Assembly: GCA_028708215.1 (NCBI GenBank) | Contig: JAQVZL010000009.1 | Location: forward strand, 1-40,932 | Direction: 5' to 3' | Source of the DNA: Bacteroidales bacterium | Lineage (GTDB): Bacteria > Bacteroidota > Bacteroidia > Bacteroidales > UBA932 | DNA: 40,932 nucleotides | Shown here: positions 1 to 40,932 of the stretch, one piece after another | How the letters are laid out: each line of letters opens with the position of its first letter | How positions within the stretch are numbered: the first letter of the stretch is position 1 | The notes under the pieces: model-generated | Database searches by the model: none | What the model was told of the DNA's origin: nothing | What the model saw: the letters and a program-made list of their open reading frames with translations, nothing else | Translations under genes and position numbers: made by a program

Positions 1-1
1 T

Positions 2-958
2 CTACCTATTACTGGTGGAGAGTCCTACTTAACTTGGAGACAGAATCCATACAGAAGACTTGCTGGTTTCTCAGATGTAAAAAATGACGATACAGTTGTT
101 TTTAATTTTCCACATGGCGATACGGTTCTCACTCAGTTACCTACAGAAGATTATTACACCCATATTCGCATTAATGGCAGAAAGCAGACAATTAGCATGT
201 ATGGACCAATTGTTGTGAGGCCTGTAGATAAAAAGGATAACTACGTAAAAAGATGTGTAGCAGTAGCAGGAGATACAATGGAGATTTTAGATGGGCTTGT
301 ACATATTAATGGAAAAGCTCAGAAATTTTATCCTGGTATACAAAATACATATACTGTTTACACTAATGGAACTCAGTTAAATCCTAAAATCATTGATCAA
401 ATGGGGTTAAACCCAGAGGAGCTCTATTTTGACTCTGCACTACCTGGTTATCCAGATTTTCCAATGAATCAAAAAGAGGCAGTTGAGGTTCTAGCTTTTG
501 CCAATGTCAAAGATGTTAAGCAGAATATAGATCTTTATCCTCCAGATTTCCCCGATTCTAAACAGATGATTTTTCCCTTCTCGGAGGGTGAAACATTTAA
601 ATGGACTAAAGATAACTTTGGCCCATTATGGATACCTAAAGAGGGAGAGCAAGTTGAGCTTACAATGGAAAATTTACCTCTGTACCATAGAATAATAGAG
701 ACTTATGAAAACAATAAACTCTCTATAAAAGATGGGATTATTTACATCAATGATATAGCTAGCGATAGTTATACCTTTAAAATGAACTACTACTTTATGC
801 TTGGCGATAATAGGCACAACTCTTTAGATTCACGCTATTGGGGTTTCGTACCAGAGTCTCACATTGTGGGGTCGCCAGCTGTGATATGGTTTTCAAAAAA
901 CCGATTCAAAGCTTTTCCAAAAAACATTAGATGGAAGAGGATTTTTAAATTTGTGTAA
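2..958 (+). CDS. lepB: Signal peptidase I, 3' part (5' end outside window)
   Basis: Membrane-bound serine protease that removes signal peptides from exported proteins. The frame is open from base 2, so the ATG at 197 used by the ORF track is internal and the true start, with the membrane anchor and catalytic serine, lies to the left. About 318 residues are visible. The catalytic-lysine box reads NYVKRCVAVAGD, and the C-terminal box reads MLGDNRHNSLDSRYWG. Between them is an insert of roughly 170 residues, much longer than in E. coli; long LepB proteins of this kind are usual in Bacteroidetes. The gene is followed by a 72-base gap before rpmB, which probably has its own promoter. The family call is firm; the gene is simply truncated by the window edge. 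Confidence 0.93.
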   Translation, partial: LPITGGESYLTWRQNPYRRLAGFSDVKNDDTVVFNFPHGDTVLTQLPTEDYYTHIRINGRKQTISMYGPIVVRPVDKKDNYVKRCVAVAGDTMEILDGLVHINGKAQKFYPGIQNTYTVYTNGTQLNPKIIDQMGLNPEELYFDSALPGYPDFPMNQKEAVEVLAFANVKDVKQNIDLYPPDFPDSKQMIFPFSEGETFKWTKDNFGPLWIPKEGEQVELTMENLPLYHRIIETYENNKLSIKDGIIYINDIASDSYTFKMNYYFMLGDNRHNSLDSRYWGFVPESHIVGSPAVIWFSKNRFKAFPKNIRWKRIFKFV

Positions 959-961
959 ATA

Positions 962-994
962 TTTTGGATAAGAAAAAAATATTCCCGATATTTG
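962..994 (+). promoter_or_regulatory. Candidate promoter for the rpmB operon
   Basis: A TTTTG block (962-966) lies 20 bases before GATATTTG (987-994), which is one mismatch from the Bacteroidetes -7 element TAnnTTTG. Initiation near 1000 would give a leader of about 30 bases before rpmB. This is a motif match only. Confidence 0.33.
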
Positions 995-1030
995 CAACCC
1001 TTGAAAAAATATTAAATTTTACTATATACA

Positions 1031-1273
1031 ATGGCACGAGTTTGTCAAGTTACAGGAAAGATGAGAATGATTGGGAACAATGTTTCTCACTCTAAGCGCA
1101 GGACAAAGCGCGAGTTTGCACCCAATTTGCAGAATAAACGTTTTTGGTTAGAAGATGAGCAAAGATTTATAAATCTTAAAGTCTCGGCTGCAGGTATGCG
1201 AACTATTAATAAGAAGGGTCTTAGTGCTGTTTTAAAAGAGTCTAAGGCTAAAGGTTTAATCAACGTGATCTAA
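1031..1273 (+). CDS. rpmB: 50S ribosomal protein L28
   Basis: Structural protein of the large ribosomal subunit. The 80-residue product starts [21 protein letters not shown], the typical L28 opening, and keeps the basic core [14 protein letters not shown] that contacts 23S rRNA. Length matches the family. The single cysteine near the N terminus is not part of a CxxC pair, so this is a zinc-free version. It is the first gene of a compact operon with rpmG (13-base gap) and the DUF4295 gene, an order I know as standard in Bacteroidetes. Expression should track growth rate with other ribosomal genes. Confidence 0.97.
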
Positions 1274-1286
1274 TACATAAAGCAAT

Positions 1287-1469
1287 ATGGCAAAGAAAGG
1301 TAACAGAGTTCAGGTTATACTGGAGTGTACCGAGCAAAGAGAAAGTGGTGTTCCTGGAATTTCTAGATACATCACTACCAAGAATAAAAAAAATACGACC
1401 CAACGTTTAGAGCGTAAAAAATACAACAAGTTCATGAAGAAGGTAACTCTTCATCGTGAGATTAAGTAA
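1287..1469 (+). CDS. rpmG: 50S ribosomal protein L33
   Basis: Small basic protein of the large ribosomal subunit, 60 residues. The sequence [18 protein letters not shown] followed by [24 protein letters not shown] is a clear L33 signature. The usual CxxC zinc pairs are missing; only one cysteine is left (LECTEQ), so this is the zinc-independent form. It lies 13 bases after rpmB and 22 bases before the DUF4295 gene, so the three are probably one transcript ending at the strong hairpin at 1674-1707. Confidence 0.96.
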
Positions 1470-1491
1470 GAACAGTTAAAAATTAAATATA

Positions 1492-1650
1492 ATGGCTAAG
1501 AAATCAGTTGCTAAGTTCTCTGCAGATAAAGCATCTAATAAAAAAAGTGTTAAGTGTATTCGCATGGTACGCTCAGACCGTAGCGGTTCTTATCTCTTTC
1601 AAGAAGAGATGATTCCTACAGATGAGGTTAAGGAGTTCTTTAACAAGTAA
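1492..1650 (+). CDS. DUF4295 family small basic protein (not in ORF track)
   Basis: A 52-residue ORF starting at ATG 1492 and ending with TAA at 1648-1650, below the length cut-off of the supplied ORF track. The product starts MAKKSVAKFSADKASNKKSV and ends DEVKEFFNK; it is lysine-rich. This is the DUF4295 family, which in Bacteroidetes is encoded directly after L33. Its role is unknown; the constant position beside ribosomal genes and its basic character suggest ribosome association, which is inference. It is the last gene of the rpmB-rpmG operon and is followed 23 bases later by an intrinsic terminator. Confidence 0.9.
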   Translation: MAKKSVAKFSADKASNKKSVKCIRMVRSDRSGSYLFQEEMIPTDEVKEFFNK

Positions 1651-1673
1651 TCAATTTAATTGAAATCACATAT

Positions 1674-1707
1674 AACCTGGTACATTTTTTTGTGCCAGGT
1701 TTTTTTT
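1674..1707 (+). terminator. Intrinsic terminator of the rpmB-rpmG-DUF4295 operon
   Basis: AACCTGGTACA (1674-1684) pairs with TGTGCCAGGTT (1691-1701) as an 11-bp stem with one G-T pair and a 6-base loop, followed by a run of T to 1707. This is a textbook rho-independent terminator on the plus strand. Confidence 0.92.
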
Positions 1708-1739
1708 ATTACTATCTCTTAGTAATAAACTATTATTAG

Positions 1740-1747
1740 TATCTTTG
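1740..1747 (+). promoter_or_regulatory. TAnnTTTG -7 element upstream of ftsY
   Basis: TATCTTTG is an exact match to the Bacteroidetes -7 consensus TAnnTTTG and sits just after the preceding terminator. Initiation about 6-8 bases downstream would leave a very short leader before the ATG at 1760 or 1766. It also overlaps the TTG (1745) that the ORF track uses as start, so that start cannot be the translation start of this transcript. No clear -33 TTTG is seen. Confidence 0.55.
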
Positions 1748-1765
1748 CTAGTTAAAATAATGAAT

Positions 1766-2719
1766 ATGGCACTTTTTGGATTGTTTGGCTCTAAAAGTAG
1801 AGAAGAGAAAAAAGCACTCGAAGAGGGTTTGCAAAAAACTAAAGTTGGGTTATTTGAAAAACTTTCTAGAGCTGTTGCGGGTAAATCTAAAGTAGATGAA
1901 ACAACTTTAGATGATTTAGAAGAGGCTCTTATTGAATCTGATATAGGTGTAGAGACAACACTTAAAATAATAGAGAGGCTAGAAAAGAGAGTTGCGCGCG
2001 ATAAGTTCATGAATAGTTCTGAGCTAAACTCAATTTTGCGAAGTGAAATTGAAGATTTGCTTAATATAGATGATAACTATACAGAGCAAGAACCATTTGA
2101 TTTTTCTAAAAAGCCATATGTTATCTTAGTTGTTGGTGTAAATGGAGTTGGAAAAACTACTACAATAGGGAAGTTAGCTGCAAAATTAAAAGCTTCTGGT
2201 AAAGAGGTTATATTAGGAGCTTCAGATACCTTTAGAGCAGCTGCAGTAGAACAACTAACTATTTGGAGTGAAAGAGCAGGAGTGCCTATTGTTAAGCAAA
2301 ATATGGGGTCTGACCCTGCCTCTGTAGCATTCGATACAGTCTCAAAAGCAGTAGCTACTAGTGCCGATGTGGTTTTGATAGATACTGCAGGTAGGCTTCA
2401 TAATAAGGTTAATCTTATGAATGAGTTAACTAAAATAAGGAATGTTGTGAGAAAAGTTATTCCAGATGCTCCCCATGAAGTGCTTTTAGTTTTAGATGGA
2501 TCTACCGGGCAAAATGCCTTTTTACAAGCAAAGGAGTTTACTAAAGCTACAGACGTTACTGCTCTTGCAGTTACTAAGCTTGATGGAACAGCCAAAGGTG
2601 GAGTTGTTATAGGAATATCAGACCAATTTAAAATTCCTGTAAAATTCATAGGAGTAGGAGAGAAAATTGAAGATTTACAACTCTTTAATAAAAAAGAGTT
2701 TGTAGAGTCACTTTTTTAA
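1766..2719 (+). CDS. ftsY: Signal recognition particle receptor FtsY
   Basis: SRP-type GTPase that docks ribosome-SRP complexes at the inner membrane for co-translational insertion. The N domain is followed by the G domain with P-loop GVNGVGKTTTIGKL, GASDTFRAAA, DTAGRLHNK, TKLDGTAKGG and the closing GVGEKIEDL. The protein ends FNKKEFVESLF, as FtsY does. At about 317 residues it lacks the long acidic N-terminal domain of E. coli FtsY. The ORF track starts at TTG 1745, but that codon lies inside the likely promoter; ATG 1766 gives MALFGLFGSK, a typical opening (ATG 1760 is the alternative). The nearest downstream gene is pheT, 63 bases away. Confidence 0.96.
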   Translation: MALFGLFGSKSREEKKALEEGLQKTKVGLFEKLSRAVAGKSKVDETTLDDLEEALIESDIGVETTLKIIERLEKRVARDKFMNSSELNSILRSEIEDLLNIDDNYTEQEPFDFSKKPYVILVVGVNGVGKTTTIGKLAAKLKASGKEVILGASDTFRAAAVEQLTIWSERAGVPIVKQNMGSDPASVAFDTVSKAVATSADVVLIDTAGRLHNKVNLMNELTKIRNVVRKVIPDAPHEVLLVLDGSTGQNAFLQAKEFTKATDVTALAVTKLDGTAKGGVVIGISDQFKIPVKFIGVGEKIEDLQLFNKKEFVESLF

Positions 2720-2782
2720 TAGTTTTAGACTTTTACCAAAAAGAGACAGAATTAATTTCAAAAATATATAAAAACGTACCAT

Positions 2783-5251
2783 ATGAAAATATCGTATAAC
2801 TGGCTTAGAAGATATATAGATACAAATATTTCAGTTCTTGAAGTAGAAAATATATTAACCGCAATAGGCTTAGAGGTAGAAGGAGTAGAGCAAGTAGAGG
2901 AGATACCAGGAGGTTTGCAGGGAGTTGTAGTAGGAGAAGTAGTTGAATGTAAGAAGCACCCAGATGCAGATAAACTAAGTGTTACAAAAGTAGATATTGG
3001 TAAGGAAGGTTTGCTCAACATTGTTTGTGGTGCCCCTAATGTAGCTGCTGGTCAGAAGGTTTTTGTTGCAACTGTAGGAACAACTTTAACTTTTTCTAAT
3101 GGAGAGACTCTTAAACTTAAAAAATCTAAGATTAGAGGTCAAGAGAGTATGGGAATGATTTGTGCCCAAGATGAGCTTGGGATAGGTGACTCTCACGATG
3201 GCATTATGGTGTTGCCGCAGGAGTCACAAATTGGCTTAAGCGCAAAAGAGTTTTTAAACCTTGAGACAGATATAGTGTTTGAGATTGGTTTAACTCCTAA
3301 TAGAGTTGATGCTGCCTCGCATATTGGTGTTGCTCGCGATTTGAATGCATATCTTAAGTTTCATAATTTGCATAGTAATTTTGAAATTCCATCTGTATTA
3401 GATTTTGACAAACTTCCTCGTTCTCTAGGTAATGCAAGCTCAATAAAGATAAAGTTAGAGGCTCCAGAGGGAGCTCCAAAATATTATGGAATTACATTAG
3501 ATAACATTGAGGTAGCTCCGTCGCCAGATTGGCTTCAAAAATTATTGCGTTCTATTGGTATAAGACCAATAAATAATGTGGTTGATATAACCAACTTTGT
3601 ATTGCATGAAACAGGCCATCCTTTACATGCTTTTGATTACCATAAAATTGAAGGAGAGACAGTTGTTGTAAGAAGAGCTAAGGAGAAAGAGAAGTTTAAA
3701 ACTTTAGATGGTGTTGAACGAGAACTAAGTAGCCAAGATTTAATGATTTGCGATCAATCTAAGCCTATGTGTATTGGGGGAGTCTTTGGTGGAGAAGATT
3801 CAGGAGTGTCTAGCTCAACTACTGCTATATTCTTGGAAAGCGCCTACTTTAACCCTGTTTCTGTGCGAAAAAGCTCAAAAAGACATACTCTCAAAACAGA
3901 TGCCTCTTTTCGTTATGAACGGGGGGCAGACCCAGAGGTATTAACTTATGCATGTAAGAGAGCTACTCAACTTCTATGTGAGATAGCGGGAGCAAAAATT
4001 GTTGGAGATATTGTTAGGTGTGAGCCTGAACCTTTAAATAGGGTGAAAATATCTTTAGATTATGCAAGGATAGAGTCTCTTATTGGAAAGAAAATTGGCA
4101 AAGAGAATATTCTTTCAATCTTATCTTATTTAGAATTTGATATTTTAAAAGAAGAAGAGAATGGTTGCGAAGTAGCTGTGCCAATGTATAGGGTAGATGT
4201 AACTCGTGAATGCGATGTTGTAGAGGAGGTATTAAGAATATATGGCTATAACAATATTGAGCTTCCTCAAAGAATGAGTGCATCTCTTTCACCTGGAATA
4301 GAGCCAGATCCAGAAAAGATAAGAGAGTTGTGTGCAAATCTATTGGTGAACAATGGTTTTTATGAGACAATGAATAACTCATTAACTAAAAGCGACTACT
4401 ACTCTAAACTAACAACTTTCCCACAAGAGAATTTAGTTTCATTACTAAACCCTCTTAGTTCAGATTTAAACTCAATGCGCCAAACCCTGCTGTTGAATGG
4501 GTTAGAGGTAATATCATATAATATTAATCACCAAAATAGTGAACTAAAGTTATTTGAGTTCGGTAATGTATATAGCTTAATAACTAGTAATAATAGCAAA
4601 ACCGAGCTTGAAAAACATGTCGAGAGTTCAAAATTGTCTCTTTTTGTAACAGGTCAAGGTGAGCCATACTGGAGAGGCAAACGTAGTGGAGGTTCTTACT
4701 TTATGCTTAAAGGCTATTTAGAATTGATTTTTAAACGTTTTGGAGTAGATATTTTTGAGTTAGAGTATGAGGTAGCTCCAGCCGATCTGTTTGCAGAAGG
4801 CTTAACAATCAAAACAAAGGGTGGTAAAACAGTTGCAGTAATGGGAACTATAAGTGCATCTTTGCTTAAGAAATTCGATATTAAGCAGGCTATTTATGGA
4901 GCAGAAATATCTTGGGATGTTTTATTAAATATGGTAAAGAAGAATAAAGTGCTTTATCAAGAGCTCCCTAAATATCCAGAAGTTACTAGAGATTTAGCTC
5001 TTTTGATAGATAAAGAAATATCTTATTCAGATATTCGTAATTGTGCTTTATCTACTGAGAAAAAGCTACTTAAAAACATTGTTCTTTTTGATGTTTACAG
5101 AGGAGATAAAATACCAGCTGGGAAAAAGCAGTATGCAATTAGCTTTACTCTTCAAGATAAAGATAAGACGCTTACAGACAAGCATGTAGAGAAAATAATG
5201 AATAAGTTTCTAACTAAGTTCATAAATGAGTTTGGAGCCACCTTACGGTAG
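2783..5251 (+). CDS. pheT: Phenylalanine--tRNA ligase beta subunit
   Basis: Beta subunit of the (alpha-beta)2 enzyme that charges tRNA-Phe; pheS is not in the window, so the two subunits are not adjacent here. The 822-residue protein has the full-length bacterial layout: N-terminal part with an EMAP/OB-type tRNA-binding domain at about 40-150 (ECKKHPDADKLSVTKVD), B3/B4 editing domain at about 210-390 (ending near RYERGADPEV), B5 domain at about 405-475, an inactive synthetase-like core, and a C-terminal FDX-ACB anticodon-binding domain (LPKYPEVTRDLALLID to DKHVEKIMNKF). It is complete, with no sign of a frameshift. Confidence 0.97.
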   Translation: MKISYNWLRRYIDTNISVLEVENILTAIGLEVEGVEQVEEIPGGLQGVVVGEVVECKKHPDADKLSVTKVDIGKEGLLNIVCGAPNVAAGQKVFVATVGTTLTFSNGETLKLKKSKIRGQESMGMICAQDELGIGDSHDGIMVLPQESQIGLSAKEFLNLETDIVFEIGLTPNRVDAASHIGVARDLNAYLKFHNLHSNFEIPSVLDFDKLPRSLGNASSIKIKLEAPEGAPKYYGITLDNIEVAPSPDWLQKLLRSIGIRPINNVVDITNFVLHETGHPLHAFDYHKIEGETVVVRRAKEKEKFKTLDGVERELSSQDLMICDQSKPMCIGGVFGGEDSGVSSSTTAIFLESAYFNPVSVRKSSKRHTLKTDASFRYERGADPEVLTYACKRATQLLCEIAGAKIVGDIVRCEPEPLNRVKISLDYARIESLIGKKIGKENILSILSYLEFDILKEEENGCEVAVPMYRVDVTRECDVVEEVLRIYGYNNIELPQRMSASLSPGIEPDPEKIRELCANLLVNNGFYETMNNSLTKSDYYSKLTTFPQENLVSLLNPLSSDLNSMRQTLLLNGLEVISYNINHQNSELKLFEFGNVYSLITSNNSKTELEKHVESSKLSLFVTGQGEPYWRGKRSGGSYFMLKGYLELIFKRFGVDIFELEYEVAPADLFAEGLTIKTKGGKTVAVMGTISASLLKKFDIKQAIYGAEISWDVLLNMVKKNKVLYQELPKYPEVTRDLALLIDKEISYSDIRNCALSTEKKLLKNIVLFDVYRGDKIPAGKKQYAISFTLQDKDKTLTDKHVEKIMNKFLTKFINEFGATLR

Positions 5252-5302
5252 TTTTTACTACTTAGACTTAGCTCTGCTTTTATTAATTTATAGAGTTTTA
5301 AA

Positions 5303-6181
5303 ATGATTAAGAGAATTAAAAGTGTACAAAACTATTTAGCAATGGTTAAGTTCGCTCACACTCTTTTTGCTTTACCTTTTGCTCTTGTTGGTTTTGTTTT
5401 AGCTCTTACTATCTCTAAGGCGAGTTTTTCAATACCCCTATTATTTCTTGTACTTGTAGCTATGGTATCGGCAAGAAATGCTGCTATGGGTTTTAATAGA
5501 TATGTAGATAGAGATATAGATAGTTTAAACCCTAGAACAAAAGAGAGAGAAATTCCATCTGGGAAGATCTCTGCCATAGCTGCTCTTAGATTTGTTATTA
5601 TTAACTCATTAATATTTCTTACAGCTGCATGGTTCATTAATCTATTGAGTTTTGTGCTAGCCTTTCCAACTCTTTTAGTTTTGCTCGGATACAGCTATTT
5701 TAAGCGCTTTAGTGCGCTAAGTCACTATGTTCTTGGCGCTGCACTCTCTATTGCGCCAACAGGGGCTTATATTGCAGTTTCAGGCACATTCCACATAGCT
5801 CCAGTTGTTCTATCTATATTAGTTTTATTTTGGGTTAGTGGTTTTGATATTATCTACTCTCTTGGCGATGAAAAATTTGATAAAGAGAATTCGCTTCACT
5901 CAATACCTCAGTTGGTAGGAACTAAAAAAGCTTTAATAATCTCTTCAGTTAGTCACTGTTTGGTGCTTCCAATGTTGGTTATGTTTTACCTTTCAGTAGA
6001 AGACCTAGGTGTTATTTACATAGTAGGTGCTATAATATTCTCACTATTACTATTATGGCAGCATCTTATTATTTCGTCTAAAGATCTTTCTAAAATTAAT
6101 GCAGCTTTTTTCACAGCAAACGGTATAGCTTCTATAATTTTTGCCCTCTTCACAATTGTAGGCCTACTTACTGCTCACTAA
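5303..6181 (+). CDS. UbiA-family polyprenyltransferase, possibly MqnP of menaquinone synthesis
   Basis: Integral membrane enzyme that attaches a prenyl chain to an aromatic acid. The 292-residue protein has about 8-9 hydrophobic segments and both Asp-rich Mg-diphosphate motifs: NRYVDRDIDSLNPRT (first) and YSLGDEKFDKE (second). The opening MVKFAHTLFALPFALVGF is the pattern I associate with the UbiA/MqnP branch rather than MenA, the prenyltransferase of the classical menaquinone route. If it is MqnP, the organism would use the futalosine pathway, but no other mqn gene is in the window. Substrate is therefore inferred. The gene follows pheT by 51 bases and is the last before a 414-base gene-free region. 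Confidence 0.85.
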   Translation: MIKRIKSVQNYLAMVKFAHTLFALPFALVGFVLALTISKASFSIPLLFLVLVAMVSARNAAMGFNRYVDRDIDSLNPRTKEREIPSGKISAIAALRFVIINSLIFLTAAWFINLLSFVLAFPTLLVLLGYSYFKRFSALSHYVLGAALSIAPTGAYIAVSGTFHIAPVVLSILVLFWVSGFDIIYSLGDEKFDKENSLHSIPQLVGTKKALIISSVSHCLVLPMLVMFYLSVEDLGVIYIVGAIIFSLLLLWQHLIISSKDLSKINAAFFTANGIASIIFALFTIVGLLTAH

Positions 6182-6197
6182 ATTTCCCCACCTAGTA

Positions 6198-6261
6198 GCT
6201 CTGCTCACACCACTTCATTTAATTAGCTGAAAAAGGGATGTTGCTTTATGTTGAGCAGAGC
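6198..6261. repeat. 10-bp perfect inverted repeat, 44-base spacer
   Basis: GCTCTGCTCA at 6198-6207 is the exact reverse complement of TGAGCAGAGC at 6252-6261. It lies 16 bases after the prenyltransferase stop and its right arm runs into palindromic copy 1. No T-tract follows, so it is not an obvious terminator; it may belong to the repeat element. Confidence 0.6.
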
Positions 6262-6410
6262 AAAGCAAACTTTGCCAGGAGATGATTACACGTAAACGCC
6301 TAACAGGTAGGTATTTAATTTTTCTAAATGAGCTCAAAAGGGCTTATTTTCAAAAGCTAACTACCATGTAATTAGCAACTTGTGTCCAATCATCTCCTGA
6401 GATAAAGTTT
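6255..6410 (+). repeat. Structured palindromic repeat element, copy 1
   Basis: A 156-base imperfect palindrome matching copy 2 at 34897-35050. The outer stem is CAGGAGATGATT (6276-6287) with AATCATCTCCTG (6388-6399), extended outward by AAACTTT/AAAGTTT (6267-6273, 6404-6410). The inner stem GGTATTTAA... with ...CTAACTACC leads to an apical hairpin, AAATGAGCT/GGCTTATTT around a CAAAAG loop (6326-6349). A 26-base block (6341-6366) and a 15-base block (6277-6291) are identical in copy 2. There is no ORF inside. It could be a MITE-like non-autonomous element, a REP/BIME-type repeat or a structured RNA. Confidence 0.85.
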
Positions 6411-6442
6411 CCCACCCAGTAACTAGATAATAATTAATAAAA

Positions 6443-6465
6443 TTGCTTCGCAGGAAGAGGGTGCC
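6443..6465 (+). repeat. Short shared module, copy A
   Basis: A 23-base segment starting TTGCTTCGCAGGAAG and ending GGTGCC matches 34811-34833 at 20 of 23 positions by eye. Here it lies 32 bases to the right of palindromic copy 1; in the other region the related segment lies to the left of copy 2. Confidence 0.7.
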
Positions 6466-6535
6466 AAGTATATATATCATAGTTTTAAAGATCTATCTAT
6501 GTTGTAACCTTATTATTAGTAGGTGATTGCTTAGC

Positions 6536-6574
6536 AAAAAAAAGAGACTGCCCAATTTTTAGACAGCCTCTTTT
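6536..6574 (-). terminator. Intrinsic terminator of eno
   Basis: Read on the minus strand, AAAAGAGGCTGTC pairs across a short loop with GGCAGTCTCTTTT, with two mismatches, and is followed by a run of T (the eight A at 6536-6543 on the plus strand). It lies about 20 bases after the eno stop codon. Confidence 0.85.
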
Positions 6575-6595
6575 AAGGAAAAAACAGTTTGTTTA

Positions 6596-7882
<1,287 letters not shown>

Positions 7883-7901
7883 TTAATATGATTGTGTTTT
7901 A

Positions 7902-8618
7902 TTAGTCGCGAAGCATATACTCTATAGTGCTCACAACTCTTACAGTTTTTATTTGAGGTGTATTGGCATCTCTGTCGTAAATAGAGAACTGCCCTTGGCT
8001 TGCTGTTTTAATTTTACCAAGTTTGCTATTAGAGTCTTTTGCAAATTTTTGGGCAGAAGCTCTTGCATTTTTAGTTGCTTCCTCTATCATAGAGGGTTTA
8101 ATTTGGTTTAGTAGAGTGTATAGATATTGAGTTTGATATTGGTAATCTCCAGCTAAAAGTGCTACTCCTTTTTTAAGAAGCTCAGACTGGCTTGAGATTA
8201 TTTTACTAACCAACTCTACCTTATTTGATGTCACAGTAATTACACTAGTGATGTTATAACGGTATTTAGAGGGCTGACTTTGGTACCTCTCTGCATTCAT
8301 ATCAATAATTGAAGGAGCAGATACATAAATCTCATTCTCTTCTAAGCCTTTAGATTTGAGATAAGAGATTATAACTTGGTTTTTGTGATTAATTGCTTTA
8401 TATAGTGTAGATAAATCATTACCTATCTCTTTATATACAACTGGCCATATCACTTTGTTCGCAGGAACTTCTATTTGAGCAAGACCCTTAACTTTAACTA
8501 CTCTCTCGTAAGACTTAAAAGAGATTACAGCGCTTTTAATAAATATCCCTAGAAAAATAAGGCCTAGCATTATAAAGAGACCAGGGAATAGAGTGTTTTT
8601 TGAAATATTAGTTCCCAT
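7902..8618 (-). CDS. SIMPL domain-containing (DUF541) membrane-anchored protein
   Basis: A 238-residue protein with one N-terminal membrane segment (about residues 10-32, LFPGLFIMLGLIFLGIFI) and a periplasmic domain of the SIMPL/DUF541 family. Family features seen are the VKVKGLAQIEVPANK opening, a helix starting with the YKAINHKNQVIISYLKSKGL stretch, the N-x-T-S-V-I-T-V-TSN strand, and EEATKNARASAQKFAKDSNSKLGKI near the C terminus. No enzymatic activity is established for the bacterial family; links to envelope stress have been reported for some members. It lies upstream of eno on the same strand and diverges from the amidase gene. Confidence 0.88.
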   Translation of the reverse strand: MGTNISKNTLFPGLFIMLGLIFLGIFIKSAVISFKSYERVVKVKGLAQIEVPANKVIWPVVYKEIGNDLSTLYKAINHKNQVIISYLKSKGLEENEIYVSAPSIIDMNAERYQSQPSKYRYNITSVITVTSNKVELVSKIISSQSELLKKGVALLAGDYQYQTQYLYTLLNQIKPSMIEEATKNARASAQKFAKDSNSKLGKIKTASQGQFSIYDRDANTPQIKTVRVVSTIEYMLRD

Positions 8619-8725
8619 AATTTTTGATTAAATTTGCAAATAAATAAAAAGCCTTGTTAAAAGAGCGTGCAAATTTAGCAAAGCTTTTTTTAAGTTTATA
8701 ACACTTTAATAACAAATATTAAGCC
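8619..8725. promoter_or_regulatory. Divergent promoter region, SIMPL gene and amidase
   Basis: TAnnTTTG-type elements occur on both strands: TAAATTTG on the plus strand at 8629-8636 and TAAATTTG on the minus strand at 8670-8677. Neither has a convincing -33 partner at the right distance, so assignment is tentative. The stretch is A+T-rich and otherwise featureless. Confidence 0.35.
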
Positions 8726-10210
8726 ATGAAACAAATTCTAAAGTTATTATCAATCATAGTGCTGGCCTCTATTACATCTCTATCTCTCTATTCTCAGGAA
8801 AATAGAATATTACGAATTGTAAGAGGCAAGGTAGATAGCACAGCTTCTAAAGTGCATTTCATTGTGGGGGTAGCAGAAAAAGGCTCTCAAGTTTATGTTA
8901 ATAAAGCTTCTGTAAAGCAGTATGAGACAGGTTCATTTGGGGTTGAATTACTGCTTGAAGAGGGAGAAAATAGTGTAGAAGTAGAAGCTAAAAAAGGCGA
9001 TACAGTAGAAAAAGAGAGTTTTACAATCTATTATAAAAAAAAGAAGCCTGTAGTAGCCGAGCCATCAACTACATATACTCTTCCTGTTGTTGTAACCAAA
9101 AGAGGAGCTTATCTCAACTACGGAGTTGGAGGTGACAGATTAGGAGGTGCTAAAATTAATTTTCTTGCTCAGGGAATAAAGATGGAATTACTTGCTGTAG
9201 AGGAGAGTCTCTATAAAGTAAAATTGTCTGAAAATAGGTATGCCTATATTCCTAAAAAGTTTGTAGAGATTTTGCCGTTTGGAGAAAAGCCTAACTTCTC
9301 TCATACAGGCTCATGGACCGTTTCAAAATTTGGAAATAGAGATATAGTAAGAGTCTCTTTAGAGGAGAGGCAGCCATATACTATTTATAGAGACCCTCAA
9401 TTGAATAGAATAGTTGTAGATATTCATGGTGTTGCATGTAATTCAAACTGGATAACACAATATCTTAACTTGGAGGCAATTGAATATGTTCATCTAAATC
9501 AAAAAGAGAGCGATGTTCTCTCTGTAATTATTAAGCTAAAAGATAAATACAGTTGGGGCTATTCTGTAGACTACTCTGGTACTGCACTTGAGATTTCTGT
9601 TAGGCACACTCCAGATGTTTTAAAGGGCAAATCTAAAACTAGATCAAAAAACTCTCTTGCCGGTCTCTACTTTGGTATAGATGCTGGCCATGGAGGCAAA
9701 TCTACTGGAGCAGTGAGCCCCTCTGGTATGAAAGAGAAGGATTTGAACTTAGCTATGGTTTATATGCTTAAAGAAGAGATTGAGAGTAGAGGAGGTAGAG
9801 TTATACTTAGCAGAACAGAAGATATAGATATGACTATGCAAGAGAGAAAAGATCTTTTTATTAATGAAGGTGTAGATATGGTACTCTCTGTACATTGTAA
9901 TGCGGGGGGTAACCCTTTGACTCAAATGGGTACTAGTACTTATTACAGACATATTGAAAACAGACCTCTTGCAAAGAGTGTTCTTAAAAGAATGTTAGAA
10001 CTCAATCTTAAGAACTTTGGGTTAGTAGGGAATTTTAATTTCTCGCTAGTAGCACCAACAGATTTCCCTGCAATTCTTGTTGAAACTCTCTTTATGAGCT
10101 CTCTTCCAGAAGAGGAGCAACTTGCTTCTGAAGAGTTTCAAAAGAAGATAATGGCTAAGGTTGCTTTAGGGTTAGAAGATTATATTAAAATGGTGAAAAG
10201 CTCACTGTAA
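8726..10210 (+). CDS. N-acetylmuramoyl-L-alanine amidase (Amidase_3), exported
   Basis: Zinc hydrolase that cuts the bond between muramic acid and the stem peptide, used in daughter-cell separation and wall turnover. A signal peptide (MKQILKLLSIIVLASITSLSLYSQ) precedes about 280 residues with an SH3-like segment (residues about 120-190, ending RYAYIPKKFVEIL) and an AMIN-like domain. The C-terminal Amidase_3 domain carries zinc ligands in DAGHGG, SPSGMKEKDLNLA and SVHCNAG, and the catalytic glutamate in ILVETLFMSS. It has no LysM repeats. It lies 29 bases before uvrB, so read-through into the repair genes is possible. Confidence 0.94.
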   Translation: MKQILKLLSIIVLASITSLSLYSQENRILRIVRGKVDSTASKVHFIVGVAEKGSQVYVNKASVKQYETGSFGVELLLEEGENSVEVEAKKGDTVEKESFTIYYKKKKPVVAEPSTTYTLPVVVTKRGAYLNYGVGGDRLGGAKINFLAQGIKMELLAVEESLYKVKLSENRYAYIPKKFVEILPFGEKPNFSHTGSWTVSKFGNRDIVRVSLEERQPYTIYRDPQLNRIVVDIHGVACNSNWITQYLNLEAIEYVHLNQKESDVLSVIIKLKDKYSWGYSVDYSGTALEISVRHTPDVLKGKSKTRSKNSLAGLYFGIDAGHGGKSTGAVSPSGMKEKDLNLAMVYMLKEEIESRGGRVILSRTEDIDMTMQERKDLFINEGVDMVLSVHCNAGGNPLTQMGTSTYYRHIENRPLAKSVLKRMLELNLKNFGLVGNFNFSLVAPTDFPAILVETLFMSSLPEEEQLASEEFQKKIMAKVALGLEDYIKMVKSSL

Positions 10211-10239
10211 ATTAAGATTAGAGAATAGATTATTATTGA

Positions 10240-12240
10240 ATGGGATTTAAACTTTCGTCTAAGTTCAAGCCTACAGGAGACCAACCAGAGGCTATTGAGT
10301 TGTTATCTCAATATTTGAGCCAAGGTGTTAATGCAGCAACTTTACTTGGTGTTACTGGTTCGGGCAAAACTTTTACTATGGCTAATGTAATAGAGAAGTT
10401 ACAGAGGCCTGCTTTAATCTTAAGCCATAATAAAACCCTTGCAGCTCAACTATATAGTGAGTTCAAATCTTTTTTTCCAGATAACGCTATTGAATATTTT
10501 GTCTCTTATTACGACTACTACCAGCCCGAGGCTTACCTCCCTGTAACAGACACATATATAGAGAAAGATTTAAGCATAAACGAAGAGATTGAGAAGTTAA
10601 GACTCTCGGCCTCTAGTGCGCTCCTCTCTGGAAGAAAAGATGTGATTGTAATCTCTAGCGTCTCTTGCATCTATGGAATAGGAAACCCAGAGGATTTTCA
10701 CTCAAACACAATATTCATAAAGGTTGGTGAAAAGATATCTAGGAGTAAATTACTCTATGCTTTGGTAGATAGTCTCTACTCAAGAAATGAAAATGAGTTT
10801 AAAAGAGGAGTATTTAGAGTTAAAGGAGATACTGTAGATATCTACCCAGCTTATGCCGATAATGCTGTGAGAGTGATTTTTTTTGGAGATGAGGTAGAGA
10901 GCATTGAGTTTTTCGACCCTATATCTGGTGAGCACATAAAAGAATTAGACCAGATTCCAATCTATCCAGCAAATATCTTTGTAACCACAAAGGAGAGGAT
11001 GAAAGAGGCAATAGTTCAAATACAAGACGATATGTTAGAGCAGTTCAATTTCTTTAACGAGATTGGCAAACACCAAGAAGCTAAAAGGTTAAAACAGAGA
11101 GTAGAGTACGATTTAGAGATGATTAAAGAGCTTGGTTACTGCCCAGGGATAGAGAACTACTCCCGTTATTTTGATGGTAGAAAACCAGGAATGCGCCCAT
11201 TTTGTCTAATTGATTATTTCCCAGATAATTTTTTAACTTTTATTGATGAGAGTCATGTGACCATACCGCAGGTTAGAGCTATGTATGGGGGAGACCGTTC
11301 CCGTAAAGAGACCTTAATAGGCCATGGCTTTAGGTTGCCTGCAGCAGCAGATAATAGACCTCTAAAATTTGACGAGTTTGAAGCAATTTTAGGGCAAAGA
11401 GTATTTGTTAGTGCAACCCCTGCAGATTATGAGTTAAATGTGTCTGAAGGGCTCATTGTAGAGCAAGTTGTGAGACCTACTGGTCTATTAGACCCACCTA
11501 TTGAGGTGAGGCCTACATTAAATCAAGTAGATAATCTATTAGAAGAGATAAGAGTTAGAACAGTAAAAGATGAACGGATACTTGTTACAACTCTTACCAA
11601 ACGAATGGCCGAGGAGTTAGATAAATATTTAGATAAAATAAATATAAGGTGCCGCTATATACACTCAGATGTAGATACATTAGAGAGAGTAGAAATTTTA
11701 GAAGATTTTCAAATTGGGAGGTTCGATGTGCTTATAGGAGTGAATCTTTTAAGAGAGGGGTTAGATTTACCGCAGGTCTCTTTAGTAGCTATATTAGATG
11801 CCGATAAAGAGGGATTTTTAAGAAGTGAAAGAGCTCTAACCCAAACAGCGGGAAGAGCGGCACGTAATGTAGATGGCCGAGTTATAATGTATGCCGATAG
11901 AGTTACTGGTTCTATGCAAAGAACAATTGACGAAACCAATCGCAGAAGAAAAAAACAAAGAGAGTATAACAAAAAGCACAACATTATTCCTACTCAAATT
12001 GTTAAAAGGGTACGAAATGTGCTAGGTAAACCTAGTGAATACGATGCACAATTGGAAGAGGCAAATCCTTTGTTGCTAGACCCTGTTATGGCTGCGTTTA
12101 ATCCTAGCCAAATAAAAGAGGCTATTAAAGCTGCAAAACTCCAGATGGAGAGCGCTGCTGCCGATTTAGATTTTATGAGAGCTGCAAAATTCAGAGATGA
12201 GATGAGTGCTCTTAAAAAGATGCTTAAAAAAAATAATTGA
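10240..12240 (+). CDS. uvrB: UvrABC system protein B
   Basis: Helicase-like damage-verification subunit of nucleotide excision repair; it is loaded by UvrA and recruits UvrC. The 666-residue protein is full length: Walker A GVTGSGKTFTMA at about 37-48, the beta-hairpin motif YYDYYQPEAYLP used to probe DNA, a DESHVT Walker B region, helicase motifs ending QTAGRAARN, and a C-terminal UVR domain (MESAAADLDFMRAAKFRDEM) that binds UvrC. It sits 12 bases before the RSH gene, which in turn overlaps uvrA, so the three probably form one operon. Confidence 0.98.
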   Translation: MGFKLSSKFKPTGDQPEAIELLSQYLSQGVNAATLLGVTGSGKTFTMANVIEKLQRPALILSHNKTLAAQLYSEFKSFFPDNAIEYFVSYYDYYQPEAYLPVTDTYIEKDLSINEEIEKLRLSASSALLSGRKDVIVISSVSCIYGIGNPEDFHSNTIFIKVGEKISRSKLLYALVDSLYSRNENEFKRGVFRVKGDTVDIYPAYADNAVRVIFFGDEVESIEFFDPISGEHIKELDQIPIYPANIFVTTKERMKEAIVQIQDDMLEQFNFFNEIGKHQEAKRLKQRVEYDLEMIKELGYCPGIENYSRYFDGRKPGMRPFCLIDYFPDNFLTFIDESHVTIPQVRAMYGGDRSRKETLIGHGFRLPAAADNRPLKFDEFEAILGQRVFVSATPADYELNVSEGLIVEQVVRPTGLLDPPIEVRPTLNQVDNLLEEIRVRTVKDERILVTTLTKRMAEELDKYLDKINIRCRYIHSDVDTLERVEILEDFQIGRFDVLIGVNLLREGLDLPQVSLVAILDADKEGFLRSERALTQTAGRAARNVDGRVIMYADRVTGSMQRTIDETNRRRKKQREYNKKHNIIPTQIVKRVRNVLGKPSEYDAQLEEANPLLLDPVMAAFNPSQIKEAIKAAKLQMESAAADLDFMRAAKFRDEMSALKKMLKKNN

Positions 12241-12252
12241 CCTATCATTTAT

Positions 12253-14394
12253 ATGTTCTCCAAACAGATGAAGAAGATTTTAGACTCTTCTTCGCAAATA
12301 GAAAGAGATCAACTAGATTTATCTCTTGAGATTGCCAAAGAAGCTCTTGCCAAAGAAGTTAGGAGCGATGGATCTCCATTTATTAACCATGTAATAGCTG
12401 TAGGTGAAATAATAGTTTTAGAAGTTGGTCTTATGGTGCCAGCAGTAGTTGCTTTTTTCTTGCACGAAGCCTCTAGGGTAGACCGTTCTATATTGAAAGA
12501 TAATGAACATCAATTTTCTGAAGAGATAACCGATATGGCAAACAGCCTAAACAAAATCTCTGAGATTAAACCCAAAGACACCGGATTACAAGCAGAAAAT
12601 TATAGAAAGTTAATTATTAGCTACTCAAATGACCCCAGAGTAACATTAATTAAACTTGCAGATAGGCTCGAGGTAATGCGTAGTCTATCTATTTTTACAA
12701 AATCTAGACAGCTTAAAAAAGCTACTGAAACACTTTTACTTTATGCCCCTTTGGCCCATCAGTTAGGTCTATATAATGTTAAAAGTGAGATGGAAGATCT
12801 CTCTTTTAGATATACAGACCCAGAAAACTATAGACTTATAAATAACAAGCTTAAAGCCGGAGAGCAGGAGCGTAAAAGACTTACAGATCTCTTTGTTAAA
12901 CCAATAGAATTAGGGCTAAAAAGAGCTCATATAAAATATACTCTTAAGAGTCGTACAAAGACAGCTTACTCTATCTATAAAAAAATGCAAAATCAAGGCA
13001 TCTCATTTGAATCTATAGCAGATATTTTTGCAATTAGAATAATTGTAGATTCTGAACCAGATAGGGAAAAAGAGCTCTGTTGGAAAGTCTATTCAATTGT
13101 TACAGAAAACTACACTCCAGATACTAAAAGATTAAGAGATTGGATTACAGTTCCCAAAGAGAATGGATATGAATCTTTGCACACTACCGTTAACACCAAA
13201 GACAACCATGTAGTTGAGGTTCAAATAAGAACCACCCGTATGGACGATATAGCAGAGAATGGATATGCTGCACATTGGGCATATAAAGGAGTAAAAAGCG
13301 AACAGGGGCTCTCTTCTTGGCTTAACGGAGTGAGAACACTATTAGAAACAGGCAACATAAGGGAGGCACATAAAGAGGTAAGTCTTTCGCTAGGAGAGAT
13401 ATTTGTTTTTACTCCAGATGGTGATTTAAGAAGGCTTGCATCTGGCTCGTCTGTCTTAGACTTTGCTTTTGATATTCATTCCAATTTAGGAGTAAGGTGT
13501 TCTGGCGCAAAGATTAATGGAAAGCCAGCCTCTATAAGAGAGCCACTCAAGACTGGCGATGTGGTAGAGATAATGAGTACTAAAAAGCAGAAGCCTACCC
13601 AAGATTGGTTAAAATATGTGGTCTCTTCTAAAGCTAGAGCTAAAATAAAGCAGAAGTTAAAAGAGGAAGATGGTAAAAAAGCTCTTCAAGGGAGAGAGAT
13701 ACTAGAGAGAAGAGTTACAAACTGGAAGTTTGAATTTAACGATACCCTTATAATGTACCTTCTTAAACATTATAAATTTAAAACAGCAACTGAGTTCTAT
13801 ACAGCTATAGCAAAAGAGGAGTTAGACCTTGCAGATATTAAGAGTGTTATATCTGAAAAAGAGAGAGAGGTTTTACCAGAAAGTAAAGAGGTATTTGTTC
13901 CACCAGTAATTAAAGATGAAAAACGCACTTCTGTTTCTGATTCAGATTATTTATTAATAGACGAAAAGGTAAGTAACGTAGGGTTTAAACTTGCTAAATG
14001 TTGCAATCCAATTATGGGAGACGAGGTTTTTGGCTTTGTAACCATTAAGGAGGGGATTAAAATTCACCGTATGAGTTGCCCCAATGCATCTAGGCTAATT
14101 GAAAACTACCCATATAGAGTACATAAAGTAAAGTGGAGGGAAGATGTTACTGGTAAAAACTTTCAAGCTTCGCTTAAGGTAACAGGTTACGGAGAGGCCA
14201 CAGGGCAACAAATACTTGAAGTAATTAATTCTCTTTCAATATCTTTGCGTAAATTCTCTATTTCAGATGTAAAAGGCAAAATAGATGTAAAAATGGTGGT
14301 TGCAGTTTCAAATAACAACCAATTAGATAAACTTATATTTAACCTTAGAAAATTAAAAGGGGTTAAATCTGTAAATAGAATAGCAAATGCATAA
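12253..14394 (+). CDS. RelA/SpoT-family (p)ppGpp synthetase with degenerate hydrolase domain
   Basis: Long RSH protein (713 residues) of the stringent response. Layout: HD hydrolase domain at about 20-190, synthetase at about 230-350, TGS at about 375-435 ([14 protein letters not shown]), a conserved Cys region (KCCNPIMGD ... HRMSCPNA) and a C-terminal ACT domain. The synthetase keeps [29 protein letters not shown] and VEVQIRT. The hydrolase does not: the HDxxED motif reads HEASRV, and DRLHNMR reads DRLEVMR. So it should make but not degrade (p)ppGpp, with a separate hydrolase elsewhere. The motif usually RFKD reads RLRD, the basic type of bifunctional enzymes. It is coupled to uvrA by an 8-base overlap. 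Confidence 0.93.
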
Positions 14395-17227
14395 AAGTAT
14401 AGTTATTAAGGGAGCAAAACTTAATAACCTTAAAAATATAAACTTAGAGATTCCAAGAGATAAATTGGTTGTAATAACTGGTATATCTGGTTCGGGTAAA
14501 TCTACATTGGCTTTTGACACAATATTTGCCGAGGGGCAGAGACGTTTTGTAGAGAGCCTCTCTTCTTTTGCGCGCCAATTTTTGGGTAGAATGACAAAGC
14601 CAGATGTAGATGAGATTACTGGAATACCACCAGCAATAGCAATAGAGCAAAAAGTAAATACAAGAAACCCAAGATCTACTGTTGGAACCACTACAGAAAT
14701 TTATGAATATTTAAGATTACTCTACTCTAAAATAGGAAGAACATACTCTCCAGTAACAGGTAAGGAGGTTAAAAAAGATAGTGTGTCTGATGTTGTTGAA
14801 TATATAAACTCTTTGCCCCAAGATGAAACTATCTATATTTTAGCACCCATTGGCTGGGAGCAAGAAGAGATTCGCACAGCCAACTTACTCACATTAAAAG
14901 AGGAGGGCTATACAAGGCTTTGGAGTAGTGGAGAGATATTAAGAATAGAGAGGGCACTAAGCAGAGAGATAGACCTTAATAGACAGGTTTATTTATTGGT
15001 AGATAGAGTAAAGAATGATTCATCTGAAGAGACTCAGCAGAGGCTTTTTGACTCTATCACTACTGCATTTTCTGTTAAGAAAGGTACAGGACAAGAGAAA
15101 GAAGCTCTTTATATTGCATCTGAGGAGCACTCGAAACAGACAAACACATCAGATAAACAGCCAAGTTATAATCTAAGGTTATTCTCTACACTTTTTGAAA
15201 GAGATGGTATCTCTTTTGAAGAACCTTCTGAGCCACTTTTTAGTTATAACAACCCAATTGGAGCATGTCCAAACTGTTCTGGTTATGGTAAAATTGTTGG
15301 AATAGACCCAAGCTTAGTGGTTCCCAACCCTGCTTTAACAATTTATGAAGAGGCTATTGCATGTTGGAGAGGTCATACCATGAGCAGTTTCTATAATGAA
15401 TTTATAGAGAATGCACACAAATTTGACTTTCCTATTCATAAACCTTATAAAGCTCTTTCTGAGTCGCAAAAAGAGCTATTATGGAAGGGAAATTCATACT
15501 TTACAGGGATTAATAAATTTTTTGAGCATATAGAAGAGAGAAAATATAAGATACAGTATCGCATTATGCTTAGTAGATACTCTGGAAAAACTACATGCCC
15601 CCAATGTGAAGGTAAACGGCTTAGGAGAGAGGCTCTCTATGTTAAAATTGCTGGCAAAAACATCTCTGAACTTTTAGAGATGAGTATAGAAGAACTCTAC
15701 TCTTTTCTCGAAAATATAAAATTAGATGAGTATGATAGTAAAATAGGAGAGCGAGTGCTTAAAGAACTTTTGGGGCGTCTCTCTTACATGATAGATGTAG
15801 GGCTACCTTATCTTACTTTAAATAGACCATCTAATACATTAAGTGGAGGTGAGAGCCAGCGAATAAATTTGGTAAGCTCAATAGGAAGTAGTTTAGTAGG
15901 GTCTCTCTATATTTTAGATGAACCGAGTATTGGTTTGCACCCAAGAGATACAGACAGACTTATGAAGGTCTTAAAAAAACTACGAGATTTAGGTAATACT
16001 GTTCTTATAGTAGAGCACGACAAAGAGATAATGCAAGATGCCGATCTTATAATTGATATTGGCCCTTTAGCAGGTAGGTTTGGTGGTGAAGTAGTTTTTT
16101 CTGGCACTCCACAACAAGCACTTTTACTAAAAGATAACAGTAGAAGCCTCACAGCAAGATATCTTAAAGGATTAAAAAAGATAGAAGTACCCAATTCAAG
16201 AAGAGAGTGGACAAGCTCTATAGAAATAATTGGTGCCTACCAGAACAACCTTAAAGAGATAGATGTTAAATTCCCACTAAAAGTTTTTACAGCTGTAACA
16301 GGAGTGAGCGGCTCAGGAAAGTCTACACTGGTTCAAGACATTTTATACCCGGCTCTTAATCGTGAGATTAATCAGTTGGGAGATAAGCCTGGCTCACATA
16401 TAGATTTTACGGGAGCTATCTCTAAAATCTCTTCTGTTGAGTATATAGATCAAAATCCAATAGGTAAGTCTTCACGTTCTAACCCTGCAACATATTTAAA
16501 AATATATGACGAGATTAGACGTCTCTTTTCTGACCAACCCTATGCTAAGGCAAATAAATATGGCCACTCCCATTTCTCATTTAATATTGATGGGGGGAGA
16601 TGCCCCGAGTGTCAAGGAGATGGGGTTATAAACATAGAGATGCAATTTATGGCCGATGTTCAAATGGTATGTGAATCTTGTGGTGGGAAAAGATTTAAAG
16701 AAGATATTTTAGAGGTTAAATATAAGGGAAAGAATATTAACGATGTGTTATGCATGAGTGTCTCTGAGGCAACTGAGTTTTTTGAGGCTCAAAAGGAGCC
16801 TATATCGCAAAGAATAGCTCAGAAACTACAGCCTCTTGAAGCTGTAGGTCTTTCATATGTTCAGCTTGGCCAAAGTAGCAGCACCCTCTCTGGAGGCGAG
16901 AGTCAACGAGTAAAGCTAGCCTCTTTTCTTGCCAAAGAGTCTAAAAATGAATCTATACTCTTTATTTTTGACGAACCTACTACAGGGCTACATTTTCATG
17001 ATATAAATAAATTGATGGACTCGTTTAATGCTCTAATAGCCAGAGGTCACACCATTGTAGTAGTTGAACACAATATGGATGTTGTTAAATGTGCAGATTG
17101 GGTCATAGACTTAGGGCTTGAAGGGGGAGACAAAGGAGGCCAACTACTCTTTGCAGGCACTCCAGAAGAGCTTGTAAAACAGAAGGGTAGTTATACTGCA
17201 AGTGCTCTTAAAGAGTATTTAAAATAG
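14387..17227 (+). CDS. uvrA: UvrABC system protein A
   Basis: Damage-sensing ATPase of nucleotide excision repair. The 946-residue protein has two ABC modules: Walker [20 protein letters not shown] near the N terminus and [17 protein letters not shown] near residue 640, with signature motifs [12 protein letters not shown] and [12 protein letters not shown]. Zinc-finger cysteine pairs are present (CPNCSGYG with [16 protein letters not shown] with CESCGGKR). Its length fits a standard UvrA rather than a shortened paralogue. It starts 8 bases inside the end of the RSH gene (ATGCATAA holds both start and stop) and converges on the M28 peptidase gene 10 bases downstream. Confidence 0.98.
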
Positions 17228-17237
17228 CAAAATTTAA

Positions 17238-18200
17238 CTACATAGTAGTGAGCTCATGAGTTAAAAGATATATTAGTCTAATTCTATTTATTAAAACAGG
17301 ATAGTTAATAAAGTAGTATTCATCTGTGGGCTTATATGTATGCATATGAACTCCAGAAGTGAATAAGATTGATGGAATTCCAGCTTTAGAAAGATTGTAG
17401 TGATCTCCTGTTTTAAAGAAAACTTCATAAAAAGCAGGACTTCCATAGAAAGAGTGATCTATATCTATTTCTAAATTATGGAACTTATTTAACAGCTCTA
17501 ATTTGCTTCTGATTTGTCTTTTTATTCTAGAGTCTGCCACATATAAAAGGTAATTCTCTTTATCTCCAGGAGGGGCAAATGTACAACCTATCTGATCTAA
17601 ATTAATATTGTATTTTATATTTGACACGGGTATTTTTAGATTATTTGCAAAATAGTCCGACCCAGCTAAACTACTCTCTTTTGCATCGAAAAGAGCAAAA
17701 ATAATATTGACTCTTGGACCCTCTCTATTATACCTCATTTGTGAAAACCATTGAGCAATAGTTAAAAGAGCAGTTACTCCAGAGGCATTATCGTCTGCTC
17801 CATTATATATTTTACCACCTAACATTCCAAGATGATCGTAATGGGCGCTTACAATTATATATTTATCTGTGTAGTAGAGAGATGGTAGTACTCCAATAAT
17901 ATTTCTCCCAATTACTGAGTCTCCTGGCACTTTAAAGCTTTGTGAAAAAGTGGTACTATAAAAAGGAATCATACCCATACTAGCTATTTTATCTCTTAGG
18001 AATGAAGAGACAATAAGATTTCCAGAGGTGCCAGTCAATCTCCCTTTGGTAAGATTGTTTGAGATAAATGAAAGTGTACTCTCTATTTTGGCACTATCTG
18101 GCCTGGAGCTATATTTTGTAACTTGTTCAACTTCATTTAATGCAGGGTTATTCCCCAGAGTGAGTGAAAGGGCAAATAGTGTTGCTGTAAATAAAAACAT
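17238..18200 (-). CDS. M28-family peptidase homologue, exported, catalytic Glu replaced
   Basis: A 320-residue protein with an N-terminal signal peptide (MFLFTATLFALSLTLG) and an M28 zinc-aminopeptidase fold. Zinc ligands are present: the histidine in VSAHYDHLG, the bridging aspartate in NGADDNASG, NLDQIG, and the last histidine in VHMHTYKPTDEY. The position of the usual Glu-Glu pair (catalytic base plus zinc ligand) reads Lys-Glu in FALFDAKESSLAGS, so the general base appears lost. It may be an inactive or altered enzyme; I believe such degenerate M28 proteins occur elsewhere in Bacteroidetes. The gene is transcribed alone, converging on uvrA and diverging from the TPR gene. Confidence 0.86.
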   Translation of the reverse strand: MFLFTATLFALSLTLGNNPALNEVEQVTKYSSRPDSAKIESTLSFISNNLTKGRLTGTSGNLIVSSFLRDKIASMGMIPFYSTTFSQSFKVPGDSVIGRNIIGVLPSLYYTDKYIIVSAHYDHLGMLGGKIYNGADDNASGVTALLTIAQWFSQMRYNREGPRVNIIFALFDAKESSLAGSDYFANNLKIPVSNIKYNINLDQIGCTFAPPGDKENYLLYVADSRIKRQIRSKLELLNKFHNLEIDIDHSFYGSPAFYEVFFKTGDHYNLSKAGIPSILFTSGVHMHTYKPTDEYYFINYPVLINRIRLIYLLTHELTTM

Positions 18201-18220
18201 TTATATTTATATATATTTGC

Positions 18221-18228
18221 CAAAAGTA
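18221..18228 (-). promoter_or_regulatory. TAnnTTTG -7 element for the M28 gene
   Basis: The minus strand reads TACTTTTG here, an exact match to the Bacteroidetes -7 consensus, about 20 bases before the start codon at 18200. The expected leader is about 12-15 bases. No clear -33 element is seen. Confidence 0.5.
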
Positions 18229-18357
18229 GCTGTTTTAGGAGTAATAATGAAAAAGAAATTAGATTTTTTAAATTTCCCTTAAGATAGAGAGGATAGTGAG
18301 AAAAATAGTAATTTAGCACTTTATATAGTTAAGCATCTTATAGATTATTTCAAAGAT

Positions 18358-20367
18358 ATGGTAATTGTTTTAAAAAGAAAGATAGTAATGGTTATTGTAT
18401 TTATGCTAATGACCTCGGTTTTGGTTGTGGCTCAGTACGATAAGCAGCAGTTCTTTTTACGAGGCAGGCAAGCGCTTATAGAGGGAAAGTATGCACAAGC
18501 AATTGAACATTTCAATTTGCTAACTAGGCTAGATACAACCCTTCATGAGGCATATTTTTTTAGAGGAATTGCAAAATACAACTTAGGAGACTTTTATGGT
18601 GCCCAAGCAGACTTTGACAAAACCATCTATATTAATCTACTCTATACTCCAGCCTACCATTATAGAGCAATAACTCATAGCCGGATAGGGAAATACGATT
18701 TAGCTCTAAAAGATTTAGAAGAGGCTGTAGATTTGAGGCCAGGTTTTGCAGGTCTCTATTTTAGCCGAGGAGTTACCTATTTTCTCTCTCAACAGTTTGA
18801 AAAAGCAGTAGAAGATTTCAACTTATTTCTTAGAAGAGAGCCAAAAGTTCCAGATGCCTATTTGAATAGAGGGGCTAGTTATCTTTTTTTAGGAGATACT
18901 TTAAAAGCAATTAACGACTATGAGACAGCAATATCACTCAATAGATTTGAACCCGAGGGTTATATAAGACGAGCCAGAATATATATAATGCAGAAAAAGC
19001 TAGATTTGGCAATTGAAGATCTTAATAGTGCAATAGAGTTAGATTCGGTTAACACTTTTGCACTCTTTAATAGAGCCCTAGCGCTTTACGATAATAAAGA
19101 GATTATGGCTGCATTAAATGATTTAGAGACTGTTCTTAGACTAGACCCAGGCAATGCTCTAACACTCTATAATAGAGCTCTTATAAGAACTCAGATAGGA
19201 GACTATAATAATGCCATAGAAGATTATGACAGGGTACTATCTATAAACCCGAATAATGTACTAGCCTATTATAATAGAGCCGCAGTATTTATTGAATTGG
19301 GCAGGTTTAGAGATGCTATGGACGATTATTCTCAAGCTATTAATCTCTATCCAGATTTTGCAAATGCCTATATGAATAGATCTTATGTAAAAAATCAACT
19401 TGGCCGCTTTAACTCGGCAAAGAGAGACTACGAAACTGCTCAGCAAAAGGTGAGCGAGTATAGAGCAAAAAGGGGCTCAGATACCTCTGCTATTGCTTCG
19501 CTTGCAGATACTACAAAAAAGTATGATAGACTTTTAGCATTAGATGCCGATTTTGCAAAGCAAGACTTTAGCAATGAGTTATTACAGTACAGAGATGTAG
19601 ATATAAGACTTAAACCACTTTTCAAATTTAGGCCAGCCGAAAGGAGAGTAGAGTATGTTGCTTTAGATAAGAGATTTAGAGATAAAACAATTGAGGCTTT
19701 TATGGAGAGTTTGCCTATACCAGTCTCTCTCTCTTCATCTCAAAAAAGTATCTCTTTAGAGTTACAAACTAACTATTTAAGATTGGCCGATAGTTCTCTT
19801 CACATAGGCAAAGAGCATGCTACCCTTTTTGCAAAGGCTCTTTTAGAGGCAGATAAAAAACAGTTTAATACAGCACTCGAATGTTACGGGCAGGCTATTG
19901 AGCAAAACCCAGAAGAGACATTTTACTACCTTAACAGAGGTGCTTTGCAGTCAGAAATGATAGACTTTATCTCTTCTATTGAGAGTAATGTTCAAGTTCT
20001 TACTCTAGATAACTCTGGAGCAACAAGAGCAAAAGTAAAAGATAGTAATACAAGAAATTACGACTATACTGCAGCTATTCATGATATGAAAAAGGCAGTA
20101 AATCTCTCTCCAGAAATTCCCTATATTTATTACAACCTAGGAAATCTATATTGTTTATCTGGCGATCTTCCAGAGGCTATTGTCCAGTATAGTAAGGCCT
20201 TAGAGATTTTTCCAAATATAGGAGAGGCTTACTATAACAGAGGGTTGGTTCAAATATACCTACAAGACAACGAGAAAGGGTGTCTAGATATGAGTAAAGC
20301 TGGTGAATTAGGGATAGAAGAGGCCTATAGCGTAATTAAAAAATATTGCACTAAAGAGGAACTCTAA
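18358..20367 (+). CDS. Exported TPR-repeat protein
   Basis: A 669-residue protein with an N-terminal signal peptide (up to about residue 26, VLVVAQ) and about ten tandem tetratricopeptide repeats from residue 31 to 368; typical units read NPNNVLAYYNRAAVFIELGR. A less regular segment (about 370-500) follows, then two or three more repeats (ALECYGQAIEQNPEETFYYLNRG and EAIVQYSKALEIFPNIGEAYYNRG). TPR arrays act as protein-binding scaffolds; no enzymatic domain is visible. ATG 18388 is an alternative start. The gene stands alone and converges on the DUF4293 gene 18 bases downstream, so neighbours give no clue to its partner. Confidence 0.9.
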   Translation: MVIVLKRKIVMVIVFMLMTSVLVVAQYDKQQFFLRGRQALIEGKYAQAIEHFNLLTRLDTTLHEAYFFRGIAKYNLGDFYGAQADFDKTIYINLLYTPAYHYRAITHSRIGKYDLALKDLEEAVDLRPGFAGLYFSRGVTYFLSQQFEKAVEDFNLFLRREPKVPDAYLNRGASYLFLGDTLKAINDYETAISLNRFEPEGYIRRARIYIMQKKLDLAIEDLNSAIELDSVNTFALFNRALALYDNKEIMAALNDLETVLRLDPGNALTLYNRALIRTQIGDYNNAIEDYDRVLSINPNNVLAYYNRAAVFIELGRFRDAMDDYSQAINLYPDFANAYMNRSYVKNQLGRFNSAKRDYETAQQKVSEYRAKRGSDTSAIASLADTTKKYDRLLALDADFAKQDFSNELLQYRDVDIRLKPLFKFRPAERRVEYVALDKRFRDKTIEAFMESLPIPVSLSSSQKSISLELQTNYLRLADSSLHIGKEHATLFAKALLEADKKQFNTALECYGQAIEQNPEETFYYLNRGALQSEMIDFISSIESNVQVLTLDNSGATRAKVKDSNTRNYDYTAAIHDMKKAVNLSPEIPYIYYNLGNLYCLSGDLPEAIVQYSKALEIFPNIGEAYYNRGLVQIYLQDNEKGCLDMSKAGELGIEEAYSVIKKYCTKEEL

Positions 20368-20385
20368 TACCTTATTGCATATTTA

Positions 20386-20781
20386 TTATCTAAGCCTAGA
20401 TGTTGAGCGTACCATAGCTTCGTCGCGAGCAATATATCTCATTGCTGTAAATGTGAGAATAGCTGCAACAATAGGGAAAACAGCTGTTATTGAGAATGCA
20501 AAATCTTCTGGTCTTGAGAAGAACAGCCACATTACCCACCCTTGGAGACCTAGCATTATTAGTGAATTTAAAATGGTTAATCTTATTTGGATTACTCTAT
20601 GTCTATATAAAAATATGGTTACAAAAGAGATAGTACATGTAACTATGAGCATTATAAGCAGAGCAGTAATATTGGTATACTTTATTGTTTCTGAGCTATT
20701 ATAAGCCATATCGGAAAAAAACATAGAGAAAAGTAGCCCTGTAGCGGCTAAAAGAAATAATGTCTGGATTCGTTGTATCAT
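20386..20781 (-). CDS. DUF4293 family membrane protein
   Basis: A 131-residue protein with four predicted membrane segments, opening MIQRIQTLFLLAATGLLFSM and ending RYIARDEAMVRSTSRLR. Both ends match my memory of the DUF4293 family, which is restricted to Bacteroidetes and has no known function. It is transcribed alone, divergently from the nucleoside phosphorylase gene. The plus-strand ORF at 20375-20704 is its shadow. Confidence 0.85.
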   Translation of the reverse strand: MIQRIQTLFLLAATGLLFSMFFSDMAYNSSETIKYTNITALLIMLIVTCTISFVTIFLYRHRVIQIRLTILNSLIMLGLQGWVMWLFFSRPEDFAFSITAVFPIVAAILTFTAMRYIARDEAMVRSTSRLR

Positions 20782-20797
20782 ATGGTTAAATTTTGTA

Positions 20798-20805
20798 CAA
20801 AAGTA
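20798..20805 (-). promoter_or_regulatory. TAnnTTTG -7 element for the DUF4293 gene
   Basis: TACTTTTG on the minus strand, 17 bases before the start at 20781. It lies back to back with the plus-strand element at 20819-20826, so the two promoters overlap. Confidence 0.5.
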
Positions 20806-20818
20806 TAAAACAATTGGC

Positions 20819-20826
20819 TATTTTTG
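20819..20826 (+). promoter_or_regulatory. TAnnTTTG -7 element for the nucleoside phosphorylase gene
   Basis: TATTTTTG is an exact consensus match. Initiation about 6-8 bases downstream would fall at the first ATG (20834), so the second ATG (20846) is the better translation start. A TTTG at 20792-20795 is upstream but its spacing, 23 bases, is slightly long. Confidence 0.5.
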
Positions 20827-20845
20827 TAAATTAATGAGATATATT

Positions 20846-21712
20846 ATGAAAGCTATACCATCTTCGGAGTTAATTATAAATAGTGACGGCACTGTTTTTC
20901 ACCTGCACATTAAACCTAGTGAGCTGGCAGATAATATTATATTAGTGGGAGACCCAGGCAGAGTAGAGCTGGTATCGTCATTTTTTGAAAGCAAAGAGTT
21001 CATGCGTTCTTCTAGAGAATTTGTTACAGTTACTGGGAAATATAGAGGGAAGAGAATAACTGTACTATCTACCGGCATAGGTACAGATAATATTGATATT
21101 GTATTAAATGAGCTAGATGCTCTTGCCAATATAGACTTTGAAACAAGATTGCCTAAAGAAAAAAAGAGAAGACTTAAAATATTAAGAATAGGAACCTCTG
21201 GATCTATTCAACCAGATATCCCTTTAGGCTCTTTTGTTCTTTCTCATATTTCGGTTGGTTGTGACGGTTTGTTAAATTGGTATGAGGGGAGAGAGAAGGT
21301 TACAATAAGGGCAATGGAAGAGGCATTTGTAAAGCATGTAGAGTGGCTGCCTAATTTGCCTGCTCCCTACTTTGCAAAGGCAAGTAACTTGCTTATAGAT
21401 GCATTAAAAGATTTTACTATTCCTGGAGTGACAATCTCTGCACCAGGTTTTTATGCACCTCAGGGTAGAGTCTTAAGACTTCCGTTAGCAATGCCAAGTA
21501 TGATTTCTAAATTTGAAAGTTTTAGGTACGAAAAATATAAAATAACCAACTTTGAGATGGAGGGCTCTGCAATAGCTGGTTTGTCTGCTCTTTTGGGGCA
21601 CGATGCGGCAACTGTTTGCTGTATAATTGCTAATAGATATGCTAAAGAGAGTGAGACCAATTACCAGCCATTTATCAAAAAATTGATAGAACTCTCACTC
21701 GATAGAATATAG
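20846..21712 (+). CDS. Nucleoside phosphorylase (PNP/UDP family), uridine phosphorylase-like
   Basis: Cytosolic salvage enzyme that splits a nucleoside with phosphate into base and ribose-1-phosphate. Family motifs: phosphate-binding GDPGRVELV, VTGKYRGKRITVLSTGIGTDNIDI, RIGTSGSIQPDIPLGSFVLS, and the sugar-binding FEMEGSAIAGLSALLG. The opening layout resembles uridine phosphorylase, but base specificity cannot be read securely. The start at 20846 (MKAIPSSELI) is preferred over ATG 20834 because the promoter places the transcript start there. It is followed after 9 bases by the SirB1-like gene, so the two are probably co-transcribed. Confidence 0.9.
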   Translation: MKAIPSSELIINSDGTVFHLHIKPSELADNIILVGDPGRVELVSSFFESKEFMRSSREFVTVTGKYRGKRITVLSTGIGTDNIDIVLNELDALANIDFETRLPKEKKRRLKILRIGTSGSIQPDIPLGSFVLSHISVGCDGLLNWYEGREKVTIRAMEEAFVKHVEWLPNLPAPYFAKASNLLIDALKDFTIPGVTISAPGFYAPQGRVLRLPLAMPSMISKFESFRYEKYKITNFEMEGSAIAGLSALLGHDAATVCCIIANRYAKESETNYQPFIKKLIELSLDRI

Positions 21713-21721
21713 AGGTAAATT

Positions 21722-22564
21722 ATGAAGCTAGATTCAGAACTTATATCATTAACCTCTTTATTGGACGACTCAGATTTAGTTGTTAGAGATGCAGTAATGA
21801 AGAGGTTAGTAGAGAGGGGAGAAGAGGCTGTAGAGCAAATTGAAAGACTCTTTATTCCTACTCTCCCTATTGAAGAGAAAGAGAAGTACATTATAACTTT
21901 AGACAATGTTAAGGCTAATATTGCAATTAATACTCTTACTCAGTTGTTGAAAGAGCCACAGCCTATATTAAGTAAGGCTCTCTTTTTGATAACTAAAGTA
22001 GCCGATACATTGACAGATGAGACTATCTATCTTAGCGCACTTGAGGCTCTCGCTACAGAGGTTACTATTGAGATTTCTGGAGATAAAACCCCGGTGGAAA
22101 ATGTAGAGATTTTCAATTTTATTTTTTTTAAACGGCTGGGTTTTAAGCATAACAACTCAAAATTAACAGAAGAGGAATCTGCCCTTATTGATAGAACGTT
22201 GCTTTCTAGAGCAGGGAATCCTGTAACTGTAACATTGTCATACTTTTTACTTGCAGAAGCTGTAGGACTACCAATATACCCTTTGGGATTTCCTGGTGGT
22301 TTTGTTCCTGTTTATTTAGATAATGATGGTAAGATATTATTCTATCTTAATGTCTTTAAGCAAGGTGCAATATTTCTTGAGAATACTCTAAAGCATTTTT
22401 TTGAAGAGATGGGAATGCCTTATAAACCTGAGTTGTTAAAGGTAGAGCAAGAGAGGGCACTGCTTAAAATATATGCTGAATTTCTCTATTTTATTTACAA
22501 AAAAAATGATAAAGAGCATATAGCAAATAGACTAAATAGAGTTGTAACATTAATTGACAATTAA
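21722..22564 (+). CDS. SirB1/transglutaminase-core-like protein, probably non-catalytic
   Basis: A 280-residue cytosolic protein without signal peptide. The N-terminal third resembles a HEAT-type helical segment (LLDDSDLVVRDAVMKRLVERG). The middle part matches the SirB1 / Transglut_core2 pattern: IFNFIFFKRLGFKHNNSKL, RAGNPVTVTLSYFLLAEAVGLPIYPLGFPGGFV. In this family the last motif normally reads PGHF and is followed by a DPF segment; here the histidine is glycine and the aspartate is missing (YLNVFKQGAIF), and no cysteine is present. So enzymatic activity is unlikely. Function is unknown; position suggests a link with the upstream nucleoside phosphorylase. Confidence 0.72.
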   Translation: MKLDSELISLTSLLDDSDLVVRDAVMKRLVERGEEAVEQIERLFIPTLPIEEKEKYIITLDNVKANIAINTLTQLLKEPQPILSKALFLITKVADTLTDETIYLSALEALATEVTIEISGDKTPVENVEIFNFIFFKRLGFKHNNSKLTEEESALIDRTLLSRAGNPVTVTLSYFLLAEAVGLPIYPLGFPGGFVPVYLDNDGKILFYLNVFKQGAIFLENTLKHFFEEMGMPYKPELLKVEQERALLKIYAEFLYFIYKKNDKEHIANRLNRVVTLIDN

Positions 22565-22582
22565 ACTAAGTAGAACTTAAAA

Positions 22583-22613
22583 AACCTCTACAATCATGAA
22601 GATTACAGAGGTT
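22583..22613 (-). terminator. Hairpin with T-tract on the minus strand
   Basis: AACCTCT (22583-22589) pairs with AGAGGTT (22607-22613), with a 4-bp inner stem AATC/GATT. The A-run to the left gives a T-tract only for minus-strand transcription, yet both flanking genes are on the plus strand. It may limit antisense transcription into 21722-22564, or be a weak plus-strand terminator without a T-tract. Confidence 0.4.
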
Positions 22614-22681
22614 GAAGTTAAGTAATTAGGTTAAGTAATGATTAATTAACAGTAGACAAATATACTAATATTTTTTAATTA

Positions 22682-23920
22682 TTGAATACAAATATCTTTA
22701 TTGCTAAAACTTTATGGAAAAAAGACTCTTCTAAAAAGAGTCTTGCTGGTGGTAGTGCAATTATTGCTGGTATTTCTGTAGCTGTGAGTATTATGGTAAT
22801 GATACTCTCAATTACTATTTCCGATGGGTTTAAAAAAGAGATTAAGAGCAAGACTTCTGGACTCTCTGGAGAGATAATGCTCCATAGCCCGGGTGTAGAG
22901 ATAACTACAAGTCAATACCCCGTTTCGTCAACTCCTTCGTTTTTTGACTCCATTGCAAATTTAAAGAGTGTTGCTGCAGTTCAACCATATGTATATAGGT
23001 CTGCTATTATAAAACAGAAAGACCATATACAGGGGGTAGTAATTAAAGGTGTAGACTCCTTTTTTGATTGGAGTTTTTTTGAGAGTGTGCTCAAAGAGGG
23101 GGCATTACCTAGAGTAGACACTACTCTTGTAAATCCACAAGTTTTAATCTCTCGTAGGTTGGCAGATATGCTTGATTATAGTGTAGGAGAGACAATTTTA
23201 ATCTACTTCATAGACAATAGTGTTAAAGTACGTAAATTTGTTTTAAGTGGAATTTACGATGCACAATTAGAAGATGTAGATGAATCTTTACTTATCTCTT
23301 CTGCCCACACTTTGCAGAGTGTAAATAATTGGAGTAGTAATGAGGTTTCTGGTTTAGAGGTTAAACTTAAAAATGGGTATGAAATTCCCCAAACAGCTGT
23401 AATTATAGAGGAAATTATAGAAGAGGCACCTTTAGAAGAGACATACTTTATTACAACTGTAGATGAGTTATTCCCTCACCTGTTTGATTGGTTGAGGTTA
23501 TTAGACTTTAATGTGCTAATAATTATGTTTTTAATGTTAGCTGTAGCTGGGTTTAATATGATTTCGGGGTTGCTCATTTTGCTATTTGAGAAAATCTCTA
23601 TGATAGGAGTGCTAAAATCCCTTGGAATGAGAGATTCTTCTATTCATAAAATATTCCTTATACGAGCTCTCTTCCTTGTATTAGGGGGCATGTTCATTGG
23701 AAATATTATAGCATTTGTACTAGTAATTATACAACAATACTATAAAGTAATTCCTTTGGACCCTAGTAGCTATTTTGTAGATCATGTTCCAATATATATA
23801 AACTGGTTCAAGATATTACTTCTTAATTGTGGGGCTCTCTGTGTAATAGTGCTATTGCTTATGATACCATCTCTCTTTATATCTAAGATAAGCCCAGATA
23901 AAACAGTTAGAGTAAAATAG
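22682..23920 (+). CDS. LolC/LolE-type ABC transporter permease
   Basis: Inner-membrane permease of the FtsX/MacB superfamily, 412 residues. It has one membrane segment near the N terminus (IIAGISVAVSIMVMILSITISDGF), a large periplasmic domain, and three C-terminal segments (VLIIMFLMLAVAGFNMISGL; FLVLGGMFIGNIIAFVLVI; LLLNCGALCVIVLLLMIPSLF). The cytoplasmic loop EKISMIGVLKSLGMRDSSI is typical of FtsX domains. Such proteins, paired with the LolD ATPase, release lipoproteins for transport to the outer membrane; no ATPase is adjacent. The start is a TTG: the next in-frame ATG would fall inside the first membrane segment. The gene converges on the transglycosylase gene with only 2 bases between. 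Confidence 0.9.
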   Translation: MNTNIFIAKTLWKKDSSKKSLAGGSAIIAGISVAVSIMVMILSITISDGFKKEIKSKTSGLSGEIMLHSPGVEITTSQYPVSSTPSFFDSIANLKSVAAVQPYVYRSAIIKQKDHIQGVVIKGVDSFFDWSFFESVLKEGALPRVDTTLVNPQVLISRRLADMLDYSVGETILIYFIDNSVKVRKFVLSGIYDAQLEDVDESLLISSAHTLQSVNNWSSNEVSGLEVKLKNGYEIPQTAVIIEEIIEEAPLEETYFITTVDELFPHLFDWLRLLDFNVLIIMFLMLAVAGFNMISGLLILLFEKISMIGVLKSLGMRDSSIHKIFLIRALFLVLGGMFIGNIIAFVLVIIQQYYKVIPLDPSSYFVDHVPIYINWFKILLLNCGALCVIVLLLMIPSLFISKISPDKTVRVK

Positions 23921-23922
23921 TA

Positions 23923-24984
23923 CTACTTCTTTACAAGCATTTTGTAATTTTCGTACCTATCTACAATTTGGTCTACAAAATTTAGTGTCTCTGTACCTTT
24001 GAAGCTACCATGCCTAAGTAGGTCTTCTGGAAGTTCTCCTTTAAGGCTCATGTATGGAATCACAGTTTTTAAACTATCCCAATTATTACTATTAATAGAT
24101 TTGTATTGGGCAGCTCTTCTAATATCTTGTAGGCGTCCTTCACCTGCATTATATGCAGCAAGTACAAACTTAATTTGATTTAAAGAGTCTATTTCTGAAC
24201 TCTTATAAAGACCTATAAGTCTTTTAATAAAAAGGGTTCCAGCTTTAATATTTTGTTTTGGATCGTACAGATCTTCAACATTGTAGTGTTTTGCTGTAGA
24301 GGGTAGAACCTGCATTAATCCATATGCATTTCTGTGAGATTTAGCACTTACAGAAAATTTAGATTCTTGATAAATAAGAGAGGCAAGTAAACGCCAGTCC
24401 CAATCTATAGTTTTAGAGTACTCTTTTATGATTTGATCATAAGGAGACAAAACTTTAACAGGTCCGCTTGGGAATGCTAGTCGTCTATAGTTAGTGTAGT
24501 ATTTAGATTGCAGCTTTTTATACTCTTTAGTATAGCTGTAGTAGTTAAACCAAGAGTTCATATTTTGTAGTATTGGATAATTCTCTTTAGTTACTATCCA
24601 TACTTGGTTCTTTTGGTTTAGCGATAGACTAGATACTACTTTATTTGAGTATTCCTTAGGAATTGTGTCTGTTTCTGAGTTTATAACTAGAATATCTATA
24701 TTGCCTTTTAAAAGTAGATCCCATGGATTGCTTTCTTGTACTGGAGCTACTCTTACATCGCATTTTTGATGAGATGCAAAACGGTTTAGGAGTTCAAAGT
24801 GGAATCCTACTGGATGACCTTGATTTAGATAGATACCTCCTTTAATATTTACCATTGCGTTAAGACTTTCTCCCTCTAGAAGAAAGTTGTCTCTACTTCC
24901 ATTTGTTCCTATATCTGAAGATGAAAGAACCGGATGGAGCAAAATAAAGGTTATTGCAAAAATGAATTTAATTATTGGCCTCAT
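23923..24984 (-). CDS. MltF-like membrane-bound lytic transglycosylase
   Basis: Exported murein-cleaving enzyme, 353 residues. A signal peptide (MRPIIKFIFAITFILLHPVLSSS) is followed by a domain resembling periplasmic solute-binding proteins (about 45-170, GHPVGFHFELLNRF ... GNIDILVINSETDT), then an SLT-type lysozyme-like domain: IYQESKFSVSAKSHRNAYGLMQVLPSTA with the catalytic glutamate in QESKF, and AAYNAGEGRLQDIRRAA. This two-domain plan is that of MltF, but the binding domain is shorter than in E. coli. It lies 11 bases downstream of the porin gene on the same strand and is probably co-transcribed with it. Confidence 0.88.
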   Translation of the reverse strand: MRPIIKFIFAITFILLHPVLSSSDIGTNGSRDNFLLEGESLNAMVNIKGGIYLNQGHPVGFHFELLNRFASHQKCDVRVAPVQESNPWDLLLKGNIDILVINSETDTIPKEYSNKVVSSLSLNQKNQVWIVTKENYPILQNMNSWFNYYSYTKEYKKLQSKYYTNYRRLAFPSGPVKVLSPYDQIIKEYSKTIDWDWRLLASLIYQESKFSVSAKSHRNAYGLMQVLPSTAKHYNVEDLYDPKQNIKAGTLFIKRLIGLYKSSEIDSLNQIKFVLAAYNAGEGRLQDIRRAAQYKSINSNNWDSLKTVIPYMSLKGELPEDLLRHGSFKGTETLNFVDQIVDRYENYKMLVKK

Positions 24985-24995
24985 ATGGCTTGTGA

Positions 24996-27146
24996 TTATT
25001 TTACGTAAAATGGCCAGTGTATGCCAATCTGAATGGCAGACTCAGGCCTGATGTAGTGATGTGCAGAAAAAAAATCGTTATTTGGCCAGCCTTGAGCAGC
25101 ATTTAAGTATTTAACAAAAATACTAGTTCTTTTCCATTGAAGGTTAACAAAAGCGTCTATATATGGATAGTTACCAATTTCACGATCGTTTTGATTATGA
25201 AAAATACCTAATGCTGGGTTGTATGCTTGTGCATAATAGGCAGTGTTAAATGTAACATCTGCCCCAATTTGTGCTGTTAGAACATTTTTTACAAGTTGAA
25301 ACTGCATAAAGTATTTTAGGTTTGCACTAATATCTGGAAGTGGTATGATCTCTTTGTTTGAGCTCATTTGAAAGAGTACCCTGTTATTCAGGTGTAGAAA
25401 ACCAAGTTTGAAGTCTTTCTGAATGTAGGCTGCCAACACTGTTATTACATTATTATGTTGTGCTACATTACCTTGGATACCATAGTATATTGGATTATTA
25501 ATTATTGAATAACCACCAAATGCGCTTATTTTATAGCGTGGTATCTCTAGGTAGCCTTTAAGTGTGGTTTTTGTTATGTTGTCAAAATTATTTTCCCATT
25601 TATAATGATTTGAGAAGTATGAACTGTTAAACCAGTTTGGACGTTTGTTCTCTAATTCAACTTTAGCTGTAAGGTGAATTCCCTCTTTGTGAGGGTAAAA
25701 AGAGAAGGCTGCTTTGCCATCTAAACTGAAGTTGTTTGCGTAGTAGCCTGTTAGGTTGTAACGTGCGTTAGCATCCCAACGGAAATATTTTTTTAAATTA
25801 CCCTCGGCACCAAAAAAGAGAAAAACATTGTTGTGTTTATCTTCACTTTCCCCCTGAATATAGTAATTGGGTTTAAAGTTATATATACTTAAAAGTTGAT
25901 GCCCAATACCTCCATCTAGTTTAGAGATTACAGCATCTTTTGCCCATGGTTGGACTCTTATGAAAACTTTATTTTCAAGACTACTTACTCTAATTGAGTC
26001 GTTACTTTGGGTGGGGGAGAGTAAAAATATATTATTATAAAAATTTCTCCCAGTAGAATCTCTAGTATCTATTTGGTCTATATATTTCTTGCTATATCTA
26101 GAGTAATCGAATGTGTGGCCAAAGTATGTTATTGTTCCCTCTCCAGCTACTGTAGAGTCTTCTTTAGACCAACGTATTGGTATTCCGTAGCTATGAGTTA
26201 AGAAAAAGGTGCTCCTTTTAAGGTGGTTGCTTGCACTTTGTAAATTATAGGCAAGTTCTTTAGACTCCTCTATTTTGGTTGAGTCTAGTACAACATTATC
26301 GTCTATTAAGCCGCCATTTTCTGTACGTTTAACACTTTGGGAGATGTAACCACTATGCATTACATATTTTTCTCCTAAATAGTTTGTTGTTATTGTTAAT
26401 GTTCTATTATCTGTATCTTCTTTTGGGAGTAGGCCTTTTCCTCCATATCTTCTGTAGGTAAAGTTGAAATTGAATGAAGGAGATAGGTTTTGAGTGTGCA
26501 TCACTTTTATATTGCTCTCTTCTTTATCTCTGTTGGCAAATAGAGTTCCCCAGTAAGCCAGTTCAGTAGCTGGTGTTTTTACGTTATAAAATGGAACACT
26601 CTCTGGTGTGTAACTATAGTTTAGATAGGGTTCAAAGGGTTCGAATATATCTAGACTTTCTTTTTTGAAGAAATTAAGGGTTTGAGTTGCAGACCCCGAA
26701 ACACCTAAATATGTGGCTCCAACATCTCTTCTTGTGAATGGATATACGTAGAAGTTTTCGTGAAATGTTGTATCTGGGTTGGTCATCTCTATCTTATTGA
26801 ATAGAGCATCGTGTTTCCATGTTATTAGCCTTTTGTATTTAAGTGAGTCTTCTAATATATATGTCTTTAAAATTCTAGGTTCAGACCATCTTGTACTATC
26901 TCTTATATATTTTATACTGTCCTTTATCTCTTCTTTTCTCTTCTTTTGGAGGTATCGCTCTTGTTTTTTAAGTTCTTTTAACTCTTTTTTAGTAAGAGCT
27001 AAAGAATCTTTACTAGTTGTAGTTAAAGAGTCGCTACTAGAGATTAGCAATGAATCTTGAGCAGAGGTTGTGGTAGGAATGCACATGAGCACTACGGCTA
27101 AAAAAGCCGTAATGCTCATTATTTGTTTATTCGTCATTTTGCGCAT
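24996..27146 (-). CDS. Putative outer-membrane porin (Bacteroidetes Porin_10 type)
   Basis: A large predicted beta-barrel protein, about 716 residues. After a signal peptide (SITAFLAVVLMCIPTTTSAQ) comes a charged, Ser/Lys-rich segment (SLALTKKELKELKKQERYLQKK), then alternating aromatic strands ending HYIRPESAIQIGIHWPFYVK, with a terminal aromatic-Val-Lys typical of a barrel. Phrases such as EPYLNYSYTPESVPFYNVKTPATELAYWG match the Bacteroidetes putative-porin family I recall (PF14121). Substrate is unknown. The ORF track starts at 27185, but a promoter element at 27168-27175 makes that start impossible for its transcript; 27146 (MRKMTNKQIM) or 27137 are better. Confidence 0.85.
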   Translation of the reverse strand: MRKMTNKQIMSITAFLAVVLMCIPTTTSAQDSLLISSSDSLTTTSKDSLALTKKELKELKKQERYLQKKRKEEIKDSIKYIRDSTRWSEPRILKTYILEDSLKYKRLITWKHDALFNKIEMTNPDTTFHENFYVYPFTRRDVGATYLGVSGSATQTLNFFKKESLDIFEPFEPYLNYSYTPESVPFYNVKTPATELAYWGTLFANRDKEESNIKVMHTQNLSPSFNFNFTYRRYGGKGLLPKEDTDNRTLTITTNYLGEKYVMHSGYISQSVKRTENGGLIDDNVVLDSTKIEESKELAYNLQSASNHLKRSTFFLTHSYGIPIRWSKEDSTVAGEGTITYFGHTFDYSRYSKKYIDQIDTRDSTGRNFYNNIFLLSPTQSNDSIRVSSLENKVFIRVQPWAKDAVISKLDGGIGHQLLSIYNFKPNYYIQGESEDKHNNVFLFFGAEGNLKKYFRWDANARYNLTGYYANNFSLDGKAAFSFYPHKEGIHLTAKVELENKRPNWFNSSYFSNHYKWENNFDNITKTTLKGYLEIPRYKISAFGGYSIINNPIYYGIQGNVAQHNNVITVLAAYIQKDFKLGFLHLNNRVLFQMSSNKEIIPLPDISANLKYFMQFQLVKNVLTAQIGADVTFNTAYYAQAYNPALGIFHNQNDREIGNYPYIDAFVNLQWKRTSIFVKYLNAAQGWPNNDFFSAHHYIRPESAIQIGIHWPFYVK

Positions 27147-27167
27147 TGTTCTGCTCATAACAAGCTG

Positions 27168-27175
27168 CAAACATA
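27168..27175 (-). promoter_or_regulatory. TAnnTTTG -7 element for the porin-mltF transcript
   Basis: The minus strand reads TATGTTTG, an exact match to the -7 consensus. Initiation near 27161 would give a 15-24 base leader to the starts at 27146 or 27137 and lies downstream of the ORF-track start at 27185. Confidence 0.5.
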
Positions 27176-27251
27176 CAAAAAACATTCCAAATAGAAACTT
27201 TATGTGCTAAAGTGCACATAGTCAAGGGTGTCTCAATGCCCAATTTTACTA

Positions 27252-28013
27252 TTAAATCCCTGCAATTCGTTTTTTGTATTCATCTATACAGCTGTCTAAT
27301 CTATCGTGAGCTGTTGTATCTCCTGGAACATTATGAGATGGGTGGATATAAAGCTTTACCCCTCTTTCTGCAAGAATCTCTGCTACTGTGGTAACTGTCA
27401 TCCATACTAGTGTTATGAATGCAACGGTAGAGACAGGACCAACTTTATCGCCATGGTTCTTAACCTCTACACTAGCATCTACAAGTGGTGCGCAAGAGTC
27501 TACTATAACATCTGCAAGTTCAAAGAGTGTTTTTCCACAGGAGTGTCTTGTTTTTTTTCCTACAGATTCTGCTGCAGAGCCAAAAACAATTACTTTCATA
27601 CCTATCTCTTTTGCTTTTAATGCTACGTCTATATTTACATTATTAATTCCAGTGTGGGAGAAAATCCACATTGTATCGTCTGTACTAAAGTTGTATGATT
27701 TCATTATTGCGTTGCCGTACCCCTCGGCCCTTTCTAAAAAAAGAAATTGGTGAATACCCATCTCTCCTGTTATTCTTGTGAAAAAGGTTAAAGGAAGTTC
27801 TGCAATAGGGTGAAATCCAACAAACCCACCAATACGTGGGTACATCTCTTCTACAGGAATTGTTGCATGACCGCAACCAAATGTGTGAACCCATCTTCCT
27901 TTTTCAATTGAGTCTGCCATAATAGTAGCTGCTTTTTTAATATTTTCTAGCTGGCTCTCTTCTATGTGGGCCATAACATTTCTTGCGTTATTTAACCATT
28001 CTAGTGCTAACAT
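27252..28013 (-). CDS. SIS-domain protein (UPF0309-like), sugar-phosphate handling
   Basis: A 253-residue cytosolic protein with a SIS sugar-phosphate-binding fold. Features seen: TFGCGHATIPVEEMYPRIGG, ERAEGYGNAIM, IFSHTGINNVNIDVALKAKEIGMKVIVFGS, and LADVIVDSCAPLVDA. This pattern matches the UPF0309 group, annotated as sugar isomerase-domain proteins. It is not a MurQ etherase by its motifs. The exact reaction is unknown. It is the last gene of a minus-strand series after an MFS transporter (29-base gap) and a ROK kinase, so an uptake-phosphorylation-isomerisation route for a sugar, perhaps an amino sugar, is the likely context. Confidence 0.84.
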   Translation of the reverse strand: MLALEWLNNARNVMAHIEESQLENIKKAATIMADSIEKGRWVHTFGCGHATIPVEEMYPRIGGFVGFHPIAELPLTFFTRITGEMGIHQFLFLERAEGYGNAIMKSYNFSTDDTMWIFSHTGINNVNIDVALKAKEIGMKVIVFGSAAESVGKKTRHSCGKTLFELADVIVDSCAPLVDASVEVKNHGDKVGPVSTVAFITLVWMTVTTVAEILAERGVKLYIHPSHNVPGDTTAHDRLDSCIDEYKKRIAGI

Positions 28014-28042
28014 AATTTTTATTGTTTTATAAGATAAATTAT

Positions 28043-29200
28043 TTATTTGTTAAATGATAAGCTAATTGAGTAAAGCAGTATAATTGCTGTGATACACAGT
28101 AGTAATACAAAAAGTAAATTGCTTAGCGATACTACACCCACAAGCAAGTTAAGTAGAACATTTCCAGAGAGAGCAACTACCAGAGCAAAACTAAAAGCGG
28201 TTCCAGACATCTCTTTGTACTTTTCTCCCAATTGACCAAGCACAATAGGAAAAGTAGAGGCAAATCCTAAACCTAAAAGGAATGTTCCTATTAATGGCTG
28301 AGCTGTTGTAAGAAGTATAATTACCCCTATAACAGAGATTATCATACTAGAAATTAAAACTACCTGTTTAGATATTTTGCGAAGTAGATAACTTAATACA
28401 ATTCGGCCCGCACCAACGCCTAAAATAATTGAGGTTAGTGCATACATAGCAATACTAGAATTTATTTGAGTTTCACTTTCTAAATAGGCGGGAATCCAGT
28501 TATTGCTTAATCCCTCCATTCCGCTTTGAAAAAATAGTACAAAGCTCATAACTATTAAAAATGGCTCTTTAGCCATAGAGATTACTTTAGATATAGGTAT
28601 TCCCTGTTTAAATTTTGCTTGAGGAAAGTTTATGAAGCAGTAGTATATAACTGGAAAGATCATAATTACTCCAGCTCTACTAACCAATATGTTGTAAGAA
28701 AAAGATTTAGATAGTGTTGCAAAGAGAATAGGTACTGCAATTGCTCCAATTGTGTAGAAGACTCCTAGGATACTTAAGTTTGAAGCCCTATTTGAACTGT
28801 CTGATATATCAGAAACAAGTGCATTTGTAAGCCCATTAAGCGTACCTCCCCCTACACCAATAAGGAATATTGAAAATCTAATCCATGGAACAGTACTAGC
28901 AAATGAGAGTAGTTCAAGCCCTGCTATTGTTACAATAGAAGAGGTAATTATTAAAATTTTATAGCCGAAACGGTCAATAACAGGCCCGAAAAGAACAGAA
29001 CCCAATAGAATTCCTAAAGGAAGTAAACCTGCTAAAGTAGAGGCCGAGGCTGTGTTTAGTTCAAATTTATCAATTAAAGAGGGAAGTACCGCACCCATTA
29101 TTACAAAGGCTACTCCAAAGAAAATCATTCCTAGGAACCCTGCTGCTAAAACTGGGGCTTTTTTTAATCTCTGTTCCATAAGGTTTAAACTCTGTTTCAT
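28043..29200 (-). CDS. MFS transporter, probably sugar uptake
   Basis: A 385-residue membrane protein with about 12 hydrophobic segments. The loop between segments 2 and 3 reads FGPVIDRFGYKILI, the conserved MFS motif A. A central hydrophilic linker (NFPQAKFKQGIPISKVISMAKEP) separates the two six-helix halves. The substrate cannot be read from sequence; adjacency to a ROK kinase (20-base gap upstream) and a SIS protein (downstream) argues for a sugar. Operon membership is supported by short gaps and common strand. Confidence 0.9.
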   Translation of the reverse strand: MKQSLNLMEQRLKKAPVLAAGFLGMIFFGVAFVIMGAVLPSLIDKFELNTASASTLAGLLPLGILLGSVLFGPVIDRFGYKILIITSSIVTIAGLELLSFASTVPWIRFSIFLIGVGGGTLNGLTNALVSDISDSSNRASNLSILGVFYTIGAIAVPILFATLSKSFSYNILVSRAGVIMIFPVIYYCFINFPQAKFKQGIPISKVISMAKEPFLIVMSFVLFFQSGMEGLSNNWIPAYLESETQINSSIAMYALTSIILGVGAGRIVLSYLLRKISKQVVLISSMIISVIGVIILLTTAQPLIGTFLLGLGFASTFPIVLGQLGEKYKEMSGTAFSFALVVALSGNVLLNLLVGVVSLSNLLFVLLLCITAIILLYSISLSFNK

Positions 29201-29220
29201 AAAAGCTATTTGATTGGGTG

Positions 29221-30180
29221 TTATTCATTTTTAGTTAGGCCAATTTTAGCTATTGCACCTGCTCCATAGAGTCCTGCATTATCTGGAAGTTCTGTTACTG
29301 CAAAACGGCACTGTTTAATAGCAATAGGTTGTGCCCACTTTGTTGCCTCTAGGTATATTTGATCTATAAAAGCCGAAGCAGGCCCAAAGACCCCTCCTCC
29401 AAATATAATCATTTGAGGGTTAAATAGACTTACAAAATTTGCAGCAGCCATACCCCAGAACTTTATTGCTTTATTAATTACTTTTTTAGCAATAGGGTCT
29501 CTCTTGTGATAAGCTGTAAAAACTTCTCTGGTAGTTATTTTGTCTATTGGATAGTTGCTTAAAAGGCCTCTATACTCTTTTTGGTTAGCTACCATTTTTT
29601 GTGCCTGAACTGCTATACCTGTTCCTGAGGCTATGCTTTCAAAGCAACCACTAGCATCCCACTCTTTATTATAGTTTGGGCTAAGAGCCATCCAACCCGT
29701 TGCACCTACTATATCTGAAGCGCCGTGAAGAACTCGGCCATCTATTAATATTCCAGCTCCTATACCTGTACCCACGGCTATGAAAATGGCATTTTCGCAG
29801 CCCTTAGCTGCTCCTTGGCTAACTTCTCCTAAAATATAGCAGGTGCGGTCGCTCTCTACCATTATATTTGAATTTTTATAGCGCTCAGATAGCTTCTCTC
29901 TTAGGGGGTAGTTATCCCATCCAGGAATATTGGGAGCCCAAACTTTACCTGTTTTTGAGAAGGCAATTCCAGGAATACAAATTCCTATGTTTTTAGTTTG
30001 CTCTTTTTTTAGATTGGCTTTTTCTATGATTTTATCACATAAGGTATAAATGAGCTCTGTAACCATATCTCCCCCTCTCCCCTCTAGATACAATGTTTCA
30101 TTATGTAACATAATGTTGTTTTCTGTAAAAAGAGCTCCAGAAATTTTAGTTCCACCAAGATCTAAACCAATGTATACCAC
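29221..30180 (-). CDS. ROK-family sugar kinase
   Basis: Cytosolic sugar kinase, 319 residues. ATP-binding motifs are GLDLGGTKISGALF at the N terminus and IAVGTGIGAGILIDG; the catalytic aspartate is in VESDRTCYILGE. The ROK zinc site, normally with the pattern CxCGxxGCxE, is mostly lost: the segment reads NKEWDASGCFESIASG, with only GCFE left, so it probably binds no zinc there. There is no helix-turn-helix, so it is a kinase rather than a repressor. Substrate unknown; glucose or an N-acetylated hexose are the usual ones. It lies 11 bases after pncA and 20 bases before the transporter. Confidence 0.9.
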   Translation of the reverse strand: MVYIGLDLGGTKISGALFTENNIMLHNETLYLEGRGGDMVTELIYTLCDKIIEKANLKKEQTKNIGICIPGIAFSKTGKVWAPNIPGWDNYPLREKLSERYKNSNIMVESDRTCYILGEVSQGAAKGCENAIFIAVGTGIGAGILIDGRVLHGASDIVGATGWMALSPNYNKEWDASGCFESIASGTGIAVQAQKMVANQKEYRGLLSNYPIDKITTREVFTAYHKRDPIAKKVINKAIKFWGMAAANFVSLFNPQMIIFGGGVFGPASAFIDQIYLEATKWAQPIAIKQCRFAVTELPDNAGLYGAGAIAKIGLTKNE

Positions 30181-30191
30181 GAGACTAAATT

Positions 30192-30773
30192 TTAGATTAT
30201 ATTTACACCACTCTCTTTTAGCTTTTTAAGTGTCTTTTTATGACCATTGTAATCTACATATGCCAGAGCATCTTCAATTAGGTTTACTTTAAACCCTGCG
30301 TTTTTTAAATCTTCAACTGTAGCATTAATGCAGTATTCAGTAGCAATTCCACTTACATATATCTCTCCATTGCTCTTCTCTTTTAAAACAGATTCAAGCG
30401 TTTGTCCAGAAGAAGTGAGTGCTTCAAACCCCGAATATTGTTCTAAACTAGGCTCTTCTCCTTTTTTAAGAGTATTGGCCTCACTAGGCCTTTGAGATTT
30501 ATTATTAACTAGATTATAAAATTTCTCATCTATCTTCTCTCCCTTAGTTCCTTTTACACAATGGGCAGGCCATATCCCACCATTCTCTTTAAAAGAGCAG
30601 TGAGAGGCAGGGTGAGAGTCTGTTATATAAAAGAGCAGTTGTTCTGGGTTACTATTTATGAACTCTATGCTTTTATCTACTGCGTTGTGTGAATTATGAC
30701 AGGCCATTGAGCCCTCAATAAAATCGTAAAGCATATCTACTACAATATGAGCTTTTTTATTTTGTTTCATCAT
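30192..30773 (-). CDS. pncA: Nicotinamidase (isochorismatase family)
   Basis: Converts nicotinamide to nicotinate for NAD salvage. The 193-residue protein has the active-site set of the family: aspartate in HIVVDMLYDFIEG, metal ligands in ITDSHPASHCSF, GGIWPAHCVKGTKG, and the nucleophilic cysteine in YVSGIATEYCINATVEDLKNAG. The pairing with the next enzyme of the pathway makes nicotinamidase far more likely than another isochorismatase-like hydrolase: its start overlaps the end of the nicotinate phosphoribosyltransferase gene by 17 bases, so the two are translationally coupled. Confidence 0.94.
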   Translation of the reverse strand: MMKQNKKAHIVVDMLYDFIEGSMACHNSHNAVDKSIEFINSNPEQLLFYITDSHPASHCSFKENGGIWPAHCVKGTKGEKIDEKFYNLVNNKSQRPSEANTLKKGEEPSLEQYSGFEALTSSGQTLESVLKEKSNGEIYVSGIATEYCINATVEDLKNAGFKVNLIEDALAYVDYNGHKKTLKKLKESGVNII

Positions 30774-32241
30774 AATTTTTTATCTCTTCAATTATTGAAT
30801 TTATTAATCTATTTTTAAGATCGTACAGACTATCGGATATATTTGATTTATAAAAGTGAGGGTTTATTATTCTTATCTGAGTAGGGTTAAGTGATTTCAG
30901 GTTTGTTAGATAGTAGTCTCTAATCTCTTTAATTGGTTTTGCTTGAATAGTTGTAACACCCTCTTTTACAACTTGTTTTTGAAGAGTTTTAAATTGATAA
31001 GACTCTTCTGGGAAATGAGTTGTTTTTGTATCGTCGAATTGATCTCTAAGGGTTATTCTCTCTCCCTTTTCTATTGAGCAAGCAAGCTCATCTCCTCTGA
31101 GGCAGGTTACATCTGCTTTAAACATTCCATTTTTAATAATTCTGTAAGTAATCTGGAAACCTGGGTTTACAGCTTTACTCTTACTTTCAGATCTTTTTAG
31201 TACAGGGTTGCCATCTATTTCTACTAGTTTGTATACATTCCCAAAACAGGGGTTGTGTTTACTAGTAGCAATTGCATCGCCAACACCGTAGGCATCTATT
31301 TTTGCATTTTGCCTCTCTAATTCAGATATTATATATTCATCTAAAGCGTTAGTTGCAAATATTTTGCATTTATATAAACCTGCTTTATCTAGCTCTTTTC
31401 TGCACTGATTGGCAAGGTATGTTAGGTCTCCACTATCTAATCTTATACCGTAACTATTTTTATAGTTGTCATCTACATTATTTGCTTTGTAAGCAGCTAT
31501 GGCATTTTTAATTCCACAGCGTAAAGTGTCGTAAGTATCTACTAGTAGTATAAGAGGTTCTCCGTAGTGACTCTTAATATAAGTGTCGAATGCCTCTAAT
31601 TCACTTTTAACAGTGCACCCAAAAGCATTTACAAAGCTATGAGCCATTGTTCCTGTTGCTCTAGTGCCAAATAGGTGAGAGGTAAGTATATTTGAAGAGT
31701 CTTGGCAACCTCCAATATAGGCGGCTTTAGCACCATATACAGCAGCCCAAGGGCCATGAGCTCTTCTTGAGCCAAATTCGCTTACAGGTTTAGTGGTAGA
31801 GCGTGAAACCCTAGAGGCTTTAGTTGCTATAGCCATTTGATGATTCATTATACAGAGCAGTGGAGTCTCTAATACCTGTGCCTCTAGTAAAGGCCCCTCT
31901 ACAGTAATTATAGGTTGTGAGGGAAATGCAATTTCGCCCTCTTCCATTGCATAGACATTACCTGTGAACTTCATTGTAGAGAGATGTTCTCTATACTCTC
32001 TATACTCTTCTCCTGGGAGAAACTCCTCAAAAAAAGAGTGGTGGGCAGTTCCAAGCCCCTCTATCATTTTAAGAGCCTCTTGAATTCCACTAACAACAGC
32101 CCAGTTATTATTATCTGGAGCACTCCTATAAAAGAGGTTAAATACTGCCTTTTTATCTTTTATCCCATGGTCAAAAAAAGTTTTTCCCATTGTGTACTGA
32201 TATTTATCTGAGCAGTAAGATATATTGAAAAAATTGTTCAT
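30757..32241 (-). CDS. pncB: Nicotinate phosphoribosyltransferase
   Basis: Preiss-Handler enzyme that joins nicotinate and PRPP to give nicotinate mononucleotide. About 494 residues, the long form of the family. Motifs: SDKYQYTMGKTFFDHG near the N terminus, FGSRRAHGPWAAVYGAKAAY, GTRATGTMAHSFVNAF, LVDTYDTLRCGIKNA, GIRLDSGDL (PRPP site) and GVGDAIATS. The ORF track starts at 32265; the ATG at 32241 (MNNFFNISYCSDKYQ) brings the N terminus in line with the family. It is the first gene of the pncB-pncA pair and lies 41 bases downstream of the CPBP protease gene. Confidence 0.95.
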   Translation of the reverse strand: MNNFFNISYCSDKYQYTMGKTFFDHGIKDKKAVFNLFYRSAPDNNNWAVVSGIQEALKMIEGLGTAHHSFFEEFLPGEEYREYREHLSTMKFTGNVYAMEEGEIAFPSQPIITVEGPLLEAQVLETPLLCIMNHQMAIATKASRVSRSTTKPVSEFGSRRAHGPWAAVYGAKAAYIGGCQDSSNILTSHLFGTRATGTMAHSFVNAFGCTVKSELEAFDTYIKSHYGEPLILLVDTYDTLRCGIKNAIAAYKANNVDDNYKNSYGIRLDSGDLTYLANQCRKELDKAGLYKCKIFATNALDEYIISELERQNAKIDAYGVGDAIATSKHNPCFGNVYKLVEIDGNPVLKRSESKSKAVNPGFQITYRIIKNGMFKADVTCLRGDELACSIEKGERITLRDQFDDTKTTHFPEESYQFKTLQKQVVKEGVTTIQAKPIKEIRDYYLTNLKSLNPTQIRIINPHFYKSNISDSLYDLKNRLINSIIEEIKNYDETK

Positions 32242-32306
32242 CTCTAAATTTATTTTGAGTAACAAAACAGTTATCTCTGTAACAAAGTTAAGAAAAAAGA
32301 GAAGGA

Positions 32307-33038
32307 TTAGTCATTTTTAAGCAAATCCTTCGCTACTAGGTCTTGAATAATGTGTAAAATAATTACAACATAAATAGAACCTGTGAAATAGTAGACTAGG
32401 CAAAGAAAAAGCCCTGCTAAAGCTGGCTTAATTACCTCTTTACCTTGGTATATATGGCCAATTGCAAACAAGAGGGTAGAAAGTGCAATAACAGAAGCTG
32501 GGTGAATCTCTTTAAAAAGAAAAAATAGCGCAAAGAAAAGATATCCTCTATAAAGAAGCTCTTCTGTAACCCCTGCTGTAATTGCTAATAGTGTCCACAT
32601 CTTCTTCTCTTGCTTTGTTACAGGGAGAATAGATTTTATTAAAAGAGGTGTTTTTTGTACATGCTGCTCTCTTACCCTATTGTTAAAACGGAAAGAGAGC
32701 ATGCAGTATAAATTGTACAGTAGATAAATAGCGCTTAAAACTAGCGCAATATAAAAAAAAGTAGGAGAGACGTTATTAATTTGTGCCGAGGGTAATCTAA
32801 ATCCTAATTTAATAAACGATTGCCCACTAATTATTACTATAGGTACAATAATAAGAGTAGGAAGCCAACTCCATAATATTGAATTTTTATACCAATCAAC
32901 TTTATTATACTTCCCATTTGACAAAATGGTTTTGAACTGTTTGCCTTGGCTATATCCCATTATTGGATAGATAACAGCCATTAAAATAATAACTGTAGCA
33001 AAAAGAATAATATGTATAATTAAAGCTATTTCCGGCAT
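32307..33038 (-). CDS. CPBP-family intramembrane metalloprotease
   Basis: A 243-residue membrane protein with about 7-8 hydrophobic segments and the three ABI/CPBP motifs: EELLYRG (EExxxR), FAIGHIYQG (FxxxH) and HIIQDLVAKD (HxxxD). These residues form the glutamate-based active site known from Rce1-type CAAX proteases. Bacterial members often mature or protect against peptides, or process membrane proteins; no target is visible here. The gene has 48 bases to mrp on one side and 41 to pncB on the other, so operon links are possible but unproven. Confidence 0.9.
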   Translation of the reverse strand: MPEIALIIHIILFATVIILMAVIYPIMGYSQGKQFKTILSNGKYNKVDWYKNSILWSWLPTLIIVPIVIISGQSFIKLGFRLPSAQINNVSPTFFYIALVLSAIYLLYNLYCMLSFRFNNRVREQHVQKTPLLIKSILPVTKQEKKMWTLLAITAGVTEELLYRGYLFFALFFLFKEIHPASVIALSTLLFAIGHIYQGKEVIKPALAGLFLCLVYYFTGSIYVVIILHIIQDLVAKDLLKND

Positions 33039-33086
33039 CGGATTTATAAACGTATAAAGTTAATAAAATAACCGGTAAATAGAAAG

Positions 33087-33902
33087 TTACTCTGTTACTG
33101 GTAGCTGTTTTGTTATTTGATTAGCAATAGAATCGAAATGAGTCTTTATTAGCGATGAGTTAATTACTTCATTCATTTTACCATAGTCGCACTCTTGGCA
33201 TAACTTTTCATTCAATGGTATTTGTGCAAGAAGTGGAACACTAAACTTTTTAGCTAGAGCATCTCCACCACCTTTTCCAAAAAGAATATATTTCTCTTCT
33301 GGGTGGTTTTCAGGAGTAAACCAAGCCATGTTTTCAATAACTCCTAGTACAGGAACTCCAATAGTTTTATCGGCATATAAGTTAATTGCTTTTTGCACAT
33401 CTCCTGTAGAGAGCATTTGAGGGGTAGTTACTATTACCACTCCAGACACTTTGTACTCTTGGAGAAGAGAGATGTGAATATCTCCTGTTCCTGGAGGAGT
33501 ATCTACAATTAGATAATCTAATTTCCCCCATTGAGTTTGATCTATCATCTGCTTCATTCCGCTTGCTGCTAAAGGACCTCTCCAGATTGCAGCTTTTGCA
33601 GGGTCTACGAACAGACCAATTGACATTAATTTAATGCCGAACCTCACAATAGGTTCAATCATAGTTTTTCCGTTCTCTTCTACAACAGTAGGGCGGCATT
33701 GTTGAATATCAAACATCATTGGTAATGATGGGCCGTAAATATCTGCATCTAGTAGACCTGTTGAGTATCCCTCCATGGCTAAGGTCATTGCAAGGCTTGC
33801 TGCAACAGTAGATTTACCTACTCCTCCTTTGCCAGAAGCTACAATTATAATGTTTTTGACTTCTTTAAGCTCTTTTTTTACTATTGGGTTATCTTTGCTC
33901 AT
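33087..33902 (-). CDS. Mrp/NBP35-family P-loop ATPase, Fe-S carrier
   Basis: Cytosolic ATPase thought to carry and deliver iron-sulfur clusters. The 271-residue protein has the deviant Walker A GKGGVGKSTVAASLA, the switch region LLDADIYGPSLP, VDTPPGTGDIHISL and VIENMAWF. The N-terminal MIP18-like (DUF59) domain of typical Mrp proteins is absent, and the CxxC cluster-binding pair normally found in VIENMSxFxCPxC is missing (reads AWFTPENHPEE). Genes of this short form often sit with NifX-like and DUF134 genes in anaerobes, as here: the NifX-like gene is 6 bases upstream. Confidence 0.92.
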   Translation of the reverse strand: MSKDNPIVKKELKEVKNIIIVASGKGGVGKSTVAASLAMTLAMEGYSTGLLDADIYGPSLPMMFDIQQCRPTVVEENGKTMIEPIVRFGIKLMSIGLFVDPAKAAIWRGPLAASGMKQMIDQTQWGKLDYLIVDTPPGTGDIHISLLQEYKVSGVVIVTTPQMLSTGDVQKAINLYADKTIGVPVLGVIENMAWFTPENHPEEKYILFGKGGGDALAKKFSVPLLAQIPLNEKLCQECDYGKMNEVINSSLIKTHFDSIANQITKQLPVTE

Positions 33903-33908
33903 CTTTTT

Positions 33909-34247
33909 TTATTTTTTTATTTTATCAATTTTACCGTTTATTCTTGAAATTATCTCTTCTATTGTTGTTTCACTATTAGAGATAATTATCATTCCAATTT
34001 TCATACTCTCAAATACATTTTTTATTCTCTCTCCAAATTCAGAAGAGACAGCAATTTGTACATTCATAGATGAGAGCATTTTTACAACAGATGGACCTGC
34101 TCTTCTGGGAAGGTTGCGGTATGGATTTTCTATAAATTCAAGGGAACCACTCTCTTTATTGTAGATTGCAAAATATTCTGCTCTCCCAAAATGAGAACTG
34201 CATTTGCTCTTTATACTTTTTTCAATAGAAGTTATTGCATATTTCAT
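33909..34247 (-). CDS. NifX/NifB-type dinitrogenase cofactor-domain protein
   Basis: A 112-residue single-domain protein of the Nitro_FeMo-Co family. It opens MKYAITSIEKSIKSKCSSHFGRAEYFAIYN, where the short segment with S-HFGRA is the family hallmark, and ends in a lysine-rich tail (GKIDKIKK). In nitrogen fixers the family binds FeMo cofactor precursors, but stand-alone copies with Mrp and DUF134 genes occur in many non-fixing anaerobes; no nif genes are here. It lies between DUF134 (40-base gap) and mrp (6-base gap), so a role in metal-cluster binding is inferred. Confidence 0.88.
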   Translation of the reverse strand: MKYAITSIEKSIKSKCSSHFGRAEYFAIYNKESGSLEFIENPYRNLPRRAGPSVVKMLSSMNVQIAVSSEFGERIKNVFESMKIGMIIISNSETTIEEIISRINGKIDKIKK

Positions 34248-34287
34248 ACTAGTGCTACTATTTATCTTTAATAGTTATGAGTAGGTC

Positions 34288-34695
34288 TTATTCTGTACAA
34301 GAGTCAATGTTACTAGAGCCACATAATGTGCATATAGGGCTAGCTATGTGTAAATAGTTATTAAAAGAGGCTTCGCACTCCTTACAATAGTACCAATCGC
34401 TATCTAGAAAAACTCTCCCTCCTTCAAATACAATTCCTTTGCCCTCTGTAAAGGCTTTGGCAACTTTCTTTCTAGCGTGAGCATAAATTCGTGTAAATGT
34501 TGGTCTAGATATACCCATTACCAGAGAAGCCTCTTCTTGGCTCATAGACTCATAATCACACAATCTAATAGCTTCATACTCTTCTAAGTTTATGATTACT
34601 AGTGAGTGCTGTTTGTTTTTTTTAAAGTCTATTGGAGTATACCCTTTAATCAAAGGATGGGTGTCTATTCTTCTTAAATTTTTGGGCCTAGCCAT
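34288..34695 (-). CDS. DUF134 family predicted DNA-binding protein
   Basis: A 135-residue protein. The N-terminal part matches DUF134: LEEYEAIRLCDYESMSQEEASLVMGISRPTFTRIYAHARKKVAKAFTEGK, which contains a sigma-70 region-4-like helix-turn-helix. The C-terminal part is a zinc-ribbon-like unit (YYCKECEAS ... CTLCGSSN). It is the first gene of the DUF134-NifX-Mrp series and the probable regulator of it. A short inverted repeat lies in its promoter (34727-34738), which could be its own operator. No target has been shown. Confidence 0.9.
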   Translation of the reverse strand: MARPKNLRRIDTHPLIKGYTPIDFKKNKQHSLVIINLEEYEAIRLCDYESMSQEEASLVMGISRPTFTRIYAHARKKVAKAFTEGKGIVFEGGRVFLDSDWYYCKECEASFNNYLHIASPICTLCGSSNIDSCTE

Positions 34696-34714
34696 AAAAA
34701 ATATTTATTGTGCA

Positions 34715-34738
34715 CAAAGATAATGAACAAATGTTTGT
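34715..34738 (-). promoter_or_regulatory. Promoter of the DUF134 gene with inverted repeat
   Basis: The minus strand has TATCTTTG (34715-34722), an exact -7 match, 20 bases before the start at 34695. Just upstream, ACAAA and TTTGT form a perfect 5-2-5 inverted repeat (34727-34738) inside the promoter spacer, a place where a bound repressor would block transcription. The operator role is inference. Confidence 0.45.
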
Positions 34739-34805
34739 AATGAAATACTTTTATCTAAATTAATATATGATATTAATGATTATAAAAATTTACCTGTAAA
34801 AATTT

Positions 34806-34915
34806 AAAGTTTGCTTCGTAGAAAGAAGGTGCCTTGCGGCGGTTGTTTACTGCTGCGCAGGGGGCATCCACTGGCTTATGTAACTTGCAAAGCAAAGCAG
34901 AGCAGAGCAAACTTT
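34806..34915 (+). repeat. Nested inverted repeats with GC-rich hairpin and shared module copy B
   Basis: AAAGTTTGCT (34806-34815) is the exact reverse complement of AGCAAACTTT (34906-34915). Inside, GGTGCC (34828-34833) can pair with GGCATC (34863-34868) and GCGGCGG (34836-34842) with CTGCTGC (34850-34856), using G-T pairs; this core is far richer in G+C than the surroundings. Bases 34811-34833 match 6443-6465 at 20 of 23 positions. It could be a structured RNA or part of a composite repeat. Confidence 0.6.
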
Positions 34916-35050
34916 ACTAGGAGATGATTACACATAAATATCTAGTAGACAGGTATTTAGTTTTTTTAAATGAGCCCAAAAAGGCTTATTTTCAAAAGCT
35001 AACTACCACACAGTAAATAAGTTATGAGTAATCATCTCCTGGAAAATTGT
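34897..35050 (+). repeat. Structured palindromic repeat element, copy 2
   Basis: A 154-base imperfect palindrome in the same orientation as copy 1 (6255-6410). The outer stem is AGGAGATGATTAC (34919-34931) with GTAATCATCTCCT (35028-35040), a perfect 13 bp extended inward by CATAA/TTATG after one mismatch. The apical hairpin is AAATGAGCC/GGCTTATTT around CAAAAA. The block 34983-35008 is identical to copy 1. The 3' outermost arm is less well kept than in copy 1. Confidence 0.85.
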
Positions 35051-35148
35051 CTCCTAGGGAAAAATCAGATGAATTATCAGGTAAAATGTTTGCAACCAAC
35101 TTTAGTTCTTGGAAAAAATCTGATGGATAGTTAAACTGAGATTTGAGG

Positions 35149-36804
35149 TTATTTTGCAGTTATTAAATAGTATTTACTAATTTTTCTAACATTAGGTTTC
35201 CCTAAATTTGTTGGACCTAAATTTAAATCTAAAGTACCTAACTCTTCTATGTTATATTGTGCACTTATTAATTGATCTTCTCTTAGCTTATTATCTAAAG
35301 GTGCAAGGAGAATAAAAGCTTGTTTGTTAGGAAAACCTATTTGTGAAGAATCTTTATTAATGATTGGAATTTTATATCCAAAATGCCAGATGGTTTCAGG
35401 AGGTACATAGTTATAGCCATAGAGATCTAACCCTCTTTCTGCAGCAAACATTTTTAGGGGGGTAAAAGGGGTGTCATTGTAGCTGGTCAAACTCTTTGAA
35501 AACGTAAGAGACAAACCAGATAGCATAACTCCAAACAGGAAAACTGTAAGAAAAAAAACCTTTTTTATTTCTCTTTTTTTAAGTTGAACTGTAATAAATA
35601 TACCACTCAAAAGAAGTATTATAGATGTAGCTATATAGTATGCCCAATTGCCAGAGAGATGGTCTTTAAGAAAAATATAGCTTACTACAGGAAGTAAGAT
35701 ACCTATAGCTGCAATTAGTCCAAAGTTAAAGAGAACAGGCAATCTCTCCTTTATTTTGCTAAACTCTTTAAATTTACGAAAGAGATACTCTATGTAAAAT
35801 CCAGTATTTATAGCAAGTGGTATTAGTACTGGCATAAGATATCTAGATTTTTTTTCGGGAACAATTGAGAGTAAAATTACTGCCAATAGTGTCCACAGTA
35901 AGCTAAATTGATAGGCTTTTAAATTGACAACTCTCTTTTTTAGATATGGATAAAGCAAGCTAATAAAGGCTGGTATGCTCCATAGACCACTTTGAAAGAA
36001 AAAACTCCAGTAATAATAGAAGGGTTTAACATTGTAGTTAGACCAATTAGAGGTCTCTCCTTGAGCTATCTCTAAGAACACATTTAGATCTTTTATGCGT
36101 ACATATAGGTACCACCATGCACTAAGTATAAGAGCTAATAAAATTGTTACCAGCAGAGGGGTAGCTTTAGCTTTTAACCTGCTGAATTTGTAAGTAAAAC
36201 CATAAGCTATTAAAAAAGGGAGAAGCAACGCATAAAGAGAAACTGGCCCTTTGCTCATAAAAGAAGCTCCTATAAATAGAGAGGCTATTATACCATTTTT
36301 CCAACTACCACTATTGGTTTTCAGTAGTAAGAAAAGATAGTAGATAGCTACTAACATAAAGCCATGGGCAAATATATCCCAAGGAGCCTCAATTATTATT
36401 CCAAAGGTATAAAATGAGGTGATGGCAATTAAGGCATTGATAAGACTATGTTGCCTGTTTTTTAGTATTTTATTAGAGATTAGATAGACAAAGACTCCAA
36501 TTACCATAACAAGTAGTAGTGCAGGTGCTCTTAGCGCAAGAAGCTTTTTGCTACCAAAAGCAAGACCAGAAAAAGCCGTTAGCCAGGTAGGAAGAGGGGG
36601 CTTTTCATAACGTGGCTCTCCATTCATTGTGGTGAGCAACCAATTGCCATCTGTTACCATTTCACGAGCTGTAATGAAGTTGCGAGCTTCCATTATGCTC
36701 ACCTCTATGGTAGAGATAAGAGGCAATAACATAATGGCTGTAAATATGCAAATGGTTAAAATTGGTTTTCGTTCAAGGGTTTTTATTAAACTGGGCATTC
36801 CCAT
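35149..36804 (-). CDS. GT39-family (ArnT/PMT-like) membrane glycosyltransferase
   Basis: Integral membrane enzyme that moves a sugar from a polyprenyl-phosphate carrier to a periplasmic acceptor such as lipid A or protein. 551 residues with about 12-13 hydrophobic segments. The first periplasmic loop carries the family signature: EVSIMEARNFITAREMVTDG and GEPRYEKPPLPTWLTAFSGLAFG; in ArnT the first part reads D-E-A-R, here M-E-A-R, so one acidic residue is gone. A later loop reads PEKKSRYLMPVLIPLAI, also typical. It is divergent from the GT2-LAB_N-epimerase operon, which probably makes and flips its donor. Acceptor and sugar are not known. Confidence 0.88.
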   Translation of the reverse strand: MGMPSLIKTLERKPILTICIFTAIMLLPLISTIEVSIMEARNFITAREMVTDGNWLLTTMNGEPRYEKPPLPTWLTAFSGLAFGSKKLLALRAPALLLVMVIGVFVYLISNKILKNRQHSLINALIAITSFYTFGIIIEAPWDIFAHGFMLVAIYYLFLLLKTNSGSWKNGIIASLFIGASFMSKGPVSLYALLLPFLIAYGFTYKFSRLKAKATPLLVTILLALILSAWWYLYVRIKDLNVFLEIAQGETSNWSNYNVKPFYYYWSFFFQSGLWSIPAFISLLYPYLKKRVVNLKAYQFSLLWTLLAVILLSIVPEKKSRYLMPVLIPLAINTGFYIEYLFRKFKEFSKIKERLPVLFNFGLIAAIGILLPVVSYIFLKDHLSGNWAYYIATSIILLLSGIFITVQLKKREIKKVFFLTVFLFGVMLSGLSLTFSKSLTSYNDTPFTPLKMFAAERGLDLYGYNYVPPETIWHFGYKIPIINKDSSQIGFPNKQAFILLAPLDNKLREDQLISAQYNIEELGTLDLNLGPTNLGKPNVRKISKYYLITAK

Positions 36805-36986
36805 TATGTTATTGGATAAATCTAATTCTCTTTTCTATACAAATTTGCATAAAAAAATAGGATATTAAAACTCTTGTGGTAATGATTTTTACTCTGTACT
36901 ATAAAAAGCTGTGGATTCTCCTATTTCCTAAAAAGATACAATACTAATTATTAAAGCATATAATTACAAATTAGAAGAAATTTAAC

Positions 36987-36994
36987 TACTTTTG
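36987..36994 (+). promoter_or_regulatory. TAnnTTTG -7 element for the GT2-LAB_N-epimerase operon
   Basis: TACTTTTG is an exact -7 match, about 41 bases before the GT2 start codon. No TTTG is seen at the -33 position. Confidence 0.45.
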
Positions 36995-37035
36995 ATGCGC
37001 TTTTACCTGTACTCTTTTCATTTTTTAATATTATT

Positions 37036-37782
37036 ATGGAGATAAATAAAAACAGCACCCAGCGCTATAGCTTTACTATACTTGTGCCATTGTATAATGA
37101 AGAGGAAAACATTTTTGCTTTAGAGAAGAATTTAAATCTCTTTTTACCAAACTCTTTATACTCTACATGTGTGGTTTTTATAAACGATGGTTCTACTGAT
37201 AATAGTTTGAATCTCATATGTGAGGTTTGTAAGCGAAACAGTCATTTCTTTTATATAAGTTTAGAGAATAATGGAGGTCTTAGCACTGCTCTCAAAGCAG
37301 GTATAGATTACACTTTCTCTGATTATTTGGGATATATGGATGCCGATATGCAGACAGATCCAGAAGATTTTAATTTGTTATTAAATGAGATAGACAATTA
37401 TGGGTTGGTTACAGGTATTAGAGCAAACCGTAAAGACACTTTTTTTAAAAAAATACAGTCTATAATAGCTAATGGTTTTCGTAGGGCTATGACTAAAGAT
37501 GGAATCTCAGATACCGGGTGTCCTTTAAAAGTAATGCACACCCATTTAGCCAAGCGCATTCCTCTTTTCAGTGGAATGCATAGGTTTTTGCCAGCATTAA
37601 TTCAGCTGCAAAAGAAAGAGGTACAACAAATTGTAGTAAGGCATTACCCGCGCTATGCAGGAGAATCAAAATATCATTTATGGAATAGATTGACAGGTCC
37701 ATTTATTGATTGCTTTGCTTATAGATGGATGAGAAAACGCTACATTAACTATAACGTTAATGCCAATAATATAGAGGAGTAA
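37036..37782 (+). CDS. GT2 glycosyltransferase, polyprenyl-phosphate sugar synthase type
   Basis: Cytosolic or membrane-associated enzyme predicted to move a sugar from a nucleotide donor to polyprenyl phosphate. 248 residues, GT-A fold: ILVPLYNEEENI, FINDGSTDNSL, GYMDADMQTDPEDF (acidic metal site), ISDTGCPLKVMH, FSGMHRFLPALI and RHYPRYAGESKYHLWNRL. There are no C-terminal membrane helices, unlike ArnC or GtrB, so it is closer to DPM1 or RgtE in layout. Its stop codon overlaps the start of the LAB_N gene by one base (TAATG), so the two are translationally coupled; the partner in the divergent position is a GT39 transferase. Confidence 0.88.
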   Translation: MEINKNSTQRYSFTILVPLYNEEENIFALEKNLNLFLPNSLYSTCVVFINDGSTDNSLNLICEVCKRNSHFFYISLENNGGLSTALKAGIDYTFSDYLGYMDADMQTDPEDFNLLLNEIDNYGLVTGIRANRKDTFFKKIQSIIANGFRRAMTKDGISDTGCPLKVMHTHLAKRIPLFSGMHRFLPALIQLQKKEVQQIVVRHYPRYAGESKYHLWNRLTGPFIDCFAYRWMRKRYINYNVNANNIEE

Positions 37783-38420
37783 TGCAACTGTCCCATTTTT
37801 GGATTTATCTAATTGGCTTTACCGCACAACTGTTTTTTTCTGCTCGTCTTTTATATCAGTGGATTGTTACAGAAAAAGCTAAAAAGGTACTCTCCCCACC
37901 AATTTTTTGGATATTGAGTATTTTGGGCTCTTATCTACTCTTTATATATGGTCTATTACGTGACGATTTTGCAATTATTCTAGGGCAGTATATTGGTTAT
38001 TATATTTATCTATGGAATTTAAATATGCAGGGAGTATGGAAAAAAGTATTCCCAATTTTTAAAGTTCTATTACTAATAACTCCTATTGTAGTAACAGTAA
38101 TTATTCTTCGTGACTTATCTGTATTTCATGCTGTTTTTTTTCAGAACAAAGAGATACCTTTATGGCTGTTAATTTTAGGTTCTTCTGGTCAGGTGATTTT
38201 CTCATTAAGGTTCTTATATCAGTTTATCTACTCTGTATCGCGTCATGAATCTTCTTTGCCTACAGGTTTTTGGGTGATTAGTTTAATTGGTTCATCTACT
38301 ATTATTGCTTACGCTGTTTTTCGTCTAGATCCCGTACTTTTACTGGGGCAATCTTTCGGTTTTATAGTATATATTAGAAATTTAATTATAGGAAATAGAG
38401 AAAAAAATAGTACTAAATGA
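37782..38420 (+). CDS. Membrane protein with two tandem LAB_N domains
   Basis: A 212-residue membrane protein made of two related halves, each matching the lipid-A-disaccharide synthase N-terminal (LAB_N) domain: FTAQLFFSARLLYQWIVTEK with ILGQYIGYYIYLWNL in the first, and SSGQVIFSLRFLYQFIYSVS with LLGQSFGFIVYIRNL in the second. The duplication gives six or seven hydrophobic segments. It is not LpxB, because the catalytic part is missing. LAB_N proteins beside GT2 genes are candidates for small-multidrug-resistance-like flippases of polyprenyl-phosphate sugars, comparable to ArnE/ArnF; this is inference. It overlaps both neighbours (TAATG and ATGA). Confidence 0.88.
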   Translation: MQLSHFWIYLIGFTAQLFFSARLLYQWIVTEKAKKVLSPPIFWILSILGSYLLFIYGLLRDDFAIILGQYIGYYIYLWNLNMQGVWKKVFPIFKVLLLITPIVVTVIILRDLSVFHAVFFQNKEIPLWLLILGSSGQVIFSLRFLYQFIYSVSRHESSLPTGFWVISLIGSSTIIAYAVFRLDPVLLLGQSFGFIVYIRNLIIGNREKNSTK

Positions 38421-39427
38421 AAATAATTGTAACTGGTGCTGCAGGATTTATTGGCTTTCACGTTGTGAAGAGATTGCTAGAACAAGGGTGTGAGGTTGTT
38501 GGTATAGACAATATTAACTCTTACTATGATGTAAAATTAAAATACAATCGTCTTTTTGAAACAGGTATTGCAGAGAAAGAGATAAAGCCTAATGTTTTTG
38601 TACAGAGCAAAACTTTTCCCTCTTATAGATTTATGCAGTTAGATATAACAGAAAAGAAGATGCTTAGTTCTCTCTTTGAAGCAGAGCGTTTTTCTCACGT
38701 TATTCACCTTGCAGCTCAAGCTGGAGTAAGGTATTCGCTAGTTAACCCCGATGCCTATATAAAATCTAATATTGTGGGATTTATGAATATATTAGAGAGT
38801 TGTAGGAGGTTTCCAGTAAAACATTTAGTTTATGCTAGTTCTAGTAGTGTTTATGGGGCAAATAGAGAGCTGCCATATAGAGAGAGTGATAGAACAGATA
38901 CTCCAGTAAGTCTATATGCGGCTACAAAAAAATCAAATGAGTTAATAGCATATACCTATAGCAATTTATATAATATCCCAACAACTGGTATAAGGTTTTT
39001 TACTGTTTATGGCCCCTGGGGGCGCCCAGATATGGCACCCACATTGTTTATGATGGCAATAACTACAAATAAAACCATTAGGGTGTTTAATCATAGTAAA
39101 ATGAAACGCGACTTTACCTATATAGACGATATTGTAGATGGTTTAATGAAAATTGTTCCAACACCACCTAAAGGAGAGAACCTCAATGTAATATATAATA
39201 TTGGCTGCTCATCGCCTGTTAGAATAATGGATTTTATTAAAACAATAGAGAGTGTTACAAAGAAAAAAGCAGTGGTGAATATGGTTGACATGCAACCAGG
39301 AGATGTGGTAGAAACTTATGCAGATACCTCTCTTCTGGAAAGAGATTTTAATTACAAACCCTCTACAGATCTTAGTGTGGGTATAAAAAAATTCTACGAT
39401 TGGTTTAAAGAGTATTACTCTTTGTAA
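38417..39427 (+). CDS. UDP-glucuronate 4-epimerase-type NAD-dependent epimerase
   Basis: Extended short-chain dehydrogenase/reductase, 336 residues, predicted to turn UDP-glucuronate into UDP-galacturonate. Rossmann motif GAAGFIGFHVVKRL, DNINSYYDVKLKYNR, catalytic serine in YASSSSVYGANRELP, catalytic YxxxK in LYAATKKSNE, and GRPDMAPTLFMMAI and FNHSKMKRDFTYIDDIVDG, which are typical of the CapI/LpsL uronate epimerases rather than GalE. The C terminus KPSTDLSVGIKKFYDWFKEYY also fits. It overlaps the LAB_N gene by four bases (ATGA). A bidirectional terminator follows. UDP-glucose dehydrogenase, which would supply the substrate, is not in the window. Confidence 0.9.
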   Translation: MKIIVTGAAGFIGFHVVKRLLEQGCEVVGIDNINSYYDVKLKYNRLFETGIAEKEIKPNVFVQSKTFPSYRFMQLDITEKKMLSSLFEAERFSHVIHLAAQAGVRYSLVNPDAYIKSNIVGFMNILESCRRFPVKHLVYASSSSVYGANRELPYRESDRTDTPVSLYAATKKSNELIAYTYSNLYNIPTTGIRFFTVYGPWGRPDMAPTLFMMAITTNKTIRVFNHSKMKRDFTYIDDIVDGLMKIVPTPPKGENLNVIYNIGCSSPVRIMDFIKTIESVTKKKAVVNMVDMQPGDVVETYADTSLLERDFNYKPSTDLSVGIKKFYDWFKEYYSL

Positions 39428-39452
39428 TTTATTTATATAATTGTATTAATAA

Positions 39453-39486
39453 AAAAACCGCAGCATAATATTTTGCTGCGGTTTTT
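39453..39486. terminator. Bidirectional intrinsic terminator between epimerase and dnaK
   Basis: AAAAACCGCAGCA (39453-39465) and TGCTGCGGTTTTT (39474-39486) form a perfect 13-bp stem with an 8-base loop. T-runs follow on both strands, so it can end both the plus-strand glycan operon and minus-strand dnaK. Confidence 0.93.
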
Positions 39487-39517
39487 CTCTTTTTAGTAGA
39501 GATTCAAAAGGGTGTAA

Positions 39518-40932
39518 TTATTTTACCTCTTCAAAATCTACATCTGTTACTTCTGCATCGTCGCTACCAGTTGGCGCGCCTTGGTCTGGACCAGCTCCTG
39601 GGCCTGCTGGGCCTTGTTGCTCTTGAGTGGCTTTGGCCATATCTTCAGATGCTGCATGCCATGCTGCATTTATCTCTTCCATTGCTTTATCTATTGCTGC
39701 AATATCTTGAGACTTATGAGCCTCTTTCAAAGAAGCAAGAGCTGTATCTATTGCTGCTTTTTTGTCTGCACCAATTTTATCGCCATAATCTTTAAGGTTT
39801 TTCTCACTTTGGAAAATCATAGCATCGGCTCCATTTATCTTCTCTATTCTCTCTTTTTCTAATTTGTCGCTCTCTTCGTTGGCTTTAGCCTCATCTTTCA
39901 TTCTGTTAATCTCTTCCTCGGTAAGCCCACTTGAAGCTTCAATTCTAATCTTCTGCTCTTTACCTGTGCCTTTGTCTTTTGCAGATACATTAAGAATACC
40001 ATTGGCATCTATGTCAAATACAACTTCAACTTGAGGAACTCCTCTTGGAGCTGGTGCAATTCCATCTAAGTGGAAGCGGCCTATAGTTTTGTTGTCTTTA
40101 GCCATTGGTCTTTCACCTTGAAGAACATGAATCTCTACAGATGGTTGGTTGTCACTTGCTGTACTAAACACTTCAGATTTACGAGTAGGGATTGTAGTGT
40201 TAGATTCAATTAGTTTTGTCATAACGCTTCCAAGAGTCTCAATACCCAAAGAGAGTGGGGTAACATCTAGTAGAAGTACATCTTTAACATCTCCCGAAAG
40301 AACTCCTCCTTGAATTGCTGCACCTACAGCAACAACTTCGTCTGGGTTTACCTCTTTACTAGGAGCTTTACCAAAGAATTTTTCTACTACTTGTTGTATA
40401 GCAGGTATACGGGTAGAACCACCTACTAAGATAACTTCGTCTATCTCGTTTGATTTTATGCCAGCGTCGCTAAGAGCTTTGCGGCATGGCTCAATGGTTC
40501 TCTGTATAAGATCATCTGAAAGGCTTTCAAATTTAGCCCTTGATAGGTTTTTTACCAAGTGTTTAGGCACACCATCTACAGGCATAATGTATGGAAGATT
40601 TATCTCTGTAGAGGTTTGGCTAGAGAGCTCAACTTTGGCTTTCTCTGCAGCCTCTTTAAGTCTCTGAAGTGCCATAGGGTCTTTTCTAAGATCTAACCCA
40701 CTGTTTTCAGACTTAAACTCCTCTGCAAGCCAGTCAATAATTTTTTGGTCAAAATCATCTCCTCCAAGGTGTGTATCGCCATTGGTAGATTTCACTTCAA
40801 ATACGCCATCGCCAAGTTCAAGAACAGAGATGTCAAAAGTACCACCACCTAAATCGAAAACTGCAATTTTGCTATCTTTATGTTGTTTGTCTAATCCATA
40901 TGCAAGAGCTGCAGCAGTTGGTTCATTTATAA
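39518..40932 (-). CDS. dnaK: Chaperone protein DnaK (Hsp70), C-terminal two thirds
   Basis: ATP-dependent protein-folding chaperone. The frame stays open to the window edge: upstream of the ORF-track start the minus strand continues [11 protein letters not shown] and [18 protein letters not shown], so the 5' end of the gene lies to the right. Visible are [19 protein letters not shown] and [15 protein letters not shown] of the nucleotide-binding domain, the linker [17 protein letters not shown], the peptide-binding domain, the lid, and the disordered tail ending [14 protein letters not shown]. The lid is followed by a Gly/Pro/Gln-rich stretch ([18 protein letters not shown]). DnaJ or grpE are not in the window. 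The gene ends at the strong bidirectional terminator. Confidence 0.97.

Follow-up and report, generated by a model that had tools for sequence, protein, structure and literature searches.

The palindromic repeat that occurs twice in the window, the whole stretch of 40,932 nucleotides analysed here, is probably a REPIN-like element of 121 nt that lies, in its own genome, mostly within a second mobile element, a MITE (probability roughly 0.78). A REPIN is a non-autonomous hairpin made of two inverted REP-like arms and a spacer of fixed length, and a RAYT, a REP-associated tyrosine transposase of the HUH type, would copy it in the form of single-stranded DNA. Most of the cores in the own genome would sit inside a MITE of 250-640 bp with CTAAAGTTTCCCAC ends, which a transposase acting in trans would excise and insert so that 7 bp of the target are duplicated, in many cases immediately beside a REPIN. 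The initial annotation had proposed a non-autonomous mobile element, either a MITE or a REP/BIME-like sequence. Both halves of that proposal apply, with a REPIN/BIME-like, RAYT-linked core placed inside a MITE that makes 7-bp duplications.

The two copies form the top repeat pair of the window (6254-6412 and 34896-35054), with 79% identity over 159 nt. The identical blocks of 26 bases (6341-6366 and 34983-35008) and 15 bases (6277-6291 and 34919-34933) reported at the outset were found exactly as claimed when the sequence was read directly. The placement in gene-free DNA was also borne out and each copy is intergenic. Copy 1 is flanked by a UbiA gene (5303-6181, plus strand) and an enolase gene (6596-7867, minus strand), and copy 2 by a PMT_2 gene (35149-36804, minus strand) and a DUF134 gene (34288-34695, minus strand). 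The pair had been described as two copies of an element of about 155 nt. The pair is real but the number two is an effect of the window, as around 40 copies occur in the genome, and the true core is 121 nt, with the surplus bases forming part of a larger second repeat that surrounds it. The features of the two copies were as follows.

6178 to 6193, plus strand: outer left MITE end of copy 1, CTAAATTTCCCCACCT, with two mismatches to CTAAAGTTTCCCACCT
6203 to 6276, plus strand: left MITE module of copy 1, ...ACCACTTCATTTAATTAGCTGAAAAAGGGATGTTGCTTTATGTTGAGCAGAGCAAAGCAAACTTTGCC
6277 to 6397, plus strand: core copy 1, REPIN-like, 121 nt, inverted arms AGGAGATGATT and AATCATCTCC, spacer with inner hairpins
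6402 to 6417, plus strand: second MITE end of copy 1, ATAAAGTTTCCCACCC, right behind the core and in direct orientation
34882 to 34918, plus strand: left MITE module of copy 2, truncated, AACTTGCAAAGCAAAGCAGAGCAGAGCAAACTTTACT
34919 to 35039, plus strand: core copy 2, REPIN-like, 121 nt, same family as copy 1
35040 to 35105, plus strand: right MITE module of copy 2, GGAAAATTGTCTCCTAGGGAAAAATCAGATGAATTATCAGGTAAAATGTTTGCAAC...ACTTTAGT, with the right end truncated

The outer left MITE end of copy 1 overlaps the UbiA stop codon. The left module of copy 1 recurs in about a dozen other copies, with its position and orientation unchanged. At 6402-6417 an inverted right end would be expected, but the MITE end there is a rearranged or nested one. 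Both window copies are adjoined by a third dispersed repeat (TTTGCTTCGTAGAAAGAAGGTGCCTTGCGGCGGTTGTTTACTGCTGCGCAG), at 34807-34860 and 6444-6465. It was also present in L018, L027 and L032, and a fragment of it lies upstream of the RAYT gene (L094:929-980).

The own genome is a 1.9 Mb draft of 112 contigs with a completeness of 90%, and the window is contig 37. A search of the complete draft, which the initial annotation had suggested, gave 54 rows with copy 1 as query. Some of these rows were the palindrome matched on the opposite strand and the rows correspond to around 40 places, comprising 32 full-length copies and about eight truncated ones. This number refutes a chance match or a family of two copies only, and no known insertion sequence end explains the match, so neither objection foreseen for the mobile element holds. 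The length was exactly 121 nt in 28 of the 32 full-length copies, with almost no insertions or deletions. In the alignment of these 32 copies the unit begins with AGGAGATGATT and finishes with AATCATCTCC, and identity was 98-99% in the arms and ends compared to 85% in the middle. The arm was matched 91 times in the own genome compared to about 16 matches by chance (reversed control). A count of these matches by hand gave 29 inverted arm pairs with the full spacing and two with a shortened one. All but one of the 32 cores were free of overlap with open reading frames (ORFs) of at least 90 amino acids. Where both neighbouring genes were known, 14 sites were convergent, 10 tandem and 4 divergent. 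A protein-coding core (frame ATG ATT ACA AGT...) was rejected, as the changes between copies, judged by eye, mostly alter the frame.

The core has the characteristics of a REPIN: conserved inverted ends, a spacer that varies more in sequence but hardly in length, doublets in preference to singlets, and dispersed, extragenic copies. The canonical REP tag GTAG/GTGG at the hairpin foot is absent and the core ends are AGGAG. This excludes a canonical REP but leaves room for a REPIN more broadly defined, because RAYT subclass 2.6 of the Bacteroidetes was reported to be tagless too (PMC6006769). No match to the core was found by blastn against 60 relatives, 24 of them of the same genus. The exact two-arm pattern had six matches in the GTDB genome set (from which the own record is possibly absent), all in unrelated taxa and taken as chance, and a wide distribution of the core was rejected on this result. 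Two further elements were observed beside core copies. In L009 (C78:24140-24230) the junction of core and right module is interrupted by an inserted element of about 90 bp with a short duplication, which provides an internal comparison of a filled and an empty site. In L025 (C42:28637-28756, minus strand) a second REPIN-like element of 120 nt with different ends (CGGGTAGGCATTGATGTAACC) lies beside the core copy, within the same MITE.

As the core had no blastn match in relatives, a covariance model was built from it and run over the own genome and the genus. Such a scan, and a search for a RAYT, had been recommended with the initial annotation; the model led to RAYT transposase genes, and the own genome proved to hold one RAYT ORF, on contig C84, with an in-register relative of the core upstream. 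This relative is a diverged 121-nt element (C84:19240-19360, E 2.5e-7), apparently single-copy, and lies upstream of the genome's sole Y1_Tnp/RAYT ORF at a distance of about 80 bp. In an ungapped comparison with the core consensus, 64 of 121 positions (53%) were identical, compared to 33.7 ± 4.9 in 5000 shuffles with a maximum of 54. The outer 5 nt of the relative are CTACC compared to AGGAG in the core. The Y1_Tnp match of the ORF (E 1.9e-4) was just under the curated cut-off, and its sole NCBIfam match was REP-associated tyrosine transposase (NF047646, E 1.6e-8), below the equivalog cut-off. The ORF keeps the HUH motif NHFH and the Y of YILSNA in the catalytic region. A PDB search with a single RAYT query gave no match, and the top match of a RAYT profile was TnpArep 4er8 with a non-significant E value of 0.51.

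RAYTs and REPIN-like elements are associated across the genus. PF01797 was present in 22 of the 25 genus genomes. At 46 RAYT loci the flanks were searched for an element of 80-155 bp with long inverted arms, located at most 350 bp from the RAYT. Such an element flanked 28 of the 46 loci, and 18 loci had none at the threshold used. Of 420 control windows taken from these genomes, 1 contained one (Fisher p 1e-31). The arm of this single control match is the same as that of L117, a RAYT-flanking element in its own genome. Arms differ among the RAYTs. All 17 loci with elements on both sides share the arm sequence across the two sides. In sibling G014 a match to the core model abuts another RAYT gene and a second copy is located on the opposite side of that gene. 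In the complete genome G011, the arm CCTCAGAGGWAAAGTGTCAAA, which belongs to one of the RAYTs, was matched 28 times, in 14 inverted pairs that are mostly 83 bp apart; two of these pairs are around the RAYT and the remainder are dispersed. The same arm had 42 matches in G007 and the reversed-pattern control had none. Judged by sequence, these dispersed, arm-specific pairs of G011 and G007 are REPIN populations. The RAYTs of the genus have the motifs NHxH and YI[LI]xNP, with F or C at the W position, in open frames of 196-401 amino acids. The literature, together with the association in the genus, suggests that a RAYT would catalyse REPIN copying here too.

The cognate RAYT of the core may be the diverged gene on C84 or may be missing from the draft. 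A sub-case of the REPIN-in-MITE reading, and not exclusive of it, is that the RAYT has been lost and that the REPIN persists through the MITE while it slowly decays. This has a realistic chance of being correct, somewhat below even. No RAYT with AGGAGATGATT arms at its flanks was found in the own draft (90% complete, 112 contigs) or in the model search of the genus. Full-length copies were about 78-87% identical to copy 1, which suggests that they are not recent, and truncated copies are present. The constant length of 121 nt and the near-invariant arms speak against long neutral decay, and the absence of a gene from an incomplete draft is weak evidence.

The core is flanked by left and right modules in a fixed order, which terminate in inverted CTAAAGTTTCCCACC. 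This MITE end had 61 matches in the own genome (at most two mismatches) compared to 3 for the reversed control, and was also found in siblings, for example G011, G024, G007 and G020. Pairing of the ends gave 89 candidate units, many of which are spurious as the match was permissive. Exact target duplications of 7 bp were found six times compared to 0.1 expected, and none were found at 8-10 bp. Its terminal inverted repeats (CTAAAGTTTCCCAC) and the constant length of the target duplication give this element the characteristics of a MITE. Three of the exact duplications surround units of the own genome that bear a core.

L011/L103: 7-bp duplication ATATTCT, unit contains a core
L039/L082: 7-bp duplication TTAACCT, unit contains an internally deleted core
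L009/L084: 7-bp duplication TTAATAT, unit contains a core

In siblings, 10 of 11 MITEs contained an inverted-arm element, and in 8 of 11 an inverted-arm element started at most 15 bp outside one end, compared to 0 of 600 random windows. By these two counts, the MITE carries REPINs and appears to use REPIN edges as insertion sites. Because modules are shared between copies and three duplications enclose cores, the hairpin has probably spread in the own genome largely as MITE cargo, which would be the main route of the core there.

The fixed duplication length suggests that the MITE is moved by a DDE-type transposase. No transposase with the ends of the MITE was found in a search of the own genome for the DDE_Tnp_1 and IS1595 families, both of which were absent from the incomplete draft. 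An autonomous partner of the IS4/IS5 type or the IS1595 type in the own genome was accordingly rejected. A 2-kb unit of G011 was also considered as the autonomous parent and was rejected. It contains an IS3-like transposase with other ends, and is a nested insertion sequence, as its conserved boundary (TGTGCCGTCCTGAAATAGG...) sits within the MITE when copies are compared. Four copies of an IS3-like transposase with identical protein were found (G011:C1:799458, 1413082, 1449008 and 2172704), at least one of them nested in a MITE, and the element is probably a recently active insertion sequence. A palindromic repeat (GGGATTACCTCGCTAAAGCTCGGTGATCCC) is common to the own genome and siblings, in the right flank of L018 and in the flanks of L209 and L211 (G011 and G024), and a 554-bp MITE of G011 sits inside it. 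The left modules of L007, L009, L012, L033 and L039 contain runs of variable length of the 7-base motif GCTNTTA, as in TTAGCTGTTAGCTGTTAGC.

It is possible, though less likely than not, that two unrelated mobile systems have become coupled in the genus, with a MITE making 7-bp duplications having evolved both insertion at REPIN edges and REPIN cargo. A second transposition route that does not rely on the RAYT would then be available to REPIN populations, and these could outlive it.

In a rival reading, the entire unit of 250-640 bp would be just a single MITE family with an internal palindrome. The core would then not be separately mobile and the likeness to the RAYT flank would be structural convergence. 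Most cores do share left and right modules in one orientation, and exact 7-bp duplications enclose three core-bearing units. We nevertheless consider this reading unlikely. The RAYT-adjacent relative is in register with the core over 121 nt, far beyond the shuffles, and some cores are without modules (L015:793-913 and L037). Sibling MITEs with the same ends hold quite different REPINs, and no core was seen in L076 of the own genome, a unit of 249 bp with both ends.

The alternative of a repeated structured RNA, also raised by the initial annotation, received little support. Copy 1 had a predicted folding energy of -38.7 kcal/mol (z -6.1) and copy 2 of -46.2 kcal/mol (z -10.2), both compared to dinucleotide shuffles. 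The predicted folds differ, copy 1 being a clover with separate inner hairpins and copy 2 a single long hairpin. On the 32-copy alignment the clover fold paired 92.3% of cells and the long-hairpin fold paired fewer (81.1%). Two-sided changes in the clover numbered 20 compared to 11.3 in shuffles, and 0 of 500 shuffles were as high, a surplus that the relatedness of copies can inflate. The clover fold and this surplus also count in favour of the REPIN reading. Covariation was modest and limited to the inner hairpins, and the covariation term of RNAalifold was only -0.17. The outer helix is nearly invariant, which says little on pairing and more on end recognition. No Rfam family was matched at gathering score in the whole window. 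A lax Rfam search of four core/MITE loci gave one eukaryotic microRNA family, a spurious match with 34.7 bits compared to a cut-off of 139.7 bits. The strong folding of both window copies, the surplus of two-sided changes in the inner hairpins and the preference for convergent 3' ends (14 sites compared to 4 divergent ones, p 0.03) would suit a dispersed regulator, terminator or 3'-end processing element with its function kept at each site, but this is very improbable given that no Rfam family reached gathering score, that the outer arms hardly covary and are conserved, as recognition ends would be, and that the blastn and GTDB results above indicate no site conserved between species.

REPIN-RAYT systems, Bacteroidetes RAYTs with atypical flanks and the insertion of insertion sequences into REPs are already known. 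To our knowledge, novelty lies in the core family, in RAYTs with F or C for W and with YI[LI]xNP, and in a MITE that targets REPIN edges and has REPIN cargo. The coupling of MITE and REPIN was not found in the open literature searched, a limited search that included few subscription journals. REPINs are usually described as dependent on a RAYT from the same genome, and REPINs riding in a MITE that targets REPIN edges would be a second route of spread. The persistence of REPINs without a RAYT becomes testable through genome comparison. A genus with many RAYT-arm pairs (46 loci) is a natural data set for arm recognition without a GTAG tag, and the nested REPIN and MITE are an example of two mobile-DNA systems building on each other. 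The result explains the repeat and offers a tractable comparative system, and stays within known kinds of element.

The BIMEs of enterobacteria are mosaic and intergenic and consist of inverted REP-like units. The core repeats are like them in all three respects. They differ in having no tandem alternation of short REPs, and their mosaicism comes from MITE nesting. Preferential insertion at REP-type palindromes is known from ISPpu9, ISPsy8, ISRm22 and other insertion sequences (Tobes & Pareja 2006, PMC1525189) and is similar to what was found in the sibling MITEs with an inverted-arm element close to one end (8 of 11). Unlike those insertion sequences, the inserter here is a MITE, which is short, duplicates 7 bp of its target and has REPINs inside.

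The core resembles the REPINs described with their RAYT transposases (Bertels & Rainey 2011, PMC3116915) in its highly conserved inverted ends, constant spacer, predominance of doublets, extragenic location and hairpin or 'clover' folds. The clover of copy 1 and the long hairpin of copy 2 recall the two REPIN folds discussed there. A matching element also stands beside RAYT genes, and sibling RAYTs bear the arms of dispersed copies on both sides. In contrast to those REPINs, no short REP hairpin with an adjoining GTAG/GTGG tag is seen in the arms, the elements at RAYT flanks measure 80-155 bp and have arms that reach about 31 nt, copies number in the tens and not the hundreds, and the cognate RAYT of the own genome is a candidate. 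The TnpAREP subclass 2.6, or Bertels group 5 (Quentin et al. 2018, PMC6006769), is reported mostly from Bacteroidetes. Membership of the host in Bacteroidota, as suggested by the initial annotation, would fit this. The subclass is described as flanked by secondary structures that are atypical, lack the GT[AG]G tag and have further copies in the genome, and its published motifs are WQ and YIH[QN]NP with a median length of 179 amino acids. The RAYTs of the genus are likened to this subclass by motifs and description, not by phylogeny, as they have NHxH, YIxxNP and atypical flanks. They differ from it in the F or C in place of W, in the length of their frames (196-401 amino acids) and in YI[LI]xNP, for which the RAYT of the own genome has YILSNA. 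The account of Quentin et al. is the nearest published description of the system.

Follow-up and report, generated by a model that had tools for sequence, protein, structure and literature searches.

We analyzed a 40,932-nucleotide stretch of DNA from a Bacteroidales bacterium, referred to here as the window. An earlier note on this DNA had described a GT39 transferase gene divergent from coupled genes for a GT2 enzyme, a doubled LAB_N protein and an epimerase (UGE). Open reading frames and Pfam matches agree on these four genes, which are arranged as follows:

35149-36804, (-) strand: GT39/PMT-type (GT-C) glycosyltransferase, subfamily GT39A, 551 aa; predicted periplasmic transferase
36805-37035: divergent intergenic region of 231 bases between GT39 and GT2
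37036-37782, (+) strand: GT2 polyprenyl-phosphate glycosyltransferase of the ArnC/GtrB/DPM1 type, 248 aa, without transmembrane helices
37782-38420, (+) strand: doubled LAB_N membrane protein of the SWEET/PQ-loop superfamily, 212 aa; proposed flippase, possibly GT2 anchor
38417-39427, (+) strand: RPDM-type UDP-glucuronate 4-epimerase (UGE), 336 aa, with UDP-galacturonate as the expected product

The subfamily names GT39A and GT39B were coined in the present analysis. Read directly from the sequence, the GT2 stop and the LAB_N start have one base in common, and the LAB_N and epimerase genes overlap by four bases. Because of these stop/start overlaps, the three genes look translationally coupled. 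A single short sequence in the divergent intergenic region, TACTTTTG on the + strand at ~36987-36994, weakly resembles a Bacteroidota -7 site; the match may have arisen by chance. No polysaccharide gene cluster adjoins the cassette in the window or in most of the loci read.

Domain and structure assignments

The GT39 product matches Pfam PMT_2 (1.9e-12) and scores 81.8 bits against the NCBIfam ArnT model NF009784, below the equivalog cut-off of 567. The suggestion that it is ArnT-like holds at the level of fold, as ArnT (5ezm) is the clear best PDB match to its AlphaFold model (pLDDT 82.8; TM 0.69, E 6.4e-13), with ALG9/ALG12 and oligosaccharyltransferases ranked behind. The residues E39-x-R41, R65, K68-P-P, D143 and S184-K-G-P are invariant in the GT39A subfamily, a member of which is also encoded in a genome (G004) where LAB_N was not found, a point against the scheme proposed below. 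The GT2 product matches Pfam Glycos_transf_2 (9.4e-23), and its best solved relatives are ArnC (2.3e-26) and the GtrB protein sll0501 (4.7e-17); its score against the NCBIfam ArnC equivalog is 90.9 bits, with a cut-off of 529. ArnC and GtrB do have transmembrane helices, whereas no hydrophobic segment of this GT2 exceeded the threshold for one.

The third product contains PF07578 twice (1.5e-56), with 35% identity between the halves over 74 residues, and also has a weak match to Pfam MtN3_slv (3.8e-4) that falls below the curated cut-off. Its structure model (pLDDT 88) has seven helices arranged 3+1+3, and SemiSWEET chains head the profile search (4qnc at 3.3e-5). Foldseek searches with the model also placed SemiSWEET first but without significance (E ~0.8), and the link of the fold to SemiSWEET therefore rests on the sequence profile. 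The protein shows the features of the SWEET/PQ-loop superfamily, namely a SemiSWEET-related three-helix repeat that is doubled with a linker helix. Together, the 3+1+3 model and the profile match uphold the placement of this protein in a transporter superfamily. One publication likewise assigns the LAB_N profile to the PQ-loop family, alongside MPDU1 and SWEETs, and considers names of this kind misleading (PMC3281891). The polar residues Q16, R22, Q26, E31, R60, D62, Q69, R143 and D183 are invariant.

The fourth product matches Pfam Epimerase PF01370 (4.6e-54) and, over its whole length, PDB 5u4q (1e-111). It had been called a "UDP-glucuronate 4-epimerase-type" enzyme, which is borne out by its RFFTVYGPWGRPDM motif and by a full-length match to PDB 6zl6 (5.6e-45), with the RPDM motif common to both proteins. 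The SDR signatures ASSSSVYG (S-S/T), YAATK (Y-x3-K) and RFFTVYGPWGRPDM, which includes the carboxylate-binding Arg of RPDM, are all present, and the last was found in each of the 44 readable cassette epimerases (37 identical, 7 close variants). Arg185 of RPDM binds the UDP-GalA carboxylate in the UDP-GlcA 4-epimerase of Bacillus cereus (PMC12338863), and the RPDM Arg of the window enzyme aligns with residue 185 of 6zl6. Judged by these signatures, the enzyme is expected to convert UDP-glucuronate to UDP-galacturonate. A GalE role was ruled out by the motif and by an NCBIfam score of 154.8 bits against an equivalog cut-off of 262.3; dTDP-glucose dehydratase and UDP-xylose synthase roles were ruled out on motif and cut-offs.

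Conservation of the cassette in Bacteroidota

Loci were picked by LAB_N alone, in two slightly overlapping collections, one of 60 named loci and the other of 15 loci in relatives. Linkage was counted at the 55 loci with 4 kb of flank on each side, scoring a GT39 within 2.5 kb and an epimerase within 4 kb. A GT2 gene was adjacent at 53/55 loci, GT39A or GT39B was present at 49/55 and the epimerase at 38/55, and all parts were found together at 37/55. The counts omit the epimerase of locus L030, which lies in one open frame with GT39B. Of 24 genomes of the same genus as the window, 11 have LAB_N and nine the epimerase; each of these nine has LAB_N as well, with the epimerase in the same place (Fisher ~4e-5, by hand arithmetic on genomes that are related). 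This neighborhood survey of GT39-GT2-LAB_N sets shows that the grouping recurs in dozens of genomes and is not due to chance. A functional link among GT2, LAB_N, GT39 and the epimerase is thus well supported, and the claim that the genes act together is backed by a conserved, mobile cassette. The set is not peculiar to the window genome, and Phocaeicola, Bacteroides, Prevotella and others also have the four parts. The scheme of the earlier note offers the best account as far as the transferred sugar.

Two GT39 families alternate in the cassette, GT39A in the window and GT39B at most loci, with both present at L055 and L058. L065 has a third GT39 type, as does L068, judged by its start. The gene orders seen were GT2-LAB_N-GT39B-UGE, GT2-LAB_N-UGE-GT39A, GT39A-GT2-LAB_N-UGE and UGE-GT2-LAB_N-GT39B, and a 29.8-kb circular record from Phocaeicola carries GT39A-GT2-LAB_N-UGE consecutively.

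Related cassettes beyond Bacteroidota

GT2-LAB_N-GT39 was found on annotated plasmid records of Thalassospira, Azospirillum and Ilyobacter, and in a different order in Paracoccus. The Cetobacterium cassette also has an epimerase and a gene of the UDP-glucose/GDP-mannose-dehydrogenase family (Ugd-type). SDR enzymes from Cetobacterium, Ilyobacter, Paracoccus and Hymenobacter all retain the RPD[ML] motif. Paenibacillus, which is Gram-positive and has neither LPS nor lipid A, carries close or overlapping Ugd-UGE-GT2-LAB_N genes with no adjacent GT39, so the GT2/LAB_N/epimerase part can exist without LPS. In Thalassospira, Ilyobacter, Cetobacterium, Paracoccus and Hymenobacter, two-component systems adjoin the cassette, an arrangement also seen with established lipid A modification genes. 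Azospirillum lipoferum 4B has GT2-LAB_N-GT39, and a passage in PMC7663294 cites alpha-(1,1)-GalA in A. lipoferum lipid A. An rgtF homologue is also present in this species, and the association between cassette and lipid A GalA is a correlation.

In the records read outside Bacteroidota, from Alphaproteobacteria and Fusobacteriota, LAB_N occurs as single units of 91-111 residues, whereas the Bacteroidota proteins are doubled. This difference parallels that between SemiSWEET and SWEET. In a wider reading, which we put forward tentatively, dimers of single-unit LAB_N would have given rise to the doubled seven-helix proteins of Bacteroidota, much as SemiSWEET to SWEET.

A proposed pathway for galacturonic acid transfer

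The cassette is best explained as a periplasmic glycosylation system of the three-component type, with galacturonic acid as its sugar, and we consider the scheme probable as a whole. Its gene identities, conserved linkage, catalytic signature and folds were computed, and we infer the GT2 substrate, the flipping step and the acceptor. Ugd, encoded elsewhere in the genome, would make UDP-GlcA, which the epimerase would convert to UDP-GalA. The GT2, a soluble enzyme that is probably tethered to the membrane, would load GalA onto undecaprenyl phosphate, and the doubled LAB_N protein, with its SWEET-type fold, would flip the resulting lipid-linked GalA to the periplasmic side. There the ArnT-like GT39 would move GalA onto an acceptor in the envelope, for which lipid A or the LPS inner core is the likeliest candidate. 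The supply of UDP-GalA is plausible because the genome has a Ugd-type gene (contig C41) and a TviB-type gene (contig C84), and lipid A is plausible as acceptor because LpxB and LpxK genes are present.

As had been proposed, the transferred sugar is most likely GalA, given the epimerase motif and the presence of a Ugd-type gene and an epimerase inside the Cetobacterium and Paenibacillus cassettes. The sugar may nevertheless vary between cassettes, since about one third of LAB_N loci have no nearby epimerase and L065 has the third GT39 type. The epimerase could instead belong to a separate polysaccharide pathway, with the GT2 using UDP-Glc, UDP-GlcNAc or a similar donor, as might be argued from the cassettes that lack it and from the many Bacteroidales seen to have the epimerase without LAB_N. 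We regard this as very unlikely: the epimerase and LAB_N genes overlap and occur jointly within the genus, the cassettes of two other phyla contain the epimerase together with a Ugd-type gene, and it has the same Dysgonomonadaceae affinity as GT2-LAB_N. The acceptor is less firm than GalA. Because LPS-less Paenibacillus carries Ugd-UGE-GT2-LAB_N, GalA is the firm part of the scheme, whereas lipid A is no more than the most probable among several candidate acceptors. It is quite possible, if somewhat short of an even chance, that the same three-component GalA chemistry decorates an O-antigen, capsule, exopolysaccharide or protein glycan. Besides Paenibacillus, this reading draws on the O-antigen being the target of classic Gtr systems (PMC11127046), on the alternation of two GT39 families and a third type, as expected for differing acceptors, and on the NCBIfam ArnT score far under its cut-off. 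Lipid A is favored by the closest solved fold, ArnT being a lipid A enzyme, and by the lack of a polysaccharide cluster beside the cassette in the window and most loci read.

By family and by location, the LAB_N protein is a candidate flippase for the lipid-linked sugar. In a relative (G010), the GT39A gene adjoins a GtrA-family gene in place of LAB_N; GtrA has been proposed as the flippase in three-component systems of the classic kind (PMC11127046). This exchange beside one transferase family fits a common role, although a single case is thin. A GtrA protein gene is also present in the window's genome, which could point instead to LAB_N as a membrane anchor or partner of the helix-less GT2, like DPM2/DPM3 for DPM1, with another protein acting as flippase. 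Such a role would suit a GT2 without the transmembrane helix of ArnC and GtrB, as well as the overlap of the GT2 and LAB_N genes, the tightest pair of the cassette. However, a pure anchor has no obvious need of the conserved polar signature (Q16 to D183), and the SemiSWEET relationship and 3+1+3 architecture also speak for transport. We therefore find a pure anchor unlikely, and anchoring could coexist with the flippase role that we prefer for LAB_N.

Comparison with known systems

Like three-component systems (GtrA/GtrB/Gtr; GtcA/CsbB; MATE flippase with GT136), the cassette brings together a polyprenyl-phosphate-type GT2, a small membrane flippase candidate and a GT-C transferase. It differs in that the flippase candidate is LAB_N (SWEET/PQ-loop) rather than GtrA, SMR or MATE, the GT2 is helix-less and a nucleotide-sugar epimerase is built in. 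The rhizobial Rgt system (RgtE with RgtA-D/F), compared by description, resembles it in the proposed polyprenyl-phosphate-GalA donor and in GT39-type transferases acting on LPS, but the present cassette is coupled to LAB_N. A control search found no LAB_N match in Caulobacter, which makes GalA lipid A via RgtE/RgtF homologues. The cassette shares an ArnC-like GT2 and the ArnT fold with the Arn system (ArnC, ArnE/F, ArnT), but its expected sugar is GalA and not Ara4N, and it contains neither ArnA/B/D nor EamA-type ArnE/F. Membership in Arn was rejected, with scores far under the Arn equivalog cut-offs. Eukaryotic DPM1-MPDU1-PMT offers a further likeness in its helix-less polyprenyl-P-sugar synthase, PQ-loop-superfamily protein and PMT-type GT-C enzyme, although sugar and acceptor differ and the LAB_N-MPDU1 link is as given by PMC3281891. 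MPDU1 is required for Dol-P-Man/Glc use by an unsolved mechanism (PMC4281381).

The cassette is best filed among three-component glycosylation systems, as one whose SWEET-type flippase candidate is unusual; it is widespread but, it appears, undescribed. The literature searched yielded no functional study of LAB_N, nothing specific on Bacteroidetes lipid A with GalA and, as the earlier note had presumed, no described Bacteroidetes pathway with exactly these parts. The passage of monophosphate-linked sugars across membranes is an unsolved problem in bacteria, as is the role of MPDU1 in people. Being compact and mobile, and supplying its own sugar enzyme, GT2, flippase candidate and transferase, the cassette lends itself to tests of this question. 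The pathway would give Bacteroidales a further means of altering surface charge, with a possible bearing on cationic peptide tolerance in gut and digester bacteria.

Origin of the window copy

In a GT2+LAB_N tree, the window copy is nested within the Dysgonomonadaceae set (16 rows, 100/100) and not in the clade of its own genus (11 rows, 100/99). Identities to Dysgonomonadaceae exceed those to the genus for LAB_N (64-82% vs 53-62%), GT2 (67-83% vs 55-63%) and the epimerase (63-72% vs 55-61%). DnaK has the opposite pattern, with 84-88% identity to the genus and 73-75% to Dysgonomonadaceae genomes. Because tree and identities favor Dysgonomonadaceae and DnaK favors the genus, GT2-LAB_N-epimerase was probably acquired horizontally, as read from an assembly of 112 contigs that is 90% complete and with a nearest relative whose contig (L020) is short and also metagenomic. 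The dnaK gene lies ~90 bases from the epimerase gene on the same contig and, as a check on misbinning of that contig, agrees with the genus.

Readable Dysgonomonadaceae loci have GT39B after LAB_N and before the epimerase, a position where the window has none. GT39B was not found elsewhere in the window genome, an empty search that is weak by itself in an assembly of this completeness. The nearest relative of the window GT39A is from Zhouia (47.5% identity). The use of GT39A in the window, where Dysgonomonadaceae loci have GT39B, suggests that the transferase was replaced, perhaps for another acceptor.

Origin and variants of the cassette

The window's GT2-LAB_N-epimerase genes (37036-39427) group with Dysgonomonadaceae, whereas dnaK (39518-40930), which adjoins the epimerase side of the cassette, groups with the window's own genus. 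Because these neighbouring groupings are opposed, the three genes were likely gained horizontally. GT39A, the window's GT39 family, likely took the place of GT39B, the family commonest at LAB_N loci. Flanking genes were as follows.

Window 33087-34695: DUF134 regulator, NifX-like and Mrp/NUBPL genes, beside the cassette
L081 17406-18001: DUF134-NifX-like pair, ~7 kb from the cassette in relative G010

In relative G005, the LAB_N match (L012) carries an in-frame TAA, and a search of that genome turned up no close epimerase; this locus is perhaps a decaying cassette. Coordinates of this and other loci are as follows.

G005:C125:4664-5281: LAB_N match L012
L065 8616-10235: third, more PMT-like GT39 type
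L068 8607-10226: the same type
L124 5624-9681: full GT39A-GT2-LAB_N-UGE set, Phocaeicola massiliensis
L119 1365-4836: tightly ordered Ugd-UGE-GT2-LAB_N, Paenibacillus cellulosilyticus

In L065 and L068, from two Bacteroidales, GT2-LAB_N is followed by the third GT39 type without an epimerase, and thus the candidate LAB_N flippase family may be used for other sugars too. L124, an unannotated circular record of 29.8 kb, may be a mobile carrier of the cassette. P. cellulosilyticus has its Ugd-UGE-GT2-LAB_N set despite lacking LPS.
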